Shown: positions 1 to 64,000 of the stretch, piece after piece
Position numbering within the stretch: position 1 is the first letter of the stretch
Layout: every line of letters begins with the position of its first letter
Assembly (NCBI RefSeq): GCF_016904955.1
Contig: NZ_JADIKE010000035.1
Coordinates: 310,001-374,000 of the forward strand
Direction of reading: 5' to 3'
From: Dyella flava
Lineage (GTDB): Bacteria > Pseudomonadota > Gammaproteobacteria > Xanthomonadales > Rhodanobacteraceae
DNA: 64,000 nt
Made by a program: the position numbers and the translations under genes
Notes under the pieces: generated by a model
Databases searched by the model: none
Seen by the model: the letters and a program-made list of their open reading frames with translations, nothing else
What the model was told of the DNA's origin: nothing

Positions 1-1
1 C

Positions 2-1411
2 TTTACCGCCATCCCCGCCGATCGCCCCTATCGCAGCCAACCCCTGCCCTGGCCCAGCATCAACGGCCTGCTGCCCGCGCGCATCGTCTCGCCGGGCAAC
101 TATAAGTACGCCTATCTCACCCAGGACGGCGAGTACCGCGTGCAGCTGCCCTTCGACCTGGACAGCTGGAGCCCCGGCGGCAGCAGCCGCCCGGTACGTC
201 TGGCCAAACCCTACAGCGGCCGCGACTACGGCCATCACTTCCCGCTGATCGACGGCGCGGAAGTCATCCTGGGCTTTACCCAGGGCGATCCGGATCGCCC
301 CACCATCGTCGGCGCCGTGCACAACAGCCAGCGCACGGATCTGGTCACCCACCAGAACAACACCCGCAACCTGATCCGCACCGCCGCCGGTAACGAGCTA
401 CGCATGGAGGATTACCAGGGCGTTGAACACATCCATCTCAGTACGCCCACCCAGACCAGCGAACTCAACCTGGGGCATATGGTGGATGGGCAGAACACGC
501 CGCGCGGCATCGGGGCGGAGCTGCGTACCGATGGGCATGCCAGTGTGCGGGCGGCCAAAGGCGTGTTCGTCAGTGCCGATGCGCAGCCGGGGGCCCATGG
601 CCAGCAATTGGAGATGCAGGCGGCCATCGGGCAACTGCAACAGGCGCTCGCACAGACCCAGGCGCTGACGGAGGCGGCCCAGGCCGCCCAAGCCATCGCC
701 GCCGATTACCGCAAGCAAAAAGACTTGTTCGAGCAATCACTCGATCAGCTGAAAAAGGCGGGCATCCTGATCAGTGCGCCCGATGGCATCGGCCTCACCA
801 CCGGCGGCTCGCTGCAACTCAACGCCGCGCAAAACCTCATCGCCAGCGCTGGCGGCCATCTCGATGTCGGGGTCATGAAGCGCATCACCGTGGCAGCAGG
901 CGAGTTGGTCTCGGTGTTCGCGCAGAAGCTCGGCATCAAATTATTTGCCGCCAAGGGCAAGGTGGAGATTCAGGCGCAGAGCGATGCGATGCAACTGCTG
1001 GCGGACCAGAACATGACCATCACCAGCGTCAACGGCCGGGTCACGATCGAGGCCAAGGACGAATTGCTGCTCAAATGCGGCGGCTCCTATTTCCGCATGT
1101 CCGCCACCGGCATCGAGGAAGGTACGCGTGGTGATCGCACGATCAAGTCGGCGGCGTTCGCCCGGCAAGGGCCTTCATTCGTGGCACAACACATGAACAG
1201 TCTTCCGAGCACGGCCTTCAATGATCCCTACGTGCTCCGCAGCAAGATCACCGGCGAAGTGCTCAAACAGCAGCCATACGAAATCGTTCGCGCAGATGGC
1301 ACGCGCATCAAAGGCACTACCGATGACTTAGGGCGAACGAGCATACAGAAAAGCCACGATGTGGAAGATGTTGTGATCCGTGTGCCACCCCATCACGGAG
1401 GCTCGACATGA
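2..1411 (+). CDS. vgrG: T6SS spike protein VgrG, 3' part (5' end outside window)
   Basis: The reading frame is open from the first bases, so the N-terminal gp27-like part lies upstream of the window. What remains is the gp5-like OB region (short motifs such as RVQLPFDLD, GRDYGHHFPLIDG and GDPDRPTIVGAVH) followed by a long DUF2345-type C-terminal region (NLGHMVDGQ, GVFVSADAQ, TITSVNGRVTIEAKDE) that forms the beta-helical needle. VgrG trimers tip the Hcp tube and carry effectors into the target cell. The last ~80 residues are a small extension that may help bind cargo. The stop overlaps an ATG (ATGA), but that reading frame is only 19 codons long. The next real gene starts 46 bp downstream, and the whole run to 16 kb is co-directional, consistent with a vgrG-effector operon. 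Confidence 0.93.
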   Translation, partial: FTAIPADRPYRSQPLPWPSINGLLPARIVSPGNYKYAYLTQDGEYRVQLPFDLDSWSPGGSSRPVRLAKPYSGRDYGHHFPLIDGAEVILGFTQGDPDRPTIVGAVHNSQRTDLVTHQNNTRNLIRTAAGNELRMEDYQGVEHIHLSTPTQTSELNLGHMVDGQNTPRGIGAELRTDGHASVRAAKGVFVSADAQPGAHGQQLEMQAAIGQLQQALAQTQALTEAAQAAQAIAADYRKQKDLFEQSLDQLKKAGILISAPDGIGLTTGGSLQLNAAQNLIASAGGHLDVGVMKRITVAAGELVSVFAQKLGIKLFAAKGKVEIQAQSDAMQLLADQNMTITSVNGRVTIEAKDELLLKCGGSYFRMSATGIEEGTRGDRTIKSAAFARQGPSFVAQHMNSLPSTAFNDPYVLRSKITGEVLKQQPYEIVRADGTRIKGTTDDLGRTSIQKSHDVEDVVIRVPPHHGGST

Positions 1412-1456
1412 GCCTACGACAGCACGCACTTCCCCCCATCCCAACAGAGGTACGTT

Positions 1457-2800
1457 ATGGCGGTTGATTTCTCACTACTACCCTCCGAAGAACCTGCACA
1501 GATCAGCGCACCATCACGACCCGTCTGGACCATTGCCTTCTTCCTGATGGTGCTTGCCGGTGTTTTTGCCGTGCTGCTTTTCTGGCCGAAAGACATGCCA
1601 ACCCAAACATGGAAGTTTTGGACCAGCCTGGTGCTTTTTCCGATAGGCATCCCTGCGCTCATCGTGCTGCGCCGATACAGCATTTACGAAGGAGACCAAC
1701 TGGATGCTTCGTTACACAACGAAGCCGTGCGTGACTTCAACACTCGTGTTTTTGAAGCGGCAAGCACTCCGCTCGTGCTGATGGACGCGGCCCACCGCTT
1801 TTCTGCGGAGCCCGACAAGAACACCGCCAAGGCCGTCCGGGACGGCGCCGTAACCCTGACGTCTCAAGATCCCATCGCCAAGAAGGGGGAGCCCGTCAAA
1901 GCCCGTTGGCTGATAGTGCCTGGCATGCGCATCACGGCGGGTAAAGCTGAAGATGACCGCCATCGTCGCCAACAAGTGACAGTATGGCTGTTCAACGAAT
2001 TGCTGGACGAGGTTTTGCCGCGCATTGAGTCGCTTCCCGCCTGTATGCCCTTAACCATTCATCTGGCCCTGGCCAATGGGTTCACGCATGAAGAAAACCT
2101 GCATCTGTGGCGGCAATGCTGGCACGCCCGCTCGCTTCGCTCAGCGGACGTTACGCCTCCAAGCACAACGCCAGCCGACCTTATGTTGCTCGACACTTGG
2201 CTGGATCAGACGCTCGAGCAGGCACAGCTGCACGCCACACTTTTGGTGGCTATCCAATTACACCCCCTGCTTTCCGATGCACCGGATGCCGGCACCGCCG
2301 AGGCAGGCACGGCCCTGTTGCTGGTGCCAGAATCCTTAGCCACGCAGCATCGGTTGCCGCACATAGCCCACCTGCATCGTCCAGTGCAAAGCCTGCTCGA
2401 TCAACCGGGCGATGCACTTTCGCATGCCTTGCAATGGGCCGGCATTGAAGGTGCACACATCGCGACCGGCTGGCAGACCGGCTTGGATGTGGCGCAAGCG
2501 GGCGCGTTGATCGAACCGTCAAAGAAAATCGACCTCGCCGCTCGCATCACCGATCTCAACCAGACCGTGGGCCATGCAGGCGCTGCCGCGCCTTGGCTGG
2601 CCTTGGCATGCGCCGCCTCATCACTTTCGGAAGAAAAGCAACAAATCGTTCTCGTCGGCCAGAACAAACACATCCATTGCGCCGTGATGAAGCACGTGGG
2701 TACCGATGCGGCAACGCAGGCACCCGCGAACGAGGATTCGCGTGATCGCCTAGCCGCACCACACCTCCCTTCCCCGTCGATCTCGCAAGCCTATATGTAG
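1457..2800 (+). CDS. T6SS-associated two-TM protein, C-terminal half possibly thiolase-like; candidate effector adaptor
   Basis: This is a 447-residue protein. Two hydrophobic helices lie at about residues 23-43 and 52-70, followed by a large soluble region. The C-terminal part has stretches that recall ketosynthases: EAGTALLLVPE resembles the Gly-rich 'GEGA.ALVLE' segment, and QTVGHAGAAAPWLAL resembles the conserved 'GHt.gAAG' helix. No catalytic Cys context is evident. Thiolase-like proteins are known as adaptors that load T6SS effectors on VgrG, and the position between vgrG and the first lipase gene fits that role; both the fold and the role are inference. The gene stops 4 bp before the lipase ATG. 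Its last ~55 bp recur in front of lipase copies 2 and 3. The ATG at 1457 is preceded by an AGAGG-like ribosome-binding site. Confidence 0.6.
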   Translation: MAVDFSLLPSEEPAQISAPSRPVWTIAFFLMVLAGVFAVLLFWPKDMPTQTWKFWTSLVLFPIGIPALIVLRRYSIYEGDQLDASLHNEAVRDFNTRVFEAASTPLVLMDAAHRFSAEPDKNTAKAVRDGAVTLTSQDPIAKKGEPVKARWLIVPGMRITAGKAEDDRHRRQQVTVWLFNELLDEVLPRIESLPACMPLTIHLALANGFTHEENLHLWRQCWHARSLRSADVTPPSTTPADLMLLDTWLDQTLEQAQLHATLLVAIQLHPLLSDAPDAGTAEAGTALLLVPESLATQHRLPHIAHLHRPVQSLLDQPGDALSHALQWAGIEGAHIATGWQTGLDVAQAGALIEPSKKIDLAARITDLNQTVGHAGAAAPWLALACAASSLSEEKQQIVLVGQNKHIHCAVMKHVGTDAATQAPANEDSRDRLAAPHLPSPSISQAYM

Positions 2801-2804
2801 CCCT

Positions 2805-4694
2805 ATGAGCAACAGCACATCTGACACCAGCCGCTCCGCGCCCGATAGCAACACAGCGCCCAGCGCAGACAATGACGATGTCGTCCGGATCGTTGGCGGT
2901 TTCGACGACGACGGTACGCCTTACGCACGTGCCGTGCTCACCCCCAACGAAGATCAGCGCACCAAGGAAATTCTCGTTGATCATCGTCCCGCTATTCCGG
3001 TCATCTTCCTGCCCGGTGTGATGGGCACGTTGCTGTCAGACAAAACGACGGGTAAACCGGTGTGGTCTCCGCCGAATCTGGATGCTATAGGCTCCGGCAT
3101 CGTTGGCGTCGCGTCGGTTCTTGCAGGCTGGCCCGTTGGCGCGGCCAAGCGCGCCAAGCACTTCGACCCTGATCAGGCCGTGGTTGATCCGCGCGGCCCC
3201 ATCAAGCTCGGCAACAGTGGACTTACCGAAGAGGAAGCCCGTCGGCGCGGCTGGGGAGCACTGCATCGCTGGAGCTATCAGCCCACGTTGGCGTGGCTCG
3301 AATATACACTCAACCATCCCATGCTCGCCGGCCTTCCACATGGTGAATGGGTGCAGGGCGATGCGGAGGGTGTCCACGCCGCCTTGAAAGCCGTGCTGGG
3401 CACCGACCCTGCCGACTATGGCGGCTACGGCCAAGGCCGTCAGATCGATGCTAACTCGGAAGCTTTCAAGTCGCTGGTCCGCTATCGCTACCGCGTTTAC
3501 GCCATCGGCTACAACTGGTTGAAGTCCAATGACATCTCCGGCAAACAGGTGCTGGATGGATTCGATTACACGGATCAGAAGACGAAGAAAGTCACCCGTG
3601 TCATGGGCATTCGTGAGATATGCCGTGAAAACAACGTCGAAAAGGCCATCATTATCACGCACTCCATGGGTGGACTGGTGGCACGCATGGCCTCGCAGTT
3701 CCACGGCGGCGCCGATGCAATTTATGGCGTCATCCACGGTGCACAACCGGCCACGGGCGCTCCGCTGTTCGCCAAGCGTTTTCGCACCGGCGCAGAAGGC
3801 ACCACCTTCCAAGACCGTCTAGCCAACCAAAGCCTGCTGGGTCGCAATGCGGCGGAATTTGTGGCCGTGGCCAGCAGTGCGGAGGGACCAATGGAATTGG
3901 CGCCGATGCCGGATTACATCGATGGCGCACCCTGGTGGATTTTTACTGACAAGAAAGGCAAAGAGATTATGGCGTTGCCCGAGGACAGCGCATTGGACGA
4001 AATCTATATCAATGACAAATGGTACGCCTTGCTACCGGACAGCTCCTTGCTCGATCCCGCGGGCATAGTGAAGAAAAAGCTGGAAGAACAAAGGAATCCT
4101 GCTTGCATGCACGATTACTTCAAGCAGGTAATGGCCGACGTAGTTGATCGACAAAAACGGTTAAGAAACAACTATCACCCAAACACCTATGCCATCTACG
4201 GAAATGGCGAACTAACGAAAGCTAGTGCGATCAACCAGGAGCCGCCAAAGCTGGAAACCAGTGCGCCCGAAGAGAAGCTGATGACCTGGGGCAAGGTGGT
4301 ATGGCAAGGCGATTTCCCCGAAGGAGTGGATGAGAAGCAATTGAAAGCAGCGCAACTCGTTCACGACAATCACAAAGGGGAGCTAACTATCATCGTGGGT
4401 GGGCGCACGGTCAAGGTCACCGTACAACAGAAAGCCATTGCTCAGAAAAATGGAGAAAGAGATAACGGCATTATCGCGGGTGACGGCACCGTACCGATCT
4501 GGTCTGCCGAAGCGCAAGCTCGCGGAGTAACTCCGAACCTATCCATGGCCTCAGGTAAGGCTAAAGGCGTGCAGATGGTCTTCGTGCAGGGTGGATACGA
4601 GCATCAGTTTTGCTTCGATCACCCCTGGTCGCGCTGGGCCACGCTGTACAGCATGGCGCAAGTTGCGCACAGCATTAAGGCAAGATTTCAATGA
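2805..4694 (+). CDS. Tle4-like T6SS phospholipase effector, copy 1
   Basis: This 629-residue alpha/beta hydrolase has an oxyanion-type strand-turn VIFLPGVMGTLL at about 66-77 and the nucleophile elbow THSMGG with Ser near 287. YAIGYNWL near 232-239 recalls LCAT/PGAP1-type lipases. A His-rich C-terminal motif, GGYEHQFCFDHPW, probably contains the catalytic His. The first ~50 residues are polar and low-complexity. The family assignment rests on these motifs and on context: vgrG upstream, and a secreted Tli4-like partner overlapping by 4 bp (ATGA) downstream, as in the vgrG2-tplE-tplEi order of Pseudomonas aeruginosa. The predicted substrate is phospholipid of target-cell membranes. There is no signal peptide, as expected for a VgrG-delivered toxin. 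This copy differs from copies 2 and 3 throughout its length. Another lipase subfamily is possible. Confidence 0.85.
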   Translation: MSNSTSDTSRSAPDSNTAPSADNDDVVRIVGGFDDDGTPYARAVLTPNEDQRTKEILVDHRPAIPVIFLPGVMGTLLSDKTTGKPVWSPPNLDAIGSGIVGVASVLAGWPVGAAKRAKHFDPDQAVVDPRGPIKLGNSGLTEEEARRRGWGALHRWSYQPTLAWLEYTLNHPMLAGLPHGEWVQGDAEGVHAALKAVLGTDPADYGGYGQGRQIDANSEAFKSLVRYRYRVYAIGYNWLKSNDISGKQVLDGFDYTDQKTKKVTRVMGIREICRENNVEKAIIITHSMGGLVARMASQFHGGADAIYGVIHGAQPATGAPLFAKRFRTGAEGTTFQDRLANQSLLGRNAAEFVAVASSAEGPMELAPMPDYIDGAPWWIFTDKKGKEIMALPEDSALDEIYINDKWYALLPDSSLLDPAGIVKKKLEEQRNPACMHDYFKQVMADVVDRQKRLRNNYHPNTYAIYGNGELTKASAINQEPPKLETSAPEEKLMTWGKVVWQGDFPEGVDEKQLKAAQLVHDNHKGELTIIVGGRTVKVTVQQKAIAQKNGERDNGIIAGDGTVPIWSAEAQARGVTPNLSMASGKAKGVQMVFVQGGYEHQFCFDHPWSRWATLYSMAQVAHSIKARFQ

Positions 4695-5806
4695 TCTTTC
4701 ATCCGCTCTCTTCGTGCTTAGTGAGTGTTCTCTTTTCTCTTTCGATATATGTGTTGACCTCCATCGCGTGGACAGTTTCTGCGGAGCCCCTAATGAACAA
4801 TAACCCCTTACTTGCCGATTCTCGTCCATGGTGCATTGGTCGTTTCGTCATCGATCGCCCAGCGCACAGTGAGATTTCCGCCGAGGAGTATCGGTATTGG
4901 GGCGACAAAGTCGACATCACCAGAAACGTCACCATTGGAACCTTCGAATACAAAGTCAAGGCTCGTGAAAATGAGTTGAAGAACTACAAACGCACAAATT
5001 CCATTTCCTATAAAGAAATGTTAGCAAAAGGACTAGATTCCATGATCTTGGAAACGGAGGTTCCATGGCTGGAAAAGACCTCCTCCCCAACACCAACTTC
5101 TCGCCTCTTTATTTTCAGGAGACGCGTAGATCATCCAGATCTGCTCATCGATGAAGAGGGATATCTACTTGCGGGAAGCACAATGCTCACCATGAAATCA
5201 CCGCTCCGCCCAAGTGACATCGAGAAATCCATCGAGCGAACAACCGACATCTACAGGAACATCACCTATCGCGATGACTGGACCGTTCCTGCCGAACGAG
5301 GTTTCTGCATCAATGGCGCCCTGATCGGCGGCCCTTCGCGTAATAGCGAAGACGTCACACAATCCATCATTTTGATGCCGGGACGTCGCTCCTTGCTTGT
5401 GATCCAAATGAGCGCGGCCATCGAGGGTGATCCCGACACGTCGCTACTCGAGGCCTTACCCGACTTAAAACAACAATTACACAACCAAGGCTATAGCCAC
5501 TACGTCCACATCCTTCGAAAAGGCAAACGCCAAGTAGCTGGCATGGACGCAGAAGAAGTTCTGCTCTCGATCAGGGACGGCAAGACACAACTGTTCCGCT
5601 TCTATCTACTTGCACCCGGCAACCCCGCAACGACAGCCCAACCCCGTATCGACATTCAATTGGAGCTTGGTGACGCGTTGACCGATTATGACAAGGAGCA
5701 GAGCGAAACGCAGGAAACCATGTCCTCGCCTGTCGATGAAGCCGGCGCGATCCAGGCGTGGGACACGCTACTGAACAGCATGCGTTTGCGGCCAGGGGCG
5801 ATGTAA
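4691..5806 (+). CDS. Tli4-like periplasmic immunity protein, copy 1
   Basis: This 371-residue protein starts with a signal peptide (hydrophobic core LVSVLFSLSIYVLTSIAW, cleavage likely after TVSA near residue 31), so it should act in the periplasm, where an incoming lipase would be met. Shared family motifs are PWCIGRFVIDRP near 46-57 and FCINGALIGGPSRNSE in the second half. These match the general plan of Tle4 immunity proteins (Tli4 N- and C-terminal domains). It overlaps the lipase gene by 4 bp (ATGA), implying translational coupling. The gene is visibly more AT-rich than the housekeeping genes nearby. The final ~30 residues, ending LRPGAM, are almost invariant among the three copies. Confidence 0.85.
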   Translation: MIFHPLSSCLVSVLFSLSIYVLTSIAWTVSAEPLMNNNPLLADSRPWCIGRFVIDRPAHSEISAEEYRYWGDKVDITRNVTIGTFEYKVKARENELKNYKRTNSISYKEMLAKGLDSMILETEVPWLEKTSSPTPTSRLFIFRRRVDHPDLLIDEEGYLLAGSTMLTMKSPLRPSDIEKSIERTTDIYRNITYRDDWTVPAERGFCINGALIGGPSRNSEDVTQSIILMPGRRSLLVIQMSAAIEGDPDTSLLEALPDLKQQLHNQGYSHYVHILRKGKRQVAGMDAEEVLLSIRDGKTQLFRFYLLAPGNPATTAQPRIDIQLELGDALTDYDKEQSETQETMSSPVDEAGAIQAWDTLLNSMRLRPGAM

Positions 5807-6996
5807 CGACGCGTTGCTGGCGATATCGAGCGCGTAGCTTCGCAGCGCCGGTAGATAGCCTTCTGTTCGCAACGGGCCTATTTGCTTGCGCACACCATGA
5901 ATCCACTAATAAAACCACGCGCAATCACGCAGCGCATCACACCTCCCTTCCCCGTCGATCTCGCAAGCCTATGTGTAGCCCTATGAGCAACAGCACATCT
6001 GACACCAGCCGCTCCGCGCCCGATAGCAACACAGCGCCCAGCGCAGACAATGACGATGTCGTCCGAATCGCTGGCGGGTTCGACGACGACGGTACGCCTT
6101 ACGCACGCGCCGTGCTCACGCCCAACGACGATCAGCGCACCAAAGAAATTCTGATCGATCATCGCCCCGCTATTCCGGTCATCTTCCTGCCCGGTGTGAT
6201 GGGCACGTTGCTGTCAGACAAGACCACCGGAAAATTCGTGTGGTATCCACCCAATATGGACGCCGTGGGCTCCGCTATTTCCGGCATTGCATCCGTCATA
6301 GCCGGACGATTCGCCAGCCCCGCCGCACGCGCGAAACGCTTCGATCCGCAGAACGCCGTGGTCGATCCCACCGGTCCGGTTATGGTCGGTAATAGCGGCC
6401 TGACCGAGGACGAAGCTCGTCGGCGTGGTTGGAGCACCGTGCATCGTTGGAGTTATCAGCCGACGTTGGCCTGGCTCGAATATACGCTCAACCATCCCAT
6501 GCTCGCCGGCCTTCCCCATGGCGAATGGGCGCAGGGTGATGCGGAGGGAGCCAAAGCCGCCCTGAAAGCCGTGCTGGGTACCGATCCGGCGGACTACGGC
6601 GCTTATGGATCCGGCGGCTCCATCGACGCCAACTCCGACGTATTCAAGTCGCTGCTCCGTTATCGCTACACCGTCTATGCCATTGGCTACAACTGGCTTC
6701 AATCGAACCAGAAGTCGGGCGAGGACGTGTTGAATGGCCTTGATTTCAAAGACCAGAAAACGAAAAAGACCACCCGCATCATGGGCATCCGCGAAATCTG
6801 CCGGGAAAACAAAACAGAGAAGGCGATCATCATCACCCACTCGATGGGCGGCCTGGTCGCACGCATGGCTTGCCAATTTTCGGACGGTGCCAAAGACATG
6901 TACGGCGTGATCCACGGTGCGCAACCGGCCACGGGGGCGCCTCTGTTCGCCAAGCGTTTTCGCACGGGTGCTGAAGGCACCACTTTCAAGGACAGG
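5741..6996 (+). repeat. Direct repeat, unit A: end of tli4-1, spacer, first 338 codons of tle4-2
   Basis: This 1256-bp stretch recurs 3178 bp downstream at 8919-10174 and appears identical base for base on reading. It covers the last ~20 codons of the immunity gene, a 176-bp spacer and the 5' half of the next lipase gene. The identity stops at a C/T difference at 6997 versus 10175 (Leu to Phe). Confidence 0.9.
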
Positions 6997-7875
6997 CTCG
7001 CCAATAAAAGCTTGCTAGGCGCTGATGACGCCCAATTTGTCGCGGTAGCAAGCAACGCGGAGGGGCCTATGGAATTGGCGCCGATGCCTGATTACTACGA
7101 TGGCAAGCCGTGGTGGATTTTTGTGGATAAGAACGGCAAGGAGCGTATGGCATTGCCACAACAAAGTGCCCTCGACGAGATTTACCTCTGCGACAAATGG
7201 TATGGCCTATTGCCTGACAGCTCCTTGCTGGACCCTGCGGGAGTAGTAAAAGAAAGATTGGACAAAGAGAAACATCCGCCAAGCGTTCTCAAAAACTTCA
7301 AAGACACGATGCGCGCAGTGGTCAAGCGACAGGACAAATTACGTAACTACTACCACCGCAACACCTATGCAATGTACGGAAATGGCGCGCTAGAAGCAAA
7401 GCCTACCGATGGCAACCAAGAAGCACCGAAGCTGGAATTCAGTCAGCCAGACGAGAAGCTGACAACCTGGGGCACGGTGATTTGGCAGGGCGACATTCCC
7501 GACGGCGTTGAGGAAGATGAATTGAACACCGCCCAACTGGTCTATGACGATCACCATGGCGTGCTCAAGCTTATGGTAGCCAGCAGGATCATAACGCTCA
7601 CGGTGCAGCAGAAAGCCATCGCACCGAAGAAGGGAGAAAGAAATAATGGCATCGTCAAAGGTGACGGCACCGTGCCGATCTTCTCCGCCGAGGCGCAAGC
7701 TCGCGGCGTGACCTCCTCCCTGTCAATGGTTTCTGGTAAAGCCGAGGGTGTACAGATGGTCTTTGTGCAGGGTGGCTACGAACATCAATTTTGCTTCGAC
7801 CATCCTTGGTCGCGCTGGACCACGCTGTACAGCATGGCTCAGATCGCGCACAGCATTAAGGCAGATATCCAATGA
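5983..7875 (+). CDS. Tle4-like T6SS phospholipase effector, copy 2
   Basis: This 630-residue protein has the same architecture as copy 1: PGVMGT strand-turn, YAIGYNWL, nucleophile elbow THSMGG, and C-terminal YEHQFCFDHPW with Asp at residue 606. The ATG at 5983 was chosen because it aligns with the copy-1 start (MSNSTSDTSR). The frame stays open upstream to 5758, but that part is the spacer and the end of the preceding gene. Residues 1-338 are encoded by DNA identical to copy 3. From about residue 425 onward the two copies differ strongly, so the copies probably differ in the surface seen by the partner immunity protein. It overlaps its own tli4 gene by 4 bp. Confidence 0.85.
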   Translation: MSNSTSDTSRSAPDSNTAPSADNDDVVRIAGGFDDDGTPYARAVLTPNDDQRTKEILIDHRPAIPVIFLPGVMGTLLSDKTTGKFVWYPPNMDAVGSAISGIASVIAGRFASPAARAKRFDPQNAVVDPTGPVMVGNSGLTEDEARRRGWSTVHRWSYQPTLAWLEYTLNHPMLAGLPHGEWAQGDAEGAKAALKAVLGTDPADYGAYGSGGSIDANSDVFKSLLRYRYTVYAIGYNWLQSNQKSGEDVLNGLDFKDQKTKKTTRIMGIREICRENKTEKAIIITHSMGGLVARMACQFSDGAKDMYGVIHGAQPATGAPLFAKRFRTGAEGTTFKDRLANKSLLGADDAQFVAVASNAEGPMELAPMPDYYDGKPWWIFVDKNGKERMALPQQSALDEIYLCDKWYGLLPDSSLLDPAGVVKERLDKEKHPPSVLKNFKDTMRAVVKRQDKLRNYYHRNTYAMYGNGALEAKPTDGNQEAPKLEFSQPDEKLTTWGTVIWQGDIPDGVEEDELNTAQLVYDDHHGVLKLMVASRIITLTVQQKAIAPKKGERNNGIVKGDGTVPIFSAEAQARGVTSSLSMVSGKAEGVQMVFVQGGYEHQFCFDHPWSRWTTLYSMAQIAHSIKADIQ

Positions 7876-8984
7876 CCTGTAGCTTCAGCGCTTTCCGCGC
7901 ACTGTGCCTATCTCTCTTTTTCTTGGTGAATGGCCTATCCGCATTTGCGCGAACGGCCCATGTGGAGCCTATGATGACTGATAACCCCTTACTTTCCGAT
8001 CCTCGCCCGTGGTGCATCGGCCGTTTCGTCATCGATCGTCCAACTCATAGTGAGGTAAGTTACGAAAAATACGAATTCTGGGGAGACAAGATCAACATCA
8101 TCAATAACGTCAGTCTTGGAACATTCCAACACAAGGCCAGTGAGCGTGAAGATGAACTAAGAAAGAAGAGGCGCACCATCCTCATCCCATATAAAGAATC
8201 GGTAAAAAGAGGTTTGCCGAATGGGGTTCTTGAAACCGACGCCTCGTGGCTAGAAAAGGTCTTATCGCCGACTCAAAATTCTCGCCTTTTTATTTTCAAA
8301 GAGGACGGAGAAAGCGATGCCTCATTTAGTGCCGACGGCTATGTACTGGCTGGCACAACAATGCTAACGATGAAGTCTTCTGTCGCAGACGATGGCGTAC
8401 AGAAGTTTATCGACCTTACAACCGCTGAATATCAAAGCATCACCTACCGCGAAAACTGGACCGTCCCCGCAGAACGCGGCTTCTGTATCAACGGCGCTCT
8501 AATCGGTGGCCCTTCACGCAACAGCGAAGTCGCCGAACAAACCATTTCTATGATACCTGGCAAGCCCTCTTTGTTCGTTATAAAAATGCGCGATGCGGTT
8601 GAGGCAGATCGGAAATTCTCATTACTAAAGACACTGCCTGATCTACGCAATGACCTCAAAGAGAGAGGTTACAGCCACAACGTGCGCGTCCTGCGCGAAG
8701 GAAATCGCCAAGTAGCCGGTATGGATGCTGAGGAAGTATTGCTCTCGATCAAAGATGGAGAAACGCAAGTGTTCCAATTCTACTTGCAGGCCCCAGGCAA
8801 TCCCGACACAACCGCACAACCGCACACCGAAATTCAACTATTGCTAGGCGACGAACTCTCCGACGCTGACAAAGACAGCGGCATGAAGCCAGAAGACATG
8901 TCCTCGCCTGTCGACGAGGCCGGCGCGATCCAGGCGTGGGACACGCTACTGAACAGCATGCGTTTGCGGCCAGGGGCGATGTAA
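7872..8984 (+). CDS. Tli4-like periplasmic immunity protein, copy 2
   Basis: This 370-residue protein has an N-terminal signal peptide (core LCLSLFFLVNGLSAFA), then PWCIGRFVIDRPTHSE and a second half with FCINGALIGGPSRNSE. It overlaps the upstream lipase by 4 bp. Its second half (about residue 198 on) is nearly the same as copy 3, while the first half differs at many positions. The first half is therefore the better candidate for the part that distinguishes the partner toxin. Its final codons lie in the second unit of the 1.26-kb direct repeat. Codon use is AT-rich compared with the flanking core genome. Confidence 0.85.
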   Translation: MTCSFSAFRALCLSLFFLVNGLSAFARTAHVEPMMTDNPLLSDPRPWCIGRFVIDRPTHSEVSYEKYEFWGDKINIINNVSLGTFQHKASEREDELRKKRRTILIPYKESVKRGLPNGVLETDASWLEKVLSPTQNSRLFIFKEDGESDASFSADGYVLAGTTMLTMKSSVADDGVQKFIDLTTAEYQSITYRENWTVPAERGFCINGALIGGPSRNSEVAEQTISMIPGKPSLFVIKMRDAVEADRKFSLLKTLPDLRNDLKERGYSHNVRVLREGNRQVAGMDAEEVLLSIKDGETQVFQFYLQAPGNPDTTAQPHTEIQLLLGDELSDADKDSGMKPEDMSSPVDEAGAIQAWDTLLNSMRLRPGAM

Positions 8985-10174
8985 CGACGCGTTGCTGGCG
9001 ATATCGAGCGCGTAGCTTCGCAGCGCCGGTAGATAGCCTTCTGTTCGCAACGGGCCTATTTGCTTGCGCACACCATGAATCCACTAATAAAACCACGCGC
9101 AATCACGCAGCGCATCACACCTCCCTTCCCCGTCGATCTCGCAAGCCTATGTGTAGCCCTATGAGCAACAGCACATCTGACACCAGCCGCTCCGCGCCCG
9201 ATAGCAACACAGCGCCCAGCGCAGACAATGACGATGTCGTCCGAATCGCTGGCGGGTTCGACGACGACGGTACGCCTTACGCACGCGCCGTGCTCACGCC
9301 CAACGACGATCAGCGCACCAAAGAAATTCTGATCGATCATCGCCCCGCTATTCCGGTCATCTTCCTGCCCGGTGTGATGGGCACGTTGCTGTCAGACAAG
9401 ACCACCGGAAAATTCGTGTGGTATCCACCCAATATGGACGCCGTGGGCTCCGCTATTTCCGGCATTGCATCCGTCATAGCCGGACGATTCGCCAGCCCCG
9501 CCGCACGCGCGAAACGCTTCGATCCGCAGAACGCCGTGGTCGATCCCACCGGTCCGGTTATGGTCGGTAATAGCGGCCTGACCGAGGACGAAGCTCGTCG
9601 GCGTGGTTGGAGCACCGTGCATCGTTGGAGTTATCAGCCGACGTTGGCCTGGCTCGAATATACGCTCAACCATCCCATGCTCGCCGGCCTTCCCCATGGC
9701 GAATGGGCGCAGGGTGATGCGGAGGGAGCCAAAGCCGCCCTGAAAGCCGTGCTGGGTACCGATCCGGCGGACTACGGCGCTTATGGATCCGGCGGCTCCA
9801 TCGACGCCAACTCCGACGTATTCAAGTCGCTGCTCCGTTATCGCTACACCGTCTATGCCATTGGCTACAACTGGCTTCAATCGAACCAGAAGTCGGGCGA
9901 GGACGTGTTGAATGGCCTTGATTTCAAAGACCAGAAAACGAAAAAGACCACCCGCATCATGGGCATCCGCGAAATCTGCCGGGAAAACAAAACAGAGAAG
10001 GCGATCATCATCACCCACTCGATGGGCGGCCTGGTCGCACGCATGGCTTGCCAATTTTCGGACGGTGCCAAAGACATGTACGGCGTGATCCACGGTGCGC
10101 AACCGGCCACGGGGGCGCCTCTGTTCGCCAAGCGTTTTCGCACGGGTGCTGAAGGCACCACTTTCAAGGACAGG
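8919..10174 (+). repeat. Direct repeat, unit B: end of tli4-2, spacer, first 338 codons of tle4-3
   Basis: This is the second unit of the 1256-bp direct repeat (first unit 5741-6996, offset 3178 bp). Lack of silent changes over this length points to recent duplication or gene conversion. It is long enough for RecA-dependent recombination, which could delete or amplify one effector-immunity module. Confidence 0.9.
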
Positions 10175-11053
10175 TTCGCCAATAAAAGCCTACTGGGTGC
10201 CGATGACGCTCAATTTGTTGCTGTCGCGAGCAACGCCGAAGGGCCGATGGAGTTGGCGCCGATGCCTGATTACTACGATGGCAAGCCGTGGTGGATTTTT
10301 GTGGATAAGAACGGCAAGGAGCGTATGGCATTGCCACAACAAAGTGCTCTCGACGAGATTTACCTCTGCGACAAATGGTATGGCTTGTTACCGGATAGTT
10401 CTTTGCTGGATCCAGCGGGAATTGTGCGAGAGAAGCTCAAAAAAGAGAATAGGAACACGAGCGTACATGAAAACTTTCAGAAGACACTGCTTGCAGTGGC
10501 TCACAGGCAAGAATTGCTGCGTAACAACTATCATCCAAATACCTATGCGATGTACGGAAACGGCGCTCTCGAACCCAAAACTTCCGATGGAAGCGAAAAG
10601 TCTTCAAAGCTGGAATTCAGTCATCCAGGCGACAAGCTGACAACTTGGGGAACGGTGATTTGGCAAGGTGACATTCCCGATGGCGCTGGGGAAGATGAAC
10701 TGAAAACCGCCCAACTGATCCATGACGATCATCATGGTGTGCTCAAGATATTGGTAGCTGGCCAGACCGTAACGTTCACCGTGCAGCAGAAAGCCATCGC
10801 ACCGAAGGGGGGAGAAATAGATAACGGCATCGTCAAAGGTGACGGCACCGTACCGATCTTTTCTGCCGAATCGCAAGCTCGTGGAGTAATCCCCGCCCTG
10901 TCGATGGCTTCGAGTAAAGCCGAGGGTGTGCAGATGGTCTTTGTGCAGGGTGGCTACGAGCATCAGTTTTGCTTCGCTCACCCTTGGTCGCGCTGGGCCA
11001 CGTTGTACAGCATGGCCAAGATTGCGCACAGCATCAAAGCGAAAGTCCAATGA
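9161..11053 (+). CDS. Tle4-like T6SS phospholipase effector, copy 3
   Basis: This 630-residue protein is essentially a copy-2 N-terminal half joined to a diverged C-terminal third. The catalytic elbow THSMGG is intact. In the C-terminal motif it reads FCFAHPW where copies 1 and 2 read FCFDHPW, so residue 606 is Ala instead of Asp; whether this affects activity is unknown. The start at 9161 aligns with the other copies. The frame is open upstream to 8936 only because the preceding spacer lacks stops. It ends in an ATGA overlap with its immunity gene. Confidence 0.85.
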   Translation: MSNSTSDTSRSAPDSNTAPSADNDDVVRIAGGFDDDGTPYARAVLTPNDDQRTKEILIDHRPAIPVIFLPGVMGTLLSDKTTGKFVWYPPNMDAVGSAISGIASVIAGRFASPAARAKRFDPQNAVVDPTGPVMVGNSGLTEDEARRRGWSTVHRWSYQPTLAWLEYTLNHPMLAGLPHGEWAQGDAEGAKAALKAVLGTDPADYGAYGSGGSIDANSDVFKSLLRYRYTVYAIGYNWLQSNQKSGEDVLNGLDFKDQKTKKTTRIMGIREICRENKTEKAIIITHSMGGLVARMACQFSDGAKDMYGVIHGAQPATGAPLFAKRFRTGAEGTTFKDRFANKSLLGADDAQFVAVASNAEGPMELAPMPDYYDGKPWWIFVDKNGKERMALPQQSALDEIYLCDKWYGLLPDSSLLDPAGIVREKLKKENRNTSVHENFQKTLLAVAHRQELLRNNYHPNTYAMYGNGALEPKTSDGSEKSSKLEFSHPGDKLTTWGTVIWQGDIPDGAGEDELKTAQLIHDDHHGVLKILVAGQTVTFTVQQKAIAPKGGEIDNGIVKGDGTVPIFSAESQARGVIPALSMASSKAEGVQMVFVQGGYEHQFCFAHPWSRWATLYSMAKIAHSIKAKVQ

Positions 11054-12165
11054 ACCTTAGCGTACCCTCTTCGCGCGTGCTACCTGCACTTCTGTTTGTA
11101 TCACTGTTCAATCTTTCCACCTTTGCGCGGACGACCTCTGTGGAACCTATTATGAATAACAATCCCTTGCTTGCAGGCTCTCGCCCTTGGTGCATAGGTC
11201 GATTTGTAATTGACCGTCCCGCCCATAGCGAGATTGGCTATGAAAAGTATGAATTCACCGGCGACAAGATTGATATTACTCGAAACGTTAGCCTTGGAAC
11301 GTTTCAATACAAAGTCGACGCACGCGAAGATGAACTAAGGGAAAAGAAGCGCACCATTCTCATCCCGTATAAAGAATCAGTCAAAAGAGGGCTTCCAAAT
11401 GGGGTTGTGGGAACCGAAATACCGTGGCTGGAAAAGGCTGTTTCTCCGTCACAAACATCGCGTTTACTGATTTATAGGCAATATGGAGATCATCTGAATC
11501 TTCCGCTTGATGGAGAGGGGTACGTACTGACAGGAAGCACCATGCTTTCCATGAAATTCGATTTAGGAGGCAGCGTTATCCAAAAGGTCATCCTCGACGA
11601 AAGCGATTGGTACAGAAACGTTTCCTACCGCGATAACTGGGATATTCCCACCGAACGCGGCTTCTGCATCAACGGCGCCCTGATCGGCGGCCCTTCACGT
11701 AATAGCGAAGTTGCCGAGCAAACCATTTCTATGATACCTGGCAAGCCCTCTTTGTTCGTTATTAAAATGCGCGACGCGGTTGAGGCGGATCGGAAATTCT
11801 CATTACTAAAGACACTGCCTGATCTACGCAATGACCTCAAAGAGAGAGGTTACAGCCACAACGTACGCGTCCTGCGCGAAGGAAAACGCCAAGTGGCAGG
11901 CATGGACGCCGAGGAAGTGTTGTTGTCCATCAAAGATGGCAAAACGCAAGTATTCCAGTTTTATTTGCAGGCTCCAGGCGACCCCAACACAACCGCCCAG
12001 CCGCATACCGAAATCCAGCTGTTACTAGGCGACGAACTTTCCGACGCCGATAAAGACAGCGGCATGAAGCCAGAAGACATGTCCTCGCCTGTCGACGAGG
12101 CCGGCGCGATCCAAGCGTGGGACACGCTGCTCAACAGCATGCATTTGCGGCCGGGTGCCATGTGA
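11050..12165 (+). CDS. Tli4-like periplasmic immunity protein, copy 3
   Basis: This 371-residue protein starts at the ATG that overlaps the lipase stop; the same frame is open further upstream inside the lipase gene, but a start there would have no signal peptide. From 11050 the protein has a typical one (core VLPALLFVSLFNLSTFA). It carries the family motifs PWCIGRFVIDRP and FCINGALIGGPSRNSE. The second half is nearly identical to copy 2, and the first half partly resembles copy 1 (for example GDKIDITRNVSLGTFQYKV), suggesting mosaic exchange among the three genes. Confidence 0.85.
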   Translation: MNLSVPSSRVLPALLFVSLFNLSTFARTTSVEPIMNNNPLLAGSRPWCIGRFVIDRPAHSEIGYEKYEFTGDKIDITRNVSLGTFQYKVDAREDELREKKRTILIPYKESVKRGLPNGVVGTEIPWLEKAVSPSQTSRLLIYRQYGDHLNLPLDGEGYVLTGSTMLSMKFDLGGSVIQKVILDESDWYRNVSYRDNWDIPTERGFCINGALIGGPSRNSEVAEQTISMIPGKPSLFVIKMRDAVEADRKFSLLKTLPDLRNDLKERGYSHNVRVLREGKRQVAGMDAEEVLLSIKDGKTQVFQFYLQAPGDPNTTAQPHTEIQLLLGDELSDADKDSGMKPEDMSSPVDEAGAIQAWDTLLNSMHLRPGAM

Positions 12166-12202
12166 TGGCGCTATGAAGAGCGCGCAGTCAAAGGAATGAG
12201 CC

Positions 12203-12490
12203 ATGAGACGTTACGACATCCTGAAAGGCGATTCGACCACCGCTGGCGGCACCGTCGAAGGCGGCGATGCCAACGACATGGTGAACAACCGCGAACAAGC
12301 TTTTGAAAACGATCCTGTGTGGTGCCCCGCCTGCAACACCCTGGGGCGCATCGTGTGCGACGGACCACGTATATCAATGAAGGGGCCCGATGGCCGCGAA
12401 GCCGCGTTGAGCGACGACCTGTGCGTATGCCGATGCAGCCCGAGCCCGCGCCTGATCCCCTCTCAGAGCACCTCTTACGTGGACGTTTGA
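12203..12490 (+). CDS. PAAR-domain T6SS tip protein
   Basis: This small protein of 95 residues begins with RRYDILKGDSTTAGGTV, as PAAR proteins often do (a polar 'GD.TTHGG.V' start). It has Cys/His-type ligands in WCPACNTLGRIVC and DDLCVCRC, which fit the metal-binding apex of the PAAR cone. PAAR proteins sharpen the VgrG trimer and can carry effectors; this one has no toxin extension, so it is probably structural for the VgrG at the window start. A good ribosome-binding site (AAAGGAATGAG) lies just before the ATG. It follows tli4-3 by 37 bp and belongs to the same co-directional run. Confidence 0.8.
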   Translation: MRRYDILKGDSTTAGGTVEGGDANDMVNNREQAFENDPVWCPACNTLGRIVCDGPRISMKGPDGREAALSDDLCVCRCSPSPRLIPSQSTSYVDV

Positions 12491-12574
12491 TGCACTAAGG
12501 TCGTTTTGGGCCCAATGTGGTTGTCGCCGCGACGCGGCCACTATGACGGACCTTTTGCAGAAATACGGAAAGCC

Positions 12575-15500
12575 ATGACTAAACTACGGAAAGATCAGCT
12601 GTCCATTCTGATATTGGCGCTCCTCGCTATCGGCGCCATCCTGCTTTTCGGGGAACGCCTGGGTATCAAGACTCCGGACGAGCGAAGTATCTGGGTTTCA
12701 GCGGTAGCGCTTTGCTCCGTCGTGCTGACCATCATCGCTGGCCTCGAGCTTTGGGGCCGCTGGTCGGGAGCGAAGCATACACTTAGAAAATGGCTTCACC
12801 TTCGCCTGCCTGAAATGGTCGGCACCACGCAGGCCAGCGTGCTTGCGTCGCGTCAGGCGACCGCAGCGTCTTCGGACACCTTTGCTCTTCTTTTTCAGGA
12901 GCTGAAACGCCGCCACGGCTGGCACTGGCGTTATCGCGATCGCTGGCTGCTGGTGTGCGGCGATGACGCGGCGGTCGATGCCTTGGCACCGGCACTACGC
13001 AAGAACGGTTATGCCATCCACCCGGGCATGGTGTTGCTGCACACCGGCTACGGCGACACGCTCGACGCGACGCGATTGCACGCTATCGCCCGCATGCGTC
13101 GCCGCCGTCCCGTGGATGCGCTGGTGCAGGTTTTGCCCCATCAGGACGACGGCGCGACCTCGTTCCAGGTAGATGCCCTTTCCCAAGCATGGTTCTCGCA
13201 GGCCAACGCGCTGCGCTGGGCCGCGCCCACCTACGTGCTGAACGTCGTCACCGTCGACGGTGCCATGCCCGAGCAAGGCGAAGCGATTGCCTGCCTGTGG
13301 CAAGGCCGGGTCGAGGCGGAGCGGGAAATCGCCGCACTGACCGACCTGTCGCGCGTGCTGGCCGATACCGCCGTGCAGCGCATGAGCGAGCAGCGCCAGG
13401 TGCGTTACCTCGCGCAACTGTCGGGCTACATCGCCGCGCAGGCTGCCGCGTTGGTGGCGTGCCTGGCGCAGATCGGCCGTGGTTATCGCCGGCAGGCGCT
13501 TATCGCCGGTGTGCTGTTTGCGCCAGCCTTCAAGCCCAAGCCCGATCGCGTGGCGGGCTTCGATCACGCCGTGCCGTCGCATCAGGCCACCTGGGACACC
13601 ATCGCCGCGCACAGCCGACGTGTGCGTGGACACCGCATGGGTTTCTCGTGGCCGAGCGTGTGCGCCTGGGCCGTGACCGGCTGCGCGGTGGCGTGGCTGC
13701 TGGGTACGCTGGTGTCGTTCACGCTCAACCGCAACGCGATCGTGCGGGTGCAATCGGCGCTGCAAACGGTGCGCACCGCCACCACGCGCACGCAATCCTT
13801 GCAGGCGCTGGATGTCGTGCAAAAGCAGCTGGATACGCTGGAGGCACATCAGCCGCATGGCGCGCCGTGGCGCCTGCGTTTTGGTCTGAACCGCGACCGG
13901 GCCTTGCAAGCGGCGTTGTGGCCCTCGTATGCCGCGGCGAGCGCGCGTGCGCTGGTGCAGCCGTGGCGTGCCGAGCTGGAGCAGCGGCTGCAAAAGCTCG
14001 GCACCTTGTCCGACCAGGCCTTGGCGAGCGGTGGCGAGGATACGGTGAAAGGCGCGTATGCGGATCTGAAGGCCTATCTGATGCTGGCCGACCCCACGCA
14101 TGTCGAGGCGCCCTTCCTCACGCAACAGTGGCTGGCGGCATCCGCCGCGCAGCGTCCACGTGATACGTCGCTGAGCGGAGGGGCGTGGAACGACCTGATG
14201 CAGCATCTGGTCACCTTTCATGTGGAGCACCTGGCTCAGGCGCATCTGCCCGGAGGTGTCTCGTTGGCTGCGCCAGCCCAGCCGGCCCTGGTGAACGCGG
14301 CGCGGCAGACCTTGGTCGGGGTGATTGGCCTGCAGAATTCCACCGATGCGGTGTATCAGCAGATCCTGGCGGAGAACCGCGACAAGTATCCCCCGCTGTC
14401 CCTGCAAACGCTGCTGGGCGATAGCAGCAGCCGCGGCGTGTTCGCCACCTCGGAAACCGTGGCCGGCGTATTTACCCGCCATGCCTGGGATGAGCGCATC
14501 GGCAAGGCGATCGACCAAGCCGGTGCCACGCGCACGGTGGCGGGCGATTGGGTGCTGAGTGATAGCCGGGCTGCTTCTGCCGCACCCTCGGCCGATGCCC
14601 TGCGCACTGCGTTGCGCGAACGCTATTTCAGCGATTACGCACGCGCCTGGCAGCAGTTCCTCAACAGCGTGCGCTGGCAGCCGGAGGCCTCGCTGTCCGG
14701 CACCGTCGACCAGATGAACCTGCTGGCCGATCCGCAGCGTTCCCCGCTGTTGGCGTTGTTCAAGGTGATCGTGTATCAGGCCGGCACGGGGACGGAGGTG
14801 GCGTCGCTGTCCGATACGCTGGTGAACAAGGCCAAACAACTGGTGCACCGTGATGAACCCAATCCGTCCAGGAGCGCGGCGCCCGCCGATGCTTCACCGC
14901 TGGCCAACGCGTTCGGGCCACTGCTGCAACTGGCGGGCGGCGATGATACGGATGCAACGCGGAAGGAGGCGCTCAGCGCCGCCGGCAGCGACATCAGCCT
15001 GGCGCGGTATCTGGAGCGCGTGACAGCGGTGCGCCTGAAGCTGCAGCAGATCATGCTGAGCACCGATCCGGATGCGATGGCGCGGGTGACCGCGCAGGCC
15101 ATCCTGCAAGGCAGGACGTCCGAGCTGGCCGACAGCCGCGACTACGCCGGCCGGGTAGCGGCCAGCCTGGGGCAGCAATGGGGTGGCTTCGGCGATGCGC
15201 TGTTCCAGCGTCCGCTGGATCAGGCCTGGGATGCGGTGCTGACGCCGGCGGCGGCCAGCCTCAACGACACCTGGCGTAGCACCCTGTTATCGGACTGGCA
15301 TGCCAGCTTTGATGGGCGCTACCCCTTCGCCGATAGCGACAACGATGCATCGCTGCCGGAGCTCGCGCGCTTCCTGGCGGCGAACCACGGCGTGCTGATG
15401 CAGTTTGTGCAAACCCAGCTGGGTGGCATCCTGGAACGCCAGGGTGATCACTGGGTGGAAGTGCAAGGCGCGGGACGCCAGGCGCTGCACGTCGACCCGG

Positions 15501-16078
15501 CCTTTCTGGACGCGCTCAATCGCCTGCAACACACCGCCGGCGTGCTGTTTCCTTCCGCCGATTCACGCGTGCGCTACGAACTGCGTGCCGTGCCGACACC
15601 CGGCATCACGGACTTTTCCATCGTGCTGTCCGGCCGCCAGCTGCATTACTTCAACCAGCGCGAAGCCTGGATGCCGTTCGAGTGGCCTGGCGATGCGCTG
15701 GACAACCTCACCCGCATCGACTGGCAAACCCAGCAAGGCGGCTTGCGCTCCACGCTGGAATTCGAAGGCCGCTTCGGCCTGATCCGTTTGCTGGAGCGCG
15801 CCACGGTCAAGCAAGAGGACAGCGCCCGTTATCTGCTGACCTGGACGCCGTCGTTAGGCAGCACACCGGATCTGCGCGTGCAGTTGCGCAGCGAAACCGG
15901 TAAGGGACCGCTGGAGGTGTTGGCGCTGCGGCATTTTCTGTTGCCGACGCGCATTTTTAAGGGCAGCGACGCAGCACGGCGGGTCGCGGGCGGGCCCCTG
16001 CCACCCGAGGGCGTCGCCGCATCGGGCGAGGCGCCCTCTTCCAAGTTGCCGCGCATTGCACTGCCGGAAAGGGATTGA
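12575..16078 (+). CDS. TssM/IcmF-like T6SS membrane protein with degenerate NTPase motifs
   Basis: This protein is about 1167 residues long. Two helices near the N-terminus (ILILALLAIGAILLF and a second around residues 36-55), a third around 365-385 (VCAWAVTGCAVAWLLGTLV), and a long periplasmic C-terminal part reproduce the TssM layout. In the cytoplasmic domain, where TssM usually has a Walker A loop, the sequence is LLVCGDDAAVDAL. The Walker B/DTAGR position reads VLLHTGYGDTL, and the TKCD-like position reads VVTVDG. All three nucleotide-binding motifs are therefore lost. The ATG at 12575 is preferred because it puts the first helix at the N-terminus; the frame is open from a TTG at 12506. 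No tssL or tssJ is next to it. It may be a specialised or accessory paralogue. Confidence 0.75.
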   Translation: MTKLRKDQLSILILALLAIGAILLFGERLGIKTPDERSIWVSAVALCSVVLTIIAGLELWGRWSGAKHTLRKWLHLRLPEMVGTTQASVLASRQATAASSDTFALLFQELKRRHGWHWRYRDRWLLVCGDDAAVDALAPALRKNGYAIHPGMVLLHTGYGDTLDATRLHAIARMRRRRPVDALVQVLPHQDDGATSFQVDALSQAWFSQANALRWAAPTYVLNVVTVDGAMPEQGEAIACLWQGRVEAEREIAALTDLSRVLADTAVQRMSEQRQVRYLAQLSGYIAAQAAALVACLAQIGRGYRRQALIAGVLFAPAFKPKPDRVAGFDHAVPSHQATWDTIAAHSRRVRGHRMGFSWPSVCAWAVTGCAVAWLLGTLVSFTLNRNAIVRVQSALQTVRTATTRTQSLQALDVVQKQLDTLEAHQPHGAPWRLRFGLNRDRALQAALWPSYAAASARALVQPWRAELEQRLQKLGTLSDQALASGGEDTVKGAYADLKAYLMLADPTHVEAPFLTQQWLAASAAQRPRDTSLSGGAWNDLMQHLVTFHVEHLAQAHLPGGVSLAAPAQPALVNAARQTLVGVIGLQNSTDAVYQQILAENRDKYPPLSLQTLLGDSSSRGVFATSETVAGVFTRHAWDERIGKAIDQAGATRTVAGDWVLSDSRAASAAPSADALRTALRERYFSDYARAWQQFLNSVRWQPEASLSGTVDQMNLLADPQRSPLLALFKVIVYQAGTGTEVASLSDTLVNKAKQLVHRDEPNPSRSAAPADASPLANAFGPLLQLAGGDDTDATRKEALSAAGSDISLARYLERVTAVRLKLQQIMLSTDPDAMARVTAQAILQGRTSELADSRDYAGRVAASLGQQWGGFGDALFQRPLDQAWDAVLTPAAASLNDTWRSTLLSDWHASFDGRYPFADSDNDASLPELARFLAANHGVLMQFVQTQLGGILERQGDHWVEVQGAGRQALHVDPAFLDALNRLQHTAGVLFPSADSRVRYELRAVPTPGITDFSIVLSGRQLHYFNQREAWMPFEWPGDALDNLTRIDWQTQQGGLRSTLEFEGRFGLIRLLERATVKQEDSARYLLTWTPSLGSTPDLRVQLRSETGKGPLEVLALRHFLLPTRIFKGSDAARRVAGGPLPPEGVAASGEAPSSKLPRIALPERD

Positions 16079-16080
16079 GC

Positions 16081-16400
16081 ATGTTTGCGAATCTGCTGAA
16101 ACGCCCCCTGCCCTACGAACGGACTAGGGCCTGTCAACGCTATTGGCGTAGCCCGCGCCGCAAGATGTTTACGCGCCAGCCAAGAAAGAGTGAGGGAGTG
16201 TACGCCGGTACACGACTGAGCGATGACGCCGGATGGCGGGCAAACAGACCCTAAATCACCTCAACGAATCGATCCTTCCCCAAGTCGTCGAGCTTCTGGA
16301 AGGCATCAAATTTATCGATGCACCCTCCTCCGCACCCGTGAGTAGCGGCACTACGGCAGTGCCCCATCTGCTATCGATACGAAAACCATCGAGACCATAA
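16081..16400 (+). pseudogene. Possible remnant of the gene after the TssM-like gene, split by the element
   Basis: An ATG two bases after the TssM stop opens a frame (MFANLLKRPLPYERT) that runs straight into the MITE-like element at 16126. After the element, a frame from 16254 to a TAA at 16398-16400 reads like protein (LNESILPQVVELLEGIKF). Simple excision leaving one TA would not put the two in the same frame, so this is only a candidate. The original gene is not recognised. Confidence 0.25.
16126..16253. mobile_element. Short MITE-like element with TA-flanked inverted ends
   Basis: The 128-bp segment begins TAGGGCCTGT and ends ACAGACCCTA, inverted ends with one mismatch that include a TA at each side. 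It contains a perfect small palindrome, GTGTAC-gccg-GTACAC, and a longer imperfect hairpin (GTTTACGCGCCAGCC pairing with the segment near the right end). It has no coding capacity. The features fit a non-autonomous insertion or REP-like element; no transposase is in the window to name the family. Confidence 0.45.
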
Positions 16401-16531
16401 GCCAAGTGTATTACCCCTGCGAAATTTCGGTCAGGTAGCAGCTGCTGCCTACCTCGGCAATCCCGTACGGGATACACGCTCATGCGCGCATACAGTGCGG
16501 TAACGGACATGTGGAATAGATCAGAGCACCC
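16401..16531. other. Island edge, no recognisable gene
   Basis: Nothing convincing is coded between the possible gene remnant and the lspA stop. A frame on the - strand (16510-16256, 84 codons) is open, but it has no recognisable motif and no good ribosome-binding site. Confidence 0.4.
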
Positions 16532-17017
16532 CTAAGGACGCGATGGACGCAAACCAAACAGGATCAGCAACACGGCACCCACGCAAACCCCGCAGTCGGC
16601 AACGTTGAAGGTGGGGTAGTACCAGTCACGGTAGTAGACCTGGATAAAGTCGGTAACCTGCGCCGCGTGCAGGCGATCGATCAGATTGCCCAGCGCACCA
16701 CCGATCACCAGCGACAGCGGCAAGGCAGTGCGCCATTCACGGCGCGCGGTACGCGCCAGCCAGATCACCAGTGCGACGCTGATCACCACCGCCAACACGA
16801 CGAAGAACCAGCGCTGCCAGCCACCACTCTGGGCGAGAAAACTGAAAGCCGCGCCAGTGTTGAAGGCCAGCGTCCAGTTGAGAAACCCCGGAATGACCGG
16901 ATGTGGCGTGCCCTCCGGCTGCAGCGCGGTGAGCGCCCACCACTTGGTGAGCTGGTCGGCGACGATCAGCAACACGGAAACCAGCAGCCAGGGAAGTGCG
17001 TTGGGTTTGGAGTTCAT
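16532..17017 (-). CDS. lspA: Lipoprotein signal peptidase II
   Basis: This 161-residue inner-membrane aspartyl protease removes signal peptides from diacylated prolipoproteins. It has four hydrophobic segments and the conserved boxes VADQLTKWW, FNTGAAFSF, GALGNLIDR and FNVADC; the catalytic Asp pair sits in GNLIDR...DF and NVADC. Length is normal for the family. It is the last gene of the murJ-ribF-ileS-lspA block. In many relatives ispH follows directly, but here the T6SS island lies beyond its stop. Confidence 0.95.
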   Translation of the reverse strand: MNSKPNALPWLLVSVLLIVADQLTKWWALTALQPEGTPHPVIPGFLNWTLAFNTGAAFSFLAQSGGWQRWFFVVLAVVISVALVIWLARTARREWRTALPLSLVIGGALGNLIDRLHAAQVTDFIQVYYRDWYYPTFNVADCGVCVGAVLLILFGLRPSRP

Positions 17018-17081
17018 GGAGTTTCTCTAAAGGGACAACGCCCATCACCTGCACATGAATGCGAAGAGCCATGCTTGCCTT

Positions 17082-17113
17082 GCCGCCATTCCCGCTTGCA
17101 CGGGAATGACGGC
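17082..17113. repeat. Small REP-like inverted repeat between ileS and lspA
   Basis: The segment reads GCCGcCATTCCCG-cttgca-CGGGAATGaCGGC, a near-perfect stem with a six-base loop. This 'CATTCCCG...CGGGAATG' type of palindrome is a common dispersed intergenic repeat in proteobacteria. It sits in the 134-bp gap between two co-transcribed genes and could pause or process the transcript. Confidence 0.7.
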
Positions 17114-17151
17114 GCGAAAAACGATGACCGCGAAAAAAGGCTAAACCGCGA

Positions 17152-20010
17152 TCAGAACCAGCGACGCTCTTCGCCCGGCCCTTCCACATTGCTCACGCAA
17201 CGACTGCAAATGTCCGGATGCGCCGGGTTGCTGCCCACGTCCTCGCGACGATGCCAGCAGCGAATGCACTTGGCCGCGTCGCTCACACTGGCGGCCACAT
17301 GCACTTCGCCACCTTCCAGCGGCAACGCAGCCGCATCGGCCGGACGTGACTGCAACGGGGCGAAGCTCAGCTCGGACGTGATGAAGAAGAAGCGCAATTC
17401 GTCCGCTGTCTCGGCATAGCGCGCGGTGGTGGCCGGATCGGCATGCAGCACCAGCTTGGCTTCCAATGCGGCACCGATACGCTCGGCCTTGCGCATGTCT
17501 TCCAGCACACGCGACGCGGTATCGCGGATCGCCAGCAGGTCGGCCCAGTAACGGCGCTGCTCCGGCGAAGCTTGCGTGTTCACCAGACCGTCGTACCAGG
17601 TTTCGAACAACACGCTTTCGCTGCGCTCGCCGGGCATGTGCTGCCAGATTTCTTCCGCGGTGAACGACAGCACCGGCGCCAGCCAACGTACCAGCGCTTC
17701 CAGGATGCGATACATCGCGCTCTGCGCACTGCGCCGGCCGAGGCTTTCGGTCGGCATGGTGTAGAGGCGGTCCTTGGTGATGTCCAGGTACAGCGCGCCC
17801 ATTTCGTTGGTGCAGAAGTTCTGCACGCGCTGCACGATTTCGGGGAAGTCGTAACGTTCGTACGCGGCGACGACCGCCTGCTGGACTTCATAAGCCTGGC
17901 CGATCGCCCACTGATCGAGCAGCAGGCTGTTCTCCACCGGCACCAGATGTTTGGCCGGATCGAAACCATCCAGATTACCGAGCAGGAAGCGCGCGGTATT
18001 GCGGATACGGCGATAGGCGTCGGCCACGCGCTTGAGGATTTCGTCGGAAACCGACATCTCATTGCGGTAATCCGCGCTGGCCACCCACAGGCGCAGGATG
18101 TCGGCGCCGAGGGTATCCATCACCTTCTGCGGCAACACCACGTTGCCTTGCGACTTGGACATCTTGCGGCCCTGCCCGTCCACGGTGAAGCCGTGCGTAA
18201 GCAGCGCCTTGTACGGCGGTTGGCCGTCGAGCATCGACGAGGTGAGCAAGGAGGAATGGAACCAGCCGCGATGCTGGTCCGAACCTTCCAGATACAGGTC
18301 GGCGGCGAAGGTGGAGACATCCACGTGCGAACCGCGCAACACGTGCCAATGCGTGGTGCCCGAGTCGAACCACACATCAAGCGTGTCGCGATTCTTTTCG
18401 TAATGCTGGGCTTCTTCCGCGCTCAGGAAATCACTGGGCTCGACGCTCTGCCATGCTTCGATGCCGTGCTGCTCGATGCGCTTGGCCACTTCTTCCAGCA
18501 GTTCCGGCGTACGCGGATGCAACTCGCCGGTTTCGCGGTGCACGAAGAAGGCCATCGGCACGCCCCACTGACGCTGGCGCGACAAGGTCCAGTCGGGACG
18601 ATTGGCGATCATCGCGTGCAGGCGCTGCTTGCCCCAGGCGGGATAGAACTTGGTGGCCTCGATGCCTTCCAGCGCGGTTTCACGCAGCGTCTTGCCGCCA
18701 TCGTTCGGCGTGGTATCCATGCCGGCAAACCACTGCGAGGTGGCGCGATAGATGATCGGCGTCTTGTGCCGCCAGCAATGCATGTAGCTGTGCGTGTACT
18801 TGTTCTGGTGCAGCAGCGAGCCGGCCTGCTCCAGCGCTTCGACGATCCTGGGATTGGCCTTCCACAGGAACATGCCGCCGAACAACGGCAAGCTGGCGGC
18901 GTAGTGGCCGTCGCCCATCACCGGATTGATGATCTCGGCGTCCTTCATGCCGTGCGCCTTGCACGAGAGGAAGTCTTCCACACCGTAAGCCGGCGATGAG
19001 TGCACGATGCCGGTACCGGTATCCAGCGTCACATAGTCGCCGAAATACACCGGCGCCAGCCGCGCATAGCCCGGATCGGCCGCGTACAGCGGATGGCGGA
19101 ACTTCAGGTCACCCAGCGCCTGCCCCGGGGCCGAGGCAATGACCTGCCCTTCCAGACCATACGTCTTGAGGCATTCCTCGACGCGCTCGCTGGCAAGAAT
19201 CAGCAAGCCCTTCGGCGTATCCACCAGGCTGTAGCTGAATTCCGGATGCAGGTTGAGTGCCTGGTTGGCGGGGATCGTCCACGGCGTGGTGGTCCAGATC
19301 ACGATCTGGCCGTTGGGCTTGGGCAGTTTTTCCAGGCCGAAGGCGTTGGCGACTGCGGCGGGATCGTCAAAGGCAAAACCGACGTCGATGGCGATGTCGG
19401 TCTTGTCTTCGTATTCCACTTCCGCTTCGGCCAACGCCGAACCGCAGTCGAAGCACCAGTTCACCGGCTTCAGGCCACGGTAGATGTAGCCCTTGCGCAA
19501 CATTTCCGACAGTGCGCGAATCTCCAGGGCTTCATTGGCGTGATCCATCGTGAGGTACGGGCGCTCCCAGTCGCCCAGCACACCCAGTCGCTTGAAGTCG
19601 GCCTTTTGCGCTTCGATCTGCTCAGCTGCATAGGCGCGCGCCTTGCGCTGCACTTCTGCGGCTGGAAGATTCTTGCCGAACTTCTTTTCGATCTGGATTT
19701 CGATCGGCATGCCGTGGCAATCCCAGCCGGGCACATACGGCGCATGGAAGCCGGCCAGCACTTTCGACTTGACGATGATGTCCTTGAGGATCTTGTTGAC
19801 CGCATGGCCGATGTGAATCGCGCCGTTGGCGTACGGCGGACCATCGTGCAGCATGAACATCGGACGGCCGACGGTCCTGGCCTGGATCTGGTGGTAACGC
19901 CCCGCCTTTTCCCACTCGGCCAGCCAACCCGGCTCGCGCTTGGGCAGGTCGCCGCGCATCGGGAAGCTGGTTTGCGGCAGGTTGATGGTGCTCTTGTAGT
20001 CCTGGGTCAT
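17152..20010 (-). CDS. ileS: Isoleucyl-tRNA synthetase
   Basis: This 952-residue class I synthetase charges tRNA-Ile with isoleucine in the cytoplasm. It has the HIGH-type motif HIGHAVNK (in [13 protein letters not shown]), the KMSKS motif [10 protein letters not shown], a CP1 editing domain between them ([13 protein letters not shown]), and a C-terminal zinc finger [12 protein letters not shown]...CSRC. Length and layout are those of bacterial IleS of the zinc-containing type. The order ribF-ileS-lspA is widely conserved. Confidence 0.97.
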
Positions 20011-20201
20011 CGCTCGGTTGCCGTGTTTACGGTGGTCCCGCTTCGATGCCTGGGGAGGAACCGAAGCCTCGTGCTATTACTTGCCGCGCGCGGCGGCAAG
20101 CGCACGCGCTTCGGCGGGTGCCTCAAATAATAATAATCGCCGCGCTCGCCATGGCAGGCGCGGAATGGGTAGCTGGCTTGGACTGTTGCAGGCTCATGAC
20201 C

Positions 20202-21155
20202 TTACTCGCCGATCAGTACCGGGTTCATACCCAGGATCTCCCGGGCCGAACGCGCATCATGACTCATTTGAGCCTTTAATGCGTCCAATCCGTCAAATTT
20301 CATCTCGTCGCGCAGCTTGGCAACGAATTCCACCGCCATGCGCTGGCCGTATAGATCACCCTCGAAATCGAACAGGTGCACTTCCAGCAGGGGTTCGAGC
20401 ACTTCGTTGACGGTCGGCCGCGTACCGAGGCTGGCCACCCCGGGCCAATTGCATGCGCTCTCGCCCAGGCCCACCCGTACCGCGAAGATGCCGTGGACCG
20501 GCGTGACCCGTTCGCGCAGGTGGATATTGGCGGTGGGAAAGCCCAGGGTACGGCCGAGCTGTTTGCCGTATTCCACCTTGCCCTCGATCACGAAGGGCCG
20601 GCCCAGCAGCGGCGTGGCCCCACCAAAGTTGCCGGCCGCGAGCAAAGCCCGCACCCGGCTGGCCGATACGCGTTCGCCCTCCAGCAGCACGGCCGGCATG
20701 GTGCGGGCCACAAAGCCCCGCTCCGCCCCGATCCGTTCAAGCATGGCGACATCGCCTGCGCGCTTGTGGCCAAAGCGGAAATCCGCCCCGACCCACACTT
20801 CGCGCACATTGAGCCGTTCGACCAGCACGCGCTGGATAAAATCTTCGGCCGACATGGCCGTCAACGCCCGGTTGAAGCGCATCAGCAGGGTGTGCTCCAT
20901 GCCGGCGGCGGCGAAGCCGAGCAGCTTTTCGCGCACGCTGGACAAACGTGGCACCGGCTCTTTCGAAAAGAACGCTCGCGGCAGCGGCTCGAAACTCACC
21001 ACGATCGGCGTGCAGTCGAGGGCCTGCGCCCGTTCGCGCACTTCATTCAACAAGGCTTGGTGACCACGATGCAGACCGTCGAAGGCACCGACCGCAACCA
21101 CACTGCCGCCGGGGGCTAAACACGGCCCCGCAACGTCCCGGGACAGTTTCATCAT
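20202..21155 (-). CDS. ribF: Bifunctional riboflavin kinase / FAD synthetase
   Basis: This 317-residue enzyme makes FMN from riboflavin and then FAD. The N-terminal nucleotidyltransferase domain has VAVGAFDGLHRGHQALL (HxGH-like motif) and VGADFRFGHKRAGD. The C-terminal kinase domain has LGRTLGFPTANI (the PTAN motif) and LLEVHLFDFEGDLYG. A double Met start is present; the first ATG is used. It lies between murJ and ileS, with 16 bp to the murJ stop and 191 bp to the ileS start. Confidence 0.96.
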   Translation of the reverse strand: MMKLSRDVAGPCLAPGGSVVAVGAFDGLHRGHQALLNEVRERAQALDCTPIVVSFEPLPRAFFSKEPVPRLSSVREKLLGFAAAGMEHTLLMRFNRALTAMSAEDFIQRVLVERLNVREVWVGADFRFGHKRAGDVAMLERIGAERGFVARTMPAVLLEGERVSASRVRALLAAGNFGGATPLLGRPFVIEGKVEYGKQLGRTLGFPTANIHLRERVTPVHGIFAVRVGLGESACNWPGVASLGTRPTVNEVLEPLLEVHLFDFEGDLYGQRMAVEFVAKLRDEMKFDGLDALKAQMSHDARSAREILGMNPVLIGE

Positions 21156-21171
21156 CCGCCAAGTATAGCGG

Positions 21172-22779
21172 TCAGTCGTGTTGCAATTCGCCTAGCCGAA
21201 AACCTGTCGCGAAAAGTACGGCGACATAGGTCGCGCCACCGGCACATACCAGCAAAGCCAATCGCCACACGCGGCCGATCACCTGCATCTGCGTCCAATC
21301 CGGCCAATACCAGCGGCCGAGCAGCAGCACGAGGATCATCGCGGTACAGGCCAGTGCCAGCCGGGTCAGATGACGGCTCCATCCGGCTTGCCGCTGGTAG
21401 ATGTCGGCCTGTTGCAACCAGCGCCACAGCAGCAGCAAATTGACATAGCTGGCCAACGCACTCGCCATGCCCAGCGCCAGATGCAAACCAGGCACTTTGG
21501 ACAAGCCATCCAGCAAGGGACCGGCCTTCAAAGCCGGCGGTGCCCACATGGCATACAGCGTCAACAGGAACACGCCATTGAGCAGCATGTTGGTGATCAG
21601 CGCCACCACACCGGCACGCATCGGCGTATGCGTGTCTTTGCGCGCATAAAACGCCGGCAGCAGCACTTTCACCGTGGCGTAGGCGGGTACGCCGAAACTC
21701 AGCGCCGTGACCGACAGTGTGGCCATGCGCGTATCAAACGGCCGGAACTGCCCGTTCTGGAACAGCGTGGCGACCAGCGGCTGGGCCAGCAGCATCAGGC
21801 CGAACATGGCCGGCACGGCAATCAGCAAGGTCGTGCGCAGGCCCCAATCCAGCGCCTTGGAAAAACCTTCGTGATCGGTAGCAACGTGATGGCGCGACAG
21901 CGAAGGCAGGATCACCGTGCCCAGGGCCACACCGAACACGCCCAGCGGCAATTCCAGGAAGCGGTCCGCCTGCGACAACCAGGTCTGCGAACCGGAAATC
22001 AGCAGCGACGCAATCACCGTGTCGAACAGCAGGTTGATCTGCGACACCGACGAGCCAAAGAGCGTCGGCAGCATCTGGCGCATGATCCGTCGCACATCCG
22101 GATGGTTCCAGCCCCAACGGGGCAAGGTCAGCAAATCGAGTTGACGCAAGGCCGGCAACTGAAACAGCACTTGCAGGATGCCTGCGGCGAACACCGCCCA
22201 ACCCAGCGCCAGGATCGGCGTCTGCAAATGCCGGGACAGCCACCAGGCGCCGGCGATCATGCAGAGGTTGAGAATCACCGGCGTCAATGCCGGCAGGCCG
22301 AACCGGTGGAAGCTGTTGAGTGCACCACCAGAAAGTGCCGTCAACGACACGAACAGCAGGAAGGGAAAGGTCAGCCGCAACAGCTCCACGGTGAGGGTGA
22401 ATTTGTGCGGCTGATCAATCGCACCCGGCGAGAAGACCGTAGCGACCTGCGGCGCAAACAACACGCATAGCGCCGCCACCACCAGCAACACACCACCCAA
22501 GGTGCCCGATACACGGGACATCAACTCTTTCAGCTGCGCATGCGTGCCTGTCTCCTTCACCTCGGTGAAGACGGGAACGAACGCGGTGGAAAACGAGCCC
22601 TCGGCAAACATGCGGCGCATGAAATTGGGAATGCGGAATGCCACCCAGAACGCGTCGGTGGCGACATTGGCCCCAAACACATGGCTGATCGAAATATCCC
22701 GCAGCAGGCCCAGTACGCGCGAAACCATGGTCATGCTGCTGAACGAAAGCAGCCCGCGTAGCATGCTGGGGGATTTCAT
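21172..22779 (-). CDS. murJ: Lipid II flippase MurJ
   Basis: This ~535-residue polytopic membrane protein of the MOP superfamily flips lipid II across the inner membrane for peptidoglycan synthesis. The N-terminus (LRGLLSFSSMTMVSRVLGLLRD, shown here only as family-typical) and FVPVFTEV are characteristic. About 14 hydrophobic segments are visible. The frame is open to 22845, but that part encodes a C/G-rich intergenic repeat; the ATG at 22779 gives the usual N-terminus MKSPSMLRGLLSF. It is transcribed divergently from rpsT, as in many gammaproteobacteria. Confidence 0.95.
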   Translation of the reverse strand: MKSPSMLRGLLSFSSMTMVSRVLGLLRDISISHVFGANVATDAFWVAFRIPNFMRRMFAEGSFSTAFVPVFTEVKETGTHAQLKELMSRVSGTLGGVLLVVAALCVLFAPQVATVFSPGAIDQPHKFTLTVELLRLTFPFLLFVSLTALSGGALNSFHRFGLPALTPVILNLCMIAGAWWLSRHLQTPILALGWAVFAAGILQVLFQLPALRQLDLLTLPRWGWNHPDVRRIMRQMLPTLFGSSVSQINLLFDTVIASLLISGSQTWLSQADRFLELPLGVFGVALGTVILPSLSRHHVATDHEGFSKALDWGLRTTLLIAVPAMFGLMLLAQPLVATLFQNGQFRPFDTRMATLSVTALSFGVPAYATVKVLLPAFYARKDTHTPMRAGVVALITNMLLNGVFLLTLYAMWAPPALKAGPLLDGLSKVPGLHLALGMASALASYVNLLLLWRWLQQADIYQRQAGWSRHLTRLALACTAMILVLLLGRWYWPDWTQMQVIGRVWRLALLVCAGGATYVAVLFATGFRLGELQHD

Positions 22780-22803
22780 GCGGGAAGGAGTCCTTGAGCT
22801 TTT

Positions 22804-22842
22804 CCCCCTCTCCCCTCCGGGGAGAGGGCTGGGGTGAGGGGG
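22804..22842. repeat. C/G-rich dispersed repeat, copy 1
   Basis: CCCTCTCCCC-tcc-GGGGAGAGGG followed by CTGGGGTGAGGGGG. It forms a short hairpin on its own and is an inverted partner of the copy at 22903-22939. Confidence 0.8.
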
Positions 22843-22902
22843 CAATCTTGCCAGAATGGTAAGATTTCTCCCGTGCGCTTATGGGTTTTATCGCAAGAGC
22901 GG

Positions 22903-22939
22903 CCCCTCACCCTAGCCCTCTCCCCGAAGGGGAGAGGGG
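22903..22939. repeat. C/G-rich dispersed repeat, copy 2 (inverted)
   Basis: CCCCTCACCCTAGCC followed by CTCTCCCC-gaa-GGGGAGAGG. This is the reverse complement form of copy 1, 60 bp away, so the two copies can pair into one large stem in the murJ-rpsT gap. A third copy lies at 30983-31020. Confidence 0.8.
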
Positions 22940-22958
22940 ACCGCATCCGGTTAACAGC

Positions 22959-22987
22959 TTGACCGACCGGCAAATTGCCGTCATAAT
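22959..22987 (+). promoter_or_regulatory. Sigma70-type promoter of rpsT
   Basis: TTGACC at 22959-22964, a 17-bp spacer, and CATAAT at 22982-22987 give a good sigma70 match about 45 bp before the rpsT start codon. Confidence 0.7.
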
Positions 22988-23030
22988 TGCCGCCTTTTTC
23001 CAACCCCAGTATTTATTTCGGAGTTCTACC

Positions 23031-23294
23031 TTGGCCAACATCAAGTCCGCGAAGAAGCGTGCGCGCCAGTCTGAGCAGCGCCGCCTGCGCAACGTCAGCG
23101 CCCGTTCCATGGTCCGCAGCGCCCTGCGCAAGGTCGTCAAGGCCATCGAAGCCAAGGACAAGGCCGGTGCCGTGGCTGCTTTCACGGCTGCCCAGCCGGT
23201 GATGGACCGCTACGCCGCCCGTGGCCTGATCCACAAGAACAAGGCTGCCCGTCACAAGAGCCGCCTGAACGCGAAGATTCGCGAGCTGGCCTGA
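23031..23294 (+). CDS. rpsT: 30S ribosomal protein S20
   Basis: This small basic protein of 87 residues ([14 protein letters not shown]..., ending KIRELA) binds 16S rRNA early in 30S assembly. The start is a TTG at 23031, eight bases after CGGAG. The weak start codon is typical of rpsT, where S20 represses its own translation. The frame extends upstream, but without family similarity. The promoter and terminator around it make it a single-gene unit. Confidence 0.97.
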
Positions 23295-23323
23295 GCGCTA
23301 AAGTGACATAAGGGTTGGCGAGA

Positions 23324-23347
23324 AGCCGGCGGAAACGCCGGCTTTTT
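23324..23347 (+). terminator. Intrinsic terminator of rpsT
   Basis: AGCCGGCG-gaaa-CGCCGGCT followed by TTTT: an eight-base-pair perfect stem with a GNRA-type loop, 30 bp after the rpsT stop. Confidence 0.92.
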
Positions 23348-23370
23348 CGTGCGTACCCAACCCCTCCCGG

Positions 23371-24117
23371 TTACCCGGAAGGGAAAGCGATGGAAGCGAG
23401 CGCGCTCTTCATCGCCCGCACTTCGGCGACGCTGGTTTGGTCGGTATCCGGGGAAAGCCCCTGCAAGGCCGGATTGAGATAGCGCATGGCAGAGCGACGG
23501 ACAGACCGCGCCGAGCCATGAAATTCGTGCGCCCTGCTGAGCCGGGCCACTTCCGCCAGATTCTGCGAGCGGATCCCCGCGCCGGCCAGAATCCTGATGC
23601 GTCCAGCGGCCTGCTCTACCAATCCGGCAATCGCTGCCGCACCGGCCAGGGCATTCGCGCATCCGCCCGAGGTCAGCACGCGTTCGCAACCCAGTGCGAC
23701 CACCTCTTCCAGCGAACGCCGCAGATCCGCACTGGCGTCGATCGCGCGATGAAAGGTCACTCCCAGCTTGCCCGCCGCGCTGACCAGCTCCCGACAACGC
23801 GGATCGACCACGCCATCGGCATCCAGTGCACCGATCACCACGCCATCGAAGCCGAGCTGCGCACAGGTCTCGATATCACGCCGCATCATCTCGAAGTCGG
23901 CGTCGTCATAAAGAAAATCACCGTCACGCGGCCTGACCAGCACATACACCGGGATGCGCACGCGATCGCGCACGACTGCCAGCATGCCGTGGGATGGTGT
24001 GATGCCGCCTTCGGCCAGGCTGCTGCACAGTTCAACGCGATCAGCGCCGCCTTCCTGCGCAGCGAGCGCCGAACCAAGCGAGCCGGCGGCAATTTCGAGC
24101 AAAGGTTGTTGCGTCAT
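23371..24117 (-). CDS. cutC: CutC family protein
   Basis: This 248-residue TIM-barrel protein has family motifs LEIAAGSLGSALAA, GGADRVELCSSLAEGG, YVLVRPRDGDFLY, FHRAIDAS and VLTSGG. It was historically linked to copper homeostasis in E. coli, but the biochemical role is unclear. The ATG at 24117 overlaps the asparaginase stop by one base (TGATG), so the two genes are translationally coupled. The longer open frame upstream lies inside that gene and is not used. Confidence 0.9.
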   Translation of the reverse strand: MTQQPLLEIAAGSLGSALAAQEGGADRVELCSSLAEGGITPSHGMLAVVRDRVRIPVYVLVRPRDGDFLYDDADFEMMRRDIETCAQLGFDGVVIGALDADGVVDPRCRELVSAAGKLGVTFHRAIDASADLRRSLEEVVALGCERVLTSGGCANALAGAAAIAGLVEQAAGRIRILAGAGIRSQNLAEVARLSRAHEFHGSARSVRRSAMRYLNPALQGLSPDTDQTSVAEVRAMKSALASIAFPSG

Positions 24118-25169
24118 CAGGTATACGTCGTCTGGTAAAGGCTGGGCGAGGCCAGCAGGCGATCTTGTTTCTGTGCGTCGCAGACGGCATAGGTGAAGCC
24201 TTTCTGGATCGCAAACGCGCCGCACTCACCATCGCGGCGCAGTGCGAGGAAACCGACCTGCATATCCTTGGTCGCCTCGGGACGTTTCTTCACGATGCGT
24301 CGCACGGCTTCTTCGCAGGCTTCCTGCGGACTGCGTCCCTGCCGCATCAACTCCACCACCAGAAAGCTGCCGGCGTTGCGTATGACCTCTTCGCCGACGC
24401 CGGTGGACGTGGCAGCGCCCACTTCGTTGTCGACATACAGGCCGGCGCCGATGATCGGGCTGTCGCCCACGCGGCCGTGCATCTTCCACGCCATGCCACT
24501 GGTGGTGCAGGCGCCGGCAAGATGGCCATTGGCATCCACCGCCAGCATGCCGATGGTGTCGTGATTGTTCTTGCCACCCGGCATGCCGAGACTTTGCAGG
24601 CTGCGGTGATAATCGATGTTCTCGCTGTTGGCCACCGGGGTGTACTTGGCCTGCTTCAGCCACTCGTGCCATGCCTTGGCCGATTCCGGCGTCAGCAGGT
24701 CTTCCCTGGTGAAGCCTTCCTGCAAAGCAAATTCCAGCGCACCGTCGCCCACCAGCAACACGTGCGGCGTGTCTTCCATCACCTTGCGTGCGACCTTGAT
24801 CGGATGAGCGATATGTTCAAGCGCCGCCACCGCACCACAGCGGCCATCGCCATCCATGATGCTGGCGTCCAGCGTGACCTTGCCGTCGCGATCGGGATAA
24901 CCGGCACGCCCGACGCTGTGATTGTGCAGATCCGATTCCGGCACCTGCACGCCGGTCTCGACCGCATCCAGCGGCTTGCCGCCTTTGCCCAACACCGTCC
25001 ATGCGGCCTGGTTGGCAGGTATGCCGAAATCCCAGGTAGACACCACGCGCGCGCCGACTCCGCCCGGCACCGTGCCGGATAGCGCTGCGCCTGCTCGCGA
25101 CAGGCGAGGCAACGCCAGCGCAGATGCAACCAGCAGTGAGGATTTCAGGAAGTCGCGGCGGTCACTCAT
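24117..25169 (-). CDS. Tat-exported N4-(beta-N-acetylglucosaminyl)-L-asparaginase (glycosylasparaginase family)
   Basis: This 350-residue Ntn-hydrolase of the glycosylasparaginase type cleaves the bond between GlcNAc and Asn in glycopeptides. The N-terminus SDRRDFLKSSLLVASALALP is a twin-arginine signal, so the product is exported folded. The autocatalytic Thr lies in NHDTIGMLAVD, followed by the substrate loop HGRVGDSPIIGAGLYVD. The start is followed by normal mature sequence. It is coupled to cutC downstream. Regulation is not visible. Confidence 0.9.
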   Translation of the reverse strand: MSDRRDFLKSSLLVASALALPRLSRAGAALSGTVPGGVGARVVSTWDFGIPANQAAWTVLGKGGKPLDAVETGVQVPESDLHNHSVGRAGYPDRDGKVTLDASIMDGDGRCGAVAALEHIAHPIKVARKVMEDTPHVLLVGDGALEFALQEGFTREDLLTPESAKAWHEWLKQAKYTPVANSENIDYHRSLQSLGMPGGKNNHDTIGMLAVDANGHLAGACTTSGMAWKMHGRVGDSPIIGAGLYVDNEVGAATSTGVGEEVIRNAGSFLVVELMRQGRSPQEACEEAVRRIVKKRPEATKDMQVGFLALRRDGECGAFAIQKGFTYAVCDAQKQDRLLASPSLYQTTYT

Positions 25170-25268
25170 CGGGCTCTCTCTGTGAAGGTAGATATCTGCA
25201 GATGTCCCGCTGCAGCATAGACATCCTTCAGACGATCTTCTTATGCCATAGGTCGCCCACGCGCGGGG

Positions 25269-28200
25269 TCAAACCACTTCCGCCTCCCGCGCACGCTCAG
25301 GCAGCGCCAGCCGCCGCTCGGCCTGGTCGTATTCGATCAGCAACACGCCCGAGTCGTGACGGCCGGTGATGTCGACGAAGCAAGCGCCACCGATAAACGG
25401 CTCCAGCGTCATCACTGATTTCAGCGGCGTGGCCACGACCATCTGGAAGCCGAAGTTCTCGAAGATGTTCATGGCTAGCGCAGTGAATTCGTTGTCGGCC
25501 TTGTCGAAGGCCTCATCGAGTACCACCGGCGCGTAGCGCGGCAGATGACCATCGTCACCACCCAGCTGATAACGCAGCGCCGCAGCCAGGCAGGTCGTGG
25601 CAAGCTTCTGCCGCTGGCCGCCCGACTTGCCCGCACCGCTGCGGTAAACCTCGACCTGGCGACGCGTATCGGCCTCCACTTCCACGCCAACGAACTCGAC
25701 GTGCTGACGCACATCCAGCACCTGTTCGCGCCAGCGCTTGTGTTCCGGATCGTCAGCAGCCAGCCTGCTTACCAGTTGGCGCAGCACGCCGAACTGGGTT
25801 TCGGCCAGTGCACGATCTTCGGTCTGGTGATGGGATAACACATCGCGCAGTTGTTGCTGGAATTCACGCACTTCGGCAAGACCCCGATCGGTCAGCTCGA
25901 TTTGCAGCAAGGTGCCGCGATTGAACGGGACACGTTCCAGGCTTTCGTTGACCTCTTCCATGCGCTGGCCGATCGATTTGCGCGCTTCGCTCATGTGTTT
26001 CTGCAACACCAGCAGATTCTGCTTGCTTTGGCTTTGCAGCAACTCAAAGAAGCGCGCCTCGTGCTTGGGCAGACCATCCAGTTCAAGACGGCGCAGACGG
26101 GCGAGGAAACCTTCGGCCGCGTCGAGATTGGGCGTGAAGTCGCCACTGTCCTGTGGCCAGCGACGGCAGAAACTGCGGAAGCACTCTTCGGTCTGCTGGA
26201 CCAGACGGTTGTCTTCGTCGACCTGGCCGTTGAGCGCCTCGTTGAGGCCGCGCTCCAACAGACGGAACTGGTCGGCAAGATTATCCAGCGACAAGGGCGG
26301 ATGTGCCGGTAAACGCTCCGGCAAGCCACGCGCCTGCAGCGGCGTCAAGGCCGCTTGCGAGGCTTTCTGCTGGCAGGCCTCACGCTTCTCGTTGAGGCTG
26401 CTGCGCTCGCGCTGCAAGGCATTGCGCTCACCTGCCGCGTCTTCAAAAGCGTTTTGCGCACGACGCCGCAGTTCGCGCTCGGTATCCAGGCGCTGGGTGA
26501 TCTCCAGCAGGGTCGCGTCGCCTTCACGCCATTGCTTGAGCTGAGCCTCGATATCGCCCAGGCGCTGCAGCTTGGGCGCGACGTCGATCTCTTCCCACTC
26601 CGCGCTCGCCAAGGCGCCGGCGAGTACACGGCGATCGCCTTCGCGCGCATTGTCTTCGCGCAGGGCCTTCAATGCTTCGTCGGACTTGGCGATCGCCTGC
26701 GCCCACTGCTGCCCTTCTTTTTCATAGACGGTCAACTTGTCGCGGTTGTCGAAGCCAAGCACCCAATGGCGGCGATCATCCACGGCGCGGCGGTCGTCTT
26801 TCTCATAACGATCGCCCGGATGTTTCACCTGGCCTTCCCGGGTGATCGCCCGATCGGCGTTTTTCAGCGCGGTGGCGGAGTCCGCACAGCTGTAGTCGAA
26901 ACGGCGGGCCAGTTCGGCGGATAGCCAGTCGCGATGCGCATGATCGTGCAGCTCAAGCCGATGCAGCATCGAGCGCGCATCAAGCTTGCGCGCATTCAAT
27001 ACCTCACCGCGCCCGACCCGGTAATACACCAGCTTGCTGCCGAGGTGAGTCTTGTTGACCCAGGCAGATACTTCACCGTAGTGCTTTTCGTCCACCAGCA
27101 AGGCGAGTGCAAAACCATGCAGCACGCGCTCAATCGCGCCACGCCACGCCGCGTGCTCGGACTTGACCTGCAGCAGCTCGCCGACGAATGGGAGTGCGTT
27201 TTCCGACAGTCCCAGCTCCTGGCACAACCGCGCACGCACCGCCTGGGTAGGCGCGGGAATGTTGGAAGGATGCCGATTCAGCGCCTCGATTTCCCCTCGC
27301 ACTTCACCAAAACGCTGGGTGGCCTGGTCACGCTCGCGCTTGAGCACGTCCATCCGCTCTTCGAGTGCGGCCGCGCGTTCACGGGCACCGTCGATAAGTT
27401 CACGCGCCTGCCCGGCAAGTTCGGCGAAGCCATGCGCGGTACCTGGAATGGTCCAGCCCAGCTCGCGACAGGTCTGCTCGACCTTGTTGCGCCGGCGCAG
27501 CCGTTCGTCACGCTCGCGGCCGACTTGTTCGCGCTCGCGTTCCAGCTGGTCGATCGCATCACCGCCCTGCTCGCGACGCTGACGCTCAAGATCGGCCAGT
27601 TTCTGGTCGTGGTTGTCCAGCGACTGGCGACGCTGCGCCAACTCGCCGGCCAGGGCCTGGTCCTGTACCTGCAGCTCGGCAAGGCGCGCATCCAGCAAAG
27701 CCAGACGCCGCTGCTCGCGATAAAGATCCACGCCGTGCTGCAGCTCTTTCAGCTCGCTGGTCGCGCGGCGCAATTGCAGCAGCGATTCGTGAGAAGTGCG
27801 GGCAGGTGCCAGGGTATCTACTTGTTCGCGCGCGATCACGACCGATTTATGCGCGGCATCGAGTTCGCCGAAATCCGCCACCAGACGATCGGCCGCGCCG
27901 AACGTCTGCGGCTCATCGAGCATGAAGCCGCGCAGGAACTGATTGAGATCGCCCAGGTTCTTGGCCGACTGTGTCTTGTGCAGCAGCTTCAGCGCCATCT
28001 CGTTCTGGATGCCCAGCAGACGGCGGAACCGCTCGGCATACGCGGCGAAGGTGTCGAAGTGGTGTACGTCCTCGCCCAGACGGGTCTTGAGACGGCGGCG
28101 ATCCAGATCGAAGCCTTGCAATTCCGTCGCGACATCGAAGGTGCGCTCCGTCACCATGTAATGCTTCTGCACATCGGCGGCGGCCGAACTGTTGCCGCTG

Positions 28201-28688
28201 ATCCAGAACAGACGGATCAGGCTGACCGTGGCGCCCAGGTTATTGCGGTATTCGAGTACCAGCGCCGACCACGTCGCCCCTTTGCGCAGGTACTGCGTGG
28301 CAATTTCGCCGGAATCACTGTCCTGCTGATCGGCCCAGGCACCACGTACGTAGGAAGCCAGGCTGCGATCTCGTCCACTGCGCTCGGCTTCGCGTGCCGC
28401 GGCATTGAAGTCGACCAGGTTGGGCGGAACCAGCAGTGCCGACATCGCATCCAGCAAGGTGGATTTACCCGAACCGGAGCGACCGACAAACAGGAACCCC
28501 TTCTCGGCAATCGGTACATCGACCAGGCCACCGAACGTGCCCCAGTTGAACACCTGCAGGCGACGCATGCGGAACTGTTCGTCGCGCGGACTGGGCAAAT
28601 CGGAAAGGAACAACGATGGTGCGACCGGACGCGCCGTCTTTGCCGCTTTTGCGCGCGCCTTGCGTGGCGCGCCTTTCTCATTCGCCAT
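25269..28688 (-). CDS. mksB: SMC-like condensin ATPase, MksB/JetC type
   Basis: This protein is about 1139 residues. The N-terminal ATPase half has the Walker A loop [15 protein letters not shown] near residue 65. A very long Glu/Arg/Gln-rich coiled coil follows, interrupted by a hinge-like globular region. The C-terminal half has the ABC signature KSGGQRQKL and Walker [14 protein letters not shown]. This is the architecture of MukB-like and MksB/JetC ATPases. It is the last gene of a three-gene overlapping operon with MksF- and MksE-like proteins. Such complexes condense chromosomes, or in Wadjet form remove plasmids. The ATG at 28688 is preferred over 28736, giving an 11-bp overlap with mksE. 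Confidence 0.85.
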
Positions 28689-29349
28689 CCGGCTTCTCCT
28701 CGCCCTCGTCGGCTTCGCGCAGTTCGCGATAGGCAAGCGCCAGCGCCTGCACGTCTTCTGCGGAGAACAGCAGCTTCAGCGCTGGCGATACTTCATAGCG
28801 ATCGTCGCTGCCGCGCAGCTTGTCCAGTATGTGATTGTCTTTCATCTTGCCAATCGCACCGGCCACACGTTTGGCAAAGCCGGCGCGGTCGGTGGATACG
28901 CTTTTTTCGTAAACCGACAAGGCGTCCACCAGGGCCGCCTCTTCCACCACCGCGCGGTGACCATGCGCTTCCGCCTCAGCCAATTGCTGGCGCAGGTGCA
29001 ATAACAACACCGAATCGATAAAGGTCAGTGGCGATGTGCGCAGCAGCACGGGTGTTTCCAATTCGCCGGTGTCGAACTGGCGGGTGAAGGCGACGCCGCC
29101 TTCGCGGTCGATCACCAGCTCCAGGAACAGCTCGCACAAACGCGAACGGATGGCGGTTTCCTGGCGCAGCAAAGCCGTCCATAACTGGCTGTGCCGGCCC
29201 GCATCCAGGCTGGGACCGGCCAGCAATTGGCACAATGCACGACGCGCATCGAGCGGCAGGTTGCCGCAATCGCCGTCGAATAGTGCCGAGTCCTTGGGCT
29301 TCTCGGCCACGGGCTCGATAAAAACGGTGTCGTCCTCAAGCAAATTCAT
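28678..29349 (-). CDS. mksE: DUF4194 condensin subunit, MksE/JetB type
   Basis: This 223-residue protein matches the MksE/JetB kite-subunit family in length, position and general features (winged-helix type dimer bridging the kleisin and ATPase heads). Short motifs are [21 protein letters not shown], cited here in part as [13 protein letters not shown], and [13 protein letters not shown] near the C-terminus. The acidic tail [12 protein letters not shown] precedes the overlapping mksB start. It overlaps mksF by 14 bp. Operon order F-E-B is conserved for these systems. Confidence 0.82.
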
Positions 29350-30805
29350 GTCGCTTCTCCTTCAGGAACCACGCGAGAGGAATGCGGGCGTGACGCTCAT
29401 TGCCGTCCTTGCCACGCCAGGTAATGGCTTCATGCTCATCCTGCGCCACAACGCCATGTCGCGTGGCCAGGGACAGGTAACCGATGATGCTGCCCAGCCC
29501 TTGTTCGGCCGGCCGCTGGGCGAGCACACCACCAATCGAAAGTTGGTCGTGCGTGGCAAGCAGCTCATGCAGATCGCGTCGCAACCCGCGGTAATTGATT
29601 TCCGATTGCGCTACCAGCTCGCCCACGCTGTCGAGCGAGATCGCCGCGCCGCCGCTCTGCGCAATGTTGCCATCGACGCGGGCCTGACGTGGATCATGCA
29701 GGCGCCATTGCGATAGCGAGCGCAATCGGCTGGTGGTGAGTTGCAGGGTATAGGGTGTGCGTTGGCGCACTTGCACCGAGTCGCGCAGTTGCAGTGCTTC
29801 GGCCTGAGCCTGCTTGAGCAACTGGTTCAGGCGCCGCTGCTCCAGATAGCCGCGGCTCTGCACGAACCCACGCAAGCTGCGCGCAAAGTTCTGCATGACG
29901 TCGTGCACATGACTGCCACGCTCCAGCATCACACCGGTAAGACCGCGCAGGAATTGCCGTTCATGACGTTGCAGCTTGCGGGCGAAGCCGCGTGACAGCA
30001 CCGTGTCCAGGGCCGCATCCAGTTGCGCGCTTTGTTCGACATCGTTGAGCAGGTTCCAGAAGGCGTTGAAGCTGCGACCGGCTTCGCTGTCGCCGATCAG
30101 GTCCACGCCTTCGAACAGGCGGTCAAGGATATCGCCACGCTCGCCTTCGTCATCGATGATGCGTTCGCGGAATTCGCGATTGAGTTGTTCAAAATCATCG
30201 CGGACGCGGCGGAAGTCTTCGTTCAGATCATCGGCGAGCTGGATGATTTCACGGGTACGCTCCAGGGCGCGCTTGCTGTCCAGGGTCGCAACCTTGCCCG
30301 AGGCGGCGCGCGCGATGTCCGCCTCGATGCGATCGCGCTCCGCATAGAGCGCGCCAAGGCGCGCCGCCGGATCCGTTTCGGTCTGTTCGGCCAGTTGCAC
30401 CAATTGCTGGATCACCAGCGACAGGCGGCTTTCGGTTGCGACGCTGCGCGACGCATCCAGACCGGCAATAAAGCGGATGGCCTGGGTCGCCTGGGAAGAA
30501 AGCTCGTATTCCTCTTCGCTTGCGCCCTCCGGCAGCCGGCGTTCGAGGTAGCCCTGTGACAACCAGTGCGCTACGTAAGCCTGCGCCGTGCGCGGCAATT
30601 CGAGCGGAAGATCAGATGCATTGATCGCATCCAGATGATGCTGCAAGCGCTCGTGCAGGATCGAACCCGGCAGGCGCCGTTCGCTATCCAGCAACAGGGT
30701 TTGCAGCAATCCGATCAGTTCGGGGGCATGGTCGGCGGCGAGCAACCGCCACAGGGGCTGATCACGCAGGCGCCGATAGCCTGCGATACGGGCTTGCAAC
30801 GTCAT
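29336..30805 (-). CDS. mksF: DUF3375 kleisin-like condensin subunit, MksF/JetA type
   Basis: This ~489-residue protein starts [19 protein letters not shown]. The frame continues upstream to 30865 but without family similarity. DUF3375 proteins are the kleisin of MksBEF/Wadjet complexes, with an N-terminal winged helix, a middle helical part (here the [15 protein letters not shown] region) and a C-terminal winged helix ([13 protein letters not shown]). It is first in the F-E-B operon. No signal peptide or TM helix is present. No JetD/MksG gene precedes or follows the operon. Confidence 0.83.
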
Positions 30806-30982
30806 CAAATCGACTCCCTGTCCCCTTCGACATGTGCAGGGAGAGCACGTGCACGTACCCGGCATCGAGGCGCGAGGAGAGGACTTGGGTGCGGGGATTG
30901 CCTCGCCATGATCTCCGCCATCTGCTTCAAATCAAAACTCCCATGTCGCGAGCCGTTCCACTTACCTCTTCAGCAAGATCGG

Positions 30983-31020
30983 CCCCTCACCCGAGCCCGC
31001 TCTCCCCCAAGGGGAGAGGG
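30983..31020. repeat. C/G-rich dispersed repeat, copy 3
   Basis: CCCCTCACCCGAGCCCGC followed by TCTCCCCCAAGGGGAGAGG. Same family and orientation as the copy at 22903, including the preceding GCAAGAxCGG. It lies between the obgE stop and the mksF start. Confidence 0.75.
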
Positions 31021-31028
31021 TGTCAGAA

Positions 31029-32111
<1,083 letters not shown>

Positions 32112-32252
32112 TTAGGTTTGATGCGCCATCAAGGCGCTGCTTGGGCTGGGTCAGCAGGGAAGCAAGATTAAAGGGGTTAGGGATGAGTAGCGAGCGCGCA
32201 AGCATGAAGCTTTCGTGAGCCCCTGCCTGTCGCCCTCGCCGCTTGCTCCAAA

Positions 32253-32280
32253 TAAAACAAAAGCCCCGCCGGGGCGGGGC
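32253..32280 (-). terminator. Intrinsic terminator between rpmA and obgE
   Basis: On the - strand a strong stem GCCCCGCC/GGCGGGGC (32263-32280) is followed by TTTTGTTTT. It lies just after rpmA, so obgE probably has its own promoter or depends on read-through. Confidence 0.85.
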
Positions 32281-32304
32281 CTTCGTTGCAACGTGAGGAC
32301 TGGA

Positions 32305-32562
32305 TCAGCCCTTGACGACGTTGACGTACTTGCGATTGTTCTCGCCGCGGGTCTTGAACTCGACCGTACCATCGACCAGCGCGAACAGGGTGTGGTCACG
32401 GCCCAGACCCACGCCGGTACCGGCATGGAACTTGGTGCCGCGCTGACGCACGATGATGTTGCCGGCCTCGATGGCCTGACCACCGTACACCTTCACGCCG
32501 AGGTACTTCGGGTTCGAATCGCGACCGTTGCGGGATGAACCTACGCCTTTTTTGTGTGCCAT
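32305..32562 (-). CDS. rpmA: 50S ribosomal protein L27
   Basis: This 85-residue protein has the family start [15 protein letters not shown] and the core [15 protein letters not shown]. Its N-terminal tail reaches the peptidyl transferase centre. The standard order rplU-rpmA places it 20 bp after rplU. Confidence 0.98.
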
Positions 32563-32582
32563 GACTATCTACTCCGGCTGTA

Positions 32583-32897
32583 TCAGGCGTTGATGCCCGT
32601 GATCTCGACTTCGGTGAAGTGCTGACGATGTCCCTGCTGCTTCTTGTGGTGCTTGCGGCGGCGGAACTTGATGATGCGGACCTTATCGGCGCGGCCGTGC
32701 TTGCGCACGGTGGCGCTCACGGTGGCGCCGGCCACGACCGGGGCACCGACGGTGATGGTCTCACCGGAACCGACCAGCAGCACCTGGTCGAACTTCACGC
32801 TGGCGCCTTCTTCGGCGTTCAGCAGCTCCACGCGCAGGACATCGCCCTGCTGGACGCGGTATTGCTTGCCGCCAGTTTTGATAACTGCATAACTCAT
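32583..32897 (-). CDS. rplU: 50S ribosomal protein L21
   Basis: This 104-residue protein starts [15 protein letters not shown] and ends with the conserved [16 protein letters not shown] region that contacts 23S rRNA. It is the first gene of the rplU-rpmA unit, behind a strong sigma70 promoter. Confidence 0.98.
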
Positions 32898-32964
32898 GGG
32901 AATGGCCCTTCTGTCGTTATTCTCTTGGGTTCGCCGCGACCCATTCGGGCGCAGCGAACTGTGG

Positions 32965-32994
32965 ATTATAGCGATCAGGCGCCCAGCTGGTCAA
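32965..32994 (-). promoter_or_regulatory. Sigma70 promoter of rplU-rpmA
   Basis: On the - strand TTGACC (32994-32989), an 18-bp spacer and a perfect TATAAT (32970-32965) lie about 70 bp before the rplU ATG. Confidence 0.82.
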
Positions 32995-33009
32995 TGACTG
33001 ACCAGCTGG
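32983..33009. promoter_or_regulatory. Palindrome overlapping the rplU -35 box
   Basis: CCAGCTGGTCA-atgac-TGACCAGCTGG: perfect 11-bp arms. One arm contains the -35 hexamer of the rplU promoter, and the site lies just after the DUF2059 gene. It could be an operator, or a T-less terminator hairpin for that gene. Confidence 0.6.
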
Positions 33010-33019
33010 CTCAAGGCAG

Positions 33020-33556
33020 TCAGTGGCCCGTTCCGCCGGCCGGCGACTGGGGCGCTGGCATGGCATCGCCGCTGCTATCGTCCCCGGCGGTCCCCGGGCA
33101 GCGCCCCTGGGCGTCCAGCTTGCCCTGCTTCTGGAGCTGGGCAAACATGTCCGACGTGCGCTGGCGGCCCCATTGCTGACCGGCCTGGGCGGCCTCGGCC
33201 ATGGTGGCGGGCATCTGGGTCACCAGTTTCTGGCCCAGGGAGGATTTGTAGAACTTGATCAGCCCCTCGACCTCGTCGGCAGTGAAGTGGTGCTGGTAGG
33301 CCGGGATCATGGCCTTGGTCAGCTGCTCCTGCCCGTCCTTGTCGATATAGGTCTGCCAGAAGCTGGCCTCCACGCAAGGCAACTGCTCGCTCATCATGGC
33401 GGCCATCTTGTTGTTCATCGCGATGAACTGGCCCGGCACATCCATCACCTGCATCAGCTCCCGCACCTGCGCCTCGCTGGGCTGGGCCGCCAAGGCGGGA
33501 CCGGCCGCCAGCGCCAAGCACATACCTACGCCCAAAGCCCACTTGCCAACCGTCAT
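33020..33556 (-). CDS. DUF2059 family exported protein
   Basis: This protein is 178 residues long. The N-terminus (KWALGVGMCLALAAGPALAAQ) is a clear Sec signal peptide with cleavage after ALAA. The mature part has the DUF2059 helical core (AMIPAYQHHFTADEVEGLIKFYKSSLGQKL). The function of the family is unknown; a periplasmic location is predicted. The ATG at 33556 follows a GGAGGG ribosome-binding site; the longer frame to 33685 lacks one. The C-terminus is Pro/Gly-rich. Confidence 0.85.
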   Translation of the reverse strand: MTVGKWALGVGMCLALAAGPALAAQPSEAQVRELMQVMDVPGQFIAMNNKMAAMMSEQLPCVEASFWQTYIDKDGQEQLTKAMIPAYQHHFTADEVEGLIKFYKSSLGQKLVTQMPATMAEAAQAGQQWGRQRTSDMFAQLQKQGKLDAQGRCPGTAGDDSSGDAMPAPQSPAGGTGH

Positions 33557-33700
33557 GTTCACACCCTCCGCTGCACAGGAAACCGGGGAAATAGCGGTCG
33601 AGCATATTCGCCCGCTCCGCCGCTGCCTAGGCCTGAGCGCGCGCTGCGGATATCCGCCGGCAAGCTCGCCAAAGACCCGACACAAGCCTACGGGAACGCG

Positions 33701-33726
33701 CCTGCTGACATAACGTTGTCAGCAGG
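33701..33726. promoter_or_regulatory. Perfect palindrome in the uvrA / DUF2059 divergent region
   Basis: CCTGCTGACA-taacgt-TGTCAGCAGG: perfect 10-bp arms. It lies about 40 bp before a TATAGT (33766-33771) that could be the uvrA -10 box. It does not match a typical LexA box. Candidate operator or regulatory hairpin. Confidence 0.5.
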
Positions 33727-33798
33727 TCTTTACCGGCGCCGAACGGTCGGGATAGACCGACTTGCTATAGTGAATGATTCCCCAATATCCGACGCGTC

Positions 33799-36692
<2,894 letters not shown>

Positions 36693-36696
<4 letters not shown>

Positions 36697-37127
36697 CCAC
36701 TGTTTCCAATGACTCCAACGTAGCGGCCGTCCTGTTGCATATCGCTTCGATCAGCGTGCGCTGGCGCGACCTCGACGCCTTCAATCACGTCAACAACTCC
36801 AGCTATCTCACCTTTCTGGAAGAGTCGCGGCTGCAATGGCTGCAACAGCTGAAAGGACCGTGGATGAGCGAGCACGCCATGCCGGTGATGGCGGCCAGCC
36901 AGGTCAACTACCGCCTGCCGATCGAATGGCCGGCACAGTTGCAAGTGGAGCTGTATTGCACGCGCATGGGCAACAGCTCCATGACGATTGGACATCGTAT
37001 CGTAGATGCCGACGACAAGAACAAACTCTATTGCGACGGACATGTCGTGATGGTGTGGATGGATCCCACCACCGGCAAATCGGTGTCGCTGCCACAGCCG
37101 GTCAAGGACTCGACCTCACCCACGTGA
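36693..37127 (+). CDS. Hotdog-fold acyl-CoA thioesterase
   Basis: This 144-residue protein has the 4HBT/YbgC-type motif [23 protein letters not shown], in which the Asp and the His/Asn pair form the active site. [13 protein letters not shown] and a long hotdog helix follow. The substrate is probably an acyl-CoA; it cannot be told from sequence. Translationally coupled to uvrA (ATGA overlap), which is a genomic accident of packing rather than a clear functional link. Confidence 0.85.
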
Positions 37128-37175
37128 GGCCGAAGCTAACGCTCCAAGCATTTGCACACAGAAGGACTCGCTCAT

Positions 37176-37598
37176 ATGGAAATTCAGCCCTATCTCTACT
37201 TTGATGGCCGCTGCGAAGAAGCGATTGCGTTCTACGGGAAAGCACTCGGCGCCACTGAGTTGTTCAAGATGCGCTTCAAGGACGCGCCAAGCGATCCGGC
37301 ATACGCGACGTCACCGCATATCGCCGACAAGATCATGCACGCCGCGCTGCTCATCGGCAGCACGCATGTACTGATGTCGGATGGCACCGGCGATGACGAG
37401 TCGACTTCTCATTCGGGTTTCAGCCTCTCGGTCACCGCGGACGATGTCGCTTCGGGCGAAAAGTATTTCAACGCTCTGGCACAAGAGGGCAAGATCAGCA
37501 TGCCCTTCCAGAAGACTTTCTGGACCGAAGGCTTCGGCATGCTGGTGGACAAGTTCGGCGTGCCGTGGATGGTCAACGTACGCCAAGCCGCGCCATAA
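37176..37598 (+). CDS. VOC superfamily protein, PhnB-like
   Basis: This 140-residue glyoxalase/bleomycin-resistance-fold protein has EIQPYLYFDGRCEEAIAFYG at its start, HAALLIGSTHVLMSDG, and a C-terminal half with FWTEGFGMLVDKFGVPWMVN, typical of the PhnB/YjdN group. The function of this group is not settled. The ATG at 37176 is preceded by AAGGA; the frame is open from 37152 with a poorer start. Confidence 0.85.
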   Translation: MEIQPYLYFDGRCEEAIAFYGKALGATELFKMRFKDAPSDPAYATSPHIADKIMHAALLIGSTHVLMSDGTGDDESTSHSGFSLSVTADDVASGEKYFNALAQEGKISMPFQKTFWTEGFGMLVDKFGVPWMVNVRQAAP

Positions 37599-37700
37599 GG
37601 CAGGTCCTGAAGCGCGCAGGAACGAGCGGCTGGAGGGCCACGTACGCCGTCACATGCCGCTCGCTATGATCGGGCACGTTACCTGCCAAAGGAGTGCCCC

Positions 37701-39164
37701 ATGACGATTCAGCACCGAACCGCCCTCGCCATCGCCTGCGCCGTGTTCTGCAGCGCATCACTGGCACAGGCTGCCGACAATGCGTCGATCACGCTCTATC
37801 GCAGTGACAGTTCCAGCCTTTATGCAAGCAGCGGAGACAACACCGTCGATGACGGTTACGCCGTGGTGCGCGAACAGCGCAATGTGCGCTTGCAGGCCGG
37901 CGTGCATGACATCGTGCTGGGAGATTTGCCCAACAACCTCGACGCCGAAGCGATGGCACTTGGCTTCCCGGGCGGCGAGGCCAAGGTCATCTCGCAACGC
38001 CTGTTGCTCGGCCAGGGCGCCAACGCAGCCCTCACCGGCTTGACCGGCAGCAACATCAGCGTACTCGGTGACAACGGGCAGCCCTTGGCCAACGGCACCC
38101 TGCTGCGCGCTGGCGATGAAGGCCTGATTGTCGGCAGTGCGAATGGTGGCACCACACTGGTTCGCCAGTACGCGGCCGTGAATACGTCAAGCAGCAACTT
38201 TCCCACCGGTTCCAGCTTGCGCTTGCGCCTCGATGCTTCACGCTCCGGCGATACAACGGCCGTACTGAGCTACCCTGCTACCGGCATGGGGTGGCGAGCG
38301 GCATATGTGGCTACGCTGCAACCCGGCAACAGTTGCAGCATGCAATTCGAATCACGCGCCAGCATTGCCAATCGCAGCGGCCGTGATTGGCACGACGCCA
38401 AACTCACACTGATCGCGGGCGAACCGAATTTCGCCAAACCCAGCGGACCGCGCCCGATGATGATGATGAAAGCCATGGCCGCGCCGGTGGGCGCCGAGGC
38501 ACTCCCCGAGCAATCGTCGCTGGCCGACTATCGCAGCTACACCCTGCCGGCACCGGTCGACCTGCCCGATGGCAGCATCAGCCAGGTGCCGCTTTACGCG
38601 GCACGCACCCTGAGTTGTGTACGCACCGCACTTTATGAAAATGGCGGCAGCTGGTTGCCGCCGCAGCCCATGCTTAATAGCGAACTCAACTCTGACGGCA
38701 ACACCAGCATCACCAGCACTTTGAGTCTGACTGCTTTCGACAGCCTGCCGGCGGGCTATTTGCGTGTGCTGACGGCAGACCGCAACGGCGTACCGCAATT
38801 CATCGGCGAGGGACGGATCAACGACACGCCCAAAGGCAGCGATGCGACGATTACGCTGGGCACTGCGTTCGACCTGCGCGGCAACCGCGAACGCACCAGC
38901 TTCCACGTCGACAAAGCCGGGCGCACGATGGATGAAGCTTTCCGCATTACCTTGACCAACGCCAGCGGCAGCCCGCGCACGGTGACGGTGCGGGAACATC
39001 CCAACCGCTGGCGCCAATGGAACCTGGCTTCATCAACGGTGAAGCCCAGCAAGCAGACGACCGATACGCTGGAATTCAAGCTTGATGTACCGGCCAACGG
39101 CAAGACCGTGCTGGACTACGCCGTTCGCTACACCTGGACGGCGGATGACAATCCGCAGCCTTGA
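37701..39164 (+). CDS. DUF4139 domain exported protein
   Basis: This 487-residue protein has a Sec signal peptide (IACAVFCSASLAQAAD). It resembles the DUF4139 family: an N-terminal beta-rich part (RNVRLQAGVHDIVLGDLP), a middle region with TGMGWRAAYVATL and NRSGRDWHDAKLTLIAGEPN, and a C-terminal part ending VLDYAVRYTW. The family is uncharacterised and probably acts in the periplasm or outer membrane. A TATGAT at 37665-37670 may be its -10 box, and AAAGGAG precedes the start. Confidence 0.82.
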   Translation: MTIQHRTALAIACAVFCSASLAQAADNASITLYRSDSSSLYASSGDNTVDDGYAVVREQRNVRLQAGVHDIVLGDLPNNLDAEAMALGFPGGEAKVISQRLLLGQGANAALTGLTGSNISVLGDNGQPLANGTLLRAGDEGLIVGSANGGTTLVRQYAAVNTSSSNFPTGSSLRLRLDASRSGDTTAVLSYPATGMGWRAAYVATLQPGNSCSMQFESRASIANRSGRDWHDAKLTLIAGEPNFAKPSGPRPMMMMKAMAAPVGAEALPEQSSLADYRSYTLPAPVDLPDGSISQVPLYAARTLSCVRTALYENGGSWLPPQPMLNSELNSDGNTSITSTLSLTAFDSLPAGYLRVLTADRNGVPQFIGEGRINDTPKGSDATITLGTAFDLRGNRERTSFHVDKAGRTMDEAFRITLTNASGSPRTVTVREHPNRWRQWNLASSTVKPSKQTTDTLEFKLDVPANGKTVLDYAVRYTWTADDNPQP

Positions 39165-39305
39165 TGCAACCCGATCCGCACGCTGTCCCGCTTGGGAAGA
39201 GGCGTATGGCCGCACATCGCCAACAGGGATGACGTGCTGGAAACATGGCGAATACCCGAACCATCCGCTTTACACTGAACGCCATAACGCTTCTGGAGCC
39301 CGATA

Positions 39306-40061
39306 ATGCTTAATCTCGTCAAGCACGATGCCGTCACTGAAATTCAGCTGGCGCGCCCGCCGGTCAACGCGCTCAATCTGGATCTGCTGCGTGCGATCCA
39401 AAAAGCCCTCGCTGACGCGGTGCGCGATGGCGCGCGCGGCATCGTGCTATCGGGCGCACAAGGGATGTTCTCCGCCGGTGTCGATGTGCCGGCCCTGCTG
39501 ACCTGTGATCGCGCTGGCGTGCGTGAATTCTGGCGCGAATTCTTTGCGACGTGTGCCGCACTGGCCCAGTCACCCGCACCGGTGGTTGCGGCGATCACCG
39601 GTCACAGCCCGGCGGGTGGCGCCGTGCTTTCACTGTTCTGCGACTATCGTGTGATGGCGCAAGGCCCCTATCGCATCGGCCTCAACGAGGTCCAGGTCGG
39701 GCTGATCGCTCCCGATTGCATCCAGATGGCCCTGCGCCGCGTGGTAGGCGCGTATCGCGCCGAACGCCTGCTGGTCTCCGGCGCGCTGATCGACGCGGAA
39801 CAGGCGCTGGCTTGCGGCTTCGTTGACGAACTCGCCAGCGTGGATCAGGTCACCACACGCGCCTTCGTCTGGTTGAACGAAACGCTGGCGCTGCCTTCGC
39901 ATGCCATGCTGGCCACACGCCAGATCGCACGCGCGGATCTGATCAGCACCTACGCCGATATCGACAGCTTGCCGATCGATACCTTTGTCGACGCTTTTTT
40001 CCACCCGGAAACGCAGGCAACCCTGCAGCAACTGGTGGCGCGGCTCAAGAAAAAGGCGTAA
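39306..40061 (+). CDS. Enoyl-CoA hydratase/isomerase (crotonase) family protein
   Basis: This 251-residue crotonase fold has the oxyanion segments GMFSAGVDVPALL and ITGHSPAGGAVLSLFCDYR. The usual catalytic Glu positions are only partly kept (NEVQVGLIAPDCI), so it may act as an isomerase or be specialised. It stands alone between the DUF4139 gene and the convergent sulfurtransferase gene. Confidence 0.85.
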   Translation: MLNLVKHDAVTEIQLARPPVNALNLDLLRAIQKALADAVRDGARGIVLSGAQGMFSAGVDVPALLTCDRAGVREFWREFFATCAALAQSPAPVVAAITGHSPAGGAVLSLFCDYRVMAQGPYRIGLNEVQVGLIAPDCIQMALRRVVGAYRAERLLVSGALIDAEQALACGFVDELASVDQVTTRAFVWLNETLALPSHAMLATRQIARADLISTYADIDSLPIDTFVDAFFHPETQATLQQLVARLKKKA

Positions 40062-40069
40062 TTCGAGCA

Positions 40070-40115
40070 TCGGGAATAGTGAACAGCGGGCCCGCCCCGC
40101 TTGTGCTATTCCCGG
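40070..40115. terminator. Hairpin between convergent crotonase and sulfurtransferase genes
   Basis: CGGGAATAG and GCGGG on one side pair with CCCGC and CTATTCCCG on the other, giving a long interrupted stem that overlaps the last codons of the - strand gene. No clear T tract is present; probably a bidirectional terminator. Confidence 0.5.
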
Positions 40116-40960
40116 TTTGCGCCGACTGCGATGGGTCGCGAGGGATCGCTCACCCAACCGCTCCACGACGGCGCATAAAGACGCGACCCCGCCAACCCCG
40201 CGTGTTCCATCGCCAGCATGTTGTGGCAAGCCGTCACGCCTGAGCCGCACATATGCACGACCTGCTCGGGCTTGTGCTGGCCGATCACGGCGAGAAATTC
40301 CTGACGCAAGGCCTCGGCGGACTTGAAACGGCCGTCCGCCTGCAGGTTGTCCGAGAACGGACGGTTCGCCGCACCCGGCACGTGCCCCGCAGCCCGATCC
40401 AGCGGCTCGACTTCCCCTAGATAACGCGGGGCAGCGCGCGCATCGAGCAACAGATCCTGCTTGAGCTTTGCAACGGCCGCGTGATCGAGCAGCATCTGGC
40501 TGGCGTCGTAGTGCAGTGAAACTTGCGTCGGCTCACGCTGCGTTACCTGCGACGTGACCGGCCGACCTGCCGCTTTCCACGCCGTATAGCCGCCATCCAG
40601 CACCGCCACTTCTTGCACGCCGCACAAGCGTAGCAACCACCAAAGCCGCGCCGCGGCCAGCGCGCCATTGCCGGCGTCGTAGCAAACCACCTGCAGGCCA
40701 GGCCGCCAGCCCCAGCGTCCCAGCGTGGCAGAAAAGCTTTGTTCCAACGGCAACGGATGGCGCCCAAGTCCCAGCGGTGTGCGCGTGAGGTCCGACAGAT
40801 CATGATCCAGGCTCGCGAAGACCGCGCCCGGGATATGTTCCGCCCGGTAGTCGCGCTCACCCTTGCCCGCATCGGCCAGGTCGTGGCGGCAATCGACGAC
40901 AAGCACATCGGATGCCGGCAACGCCGCCAGTTCAGCCACGGAAATCAGTGTGCTTTTCAT
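40106..40960 (-). CDS. sseA: Two-domain rhodanese sulfurtransferase (3-mercaptopyruvate sulfurtransferase type)
   Basis: This 284-residue protein has two rhodanese domains. The N-terminal one is inactive (VVDCRHDLADAGKGERDYRAEHIPGA), and the C-terminal one has the active loop CGSGVTACHN with nucleophilic Cys near 238. CG[ST]GVTA is typical of mercaptopyruvate rather than thiosulfate enzymes. The start overlaps the Nudix gene stop by 4 bp, so it is the third gene of an operon with DUF1289 and Nudix proteins. Confidence 0.88.
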   Translation of the reverse strand: MKSTLISVAELAALPASDVLVVDCRHDLADAGKGERDYRAEHIPGAVFASLDHDLSDLTRTPLGLGRHPLPLEQSFSATLGRWGWRPGLQVVCYDAGNGALAAARLWWLLRLCGVQEVAVLDGGYTAWKAAGRPVTSQVTQREPTQVSLHYDASQMLLDHAAVAKLKQDLLLDARAAPRYLGEVEPLDRAAGHVPGAANRPFSDNLQADGRFKSAEALRQEFLAVIGQHKPEQVVHMCGSGVTACHNMLAMEHAGLAGSRLYAPSWSGWVSDPSRPIAVGANRE

Positions 40961-41550
40961 GCTCGCTCCATCCTCTGCAACAGGTTTTGCAGCATGGCGG
41001 CCGTGGCGCCCCAGATGCGATGGCCGTCGTGCTCGAATTCCACCATCTCGCGGCGATGACCGCGGAAATCCATGACATAACGCTTCAGGTTGGCGGGTTC
41101 AAGAAAGAACGCCAGCGGCACTTCGAACACTTCGGCCACTTCATCGGGCGCGGGATGAAAGCGCGCCTCTTCGGCGATACGCGCGACCACCGGCGTGATG
41201 CAAAACCCGCTGATGGTTTCGAAGCAATCGAGATACCCCAGTGGCGTGACCAGGGCGCGATCCAGGCCGATCTCTTCTTCGCTTTCGCGCAGCGCGGTAG
41301 TCAGTGCGCTGCCATCCGCAGGATCCACGCGGCCGCCGGGAAAGGCCACCTGCCCGGCATGCGAGCTGAGGTGGTCGGTGCGCACCGTGAACACCATCCG
41401 GGGTTGCGCATCGCCACGCAGACCGATCAGCACGGCAGCATCCCTGCGCGGCGTATCGCCGAGCAGCTCTTTCATCTGGAGATGGTTCCAGGCTGGTGCG
41501 GAAGGTGGCTGCGACAGCGGCCGCAAGGCACGCAGCAAGGCGTCCATCAA
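40957..41550 (-). CDS. Nudix hydrolase, CoA pyrophosphatase type (NudL-like)
   Basis: This 197-residue protein has the Nudix box GGRVDPADGSALTTALRE (continuing SEEEIGL) with the REXXEE core. The preceding HAGQVAFPGG is the UPF0035 signature of CoA diphosphatases. It overlaps the DUF1289 gene by 4 bp and sseA by 4 bp. Confidence 0.9.
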   Translation of the reverse strand: MMDALLRALRPLSQPPSAPAWNHLQMKELLGDTPRRDAAVLIGLRGDAQPRMVFTVRTDHLSSHAGQVAFPGGRVDPADGSALTTALRESEEEIGLDRALVTPLGYLDCFETISGFCITPVVARIAEEARFHPAPDEVAEVFEVPLAFFLEPANLKRYVMDFRGHRREMVEFEHDGHRIWGATAAMLQNLLQRMERA

Positions 41551-41732
41551 GCGGACTCGCGGGCGGGCAGTACCACGTCCATGTAATGGGTACGTTCGGT
41601 CTCGCTCATGCTGCGCCAGCGGGCAATTTCATCGCCGGTGCGATAGCAGCCTTCGCAATAGCCATGAGGGTCGAGGCGGCAGACGCCGGTGCAGGGGCTG
41701 AGGATGGCGGTTTGGGGCGCGCTTTCGGACAT
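41547..41732 (-). CDS. DUF1289 family small Cys-rich protein
   Basis: This 61-residue protein has the family motif SPCTGVCRLDPHGYCEGCYRT, cited here as SPCTGVC and CEGC, four Cys that suggest a metal or Fe-S site, followed by EIARW. The function is unknown. It is first in a three-gene overlapping operon with the Nudix and sulfurtransferase genes. Confidence 0.87.
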   Translation of the reverse strand: MSESAPQTAILSPCTGVCRLDPHGYCEGCYRTGDEIARWRSMSETERTHYMDVVLPARESA

Positions 41733-41745
41733 CCGGGTATTTTAG

Positions 41746-41836
41746 GAGAGAGGGGAGAGGAGTGAGAAGTAAGAGAAGAGCCGCAGCTGGCGTAAACCTG
41801 TGCTTTTCTCTCACTTCTCACTCCTCTCCCCTCACT
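41746..41836. repeat. Long purine/pyrimidine hairpin element, copy 1
   Basis: The left arm GAGAGGGGAGAGGAGTGAG (continuing AAGTAAGAGAAGAG) pairs with the right arm CTTTTCTCTCACTTCTCACT (continuing CCTCTCCCC) around a ~21-base loop, with about 32 of 35 positions matching. It lies between the FKBP stop and the DUF1289 start. The copy at 51584-51670 has the same arms and a different loop. Confidence 0.85.
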
Positions 41837-41844
41837 CCTCGCCT

Positions 41845-42594
41845 TCAGGGTCCTGCGGCTTGCGGATTCGGCGGCTTGATATCGAGCAGTTCGATATCAA
41901 AGACCAACGCCTGGTTGGGGCCGATGCGCGGCAGCGCGCCATGTTCGCCATAGGCCAGCGCGGGCGGGATCACCACCTTCCAGCGGTCGCCCACGTGCAT
42001 GCGTGGAATCACGTACTGCCAACCGCGAATCACCCGGTCCACGGTGAAGCTGACCGGCGCGCCATGCGCCCAGGTGCTGTCGAATTCGGTGCCGTCGATC
42101 AGCATGCCGCGGTAATTCACTGTCACCAGGCTATCGATACCCGGGTTGACCGTGCCGTCACCCTTCTTGATCACGGAATACTGAATGCCGGACGGCAGTT
42201 GCACCACACCCGGCAAGCTGGCGTTGTGCGACAGGAACTCGGCGCTCTTGTGCGCGTTCTCGGCAGCAATGCGGTTGTACTCGGCCATGGCCTGCTCATG
42301 CATGCGCTCGCCGAGGGCAACCAGTTGCTGGTACATGTCTTCCTTCGACACCGCAGGCGGGCGCTTGGCGTAGGCGTCCTCGATGGCCTTTTGCAGCACC
42401 GCCATGTCCACCGGGAAATCACCCTCGGAGAACTGTGTGCCGATCCGGTAGCCGATCGCGTAGGAAAGCTTGTGCTTGTCGAGCTTGGCTGGTGGCGGCT
42501 CTTGCTGATTGGACACAGCTGGCGCTTGCTGCGCCTGTACCGCGCATGCGGCAAGCAGCAAGAAACCCGAAACCAGCCAACGCGTGTGTGCCAT
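41845..42594 (-). CDS. FKBP-type peptidyl-prolyl isomerase, exported
   Basis: This ~249-residue protein has an N-terminal signal (HTRWLVSGFLLLAACAVQAQQ). LAAC could be a lipobox, and AQA-Q could be a signal peptidase I site. An FkpA-type N-terminal dimerisation domain (LSYAIGYRIGTQFSEGDFPVD) precedes the FKBP domain (VTVNYRGMLIDGTEFDST, VIRGWQYVIPRMHVGDRW, PALAYGE). It assists folding in the periplasm. The ATG at 42594 has GGAGAAAG before it and was chosen over upstream starts. Confidence 0.9.
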   Translation of the reverse strand: MAHTRWLVSGFLLLAACAVQAQQAPAVSNQQEPPPAKLDKHKLSYAIGYRIGTQFSEGDFPVDMAVLQKAIEDAYAKRPPAVSKEDMYQQLVALGERMHEQAMAEYNRIAAENAHKSAEFLSHNASLPGVVQLPSGIQYSVIKKGDGTVNPGIDSLVTVNYRGMLIDGTEFDSTWAHGAPVSFTVDRVIRGWQYVIPRMHVGDRWKVVIPPALAYGEHGALPRIGPNQALVFDIELLDIKPPNPQAAGP

Positions 42595-42979
42595 TACTTT
42601 CTCCATGGTGCAGAGCCGGCTCAACGTCTCCATGTCGCCCGAATCATCGTTGAGCCGCCGCGTGGCGGCCGCTTGGACGCAACCCGAAGGATCGGGTCGG
42701 TTTGCCAACATGCCGGCGTCATCACTCGTTTATGTATCGACACATACACCTCACTCGTTCTTCCTTGCCCTGCGAGCAAACAGAAGTGGCGCGGCCAGAT
42801 TAAAGACACTGAGCCGGCACTTAGCATACGGCCAAAACACTCATCCTAAGGCGTTCAGCCATTTAATGCAGCTATGCCGATTACCGGCACCGTCGCCAGA
42901 GTTTGTCTGAGAACGCCGGAGGGAGGCAAAGGTTCCCGCTGCTAACATGGGTGCTTCATGTTCAATTACGGAGTCCCCC

Positions 42980-43762
<783 letters not shown>

Positions 43763-43854
43763 AAACGGCGCGGGACGAACAGTGCGCGCAAGGCCACGAG
43801 CACCCCACGGACCTCCAGACTTACGCCCCCGCTATTCGTCCCCCACCGCCAGCC

Positions 43855-44775
43855 TCAATGCCCGCCGCGATATTTCTTTTCACCGGCAGTAATGCGCAGA
43901 TCCAGCCTGTTTTCCGGCGGCGCCAACGGACAGGTCGCGAAGGAGGTGAAAGCGCAAGGCGGGTTGTAGGCTTGGTTGAAGTCCAGCACGACCTTGCCGT
44001 TGACCGGCAAAGCAGCGTAAAGGAAGCGCGACGCGCCGTAGGTTTCATGGCCCGAGGTGCGGTCGGCGAGCACGAAGAACAGCTCCCCACCCGGCTCTTC
44101 CTGATACGGCAGCAATTCATAGGTATGCCCGTCGCGCGTAAACACGGCCTTGCCGGGCACCTTTACCGTATCGATGGTGCCGATCACCGATCCCATCTGC
44201 AGATCGTGCGGCGGATTGAACGGCACCCAGTCGGCAACGATGCGCCAGGATGGATCGATCGGGAAATAATCGATGCCGAGAAAATGCTGCCGCGTGGTGG
44301 CAGTTGAGTCCTTCACACGCAACGCCCTGCGGCCCTCGCGATCGATCACGTAGAAACTCGCCGTACCGAAGGCCACCGTGGTCGGCGACGCACTGCCGCT
44401 GACGTGCATGTCGTCAATCAGGGTTGCTTCATGCACCGGCTTGCCGTCCACCGTCGCTCCGCTGCCATCGGCCAGTGCGATATGTACCTGCCCCGCCTTG
44501 TCCAGGGTGACCACACCCAGGTGTGCGGGACCGGCCTGCAACACGATGTCATTGTCCGGCGCGCTGCCGACTTTGTTGATGCCATCCTGCAGCCATTCGA
44601 GCCCGATCAGGCTGAGCCAGCCATCCGGAGCAGTCAATCGCGCAACGCGCTGAGAACGCCATTGTTCGATGCTTTGCTGGTAGGCATCGGGCGTTGCCAC
44701 GGGGTTGGGGGTTTCGGCATGCACGAGAGCTACTCCAGTACTTAGGATGAGTCCGGCCAGGACAGGTCGCCACAT
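43855..44775 (-). CDS. DUF1684 family exported protein
   Basis: This ~306-residue protein has a signal peptide (LAGLILSTGVALVHAE). Family hallmarks are APDGWLSLIGLEWL near the start, FNPPHDLQMGSVIGT, and the C-terminal AYNPPCAFTSFATCPLAPPENRL. Function unknown. The ATG at 44775 follows GGAG; the frame extends upstream to 44868 without similarity. It lies after mutL on the same strand. Confidence 0.85.
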   Translation of the reverse strand: MWRPVLAGLILSTGVALVHAETPNPVATPDAYQQSIEQWRSQRVARLTAPDGWLSLIGLEWLQDGINKVGSAPDNDIVLQAGPAHLGVVTLDKAGQVHIALADGSGATVDGKPVHEATLIDDMHVSGSASPTTVAFGTASFYVIDREGRRALRVKDSTATTRQHFLGIDYFPIDPSWRIVADWVPFNPPHDLQMGSVIGTIDTVKVPGKAVFTRDGHTYELLPYQEEPGGELFFVLADRTSGHETYGASRFLYAALPVNGKVVLDFNQAYNPPCAFTSFATCPLAPPENRLDLRITAGEKKYRGGH

Positions 44776-44961
44776 GGGGTTTGCTCCGCTCGGTACAAGA
44801 CCACAAAGGCCAGTATGGCCGTCTATTTGCGGAGGGTACAGGCGTTGGCTAACAACCACGCAGAACAAGCTTATCCGCTTCGATCATGTCCCGCATGCTT
44901 GACGAAAAGGCAAAGCCGAATCCCGGCAAAGATGTGGCAGTTCACCATCGCCCACCACAAC

Positions 44962-46788
44962 TTACCGGCCGCGCAGGAAAAGTTTGTCGAGTTCGGTCAT
45001 GCCCATCTGCACCCAGGTGGGACGGCCGTGATTGCACTGTCCGGAGCGCTCTGTCGCCTCCATCTCGCGCAGCAAGGCGTTCATTTCCGGCACGCTCAAA
45101 CGGCGCCCGGCGCGCACTGAGCCATGGCATGCCATGGTGGAGAGCAGTTCGTTTTCCAGTTCCTGCAACTGGCGTGAACTGCCATGTTGCGCCAGCTCGC
45201 CCAATACGCTGCGGGTGAGCTCGGCCACATCGGCCCCTTCCAGCAAGGCTGGAATGCGACGCACCACGATCGCCGAAGGGCCGCTGCGCGAAAGCTCCAG
45301 CCCCCACTCGGCCAGGGCATCACCGTGCTCCTCGGCGGCCGCGGCTTCCTTTGCACTCACGGCAACCGACAGCGGCACCAGCAGGATCTGCGAACGAAGG
45401 TTGCTGCAGGCCCGGCCGGACTTGAGCTTTTCGTAAGTGATGCGCTCGTGTGCGGCATGCATGTCGACCAACACCAGGCCATGCGCATTCTCAGCCAGGA
45501 TGTAAATCGTCTTGAGTTGCGCGATGGCATAACCCAACGGTGGCGCTTCGCCATCGTTGGCCGGCGGCATCGGTTGTTGCATGGACTGCACTTGCGCTGC
45601 GGGAACCTCGCCCAACAACGCCGCGTAGTCAGCGAGTGGCTCCTCTCTCACACCCAGCTGCAGGCGGCTTTGCGTGAAAGTATTGCCTTGCCAACCCGCG
45701 CCCGGACGGCTGGAGAACTGCGCCACGGGTGCTGCCGCCACCGGCGTTGACGCCCACGAATCCGTGTCGGCCGGCAGGTTTTGTCCGGCACGGGTTTCTG
45801 CCAGGGCTTCATGCAGCGTGCGGAACAGAAAATCATGCACCAGCCGCTGCTCGCGAAAGCGCACTTCGCTCTTGGCCGGATGTACGTTGACGTCCACACC
45901 TACCGGATCCAGCTCGAGATACAACACGAAAGCGGGATGGCGACCGTGGAACAGCACATCGGCATAGGCCTGGCGCACAGCGTGAGCTACCACGCGATCG
46001 CGCACCAGGCGACCGTTGACGTAAAAATACTGGGCATCTGCCTGCGCACGTGAAGCCGTAGGCAAACCCACCCAGCCCGACAGCCGCATCCCCGCCGACG
46101 CGTAATCAATGCGCAGACTTTGCTGCGGAAACGTGTCGCCCAGCACTTCGGCCACGCGCAGCAACATGGCCTGATCATCGCGTGCCGCCTTCCACACACG
46201 CACGGATTTACCGTTATGGCTCAGGCGAAATTCAACGCCGCTGCGCGCCAACGCCAGTGACTTGAGCAGATCGTCGATATGCGCGAACTCGGTGCGTTCC
46301 GCACGGAGAAATTTGCGTCGCGCCGGCACGTTGTAGAACAGGTCGCGCACTTCCACGCTGGTGCCCTGCGGATGTTGGGCGGGGCGCGCGTCCTGCATGC
46401 GGCCGCTGTCCACTTCGATGCGAAAGGCCTGGTCCTCGCCACGCAGGCGTGAGGTGATCGCAAATCGCGCTACCGACGACATCGACGCCAGCGCTTCACC
46501 ACGAAAACCCATGCTGGCCACGTGTTCCAGGTCGTCGAAACTGCCGATCTTGCTGGTGGCATGCGAGGCCACCGCCAAGGACAGATCGTCCGCGGCGATA
46601 CCGTCGCCATCATCGCGTACGCGGATCAGCCGCGCACCGCCAAGCTCGATATCGACTTCGATGCGCGCAGCGCCAGCGTCGAGACTGTTCTCAACCAGTT
46701 CCTTGACGACCGACGAAGGTCGTTCGATCACCTCGCCAGCGGCGATCTGGTTGATAAGGTCAGGGGGAAGCGGTTTGATCCGGGACAT
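44962..46788 (-). CDS. mutL: DNA mismatch repair protein MutL
   Basis: This 608-residue GHKL ATPase links MutS to downstream repair. N-terminal motifs are [34 protein letters not shown] and GFRGEAL. The C-terminal domain has [12 protein letters not shown], close to the metal-dependent endonuclease motif DQHA(X)2E(X)4E of MutL proteins from bacteria lacking MutH, and ACHGSVRAG and QCNHGRPT. The order tsaE-amiC-mutL is conserved; miaA does not follow. Confidence 0.96.
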
Positions 46789-46816
46789 GGCGCAAGCTTA
46801 GCAGCGCCATGCCTTA

Positions 46817-48370
46817 TCAACTATCCGGAATTTCCAGCACGGTGCCAACGCGCACGCTGTTGCTGTTGATGCCGTTGACACTCTTGAGCGAATTCACGCT
46901 CACGCCGTACTGCTTGGCGATACTGCGCAGGGTTTCACCATCGGCGACGCGGTGTGTGTCGTGCGCATCCGCTGGCTTGCTGGTACTCGCCAGTTCGCTG
47001 TCATTGCCGGATACCAAGCCTTTGCGGCGCGCGGCCTCCATCGCAAACCAGGTTCCCGGAGGCGGATTGCTCGTGAAATAGCTTTTCAAGCCGTCCATCA
47101 TGGCCGTAGCCAGCTCTTGCTGGTGCGCGGGATCACGCAACTTGCGCTCTTCATCCGGGTTACTGATGAACGCCGTTTCGACCAGGATCGACGGCACATC
47201 CGGCGAACGCAACACCACGAAGTTGGCATGCTCGACGTAACCGCGGTGGGTAGGCCCCAGGGCCGCCAAGGCGCTCAACACGTCCTGCGCCACCGTTTCA
47301 CTGGCCTGCACCGCCCAGCCCTGCTGCATGTCCAGCAACACGGAGGCGAGGCTGTCGTTCTCGGCCGCCAGCGACACGCCGCCGATCAGGTCGGAACTGT
47401 TTTCACGATCGGCCAGCATCTGCGCCGCCACCGAGCTCTTGCCGCGCGGTGACAACACCCACACGGACGAACCGCGGGCGTCGCTGCTGGTGTAGGAATC
47501 GGCGTGGATGGCTACGAACAGGTCGGCCTGGTTCTGGCGGGCGATCTCGTAGCGTTCCTTCAGCGGAATAAAGTAGTCGCCATTACGCGTCAGGATCGCC
47601 TTCATGCCGGGCTGACGGTTGATCTGGGCAGCCAGGTCGCGCGCCACGGCCAAGGTCACGTTCTTCTCCAGGGTGCCGTCCGGACCATGTGCCCCCTGAT
47701 CCTTGCCGCCATGGCCGGCGTCAACCGCCACGACCACTTGGCGCATGCTGTTCAGCAGCACGGCAGCCTGGCGCGTGGTGACGCCCTTGCGGCTGGTCAG
47801 CTTGCTGTCGGCGTTGACGACTACCGGAGCTGGGTTGGCATCCGCATCGTCATCGGCGTCTGCGCTGGAGGACGCGGGAGCCGGCCGGCTGATGGCTGAT
47901 GACGCTTTGGTAGCAGATGGCGCATCGGATGCAGTAACGGCTGCTACGGCCCTGGCCGGGGTGAGAGAGGAGGCGCCATCGCCCGGATACAAATCCAGCA
48001 CCAGGCGGTAGCCGGACTGACCGGATGGGCCAAGCAGAAAACTTTTGGCCTGGCTGTTGGGTGCCATGGTGGCAGTCAGGCGCAGGGAGCCGCCCTGGCT
48101 GCTGCTATCCACGCCCTTGAACAAGCCCTGGGCCGATGAAGCAAGGCTACCGGCGGCACGGCTGTCACTCAGCTCCAGCACGACCTGGTCGCCCTGCTGG
48201 CTGAGCTTGTATTTAACCGGCCCGGACAGATCGAAAACGACGCGGGTGTAGTCCGGGCCGGCCCAGACGCGGGTGTCTTTCACATCGGCAGCATGCAGGT
48301 CAGCCGCAGACGCCGCAGTCAGGATGGCGGTGACGGTCAGGCAAATCGCGCGAGTCAGAAGTCCCCTCAT
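46817..48370 (-). CDS. amiC: N-acetylmuramoyl-L-alanine amidase with AMIN and LysM domains
   Basis: This 517-residue periplasmic enzyme cleaves septal peptidoglycan. After a signal peptide comes an AMIN domain (about 30-130, RVVFDLSGPVKYKLSQQGDQ) for septal targeting, a linker, an Amidase_3 domain (VVAVDAGHGGKDQGA with zinc His, AIHADSYTS, VETAFISNPDEE) and a C-terminal LysM (HRVADGETLRSIAKQYGVS). Named AmiC/AmiB-type by architecture; the exact orthologue is uncertain. Confidence 0.92.
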   Translation of the reverse strand: MRGLLTRAICLTVTAILTAASAADLHAADVKDTRVWAGPDYTRVVFDLSGPVKYKLSQQGDQVVLELSDSRAAGSLASSAQGLFKGVDSSSQGGSLRLTATMAPNSQAKSFLLGPSGQSGYRLVLDLYPGDGASSLTPARAVAAVTASDAPSATKASSAISRPAPASSSADADDDADANPAPVVVNADSKLTSRKGVTTRQAAVLLNSMRQVVVAVDAGHGGKDQGAHGPDGTLEKNVTLAVARDLAAQINRQPGMKAILTRNGDYFIPLKERYEIARQNQADLFVAIHADSYTSSDARGSSVWVLSPRGKSSVAAQMLADRENSSDLIGGVSLAAENDSLASVLLDMQQGWAVQASETVAQDVLSALAALGPTHRGYVEHANFVVLRSPDVPSILVETAFISNPDEERKLRDPAHQQELATAMMDGLKSYFTSNPPPGTWFAMEAARRKGLVSGNDSELASTSKPADAHDTHRVADGETLRSIAKQYGVSVNSLKSVNGINSNSVRVGTVLEIPDS

Positions 48371-48558
48371 AGCGCGGCATTGAAGCGCACCGCTTTCCTG
48401 AATGCAATAGGTTTTCCTTTAAATATCCATAACCTGCAACCTATTTGTCAGATGAGCTCAAGCTATTGGCCCTAAGCGACGCATTTCTCAGGCAAGCGTG
48501 GATAGCCTGCCCTGTTCAGTTTTCTCAGGCGGGGCGGATACTTAGCGCAGATGCCCGT

Positions 48559-49017
48559 TTATTGCAGTCGCCGCAACAGGTGCTCCCCGCGCACGCTCAG
48601 TGGCCGCAACCACGCCTGGCGCCCCAAGCCGCTATAGCTCAGATCAAGCTCCAGATCGGGAGCGGGCAAAGCGCCCCGCCCGCGTTCTGGCCATTCCACC
48701 AGTACCACGGCCGCCGGATCGGACAGCGCATCAAGGCCGAGCCATTCGAGCTCGCCCGGATCGGCAATGCGATAAAGATCCAGATGCCAGGCGGGCCGCC
48801 CCTTGGCCTGATAGCCCTCGACGAGGCTGTAGGTAGGGCTCTTGATGCGCTCACCCACGCCCAGCGCCGTCAGCAATGCGCGCGCAAAACTGGTTTTGCC
48901 GGCCCCCAGTTCACCGTGGAGATACACCACCAGCCCGCTGTCCAATACTTCGGCAAACCGGATGCCCAGTGCGCGGGTCGCTGCTTCGTCGGCAAGCTCC
49001 CAATGCTGCTCAGTCAT
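48559..49017 (-). CDS. tsaE: tRNA threonylcarbamoyladenosine biosynthesis ATPase
   Basis: This 152-residue protein has Walker A HGELGAGKTSFARALL, SPTYSLVEGY and HLDLYRIADPGELEWLGLD, all signatures of TsaE, which helps make t6A37 in tRNA with TsaB and TsaD. The ATG at 49017 overlaps the nnrD stop by 8 bp; longer frames lie inside nnrD. Confidence 0.95.
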   Translation of the reverse strand: MTEQHWELADEAATRALGIRFAEVLDSGLVVYLHGELGAGKTSFARALLTALGVGERIKSPTYSLVEGYQAKGRPAWHLDLYRIADPGELEWLGLDALSDPAAVVLVEWPERGRGALPAPDLELDLSYSGLGRQAWLRPLSVRGEHLLRRLQ

Positions 49018-50494
49018 GCTCAAGTCCATTGCCAAGCGTGCGCAGCGGATCCAGCAGATCACTGGCCAGCAAGCCCCGTTCACCGTGTCGTGCCGCCATA
49101 TCGCCAGCACGCGCATGCAGGCCGACACCCATGCGCGCGGCATCCCAGGCGGAGCAGCCCTGCGCCAGCAAGGCCGCCACCACGCCGGTGAGCAGATCGC
49201 CCATGCCACCGCTGGCCATGCCCGGATTGCCCCAGATACAGACGTCCAGACGTCCATCCGGATGCGCAATCAAGCTACCCGCCCCTTTCAGCACCACCAC
49301 GGCGTTGTAACGTTGCGCCAAGGCGCGCGCCGACGCGAATCGGTCCACCTGCACCTCGGCGACGGTTTTGCCGAGCAAGCGCCCGGCCTCACCCGGATGC
49401 GGCGTCAGCACCGCAGGCGCGCTGAATCGACGGGGCTCGCGCGCGAGCAGGTTGAGTCCATCCGCATCCAGCACCAGCGGCTTGCCGCTATCGAGAGCTG
49501 TCAGCCACAAGGCATGCCCCCACGCGCCCTGCCCCAAGCCAGGTCCTACCGCCAGCACGTCGGCGCGATCCAGCAGCAACTGCAATTCCTGTGGGCCATG
49601 TACGCCGTGCGCCATCAACTCCGGGCGTGCACTGTTCAACGCGAAAATGTTTTCGGTGCGCGTGGCAATGCTGACCAGCCCGGCGCCGCTGCGCAGGGTC
49701 GCTTCACCGCACAAGCGAATGGCGCCTGCCGTGCCATGGTCACCACCGATGGCCAGCACATGTCCGCAATCGCCTTTGTGCGCGTCACGTGCGCGCGGCG
49801 GAAGATGCGTGGCGTCCAGCATGCGTGCGTCTGCGGGCATGCCTTGCCACAGGATATCGGGCAGGCCAAGCGTATCCAGTTGCAACATGCCGACCCGGGT
49901 AGCCGCCTGCCCGGTATACAGGCCGCGCTTGGCTGCGATGAAGCTGACGGTTAAGTCAGCACGAATCGCAACACCCGGACAATCGCCGGTATCCGCATTC
50001 AGCCCCGAAGGAACATCCAGCGCCAGCAAGGGCACCGCCGACGCATTGATGCGCTCGATCAGGTCCGCCGCCGATGGCTCCGGCACACGATTCAAGCCGG
50101 TACCGTAAAGCGCGTCCACATACACGTCGGCGAGCGGCAACGAAGTGTGTTGCTGCCAGTGATGGGTAATGCCGGCATTGCGCAGCCAGGTATCGCGCGC
50201 GCCGGCGGCATCGCCACGGGATGCGTCGCTCAGCTCGATCACTTCAACCGCCATGCCCGCACCATGCGCGAGACTGGCCAGCAGATAGCCGTCACCGCCG
50301 TTGTTGCCAGGGCCACAGAACACGACGATACGGCGCGCCTCCGGCCAATGCCGGCACAGACCGGCGAACGCAGCGGTGGCGGCGCGGTTCATCAACTCGA
50401 AACCGGTGATGCCAAGATCGTCGATGGCACGCCGATCGAGTGCGCGTACCTGTTCGACGGTATAAAGATCGCGGTGATGCTGGGCGGCTGGCAT
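49010..50494 (-). CDS. nnrD: Bifunctional NAD(P)HX epimerase / ADP-dependent dehydratase
   Basis: This 494-residue repair enzyme acts on hydrated nicotinamide cofactors. The N-terminal YjeF epimerase domain has FCGPGNNGGDGYLLAS. The C-terminal ribokinase-like dehydratase domain has GPGLGQG, TPHPGEAGRLLG and NPGMASGGMGDLLTGVVAAL. The ATG at 50494 was chosen; the frame runs further upstream into the queG region. It is divergent from queG with 33 bp between the start codons, so the promoters overlap. Confidence 0.95.
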   Translation of the reverse strand: MPAAQHHRDLYTVEQVRALDRRAIDDLGITGFELMNRAATAAFAGLCRHWPEARRIVVFCGPGNNGGDGYLLASLAHGAGMAVEVIELSDASRGDAAGARDTWLRNAGITHHWQQHTSLPLADVYVDALYGTGLNRVPEPSAADLIERINASAVPLLALDVPSGLNADTGDCPGVAIRADLTVSFIAAKRGLYTGQAATRVGMLQLDTLGLPDILWQGMPADARMLDATHLPPRARDAHKGDCGHVLAIGGDHGTAGAIRLCGEATLRSGAGLVSIATRTENIFALNSARPELMAHGVHGPQELQLLLDRADVLAVGPGLGQGAWGHALWLTALDSGKPLVLDADGLNLLAREPRRFSAPAVLTPHPGEAGRLLGKTVAEVQVDRFASARALAQRYNAVVVLKGAGSLIAHPDGRLDVCIWGNPGMASGGMGDLLTGVVAALLAQGCSAWDAARMGVGLHARAGDMAARHGERGLLASDLLDPLRTLGNGLEHD

Positions 50495-50527
50495 CGGCGG
50501 ATTATAGGCAGCGATTAGAATGGGCGC

Positions 50528-51604
50528 ATGTCCACTTACGCCACGCCCGATTACGCCGCGCTCGCCAGCGATATCAAACGCTGGGCGCATGAGCTCGGCT
50601 TCGCCGAGGCGGGCATCAGCGGTGTATCCCTCGGGCAGGACGAGCAGCACCTGGAACGCTGGCTGGAAGACGGTTACCACGGCGAGATGGACTATATGGC
50701 GCGTCATGGCACCCGGCGCAGCCGACCGGATGAGCTGGAGCCTGGCACGCAACGCGTGATCTCGGTACGCATGGATTACCTGCCGCCCGGCACCCAACAC
50801 GCCTGGGATGTCATCAACGATGCCGAAGCCGGCTATGTGGCCCGCTATGCGCTAGGCCGCGATTACCACAAGCTGATGCGCAACCGCCTGCAGAAACTGG
50901 CCGAACGCATCCGCGGCGTGATCGGCGAGTTCGGCTATCGCGCCTATGTCGATTCGGCGCCGGTGCTGGAAAAAGCACTGGCACGTAATGCCGGGCTCGG
51001 CTGGATCGGCAAGCACACGGTGTTGATCAATCGCCAGGCCGGCTCGTATTTCTTTCTGGGCGAGCTCTATACCAACTTGCCGTTGCCGATCGACCGCCCC
51101 GCCAGCGCGCATTGCGGCACCTGCCGCAAATGCATCGACATCTGCCCAACCCAGGCCATCGTGGCGCCCTATCGCCTGGATGCGCGCCGCTGCATTTCTT
51201 ACCTCACCATCGAACTGAAAGGTTCGATCCCGGAAGAACTTCGCGCGCCGATGGGCAACCGGATTTTCGGTTGCGATGATTGCCAGCTGATCTGCCCGTG
51301 GAACAAATTCGCGCAGGACGCGACCGAACCGGATTTCGCCCCCAGGCATCGCCTCGACGGCGCCAAGCTGGTGGAGCTGTTTGCCTGGAGCGAAGAAGAA
51401 TTCCTGCGGCGCACCGAAGGCATGGCTATTCGCCGCACCGGCTACGAAGGCTGGTTGCGCAATATTGCGGTAGCGCTGGGCAATGCGCCGCCGTCAGCGG
51501 AAATTCGCGCGGCCCTGCTGGCGCAGGCCGAACATCCGTCAGCGATAGTGCGCGAGCACGTCGCCTGGGCGCTCGTGAAGCAAAGAGAGAGGGGAGAGGA
51601 GTAA
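50528..51604 (+). CDS. queG: Epoxyqueuosine reductase
   Basis: This 358-residue cobalamin-dependent enzyme makes the last step of queuosine synthesis in tRNA. Two Fe-S clusters are visible: CGTCRKCIDICPTQAI and CDDCQLICPWNKF. The N-terminal cobalamin-binding part includes RYALGRDYHKLMRNRLQ. The last ~8 codons (KQRERGEE and stop) are formed by the left arm of a dispersed hairpin repeat, so the natural C-terminus was replaced or extended. Confidence 0.95.
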   Translation: MSTYATPDYAALASDIKRWAHELGFAEAGISGVSLGQDEQHLERWLEDGYHGEMDYMARHGTRRSRPDELEPGTQRVISVRMDYLPPGTQHAWDVINDAEAGYVARYALGRDYHKLMRNRLQKLAERIRGVIGEFGYRAYVDSAPVLEKALARNAGLGWIGKHTVLINRQAGSYFFLGELYTNLPLPIDRPASAHCGTCRKCIDICPTQAIVAPYRLDARRCISYLTIELKGSIPEELRAPMGNRIFGCDDCQLICPWNKFAQDATEPDFAPRHRLDGAKLVELFAWSEEEFLRRTEGMAIRRTGYEGWLRNIAVALGNAPPSAEIRAALLAQAEHPSAIVREHVAWALVKQRERGEE

Positions 51605-51670
51605 GAAGTGAGAGAAGAGCTGCGTTTGCGTAGCGCCTTTCTCTCACTTCTTACTCCTCTCCACTCTCTC
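51584..51670. repeat. Long purine/pyrimidine hairpin element, copy 2
   Basis: The left arm AGAGAGGGGAGAGGAGTAAG (continuing AAGTGAGAGAAGAGC) pairs with GCCTTTCTCTCACTTCTTAC (continuing TCCTCTCCACTCTCTC). It lies between convergent queG and panD and contains the queG stop codon. Same family as 41746-41836. Confidence 0.85.
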
Positions 51671-51676
51671 CCGCTC

Positions 51677-52063
51677 TTAAGCCGCGGCCATCTGCTTCGG
51701 AATCGAGCGATTGGTGTGGCTGATGCGGTTACCTTCGCCCACGTAGACGAGCGTCGGCTGGAACTTCTCCAGCTCGGCTTCGTTGAGGTGGACAAACGCG
51801 GCAATGATGACCAGATCGCCGGGCTGAGCACGGTGTGCGGCGCTGCCGTTCACCGAAATGATGCCCGAGCCTTCTTCGGCACGCAGCGCGTAAGTGACGA
51901 AGCGCTTGCCGTTATTGATGTTCCACGCGTGGATCTGTTCGTACTCGCGGATACCCGACGCATCGAGCAGCAAGCCGTCGATGGCGATGGAACCCTCATA
52001 GTGCAGTTCCGCGTGAGTCACGGTGGCACGGTGGATTTTCGCCTTCAGCATGTTGAGTTGCAT
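51677..52063 (-). CDS. panD: Aspartate 1-decarboxylase precursor
   Basis: This 128-residue pyruvoyl enzyme makes beta-alanine for pantothenate. Self-cleavage occurs between Gly24 and Ser25 in [29 protein letters not shown] is the typical start. The C-terminus is normal. It follows panC on the same strand, 99 bp away. Confidence 0.97.
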
Positions 52064-52162
52064 GACTTCAATTCCAGCAGGAACTGCCTGCATAGCCCGG
52101 TATTATCAAACTGCCGCCGTTGCGTCGCAACATTGGCACCCGGGCGGGTACATGGGGATGCC

Positions 52163-53008
52163 TCAGTCGAACAACAAGTTGTCGATCAGGCGGGTGGTGC
52201 CCAGGCGGGCGGCAATCAGGGCGACGAGGCCTTCGCGTTCGCTATCGGCAGGCTCGGAAAGGTCTTCGGCACGGCGGATCGCGGCGTAATCGGGTGCAAA
52301 ACCGGACCGTTCGAGTTTGGAAGCGGCGGCTTGCTCGACCACCTTGCGGGCATGGCCCTTGGCGATCAGGTCGCGCATCTGCTGCAGGGTCTGATAGATC
52401 TGTACCGCTTCCGCCCGCTCATCCGGCGACAGGTACTGGTTACGGGAGCTGAGCGCCAGGCCATCTTCAGCACGCTGCGTAGGTGCCCCCATCACCTTCA
52501 CCGGCAGGGCAAGGTCGCGCACCATGCGCTCGATCACCTTCAACTGCTGGAAATCTTTCTGTCCGAATATCGCGATATCCGGCTGCACCAGATTGAACAG
52601 CTTGCAGACCACCGTGGCCACGCCATCGAAGTGACCCGGGCGATGGGCGCCCTCCAGGGTGTCGGTGATTTCCGGCACGTGCAGGCTGACGCTGTTGGCC
52701 GCACCGAATGGATAGATCGTGGTGACATCCGGCGCAAACAAAAGATCGCAACCGAATTCGGCCAGGCCAGCCTGATCCTGAGCCAGCGTGCGCGGGTAAC
52801 GCTCGAAATCCTCGCTGGGACCGAACTGGGTAGGGTTGACGAACACGCTCGCCACCACGCGATCCGTACGTGCCCGCGCCAGCTTGACCAGCGAATGATG
52901 ACCCGCATGCAGGTTGCCCATGGTCGGCACGAAGCCAACCGTGTGCCCCTGCGAGCGCCAGCCACGAATTGTGGCGCGCAGTCCTGCTGCGTCTTGCACC
53001 GTTTGCAT
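52163..53008 (-). CDS. panC: Pantothenate synthetase
   Basis: This 281-residue ligase joins pantoate and beta-alanine using ATP. Motifs are PTMGNLHAGHHSLV (HxGH type), VFVNPTQFGPSEDFERYPRT, GQKDFQQ and LSSRNQYLS. It lies between panB and panD in the pantothenate block. Confidence 0.97.
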   Translation of the reverse strand: MQTVQDAAGLRATIRGWRSQGHTVGFVPTMGNLHAGHHSLVKLARARTDRVVASVFVNPTQFGPSEDFERYPRTLAQDQAGLAEFGCDLLFAPDVTTIYPFGAANSVSLHVPEITDTLEGAHRPGHFDGVATVVCKLFNLVQPDIAIFGQKDFQQLKVIERMVRDLALPVKVMGAPTQRAEDGLALSSRNQYLSPDERAEAVQIYQTLQQMRDLIAKGHARKVVEQAAASKLERSGFAPDYAAIRRAEDLSEPADSEREGLVALIAARLGTTRLIDNLLFD

Positions 53009-53054
53009 GATTTGGCTCTGCCTGAATCGCGTTTGTTGTAACTATAGTTTCGCG

Positions 53055-53885
53055 TTAGTTGTAACTATGTTCGGCCGCCGGAAATGCCCCGCTGCGTACG
53101 TCGGCGACATAGGCTGCGATCGCCTCGCCGACCGAGGACCGGCCGGCGAGGAAGTCTTTGCTGAACTTGGGGCGCTTGCCGGGCGTGAGGCCCAGCATGT
53201 CGTAAACCACCAGCACCTGCCCATCGCAATGCGGCCCGGCGCCGATGCCGATGACCGGGATATCTAGCGCCTTGGTGACACGCTCGCCCAGCGACGTAGG
53301 CACGCCTTCCAGCACCAGCAGGCTGGCGCCCGCCTGCTGCACGGCCAACGCTTCGGCGAGTACCCGGTCTGCCGCGTCCTGCACCCGTCCCTGCACCTTG
53401 TAGCCACCGAACTTGTGCACGGACTGCGGGGTAAGGCCAAGGTGAGCGCAAACCGGTATCACGCGCTCGGTCAGCGCATGGATCGCTTCGAGAATGTGCG
53501 GCCCCGCGCCTTCAATCTTGATCATCGCCGCGCCGGCTTCGCCGACCAGGCGGGCGCCGGCTTCCAGCGCATGGGAAACATCGCGATCAGCCATGAACGG
53601 CATGTCAGCGGCCAGCAGGGTGGCAGACAGACCACGCGCGACCATGGTGGTGTGGTAGACCATCTGCTCCAAGGTTACCGGCAAGGTACTGGACTGCCCC
53701 TGCACGACCATGCCCAGCGAATCACCCACCAGGGCAATGTCGACGCCGGCGTGCTCGGCTTGCGCGGCAAAACTGGCATCGTACGCCGTGAGCATCACGA
53801 TCTTCCGCCCTTCAGCCTTCATCGCGTGCAAGCCCGGCACGGTAACCGGCTTACGGGCTGGAGCGTTGCTGTTTTCCACGTACAC
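53055..53885 (-). CDS. panB: 3-methyl-2-oxobutanoate hydroxymethyltransferase
   Basis: This ~276-residue TIM-barrel enzyme makes ketopantoate. Motifs are VMLTAYDASFAAQAEHAGVD, VGDSLGMVVQG, HLGLTPQSVHKFGG and VIGIGAGPHCDGQVLV. The GTG at 53885 has AAGGA about 9 bases before it and is preferred over the open frame to 53915. Confidence 0.95.
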   Translation of the reverse strand: MYVENSNAPARKPVTVPGLHAMKAEGRKIVMLTAYDASFAAQAEHAGVDIALVGDSLGMVVQGQSSTLPVTLEQMVYHTTMVARGLSATLLAADMPFMADRDVSHALEAGARLVGEAGAAMIKIEGAGPHILEAIHALTERVIPVCAHLGLTPQSVHKFGGYKVQGRVQDAADRVLAEALAVQQAGASLLVLEGVPTSLGERVTKALDIPVIGIGAGPHCDGQVLVVYDMLGLTPGKRPKFSKDFLAGRSSVGEAIAAYVADVRSGAFPAAEHSYN

Positions 53886-53940
53886 GGCCGTTTCCTTCAA
53901 TACCACGGAACACAATTATCCGGCCTCGGATGGCAAAGGC

Positions 53941-54423
53941 TCAAGCAAGCAACTCGCAACCTTGTGTGTCAACGGCTCGTAGCAAATCGGCCACGCGCCC
54001 TTGTCCCGGAATCTCCAGCTCGGGCGCCAATTCATTCAACGGCAGCAACACGAACGCACGCTCGGAAAGATGCGGGTGGGGCAAGGTCAGGCGTTCGTCG
54101 TTGACCGTCTCGCCAGCCACGTGCAGCAGATCGAGATCCAGTATCCGGGGCCCCCAACGCTCTCCGTTGCGTTCGCGGCCGGCCGTGCGCTCGATCTCCA
54201 GCAGGGCGTCGAGCAAGTCATGCGGCGCCAGCGGCGTTTCCAGGGCGACAACAGCATTGAGGAAATCAGGCTGATCATGCACACCCCACGGCGGCGTGCG
54301 ATAGATGTGGGAGTGCGCCAGCATGCGGGTGTGCGGCAGCGATGCCAAGGCCGCGATGGCTCGAAACAGTTGCTGCCGCGAATCGCCGAGATTGCTGCCC
54401 AGCGCAACGTATGCGCGCATCAA
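53941..54423 (-). CDS. folK: 6-hydroxymethyl-7,8-dihydropterin pyrophosphokinase
   Basis: This 160-residue folate enzyme has YVALGSNLGDSRQQL, SHIYRTPPWG, FLNAVVALET, and RWGPRILDLDLL, with the Asp pair that binds Mg-ATP. The start overlaps the pcnB stop by 4 bp (ATGA). Confidence 0.96.
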   Translation of the reverse strand: MMRAYVALGSNLGDSRQQLFRAIAALASLPHTRMLAHSHIYRTPPWGVHDQPDFLNAVVALETPLAPHDLLDALLEIERTAGRERNGERWGPRILDLDLLHVAGETVNDERLTLPHPHLSERAFVLLPLNELAPELEIPGQGRVADLLRAVDTQGCELLA

Positions 54424-55802
54424 CTTGCTCCGGACTTGCCTGCCGTAGGCTTGCGGCGGCGCTTGCGCTTACGCGGCGCGCGTTCGCGCTCGCGCTCCCG
54501 GGTTGTATCCAGATCACCGCCCGGATGATGCAGTGGCAATGCCGCCGCCAGGGTGTCGTGCGGCAATTGCTGGGCATGTCGCCACCATTGCCAAAGCTCG
54601 CTGATGGCCGGCGATTCCGCAGATCGAAGCAAAAGGAAATCGAAAGCGGCACGAAAGCGCGGGTGCGCCAGCAAGCGGAAGACCTTCTTGCGCTGGATCT
54701 GCTCGAACCGTGGCTGCAACGACCAGATTTCTTCCATCGTGATGGTGAAGCGGCGCGGGATCGCGACACGCTGGCACTGCTCAGCCACCACATGCGCCGC
54801 GGCGCGTGACCACGCATCGGTAGCATCCTTGCCGAGGGTGGACCAGGTGTGCGCAAGATCTCGCACTTCACCCCACAACAGCACAGCAAACAGAAACGCC
54901 GGAGTGACCGATTTGCCTTCGGAAATGCGGGCGTCGGTATTTTCCAGACCTTGCTCAATCAACGAACGCAGCGCCCTGTCGCCACGTTTGAGTGCACGCG
55001 CCGTCGCCGGAAACAGGAACTTGAGCAGGCCACATTCCTCAAGCATGTGGAAACTCTTCAGACCATGCCCGGTGAGGAACATCTTGAGCGATTCATCGAA
55101 CAATCGCGCCGCAGCGACACTGCTCAACAGCGGTCCGAGTTCGGCAAACGGTGCGGACGCCTCGGGATCGATATGGAAATCGAGTTTCGCAGCAAGACGC
55201 GCAGCGCGCAGCATGCGTACCGGGTCTTCGCGATAGCGGGTAGCCGGATCACCGATCAGGCGCAGCACGCGATCCTGCAGATCCTCCATGCCGCCGACAT
55301 AATCGCGTACCGAGAAATCGCTGACGTCGTAGTACATCGCGTTGACGCGGAAGTCGCGGCGCAACGCATCCTCCTCGATCGTGCCCCACACGTTGTCGCG
55401 CACGATGCGGCCGTCCACGATGTGGCGGTCGCCCTCGCGCTGTTCGTCGCTGGTGCCGCGAAAAGTGGCCACCTCGATGATCTCGTTGCCGTAGACCACG
55501 TGGGCAAGCCGGAAACGGCGGCCGATCAGGCGACAGTTGCGGAACAGTTTTTTGACTTCATCCGGCGTCGCGTTGGTGGCGACATCGAAATCCTTGGGAT
55601 GGCCGCCCAGCAGCAGGTCGCGCACGGCGCCGCCGACCAAGTAGGCGTTGTAGCCGGCCTCATTCAGGCGATAGAGCACACGCAAGGCCGCCTTGCTGAT
55701 GTTCTTGCGGGAAATCGTGTGCTGCTCGCGCGGGATGATATGCAGCGCTGGCTGGTTCCTGGCTTTGGGATTCAAGCGATCGAAGTCCTTGCGGGTATCC
55801 AA
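54420..55802 (-). CDS. pcnB: Poly(A) polymerase I
   Basis: This 460-residue nucleotidyltransferase adds poly(A) tails that speed RNA decay. Signature: YLVGGAVRDLLLGGHPKDFD (the DxD Asp pair of the polymerase site). The N-terminal REQHTISRKNISKAALRVLY and the basic Arg/Lys-rich tail (RERERERAPRKRKRRRKP) distinguish PcnB from CCA-adding enzymes. It is first in a pcnB-folK-panBCD block, as in E. coli. Confidence 0.95.
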   Translation of the reverse strand: MDTRKDFDRLNPKARNQPALHIIPREQHTISRKNISKAALRVLYRLNEAGYNAYLVGGAVRDLLLGGHPKDFDVATNATPDEVKKLFRNCRLIGRRFRLAHVVYGNEIIEVATFRGTSDEQREGDRHIVDGRIVRDNVWGTIEEDALRRDFRVNAMYYDVSDFSVRDYVGGMEDLQDRVLRLIGDPATRYREDPVRMLRAARLAAKLDFHIDPEASAPFAELGPLLSSVAAARLFDESLKMFLTGHGLKSFHMLEECGLLKFLFPATARALKRGDRALRSLIEQGLENTDARISEGKSVTPAFLFAVLLWGEVRDLAHTWSTLGKDATDAWSRAAAHVVAEQCQRVAIPRRFTITMEEIWSLQPRFEQIQRKKVFRLLAHPRFRAAFDFLLLRSAESPAISELWQWWRHAQQLPHDTLAAALPLHHPGGDLDTTRERERERAPRKRKRRRKPTAGKSGAS

Positions 55803-55913
55803 CTTCCGGTGGCTCGGTCGAACACGCGAGGCATGCCCAGGCTCTCGTCAAAACCGGCCGTAAGCATTGTCCTGTGGGCGTTTCAGTCCACGCGGGAGCA
55901 CCGTATGCGGACA

Positions 55914-55941
55914 TTGCCGGACGAGACAATTCAGATATACT
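55914..55941 (+). promoter_or_regulatory. Sigma70 promoter of tRNA-Glu
   Basis: TTGCCG (55914-55919), 16-bp spacer, TATACT (55936-55941), then a G/C-rich discriminator (ACCGCGCC), as in growth-rate-controlled stable RNA promoters. The tRNA begins 20 bp downstream. Confidence 0.65.
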
Positions 55942-55961
55942 ACCGCGCCTCGCAACAATAC

Positions 55962-56037
55962 GCTCCCATCGTCTAGTGGCCCAGGACACCGCCCTCTCAA
56001 GGCGGGAACACGAGTTCGAACCTCGTTGGGAGCGCCA
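55962..56037 (+). tRNA. tRNA-Glu (anticodon CTC)
   Basis: The cloverleaf is complete: acceptor GCTCCCA/TGGGAGC, anticodon stem CCGCC/GGCGG with loop CTCTCAA (anticodon CTC, reads GAG), T loop TTCGAAC. The CCA end is encoded. A tRNA-Glu(TTC) would be elsewhere in the genome. Confidence 0.95.
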
Positions 56038-56085
56038 CCCTCCTATTATGATCGGCTTTCCGATCCCCAGCAGGCGCACGGCAGC

Positions 56086-56409
56086 ATGACCTTCGTCGTC
56101 ACCGACAACTGCATCAAATGCAAATATACCGACTGCGTCGAAGTTTGCCCTGTCGACGCATTCCACGAAGGCCCCAACTTCCTGGCAATCAATCCGGACG
56201 AGTGCATCGACTGCACCCTGTGCGAACCCGAGTGCCCCGCCAATGCCATTTTCCCGGAAGACGACGTACCAGCCGGCCAGGAGCATTTCACGCCCCTGAA
56301 CAAGGAACTAGCCAAGGCGTGGCCGGTGATCGTCACCCGCAAGGAAGCCCTGCCCGACGCCAAGGAATGGGACGGCAAGCCGGACAAGTTCAAGCTGCTC
56401 GAGCGCTGA
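56086..56409 (+). CDS. fdxA: Seven-iron ferredoxin (FdxA / Azotobacter FdI type)
   Basis: This 107-residue ferredoxin starts [20 protein letters not shown], the pattern binding one [3Fe-4S] and one [4Fe-4S] cluster, with the second Cys group in [14 protein letters not shown]. The C-terminal ~45 residues ([20 protein letters not shown]) are the extension of the FdI subgroup. It lies 48 bp after tRNA-Glu and ends before a strong terminator. Confidence 0.95.
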
Positions 56410-56493
56410 CGCGCGCGGAATCGAGAAGGGAAGCGGGATCAGGAAAACAGCTTTCCGTCCTGGCGCAGCTGACCTGCTTTCGCTCCAAAAGAA

Positions 56494-56518
56494 ACGCCGC
56501 CCATGGGCGGCGTTTTTT
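56494..56518 (+). terminator. Intrinsic terminator after fdxA
   Basis: CGCCGCCC-at-GGGCGGCG followed by TTTTTT, about 85 bp after the fdxA stop. Confidence 0.9.
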
Positions 56519-56619
56519 ATTTTGAATGGCCCAGAGGCCTGGATGGAGGCGGGAATCGAGGCTTGACGCCGGGACGCGCCCACGATTCCCGGCGCGCCAA
56601 TTCCAACCTCCCGCCTGAA

Positions 56620-57213
56620 TCAGCCCTTGCCACCCAGGCGCGACTTCAGGCTGTCGACAACCTTGGCGACCGCAGCAGCCTCACCCTGTGCACGCACTTC
56701 GCTGGAGCCCTGGCCGCTGCTGTTGATGGAGACCACCACCGGACGCGGCGCCACGCTCGGGCCGCTGGAGCTGCTGCTGCCCTTGCCGAACATGCGACCG
56801 AAGAAGCCCGGCTTTTCCACCGGCTCGTCGGAAGCCATCACGCTGAGGTTATAGGTGTGCGCGGCGTCGTCGTGCCCCTGCAAGGTGCCGAGATCGCCAT
56901 TGGCCAGCGCCTCGCCCACGCGGCGATAGGTTTCATCCACGCCATTGGCCAGGATGAAGCCATCGGTAATCGTGCCCGGGTTGCTGCCCACGCGCGCCGT
57001 AGCGCCGTTAGGCGATGGCAGGTTGCTGCCCGCCTGCGGGATGACCAGGGCCGCGGTAGCTGAAGGCGTATCCAGACCCGGAGGGATTTCCAGCGGCGAC
57101 TCCTGCTTGGCGTTCTGCCACGCCTTTTCGGTACGGAACATACCGCAGCCCGAAAGCAGCAGGCCAGTGAGAGCCAGGGCCGGCAGGGCAACGGCGAGGG
57201 ACGTTTTCTTCAT
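56620..57213 (-). CDS. bamC: Short BamC-like outer-membrane lipoprotein
   Basis: This 197-residue protein has a lipobox LLLSGC with Cys near 23. The mature N-terminus (EIPPGLDTP, ALVIPQAG) recalls the BamC lasso that binds BamD. One helix-grip-like segment follows (DETYRRVGEALANGD...YNLSV), where E. coli BamC (~340 aa) has two. It lies right after dapA, as bamC does in E. coli. The C-terminal third is Ser/Gly-rich. The assignment rests mainly on synteny and the N-terminal part. Confidence 0.7.
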   Translation of the reverse strand: MKKTSLAVALPALALTGLLLSGCGMFRTEKAWQNAKQESPLEIPPGLDTPSATAALVIPQAGSNLPSPNGATARVGSNPGTITDGFILANGVDETYRRVGEALANGDLGTLQGHDDAAHTYNLSVMASDEPVEKPGFFGRMFGKGSSSSSGPSVAPRPVVVSINSSGQGSSEVRAQGEAAAVAKVVDSLKSRLGGKG

Positions 57214-57262
57214 GTAGTGAGATTCCGTAGGTGTTCCGTAGTTGAGTCGGGCAACCGCCCGG

Positions 57263-58156
57263 TCAGGCGGCATCCGCCAAGGATGCCAGAGTCGCCAAGG
57301 CCTTGCGCAACTGCTCGCGCGCCGGCCCCTGTTCCAGTGCCACCAGCGGCAGCCGCGGCGTGGCCGTTCCCAGCCCCAGATCGGGCAAACCCGCCTTCAC
57401 GGCGATCGGGTTGGGCGCGCAGTTGAGCGCCTGCACCAGCGGATCGAGCGCGGCGTTGCAATGTGCCGCGGCCGCGCGGTCGCCCGCGGTGGCCGCATCA
57501 CACAATGCGCGAAAAGCCCTGGGTACGAGATTGGCCACCACCGAAACAGTGCCCGCTGCGCCGGACAGCATGGCTTCCGCCGCGCTGCCATCGTCGCCGG
57601 ACAAATAGACGAAATCCGGCCGCACAAGTTCCGCAGTCTGCTTGATGCGTTCCGCGTCGCCGCGCGCTTCCTTGATGCCGACGATCGCCGGATGCTCGCG
57701 CAGGATCGACGTGGTCTGGGGTAACAGGTCGCAGCCCGTGCGGGAAGGCACGTTGTAGAGCAGCACCGGCAAGCCACCCCGGTCGGCCACTTCGAGGTAA
57801 TGACGGCGCAGACCTTCCTGCGTGGGTCGCACGTAGTACGGCGCGACGACCAGGGCGGCATCCGCCCCCAAGGCGTGAGCGCGCTTGGTCAGCGCAACCG
57901 TCTTGGCGGTGCCTGCTTCGCCAGTTCCTGCGATGACGGGAATACGCCCTGCCACGTGCTCGACCGCGAAGGCCAGCAGACGATCGTATTCGTCATGTTC
58001 AAGCATGTGAGCTTCGCCGGTGGAACCGGCGACGACCACCGCCTGGGTGCCGCCCGCGATCTGGAAGTCGAGCAGGCGAGCGAATGCCGCCATATCGAGC
58101 GCCCCATCCGATCCGAACGGGGTAACCAGCGCGCAGACGCTTCCGTGAATATTCAT
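57263..58156 (-). CDS. dapA: 4-hydroxy-tetrahydrodipicolinate synthase
   Basis: This 297-residue aldolase condenses pyruvate and aspartate semialdehyde in lysine and diaminopimelate synthesis. Active-site motifs are GSTGEAHML, LYNVPSRTGCDL (Tyr) and VGIKEARGD (Schiff-base Lys). The order with bamC and the divergent gcvR-bcp matches E. coli. Confidence 0.95.
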   Translation of the reverse strand: MNIHGSVCALVTPFGSDGALDMAAFARLLDFQIAGGTQAVVVAGSTGEAHMLEHDEYDRLLAFAVEHVAGRIPVIAGTGEAGTAKTVALTKRAHALGADAALVVAPYYVRPTQEGLRRHYLEVADRGGLPVLLYNVPSRTGCDLLPQTTSILREHPAIVGIKEARGDAERIKQTAELVRPDFVYLSGDDGSAAEAMLSGAAGTVSVVANLVPRAFRALCDAATAGDRAAAAHCNAALDPLVQALNCAPNPIAVKAGLPDLGLGTATPRLPLVALEQGPAREQLRKALATLASLADAA

Positions 58157-58403
58157 GGCGCCATCCGCACAAAACCAAGACCAAAAGGATGCACTAAGCC
58201 ATTCTGCACAGTCGGTGCATTGACTCGACAGGCGCCCGCCTGCCTTCGCCAGTACCCCCGTGATAGGCGCGCAGACAGTGCGGCGACGCCTGCGCAGAAC
58301 GGTTCAGAACATCTCCCCATGTTACTTGCGGCCCTGCTGGACGGGCAAGTAAGCTGGCGTTTCGTTCGTCGTCATCCCGCACGACGCGGGGTCGCCATCG
58401 TCC

Positions 58404-58967
58404 ATGTCCACCAACCCTTTTTCCGCGCGATCCAGCAACGACCACCAACTGCTGATCCAGACGCTGACCCCGGCAGCGCGCACGCCGCTGCTGGCGCTCG
58501 CCCGGCGCATCGCCGATGCCGGCTGCAACCTGTCTGATGCGCGGGTTTCCACCATCGGCGCGGACACCTCGCTCACCCTGCTCGCCACCGGCGCCTGGGA
58601 CGCAGTAGCCAAACTCGAAACAGCGCTGACCAAGCTGGCCCGTGAAGAAGAGCTTCGCCTGACCCATTACCGTACCAGCCCACGCGAGCCGAGCGGGCAT
58701 CTATTGCCGTATCTGGTGGAGGTGGTGTCGTCGGACCGCCCCGGCATCCTGGTAAAGATCGTCGACTTCTTCAATCGCCACGACATCAGCGTGGAGCAGT
58801 TGAGCTCGTTGCGTTATCAGGCGATGCAGACCGGCGCCGCGATGTTCCAGGCGCAGTTCACCATCGGGGTCCCGGACAAGCTGCATATTGCCGCGTTGCG
58901 CGACGACTTCCTCGAGTTCTGCGATGGCCTGAATCTGGATGCCATCATGGATCCGGTGAAGTTCTAG
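58404..58967 (+). CDS. gcvR: Glycine cleavage system transcriptional repressor GcvR-like (two ACT domains)
   Basis: This 187-residue protein has two ACT domains: LLIQTLTPAARTPLLALARR... at the N-terminus and PYLVEVVSSDRPGILVKIVDF after residue 100. GcvR binds GcvA and glycine in E. coli. Position between dapA (divergent) and bcp supports the name. Confidence 0.87.
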   Translation: MSTNPFSARSSNDHQLLIQTLTPAARTPLLALARRIADAGCNLSDARVSTIGADTSLTLLATGAWDAVAKLETALTKLAREEELRLTHYRTSPREPSGHLLPYLVEVVSSDRPGILVKIVDFFNRHDISVEQLSSLRYQAMQTGAAMFQAQFTIGVPDKLHIAALRDDFLEFCDGLNLDAIMDPVKF

Positions 58968-59071
58968 GATGCTCCACGCGGAGTGGTCTGACAAGGCTGT
59001 TTCCGTCACATCACACGCGCTAGTCTCCCCTCCAGCAAGTGCAAAACGTAAGTCTGGCTTCTGGAGAGCAC

Positions 59072-59533
59072 ATGCCCGATCTAGGCAAGAAAGTCCCCAA
59101 GCTGCAAGGCGTCACCGGTGACGGCAGTACGCTGAAACTCGATTCACTGAAAGGCCAATGGGTAGTCGTGTACTTCTATCCCAAGGACAGCACGCCCGGC
59201 TGTACCAACGAGGCCAAAGACTTCCGCGATCTCTATCCGAAGTTCAAGAAGCGCCATGCCGAAATCATCGGCGTCTCGCGCGACTCCGTGAAATCCCACG
59301 CCAATTTCGCCAGCAAGCAGGAACTGCCGTTCCCGCTGGTTTCCGATCCTGACGAAACCTGGTGCAGCGCCTTCGATGTGATCCATGAAAAGGTGCTGTA
59401 CGGGAAACGTCACATGGGCGTGGTACGCAGTACTTTTTTGATCGACCCCGACGGCAAGCTCGCCGCGGAGTGGCGGGGCGTGAAAGTGCCCGGCCATGCC
59501 CAGGCGGTGCTCGACGCCATACCTGCCCGGTGA
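59072..59533 (+). CDS. bcp: Thiol peroxidase of the Bcp/PrxQ type
   Basis: This 153-residue peroxiredoxin has the peroxidatic motif YFYPKDSTPGCTNEA, with the peroxidatic Cys in PGCT. GVSRDSVKSHANFA and RSTFLIDPDGKL are typical of Bcp. The ATG at 59072 follows CTGGAGAG. It reduces hydroperoxides with thioredoxin in the cytoplasm. Confidence 0.95.
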   Translation: MPDLGKKVPKLQGVTGDGSTLKLDSLKGQWVVVYFYPKDSTPGCTNEAKDFRDLYPKFKKRHAEIIGVSRDSVKSHANFASKQELPFPLVSDPDETWCSAFDVIHEKVLYGKRHMGVVRSTFLIDPDGKLAAEWRGVKVPGHAQAVLDAIPAR

Positions 59534-59609
59534 CTACGACGTTCCACGCTCTCGCCATCGTTTACGTGAAGCGACCCATCCACCTCTCAACTTGTGAGGT
59601 TTCTTCCGC

Positions 59610-60989
59610 ATGACCGGAAGCAAGCGCATCTACGCTCTCGACACCAATGTGCTGTTGCACGACCCCACCTCGCTGTTCCGCTTCGAAGAACACGACGTCT
59701 TCATTCCCATGACGGTGCTGGAGGAACTGGACGAAAAGAAGAAAGGCGCCTCGGAAGTTTCGCGCAACGGTCGCCAGGTCAGCCGTTTCCTCAATGAGCT
59801 GATCGAACGCGGCAACGGGCATGGCATCAGCAACGGCCTGGAACTGACCAGCCCGGAAGGCGTGACGCTCAGACGCGGCGGGGCGGTTGGTCGGCTGTAT
59901 TTCCAGCAACGCACCACCAACGGGCACGGCAAGGCTGACAACCAGATCCTGTCCTCGGTGATCGAGCTGCGCGACCAGAATCCGGACCGCTCAGTCATCC
60001 TGGTCACCAAAGACATCAACCTGCGCATCAAGTCCAAGATCTATGGCATCGATGCGGAGGACTACGAAAATGATCGCGCCCTCGACGACTTCGCCCTGCT
60101 CTACACCGGCTCCACCGAGTTGCCGGAAAGCTTCTGGGACAAGCATCCCGAAGTGCAGTCGTGGAACGAGCGTGGCCGCACCTACTACAAACTCGATCGC
60201 CACGAGGATGAAGACTGGTATCCCAACCAGTGCCTGTTCCTGCCCGGCGACGACAATGTGGAATTGCGCGTACTGCATATCGACGAGCAGCGCGCAACGC
60301 TGGTCCTGCTCGATGACCACAGTCACAGCAACCACAGCGTATGGGGTATTGCCGCCCGCAATCGCGAGCAGAACTTCGCCCTCAATGTGCTGATGGACCC
60401 GGATGTCGATTTCATCACCCTGCTCGGCACCGCCGGTACCGGCAAGACCTTGCTGGCGCTGGCGGCCGGCCTTGCACAGGTCATGGATCAGCAGCGCTAT
60501 CGCGAAATCATCATGACCCGCGCCACGGTCTCGGTCGGCGAGGACATCGGCTTCCTGCCCGGCACTGAAGAGGAAAAGATGACGCCGTGGATGGGCGCAC
60601 TCACCGACAACCTCGAAGTGCTCGCCAATCCGGAAGAAGGCGGCAGCTGGGGACGCCAGGCCACCAACGACCTGCTCGCCTCGCGCATCAAGATCCGCTC
60701 GCTCAACTTCATGCGCGGCCGTACCTTCCTCTCGCGTTACCTGATCATCGACGAGGCCCAGAACCTCACGCCGAAGCAGATGAAAACCCTGATCACGCGC
60801 GCCGGTCCCGGCACCAAGATCGTGTGCCTGGGCAACGTGGAGCAGATCGATACGCCATACCTGACCGAGACCACCTCGGGCCTGACCTATGCCGTCGACC
60901 GCTTCAAGCATTGGGCGCACTCGGCGCATATCACACTGCGGCGTGGCGAGCGTTCGCGGCTGGCGGATTTTGCGTCGGAGGCGATGTAA
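59610..60989 (+). CDS. PhoH-family protein with N-terminal PIN domain (PhoH2/YlaK type)
   Basis: This 459-residue protein has a PIN nuclease domain (YALDTNVLLHDPTSLFRF, DNQILSSVIEL) followed by a PhoH ATPase with Walker A GTAGTGKTLLALAAGL and Walker B RYLIIDEAQNLTPKQ. Members of the family unwind and cut RNA in some bacteria. It stands between bcp and thiD, six bases before the thiD start. Confidence 0.92.
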   Translation: MTGSKRIYALDTNVLLHDPTSLFRFEEHDVFIPMTVLEELDEKKKGASEVSRNGRQVSRFLNELIERGNGHGISNGLELTSPEGVTLRRGGAVGRLYFQQRTTNGHGKADNQILSSVIELRDQNPDRSVILVTKDINLRIKSKIYGIDAEDYENDRALDDFALLYTGSTELPESFWDKHPEVQSWNERGRTYYKLDRHEDEDWYPNQCLFLPGDDNVELRVLHIDEQRATLVLLDDHSHSNHSVWGIAARNREQNFALNVLMDPDVDFITLLGTAGTGKTLLALAAGLAQVMDQQRYREIIMTRATVSVGEDIGFLPGTEEEKMTPWMGALTDNLEVLANPEEGGSWGRQATNDLLASRIKIRSLNFMRGRTFLSRYLIIDEAQNLTPKQMKTLITRAGPGTKIVCLGNVEQIDTPYLTETTSGLTYAVDRFKHWAHSAHITLRRGERSRLADFASEAM

Positions 60990-60995
60990 GTTCGC

Positions 60996-61784
60996 GTGGT
61001 GCAGTCGACCACTCCACCCGTCGCCCTCACCATCGCCGGTTCCGATTCCGGCGGTGGTGCGGGCATTCAGGCCGATCTGAAAACATTCCATGCACATCAC
61101 GTGCATGGCTTGTCCGTCATCGCCGCCATCACCTCGCAAAATACGCGCGGCGTGACGGCGGTGCATCCGGTGCCGCTCGGCCATATCCGCAGCCAGATTG
61201 ACGCTGTATTCGATGATTTTCCCATCGTGGCCGTAAAAACCGGCATGCTCGGCAATGCCAAAACCGTGCGCCTGGTTGCCAGGGAATTACGAAAGCGCAA
61301 ACCCGCCTGGCTGGTGGTCGACCCGGTGATGATTTCCACCAGCGGCTCGCGCCTGCTCGATGAAGACGCCGTCGAGGCCATGGTGAACGAACTGATTCCA
61401 TTGGCCGATGTGCTGACGCCAAACATCCCGGAAGCGGAAGCCTTGCTCGGCTATTCACTGCGCACCGCCAGACAGCTGACCGATGCCGCCGAAGCCTTGC
61501 TGGCTCTGGGCGCAGGCAGCGTGCTGCTGAAAGGCGGGCACGCTCGCGGGGGTGAGGTGGTGGATCGATATGTCGACGAGCGCGGCGCCATGGAAATCCG
61601 CCATGCCCGTCTGCCGCGCGAGGGCCACGGCACCGGCTGCACACTGGCCTCGGCCATCGCCGCCGAACTTGCCCTTGGCCATACGCCGCGCGCGGCGGTA
61701 CGCCGGGCGGCCGCCTACGTCCATCGCACGCTGAAGAACGGTTATCGCCCGGGTGGCGGCGCCGTCCACGTGCTGCGTCACTGA
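60996..61784 (+). CDS. thiD: Hydroxymethylpyrimidine / phosphomethylpyrimidine kinase
   Basis: This 262-residue ribokinase-fold enzyme makes HMP-PP for thiamine. Motifs are TIAGSDSGGGAGIQADLKTF, VDPVMISTSGSRLL, LTPNIPEAEALLG and GHGTGCTLASAIAAELA. The start is a GTG. No TPP riboswitch is visible before it; it is likely read from the phoH transcript. Confidence 0.94.
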   Translation: MVQSTTPPVALTIAGSDSGGGAGIQADLKTFHAHHVHGLSVIAAITSQNTRGVTAVHPVPLGHIRSQIDAVFDDFPIVAVKTGMLGNAKTVRLVARELRKRKPAWLVVDPVMISTSGSRLLDEDAVEAMVNELIPLADVLTPNIPEAEALLGYSLRTARQLTDAAEALLALGAGSVLLKGGHARGGEVVDRYVDERGAMEIRHARLPREGHGTGCTLASAIAAELALGHTPRAAVRRAAAYVHRTLKNGYRPGGGAVHVLRH

Positions 61785-61871
61785 GTCGGATTTGCCGTAA
61801 AATCCTTGACTTGCGGCCGTCCGGCCACATACTCCGCCCTTGCCCCAGGCGCTATCCGAGCCGCTTTCACG

Positions 61872-62819
61872 ATGGATTTGTTCAGCCCCCGCTTTATCGT
61901 TCTCTACGTGCTGCTGGCCTTCGTGCTGTGCGTGCTGCTGGTGCACCTGCGCGGCCGCGCACGCTTGCGCTTCGACCGTCAACTGGTTGATCACTCCGCG
62001 GTGTTCGCGCCCTACAACCTGCTGATGTACGCCTTTTCCGCGGTTCCGGCGAGGCCGATTCTCGATCGCCGCGGTTTTCCGCAACTCGATCTGCTGCAAT
62101 CCAACTGGCAGATCATCCGCGAAGAAGCTTTGCAGCTGTTCGACGAAGGCCATATCCGCGCGGCACAGAACAACAACGACGCCAGCTTCAACAGCTTCTT
62201 CAAGCAGGGTTGGAAGCGCTTCTACCTGAAATGGTATGGCGAACCGCTGGCGTCTGCCGAAGCGCTATGTCCGCAAACCGTCGCGCTGCTCAAATCCATC
62301 CCCAGCGTGAAGGCGGCGATGTTCGCCACGCTGGCGCCGCATAGCAGACTCAATCCGCATCGCGATCCGTTCGCCGGTTCGCTGCGTTATCACCTCGGCT
62401 TGATCACCCCCAACTCGCGCGACTGCCGCATCTTCGTCGATGGTGAAGAGCATGCGTGGGGCGATGGCAAGGATGTGGTGTTCGACGAAACCTATGTGCA
62501 CTGGGTCGAGAACAAAACCGACCAGACCCGGGTGATCCTGTTTGCCGACGTCGAGCGCCCGCTGCGGACCCGCCTGATGAACGCGATCAACCATCGCGTC
62601 GGCGCATTCATGGGCAAGATCACCGCCTCGCCGAATACCGAGTCGCCGGAAGAGAAGACCGGCTTCGTCAACCGCGTATTTGCGTTCAATCAGCGCAACC
62701 GCGAGCGCAACCGGGCTTTCAAGAAGAAATATCCCAGGCTGTTCCGCACGGTGAAGTACATCGGCATGCTGCTGTTTATCTGGCTGGTGTTTCTGGCTCC
62801 GTGGCCATTCGTGCGTTAG
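61872..62819 (+). CDS. lpxO: LpxO-like lipid A hydroxylase (aspartyl/asparaginyl beta-hydroxylase family)
   Basis: This 315-residue membrane-anchored Fe(II)/2-oxoglutarate oxygenase has an N-terminal helix (FIVLYVLLAFVLCVLLV) and a C-terminal one (IGMLLFIWLVFLAPW). The iron triad is HRDPFAG (HxD) with a distal His in FDETYVHW. LpxO hydroxylates the secondary acyl chain of lipid A. The ATG at 61872 places the helix at the N-terminus. Confidence 0.88.
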   Translation: MDLFSPRFIVLYVLLAFVLCVLLVHLRGRARLRFDRQLVDHSAVFAPYNLLMYAFSAVPARPILDRRGFPQLDLLQSNWQIIREEALQLFDEGHIRAAQNNNDASFNSFFKQGWKRFYLKWYGEPLASAEALCPQTVALLKSIPSVKAAMFATLAPHSRLNPHRDPFAGSLRYHLGLITPNSRDCRIFVDGEEHAWGDGKDVVFDETYVHWVENKTDQTRVILFADVERPLRTRLMNAINHRVGAFMGKITASPNTESPEEKTGFVNRVFAFNQRNRERNRAFKKKYPRLFRTVKYIGMLLFIWLVFLAPWPFVR

Positions 62820-62876
62820 GGATACCAACGCACGGCGCCGATCACGCCCGGATAGGTGTGCCCGCACATCCCACAC

Positions 62877-62903
62877 GGTCACGAAAGCCCTGACTTGCGC
62901 GTC
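62877..62903 (+). promoter_or_regulatory. Candidate ECF41 autoregulatory promoter
   Basis: GGTCACG, exactly 16 bases, then CGTC. The known ECF41 target is TGTCACA-N16-CGTC. It lies 30 bp before the sigma gene start, so the factor probably controls itself. Confidence 0.65.
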
Positions 62904-62932
62904 CTGGTAGTAGCACCCTTCGGGAAACCGCC

Positions 62933-63832
62933 GTGGATCCGCATACCGAACTATTCCAGCAGCACCGCCCTCGCCTGCTCGGGCTGGCCTATCGCATGCT
63001 GGGTACCCCCGCCGACGCGGAAGACGTTCTGCACGACGCCTGGCTGCGCTGGCATGCGCAGGACAAGGCGAGCCTGGATGATCCCGAAGCCTGGCTGGTG
63101 ACCGTCACCACCCGCCTTGCCCTGGACCGGCTACGCCGCGCCAAGGTGGAGCGCGAGCACTACACGGGCCCCTGGCTGCCCGAGCCGCTGATCGAGCCGG
63201 AAGAAGACCCCGAGGCCAAGGCCGAACACGCCGAAACGCTGACGATGTCGTTCCTGATCATGCTGGAACGGCTCAGCGCGGAAGAACGCGCGGCATTCCT
63301 GCTGCACGATGTGTTCGATTACAGCCATGCCGAAGCGGCGGCGATTCTCGACGTTACCGAGGATGCGGCCCGCCAGCGTGCACACCGCGCAAAGCAACGA
63401 TTGCGCGATGAGCGCGCGCGCTTTACGGCCAACGCGCAAACCCAGCGCCGCCTGCTGGAGCGTTTCGCCCAAGCGCTGGAACGCCCCACCGAAGCCAACC
63501 TGCGGGTACTTTTTGCCGAAGACGCCATGCACGTCTCCGATGGCGGCGGCGTGGCGAGGGCCGCGTTACGTCCATTGCAGGGCAGCGAACGGATCGCCCA
63601 CCTTTACCTGCAGGTAGCCAAGCACGAAAAAGAGCACGATGTGCGCCGGCGCCTGCATATGCTCAATGGCGCGCCGGTGCTGCTGACCTGGGCCGACGGG
63701 CAACTGGTCACGGCGACCTGGGTCGAATGCGATGACGACCGCATCGTCGCCCTGCATGCGCTGCGCAATCCGGAAAAGCTGGCCCGGCTGGCCGCTGTCA
63801 CGAAATCACCGGGTGGCTCGTCCTTGCATTGA
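62933..63832 (+). CDS. ECF41-type RNA polymerase sigma factor with SnoaL-like C-terminal domain
   Basis: This 299-residue protein has sigma-2 (LLGLAYRMLGTPADAEDVLHD) and sigma-4 (FLLHDVFDYSHAEAAAILD), then the WLPEPL linker motif, VSDGGG and NPEKL of ECF41 factors, whose C-terminal SnoaL-like domain regulates activity in place of a separate anti-sigma. The start is a GTG. The next gene encodes the usual carboxymuconolactone decarboxylase partner. Confidence 0.92.
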   Translation: MDPHTELFQQHRPRLLGLAYRMLGTPADAEDVLHDAWLRWHAQDKASLDDPEAWLVTVTTRLALDRLRRAKVEREHYTGPWLPEPLIEPEEDPEAKAEHAETLTMSFLIMLERLSAEERAAFLLHDVFDYSHAEAAAILDVTEDAARQRAHRAKQRLRDERARFTANAQTQRRLLERFAQALERPTEANLRVLFAEDAMHVSDGGGVARAALRPLQGSERIAHLYLQVAKHEKEHDVRRRLHMLNGAPVLLTWADGQLVTATWVECDDDRIVALHALRNPEKLARLAAVTKSPGGSSLH

Positions 63833-63870
63833 AACGGCCAATAACGGCCACTCAACTGAAGGACAAACTC

Positions 63871-64000
63871 ATGCCTCGCTTTTCCTACCAAGACCATCCC
63901 GACGCCCTGAAGCCGCTGTTTGCGATGAAGGCGCACATCGACCATTCCGGACTCGATAAGAACCTCATTGATCTGGTGACACTGCGCGCCTCGCAACTCA
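63871..64000 (+). CDS. Carboxymuconolactone decarboxylase / AhpD family protein, partial (3' cut by window)
   Basis: The first 43 residues are visible: PRFSYQDHPDALKPLFAMKA, then a segment with LIDLVTLRASQ, where the AhpD-like domain begins. AAGGA precedes the ATG by about 8 bases. ECF41 factors are often followed by such oxidoreductase-like genes, which are their known targets. The CxxC active site lies outside the window. Confidence 0.85.
   Translation, partial: MPRFSYQDHPDALKPLFAMKAHIDHSGLDKNLIDLVTLRASQL

What the first reader, a model, noticed from the sequence alone, without database searches (positions are those of the whole stretch)
12575..16078. TssM-like protein with all nucleotide-binding motifs lost, outside a core T6SS cluster
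The positions of Walker A, Walker B and the G4-like motif read GDDAAVDAL, VLLHTGYG and VVTVDG. The TM layout and periplasmic part are kept and the frame is intact, so the gene is under selection. It could be an alternative membrane-complex part tied to this VgrG, or a dominant modulator.
Basis: partly seen in the sequence, partly recalled or inferred. Interest (0 to 1): 0.55.

Follow-up and report, generated by a model that had tools for sequence, protein, structure and literature searches.

The report
Swappable secretion-anchor protein in toxin island
A soil bacterium keeps a second, intact copy of a type VI secretion anchor protein in a toxin island; the missing nucleotide-binding motifs are normal for its family, but its membrane-inserted front end has been exchanged together with an adaptor-like gene and the island's toxins, which hints at payload-specific docking.

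Summary
The ORF and the three motif readings are real. Their absence is ordinary. The genome's one complete T6SS cluster has its own tssM, about 67 kb upstream (82% identical protein), which lacks the same motifs. So do all 67 TssMs aligned here (both own copies included) and the TssM of the solved complex (6HS7/6IXH). Motif loss does not make this copy special.

What does is that the protein is a mosaic. Residues 113-1167 match the core TssM (83%; dN/dS about 0.15 on either branch). Residues 1-112, which hold the first two presumed TM helices, are unrelated to the core copy and resemble TssMs of Tle4/Tli4 cassettes in Burkholderiales. Across 67 TssMs the front-end type largely ignores the body's phylogeny. 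It follows the type of a second cassette gene, DUFx, which has a predicted Tla3/thiolase-like fold (partial Mantel r 0.88, 0 of 2000 permutations), and more loosely the toxin family.

Best reading: a working alternative TssM carried by an exchangeable VgrG-effector cassette. Pairing of its hairpin with DUFx to dock that payload is inferred. Linkage alone is the main rival, as DUFx adjoins tssM in 61 of 62 loci. One prediction failed: an E. coli Tle4 cassette has a different hairpin type.

The parts
12575..16078 (+). tssM, island copy (1167 aa)
   Evidence: open frame and Pfam domains; 82% identical to the core-cluster TssM over residues 97-1167
12575..12910 (+). exchangeable front end of TssM, residues 1-112 (presumed TM1-TM2 hairpin and linker), type C
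   Evidence: background-level similarity to own core TssM (0.06) but 0.25-0.44 to L052-L056 and L108; helices 2-25 and 34-76
12911..16075 (+). shared body of TssM, residues 113-1167
   Evidence: 83.8% DNA identity to the core copy, beginning within a nucleotide of this point; branch dN/dS about 0.153
12911..13627 (+). degenerate GTPase-like domain, residues about 113-351
   Evidence: AF2 model mean pLDDT 87; matches to Galpha, Rag-like and Toc34 GTPases, best VIA Z 10.5
12959..12985 (+). Walker A position, reads GDDAAVDAL (no P-loop)
13031..13054 (+). Walker B / G3 position, reads VLLHTGYG
13244..13261 (+). G4 (TKxD) position, reads VVTVDG
1457..2800 (+). DUFx: Tla3/thiolase-like, presumed adaptor, with N-terminal presumed TM hairpin (447 aa)
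   Evidence: AF2 mean pLDDT 91.7; Tla3 8YZ3 Foldseek E 6.8e-11, VIA Z 23.6; its four best matches are the DUFx of type-C cassettes
1..1411 (+). vgrG of the island, 3' part (gene starts at genome C33:308880, before the window)
   Evidence: 77% identical to the core VgrG over 770 aa
2805..4694 (+). Tle4-like alpha/beta hydrolase effector 1
   Evidence: PGAP1-like domain; called Tle4-like from its Tli4 neighbour
4691..5806 (+). Tli4 immunity protein 1
   Evidence: Tli4_N and Tli4_C above cut-off
5758..7875 (+). Tle4-like effector 2 (ORF as listed; true start probably near 5983)
   Evidence: PGAP1-like domain; 77% identical to effector 1
7872..8984 (+). Tli4 immunity protein 2
   Evidence: Tli4_N and Tli4_C above cut-off
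8936..11053 (+). Tle4-like effector 3 (ORF as listed; true start probably near 9161)
   Evidence: PGAP1-like domain; 92% identical to effector 2
10969..12165 (+). Tli4-like immunity protein 3
   Evidence: 75% identical to immunity protein 2

Best explanation
This is a functional second TssM of a P-loop-less T6SS lineage, carried at the 3' end of an exchangeable VgrG-effector cassette (vgrG, Tla3-like DUFx, three Tle4/Tli4 pairs, tssM). Shown by sequence: its body is shared with the core TssM and kept by purifying selection; its TM1-TM2 front end comes from a different, cassette-bound pool; across relatives the front end changes together with DUFx. Inferred: the cassette was exchanged by homologous recombination, with the vgrG body and the tssM body as arms; the protein uses the core TssJ, TssL and baseplate; and the front-end hairpin pairs with the membrane-anchored DUFx, so that membrane complexes containing this TssM accept this VgrG with its Tle4 payload.
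For: Two TssM but one TssF and one TssL found in the genome. Branch dN/dS, by a simple three-sequence count, about 0.153 on the island branch and 0.150 on the core branch. DNA identity to the core copy starts within a nucleotide of the first body codon; an edge within 16 nt of that place is seen in 5 of 10 chosen pairs. Front-end type against the body tree (67 rows, 53 of them in types A-F): type C needs 7 changes for 7 members, D 6 for 6, E 5 for 5. Front end against DUFx: 240 of 242 pairs with like front ends have like DUFx, 28 of 1532 with unlike front ends do; partial Mantel given the body 0.88, 0 of 2000; within type A alone 0.638, 0 of 2000. Held-out check: 7 of 7 tssM fragments that had been left out and were looked at have front end and DUFx of one type; two of them are near-copies of rows in the set. 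Tle4 or Tli4 in 6 of 7 type-C loci and 0 of 57 others; the left-out L114, a Tle4/Tli4 cassette, is also type C. In this window DUFx ends 9.8 kb before tssM and still matches.
Against: DUFx ends within 500 nt of the tssM ORF in 61 of 62 loci, so joint inheritance may be linkage only; the separated pair in this window is the single exception. Toxin and front end are only loosely tied: within type A they do not correlate (0.128, 409 of 2000), and type-C L108 has no Tle4/Tli4 hit. Out of sample, an E. coli Tle4/Tli4 cassette has neither a type-C front end nor a type-C DUFx. A third VgrG locus in this genome has a DUFx-like gene but no TssM. No expression or interaction data; the hairpin-DUFx contact was not modelled.
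Confidence: 0.52

Rival explanations
1. Linked passenger: tssM is carried only because its body is the downstream recombination arm of the cassette. The front end and DUFx travel together because they are adjacent, and the island TssM is merely a redundant copy of the core subunit.
For: Homology tracts between a core and an island copy start at or inside the body and, in the own, G012 and P. sprentiae pairs, end 16-98 nt behind the stop codon. DUFx adjoins tssM in 61 of 62 loci. A pangenome survey of Ralstonia infers homologous recombination altering the toxin clusters at the main locus, one of whose variable regions lies upstream of tssM (PMC11481896, passages).
Against: Front end and DUFx also match in this window, where they lie 9.8 kb apart. 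The island copy is about as constrained as the core copy, which a spare arm need not be.
Confidence: 0.36
2. Dominant modulator or decoy: a TssM that poisons or tunes the core membrane complex because it cannot bind nucleotide.
For: It is an intact paralogue outside the core cluster.
Against: The core TssM lacks the same motifs, so there is no contrast in nucleotide binding. Purifying selection is about that on the core copy.
Confidence: 0.04
3. Decaying duplicate without function.
For: G012, a congener, has a tssM copy split into two frames, so copies can decay in this genus.
Against: Frame intact, branch dN/dS about 0.153.
Confidence: 0.05

Closest known systems
TssM of the solved TssJLM complex (PDB 6HS7, 6IXH; that these are enteroaggregative E. 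coli is recalled)
   Same: Same family over residues 108-1132 (phmmer E 1.2e-150); no Walker A either (alignment)
   Different: The front end of P0001 (residues 1-107) is not part of the match; in the two E. coli relatives viewed the gene lies in a tss cluster
NCBI 'ImcF-related family protein' of Burkholderiales and Enterobacterales T6SS clusters
   Same: Same lineage; a hypothetical protein gene directly before it, often with a PAAR gene before that, and tssA, tssF, tssG, tssJ mostly behind
   Different: Here no tssA, tssF, tssG or tssJ lies behind the gene
Tla3, T6SS adaptor of P. aeruginosa (PDB 8YZ3)
   Same: DUFx has its fold (VIA Z 23.6, rmsd 3.5, 277 residues, 17% identity) and lies in a vgrG/lipase cluster
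   Different: DUFx adds an N-terminal presumed TM hairpin; sequence link weak (E 0.012; Tla3_C in 1 of 53 members at E 0.071). Tla3 is called a cytoplasmic adaptor (PMC6560169, abstract and passages)
vgrG-linked toxin/immunity (aux) clusters of Ralstonia, T6SS subtype i4B2
   Same: Variable vgrG-lipase cluster upstream of tssM; recombination inferred by the authors (PMC11481896, passages)
   Different: The passages seen do not describe tssM itself, or its 5' end, as part of the exchanged unit

Membership tests
TssM / IcmF (T6SS membrane subunit) | IcmF-related, helical and C-terminal domains | tested here: met
   all three Pfam domains above cut-off
TssM / IcmF (T6SS membrane subunit) | NCBIfam equivalog TIGR03348 above its cut-off | tested here: not met
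   265 bits against a cut-off of 388; the core copy, inside a complete cluster, also fails at 286, so the shortfall is not peculiar to this copy
P-loop (ATP-binding) TssM | Walker A in the cytoplasmic domain | tested here: not met
   no GxxxxGK[ST] in the first 480 residues of 67 of 67 clade rows; present in 11 of 11 rows of the other lineage
P-loop-less TssM lineage of 6HS7 | similarity over most of the length, degenerate N-terminal domain included | tested here: met
   P0001 residues 108-1132 E 1.2e-150; N-terminal profile of 51 sequences E 7.6e-51
P-loop-less TssM lineage of 6HS7 | assembly with TssJ and TssL | not testable with these tools
   no interaction data
Tla3 adaptor (for DUFx) | thiolase-like Tla3 fold | tested here: met
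   Foldseek E 6.8e-11, VIA Z 23.6; ketosynthases score the same
Tla3 adaptor (for DUFx) | DUF2875 / Tla3 sequence domain | tested here: inconclusive
   no Pfam hit in the window protein; Tla3_C in 1 of 53 members at E 0.071; profile against 8YZ3 E 0.012
Tla3 adaptor (for DUFx) | binds the lipase effector and VgrG | not testable with these tools
   no interaction data
Tle4/Tli4 effector-immunity pair | Tli4 domains in the neighbour of an alpha/beta hydrolase | tested here: met
   Tli4_N and Tli4_C in window 4691-5806 and 7872-8984; PGAP1-like domain in the three effectors; the third immunity protein was compared by BLAST only

The most novel reading that the evidence does not exclude
The T6SS of this lineage builds payload-specific membrane complexes: each VgrG-effector cassette brings its own TssM front-end hairpin and a matching membrane-anchored Tla3-like adaptor on a common TssM body, so that the anchor, thought to be invariant, helps to choose which spike and toxin are loaded.
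Probability: 0.3. Interest if true: 0.82.

Novelty: new variant of a known kind. Interest (0 to 1): 0.57.

Why it matters
TssM is usually treated as a constant structural part of the T6SS, and toxins as the variable part. Here the 5' end of tssM belongs to the variable part. If the hairpin and DUFx are partners, the choice of payload is partly made at the inner membrane, and genomes can be read for matched sets of spike, toxin, adaptor and anchor. Even if it is linkage only, it explains why spare tssM genes lie at the ends of vgrG islands, and it warns against using whole-length TssM for phylogeny in this lineage.

Tried and rejected
Motif loss as a mark of a special paralogue: rejected, because the core copy, the aligned clade and the solved prototype lack the motifs too. 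Pfam and NCBIfam for DUFx: no hit in the window protein; the fold comparison was needed. The T6SS subtype of this genome was not tested.

Prediction that a Tle4 cassette implies a type-C front end: held in 6 of 7 type-C loci and in none of the 57 other loci with cargo, and in the left-out L114, but failed in E. coli B1172, whose front end and DUFx match none of the types. Tie between toxin and front end inside type A: not found.

Limits of the sample. The loci are the best 80 (79 distinct) of 363 relatives of one scan with a clade alignment, plus own, congener and plasmid loci, so they lean to Burkholderiales. Of 95 TssM ORFs of 250 aa or more, 15 under 1000 aa were dropped, then 11 rows of the other lineage and 2 rows without a front end, leaving 67, both own copies among them. 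Seven of the dropped fragments were looked at afterwards. 62 rows had a recognisable DUFx and 64 some cargo. Types come from single linkage at a normalised score of 0.2, with the same groups at 0.25. The body tree is a quick one and warns of long branches. Mantel permutations do not fully remove relatedness. The ten pairs were chosen by me (seven within one genome, three between species; L054 is in two). Labels core 30, island 22, partial 15 say whether tblastn with mostly Dyella references found TssA, or else TssF or TssG, anywhere in the locus; ten rows were labelled by hand, L162 as core though no tssA is listed near it. 5 of 67 loci had under 5 kb downstream, and one 'island' row (L161) is a tandem module inside a core cluster.

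Literature: ten searches; among the titles and abstract beginnings listed (30 of 49, 15 of 71) I saw no report of tssM copies in vgrG islands or of an exchanged TssM front end. The library lacks most subscription papers.

Full report
Observation. window:12575-16078 is an intact 1167-aa frame with the three IcmF domains of TssM above their Pfam cut-offs and no Pfam N-terminal NTPase domain at E up to 1. The predicted N-terminal model (mean pLDDT 87) has two N-terminal helices, a mixed alpha/beta domain and a third long helix. That domain resembles GTPases: Foldseek best E 2.9e-4, VIA-align best Z 10.5 to a Galpha chain, 167 residues at 3.9 A. It is best called a degenerate GTPase-like domain; the match is modest. 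In 23 of 51 aligned sequences the IcmF-related_N domain of Pfam is still found at E up to 1 (best 1.4e-8), so the domain is divergent rather than replaced.

The motif loss is ordinary. The genome holds one complete T6SS cluster at C33:232054-260305, and searches found one TssF and one TssL. Its TssM reads GDDAVVDAV, VLLHAGSG and VVNVDG at the corresponding positions and is 82% identical to the finding over residues 97-1167. In 67 aligned TssMs, both own copies included, no Walker A pattern occurs in the first 480 residues; in 11 of 11 TssMs of the other lineage fetched by the same scan it does. The TssM of the solved membrane complex, entries 6IXH and 6HS7, is of the same family (E 1.2e-150 over residues 108-1132) and also lacks it. 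That these entries are enteroaggregative E. coli is recalled; a review passage describes that organism's cryo-EM structure (PMC10433429, passages). In Agrobacterium, by contrast, ATP binding and hydrolysis by TssM are described as important (PMC3953482, passages). A DNA search with part of a Cronobacter tssM of this lineage matched 1321 of 5426 complete E. coli genomes, 66 of them over at least 80% of its length; 7 of the 8 rows listed are named 'ImcF-related family protein'.

The island. From genome C33:308880 to 326078 lie vgrG, DUFx, three Tle4-like/Tli4 pairs and tssM. In the congener G003 the same site, between the signal peptidase II gene and the next conserved gene, has about 0.44 kb where this genome has about 18.4 kb. 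The effector pairs are tandem copies (effectors 76-92% identical, immunity proteins 59-75%).

The mosaic. Island and core TssM share residues 113 to the end at 83% identity, but residues 1-112 score at the shuffled background (0.06; background mean 0.053). DNA identity begins within a nucleotide of the first body codon. On the body, with G003 as third sequence, the island branch shows 46 nonsynonymous and 102 synonymous changes and the core branch 40.5 and 91.5: dN/dS about 0.153 and 0.150. The island copy is kept about as carefully as the core copy. In G012 a core and an island copy are 99.5% identical in DNA over 3090 nt, from 10 nt before the body to 16 nt behind the stop codon; upstream there are only shorter matches of 67-75%. 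In Paraburkholderia sprentiae two modules vgrG - effector genes - PAAR - DUFx - tssM stand in tandem inside one core cluster, with bodies 94% identical and front ends unlike. Of ten chosen pairs, five have the edge within 16 nt of the same codon; in the other five the BLAST match starts 136-676 nt further in. In E. coli, PapRG-06-5 and the tssM remnant of UTME-3 are 98% identical in the body, from about 45 nt before it, with different front ends.

Front ends as a shared pool. The 67 front ends fall into six types of 5-21 members, three pairs and eight single ones. The window's front end is type C, with L052-L056 and L108 from Ralstonia, Cupriavidus, Caballeronia, Paraburkholderia and Herbaspirillum, whose bodies are only 38-41% identical to it. 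On the body tree, type C needs 7 changes for 7 members, D 6 for 6, E 5 for 5, B 7 for 9, A 8 for 21, F 3 for 5; together 24 changes against a shuffled mean of 29.5 (as low in 0 of 200). So some clustering remains, mainly in A and F, but the front end largely ignores the body's history.

What goes with the front end. DUFx goes with it: Mantel 0.887, 0.88 given the body (0 of 2000 permutations), while DUFx and body given the front end are unrelated (0.026, 605 of 2000). 240 of 242 like pairs match; 28 of 1532 unlike pairs do. The correlation persists within type A (0.638, 0 of 2000), B (0.737, 1 of 2000) and the five members of F (0.963, 34 of 2000), and both halves of DUFx follow it (hairpin part 0.728, C-terminal domain 0.867). 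Seven tssM fragments that had been dropped served as a held-out check: in 7 of 7 the front end and the best DUFx have one type, two of the seven being near-copies of rows in the set. Cargo follows more loosely: some homologous cargo in 162 of 228 like and 101 of 1667 unlike pairs; with body identity under 45%, 77 of 102 and 67 of 943. Tle4 or Tli4 occurs in 6 of 7 type-C loci and 0 of 57 others, and in the held-out L114, whose front end is type C. DUFx ends within 500 nt of the tssM ORF in 61 of 62 loci; the exception is this window, where DUFx sits behind vgrG, 9.8 kb before tssM with all three effector pairs between, and still has the DUFx of type-C loci L052, L056, L053 and L054 as its four best matches.

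What DUFx is. The 447-aa model (mean pLDDT 91.7) has two N-terminal helices, presumably a TM hairpin, and a thiolase/ketosynthase-like domain. Tla3 (8YZ3) is among the top matches: Foldseek E 6.8e-11, VIA Z 23.6, tied with ketosynthases. Tla3 is required to load the lipase Tle3 onto VgrG2b in P. aeruginosa (PMC6560169, abstract and passages). An adaptor role for DUFx is therefore plausible, not shown.

Copies outside core clusters are common in the sample. Of 67 rows, 30 are labelled core, 15 have a TssF or TssG match without TssA, and 22 have none of the three (flanks), with the cautions given under Tried and rejected. Several genomes carry two or three loci.

Against the reading. An E. coli Tle4/Tli4 cassette (B1172) has a front end and DUFx unlike any type here. 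E. coli PapRG-06-5 fits the weaker rule: both its front end (0.26) and its DUFx (0.35) match Cronobacter L162 best. A third VgrG locus in this genome has a DUFx-like gene and no TssM. Linkage could produce most of the pattern; the separated pair in this window is one case.

Conclusion. The motif loss is a family trait. The unusual thing is an intact alternative TssM whose front end belongs to an exchangeable toxin cassette and changes together with an adaptor-like membrane protein. In the listings of ten literature searches I saw no such report, within a library that lacks most subscription papers.

Noticed in passing
G000 C33:237015-238694 (L003:1015-2694, - strand): OmpA-family protein of the core cluster (559 aa) whose region after the N-terminal helices looks, by eye only, like the degenerate TssM N-terminal domain.
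   Followed up: no
L167:2956-11140 (G000 C36): Third VgrG locus with an effector-like 673-aa ORF, a lipoprotein-like ORF, a 492-aa DUFx-like protein with an extra hydrophobic C-terminal hairpin and a separate 143-aa hairpin-like protein, but no TssM.
   Followed up: partly
window 2805-12165: Three tandem Tle4-like/Tli4 pairs; effectors 2 and 3 are 92% identical while their immunity proteins are 75% identical.
   Followed up: no
L043:8609-11864 (G012): A third tssM copy split into two frames, behind a cassette whose ORFs resemble those of the core cassette; its front end and DUFx score 1.0 against the core ones.
   Followed up: partly
L065, L081, L097, L112, L116 after tssM: Burkholderia and Paraburkholderia loci in which tssM is followed by TssF and TssJ matches but no TssA or TssG match: perhaps modules that also carry baseplate parts.
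   Followed up: no
L170:6496-10720 (E. coli UTME-3): T6SS remnant next to an IS3 element whose tssM is 98% identical to that of PapRG-06-5 in the body but has a different front end.
   Followed up: partly
L003:8032-10974 (core vgrG): The VgrG of the core cluster carries an N-terminal glucosaminidase domain; the island VgrG was not scanned for one over its full length.
   Followed up: no
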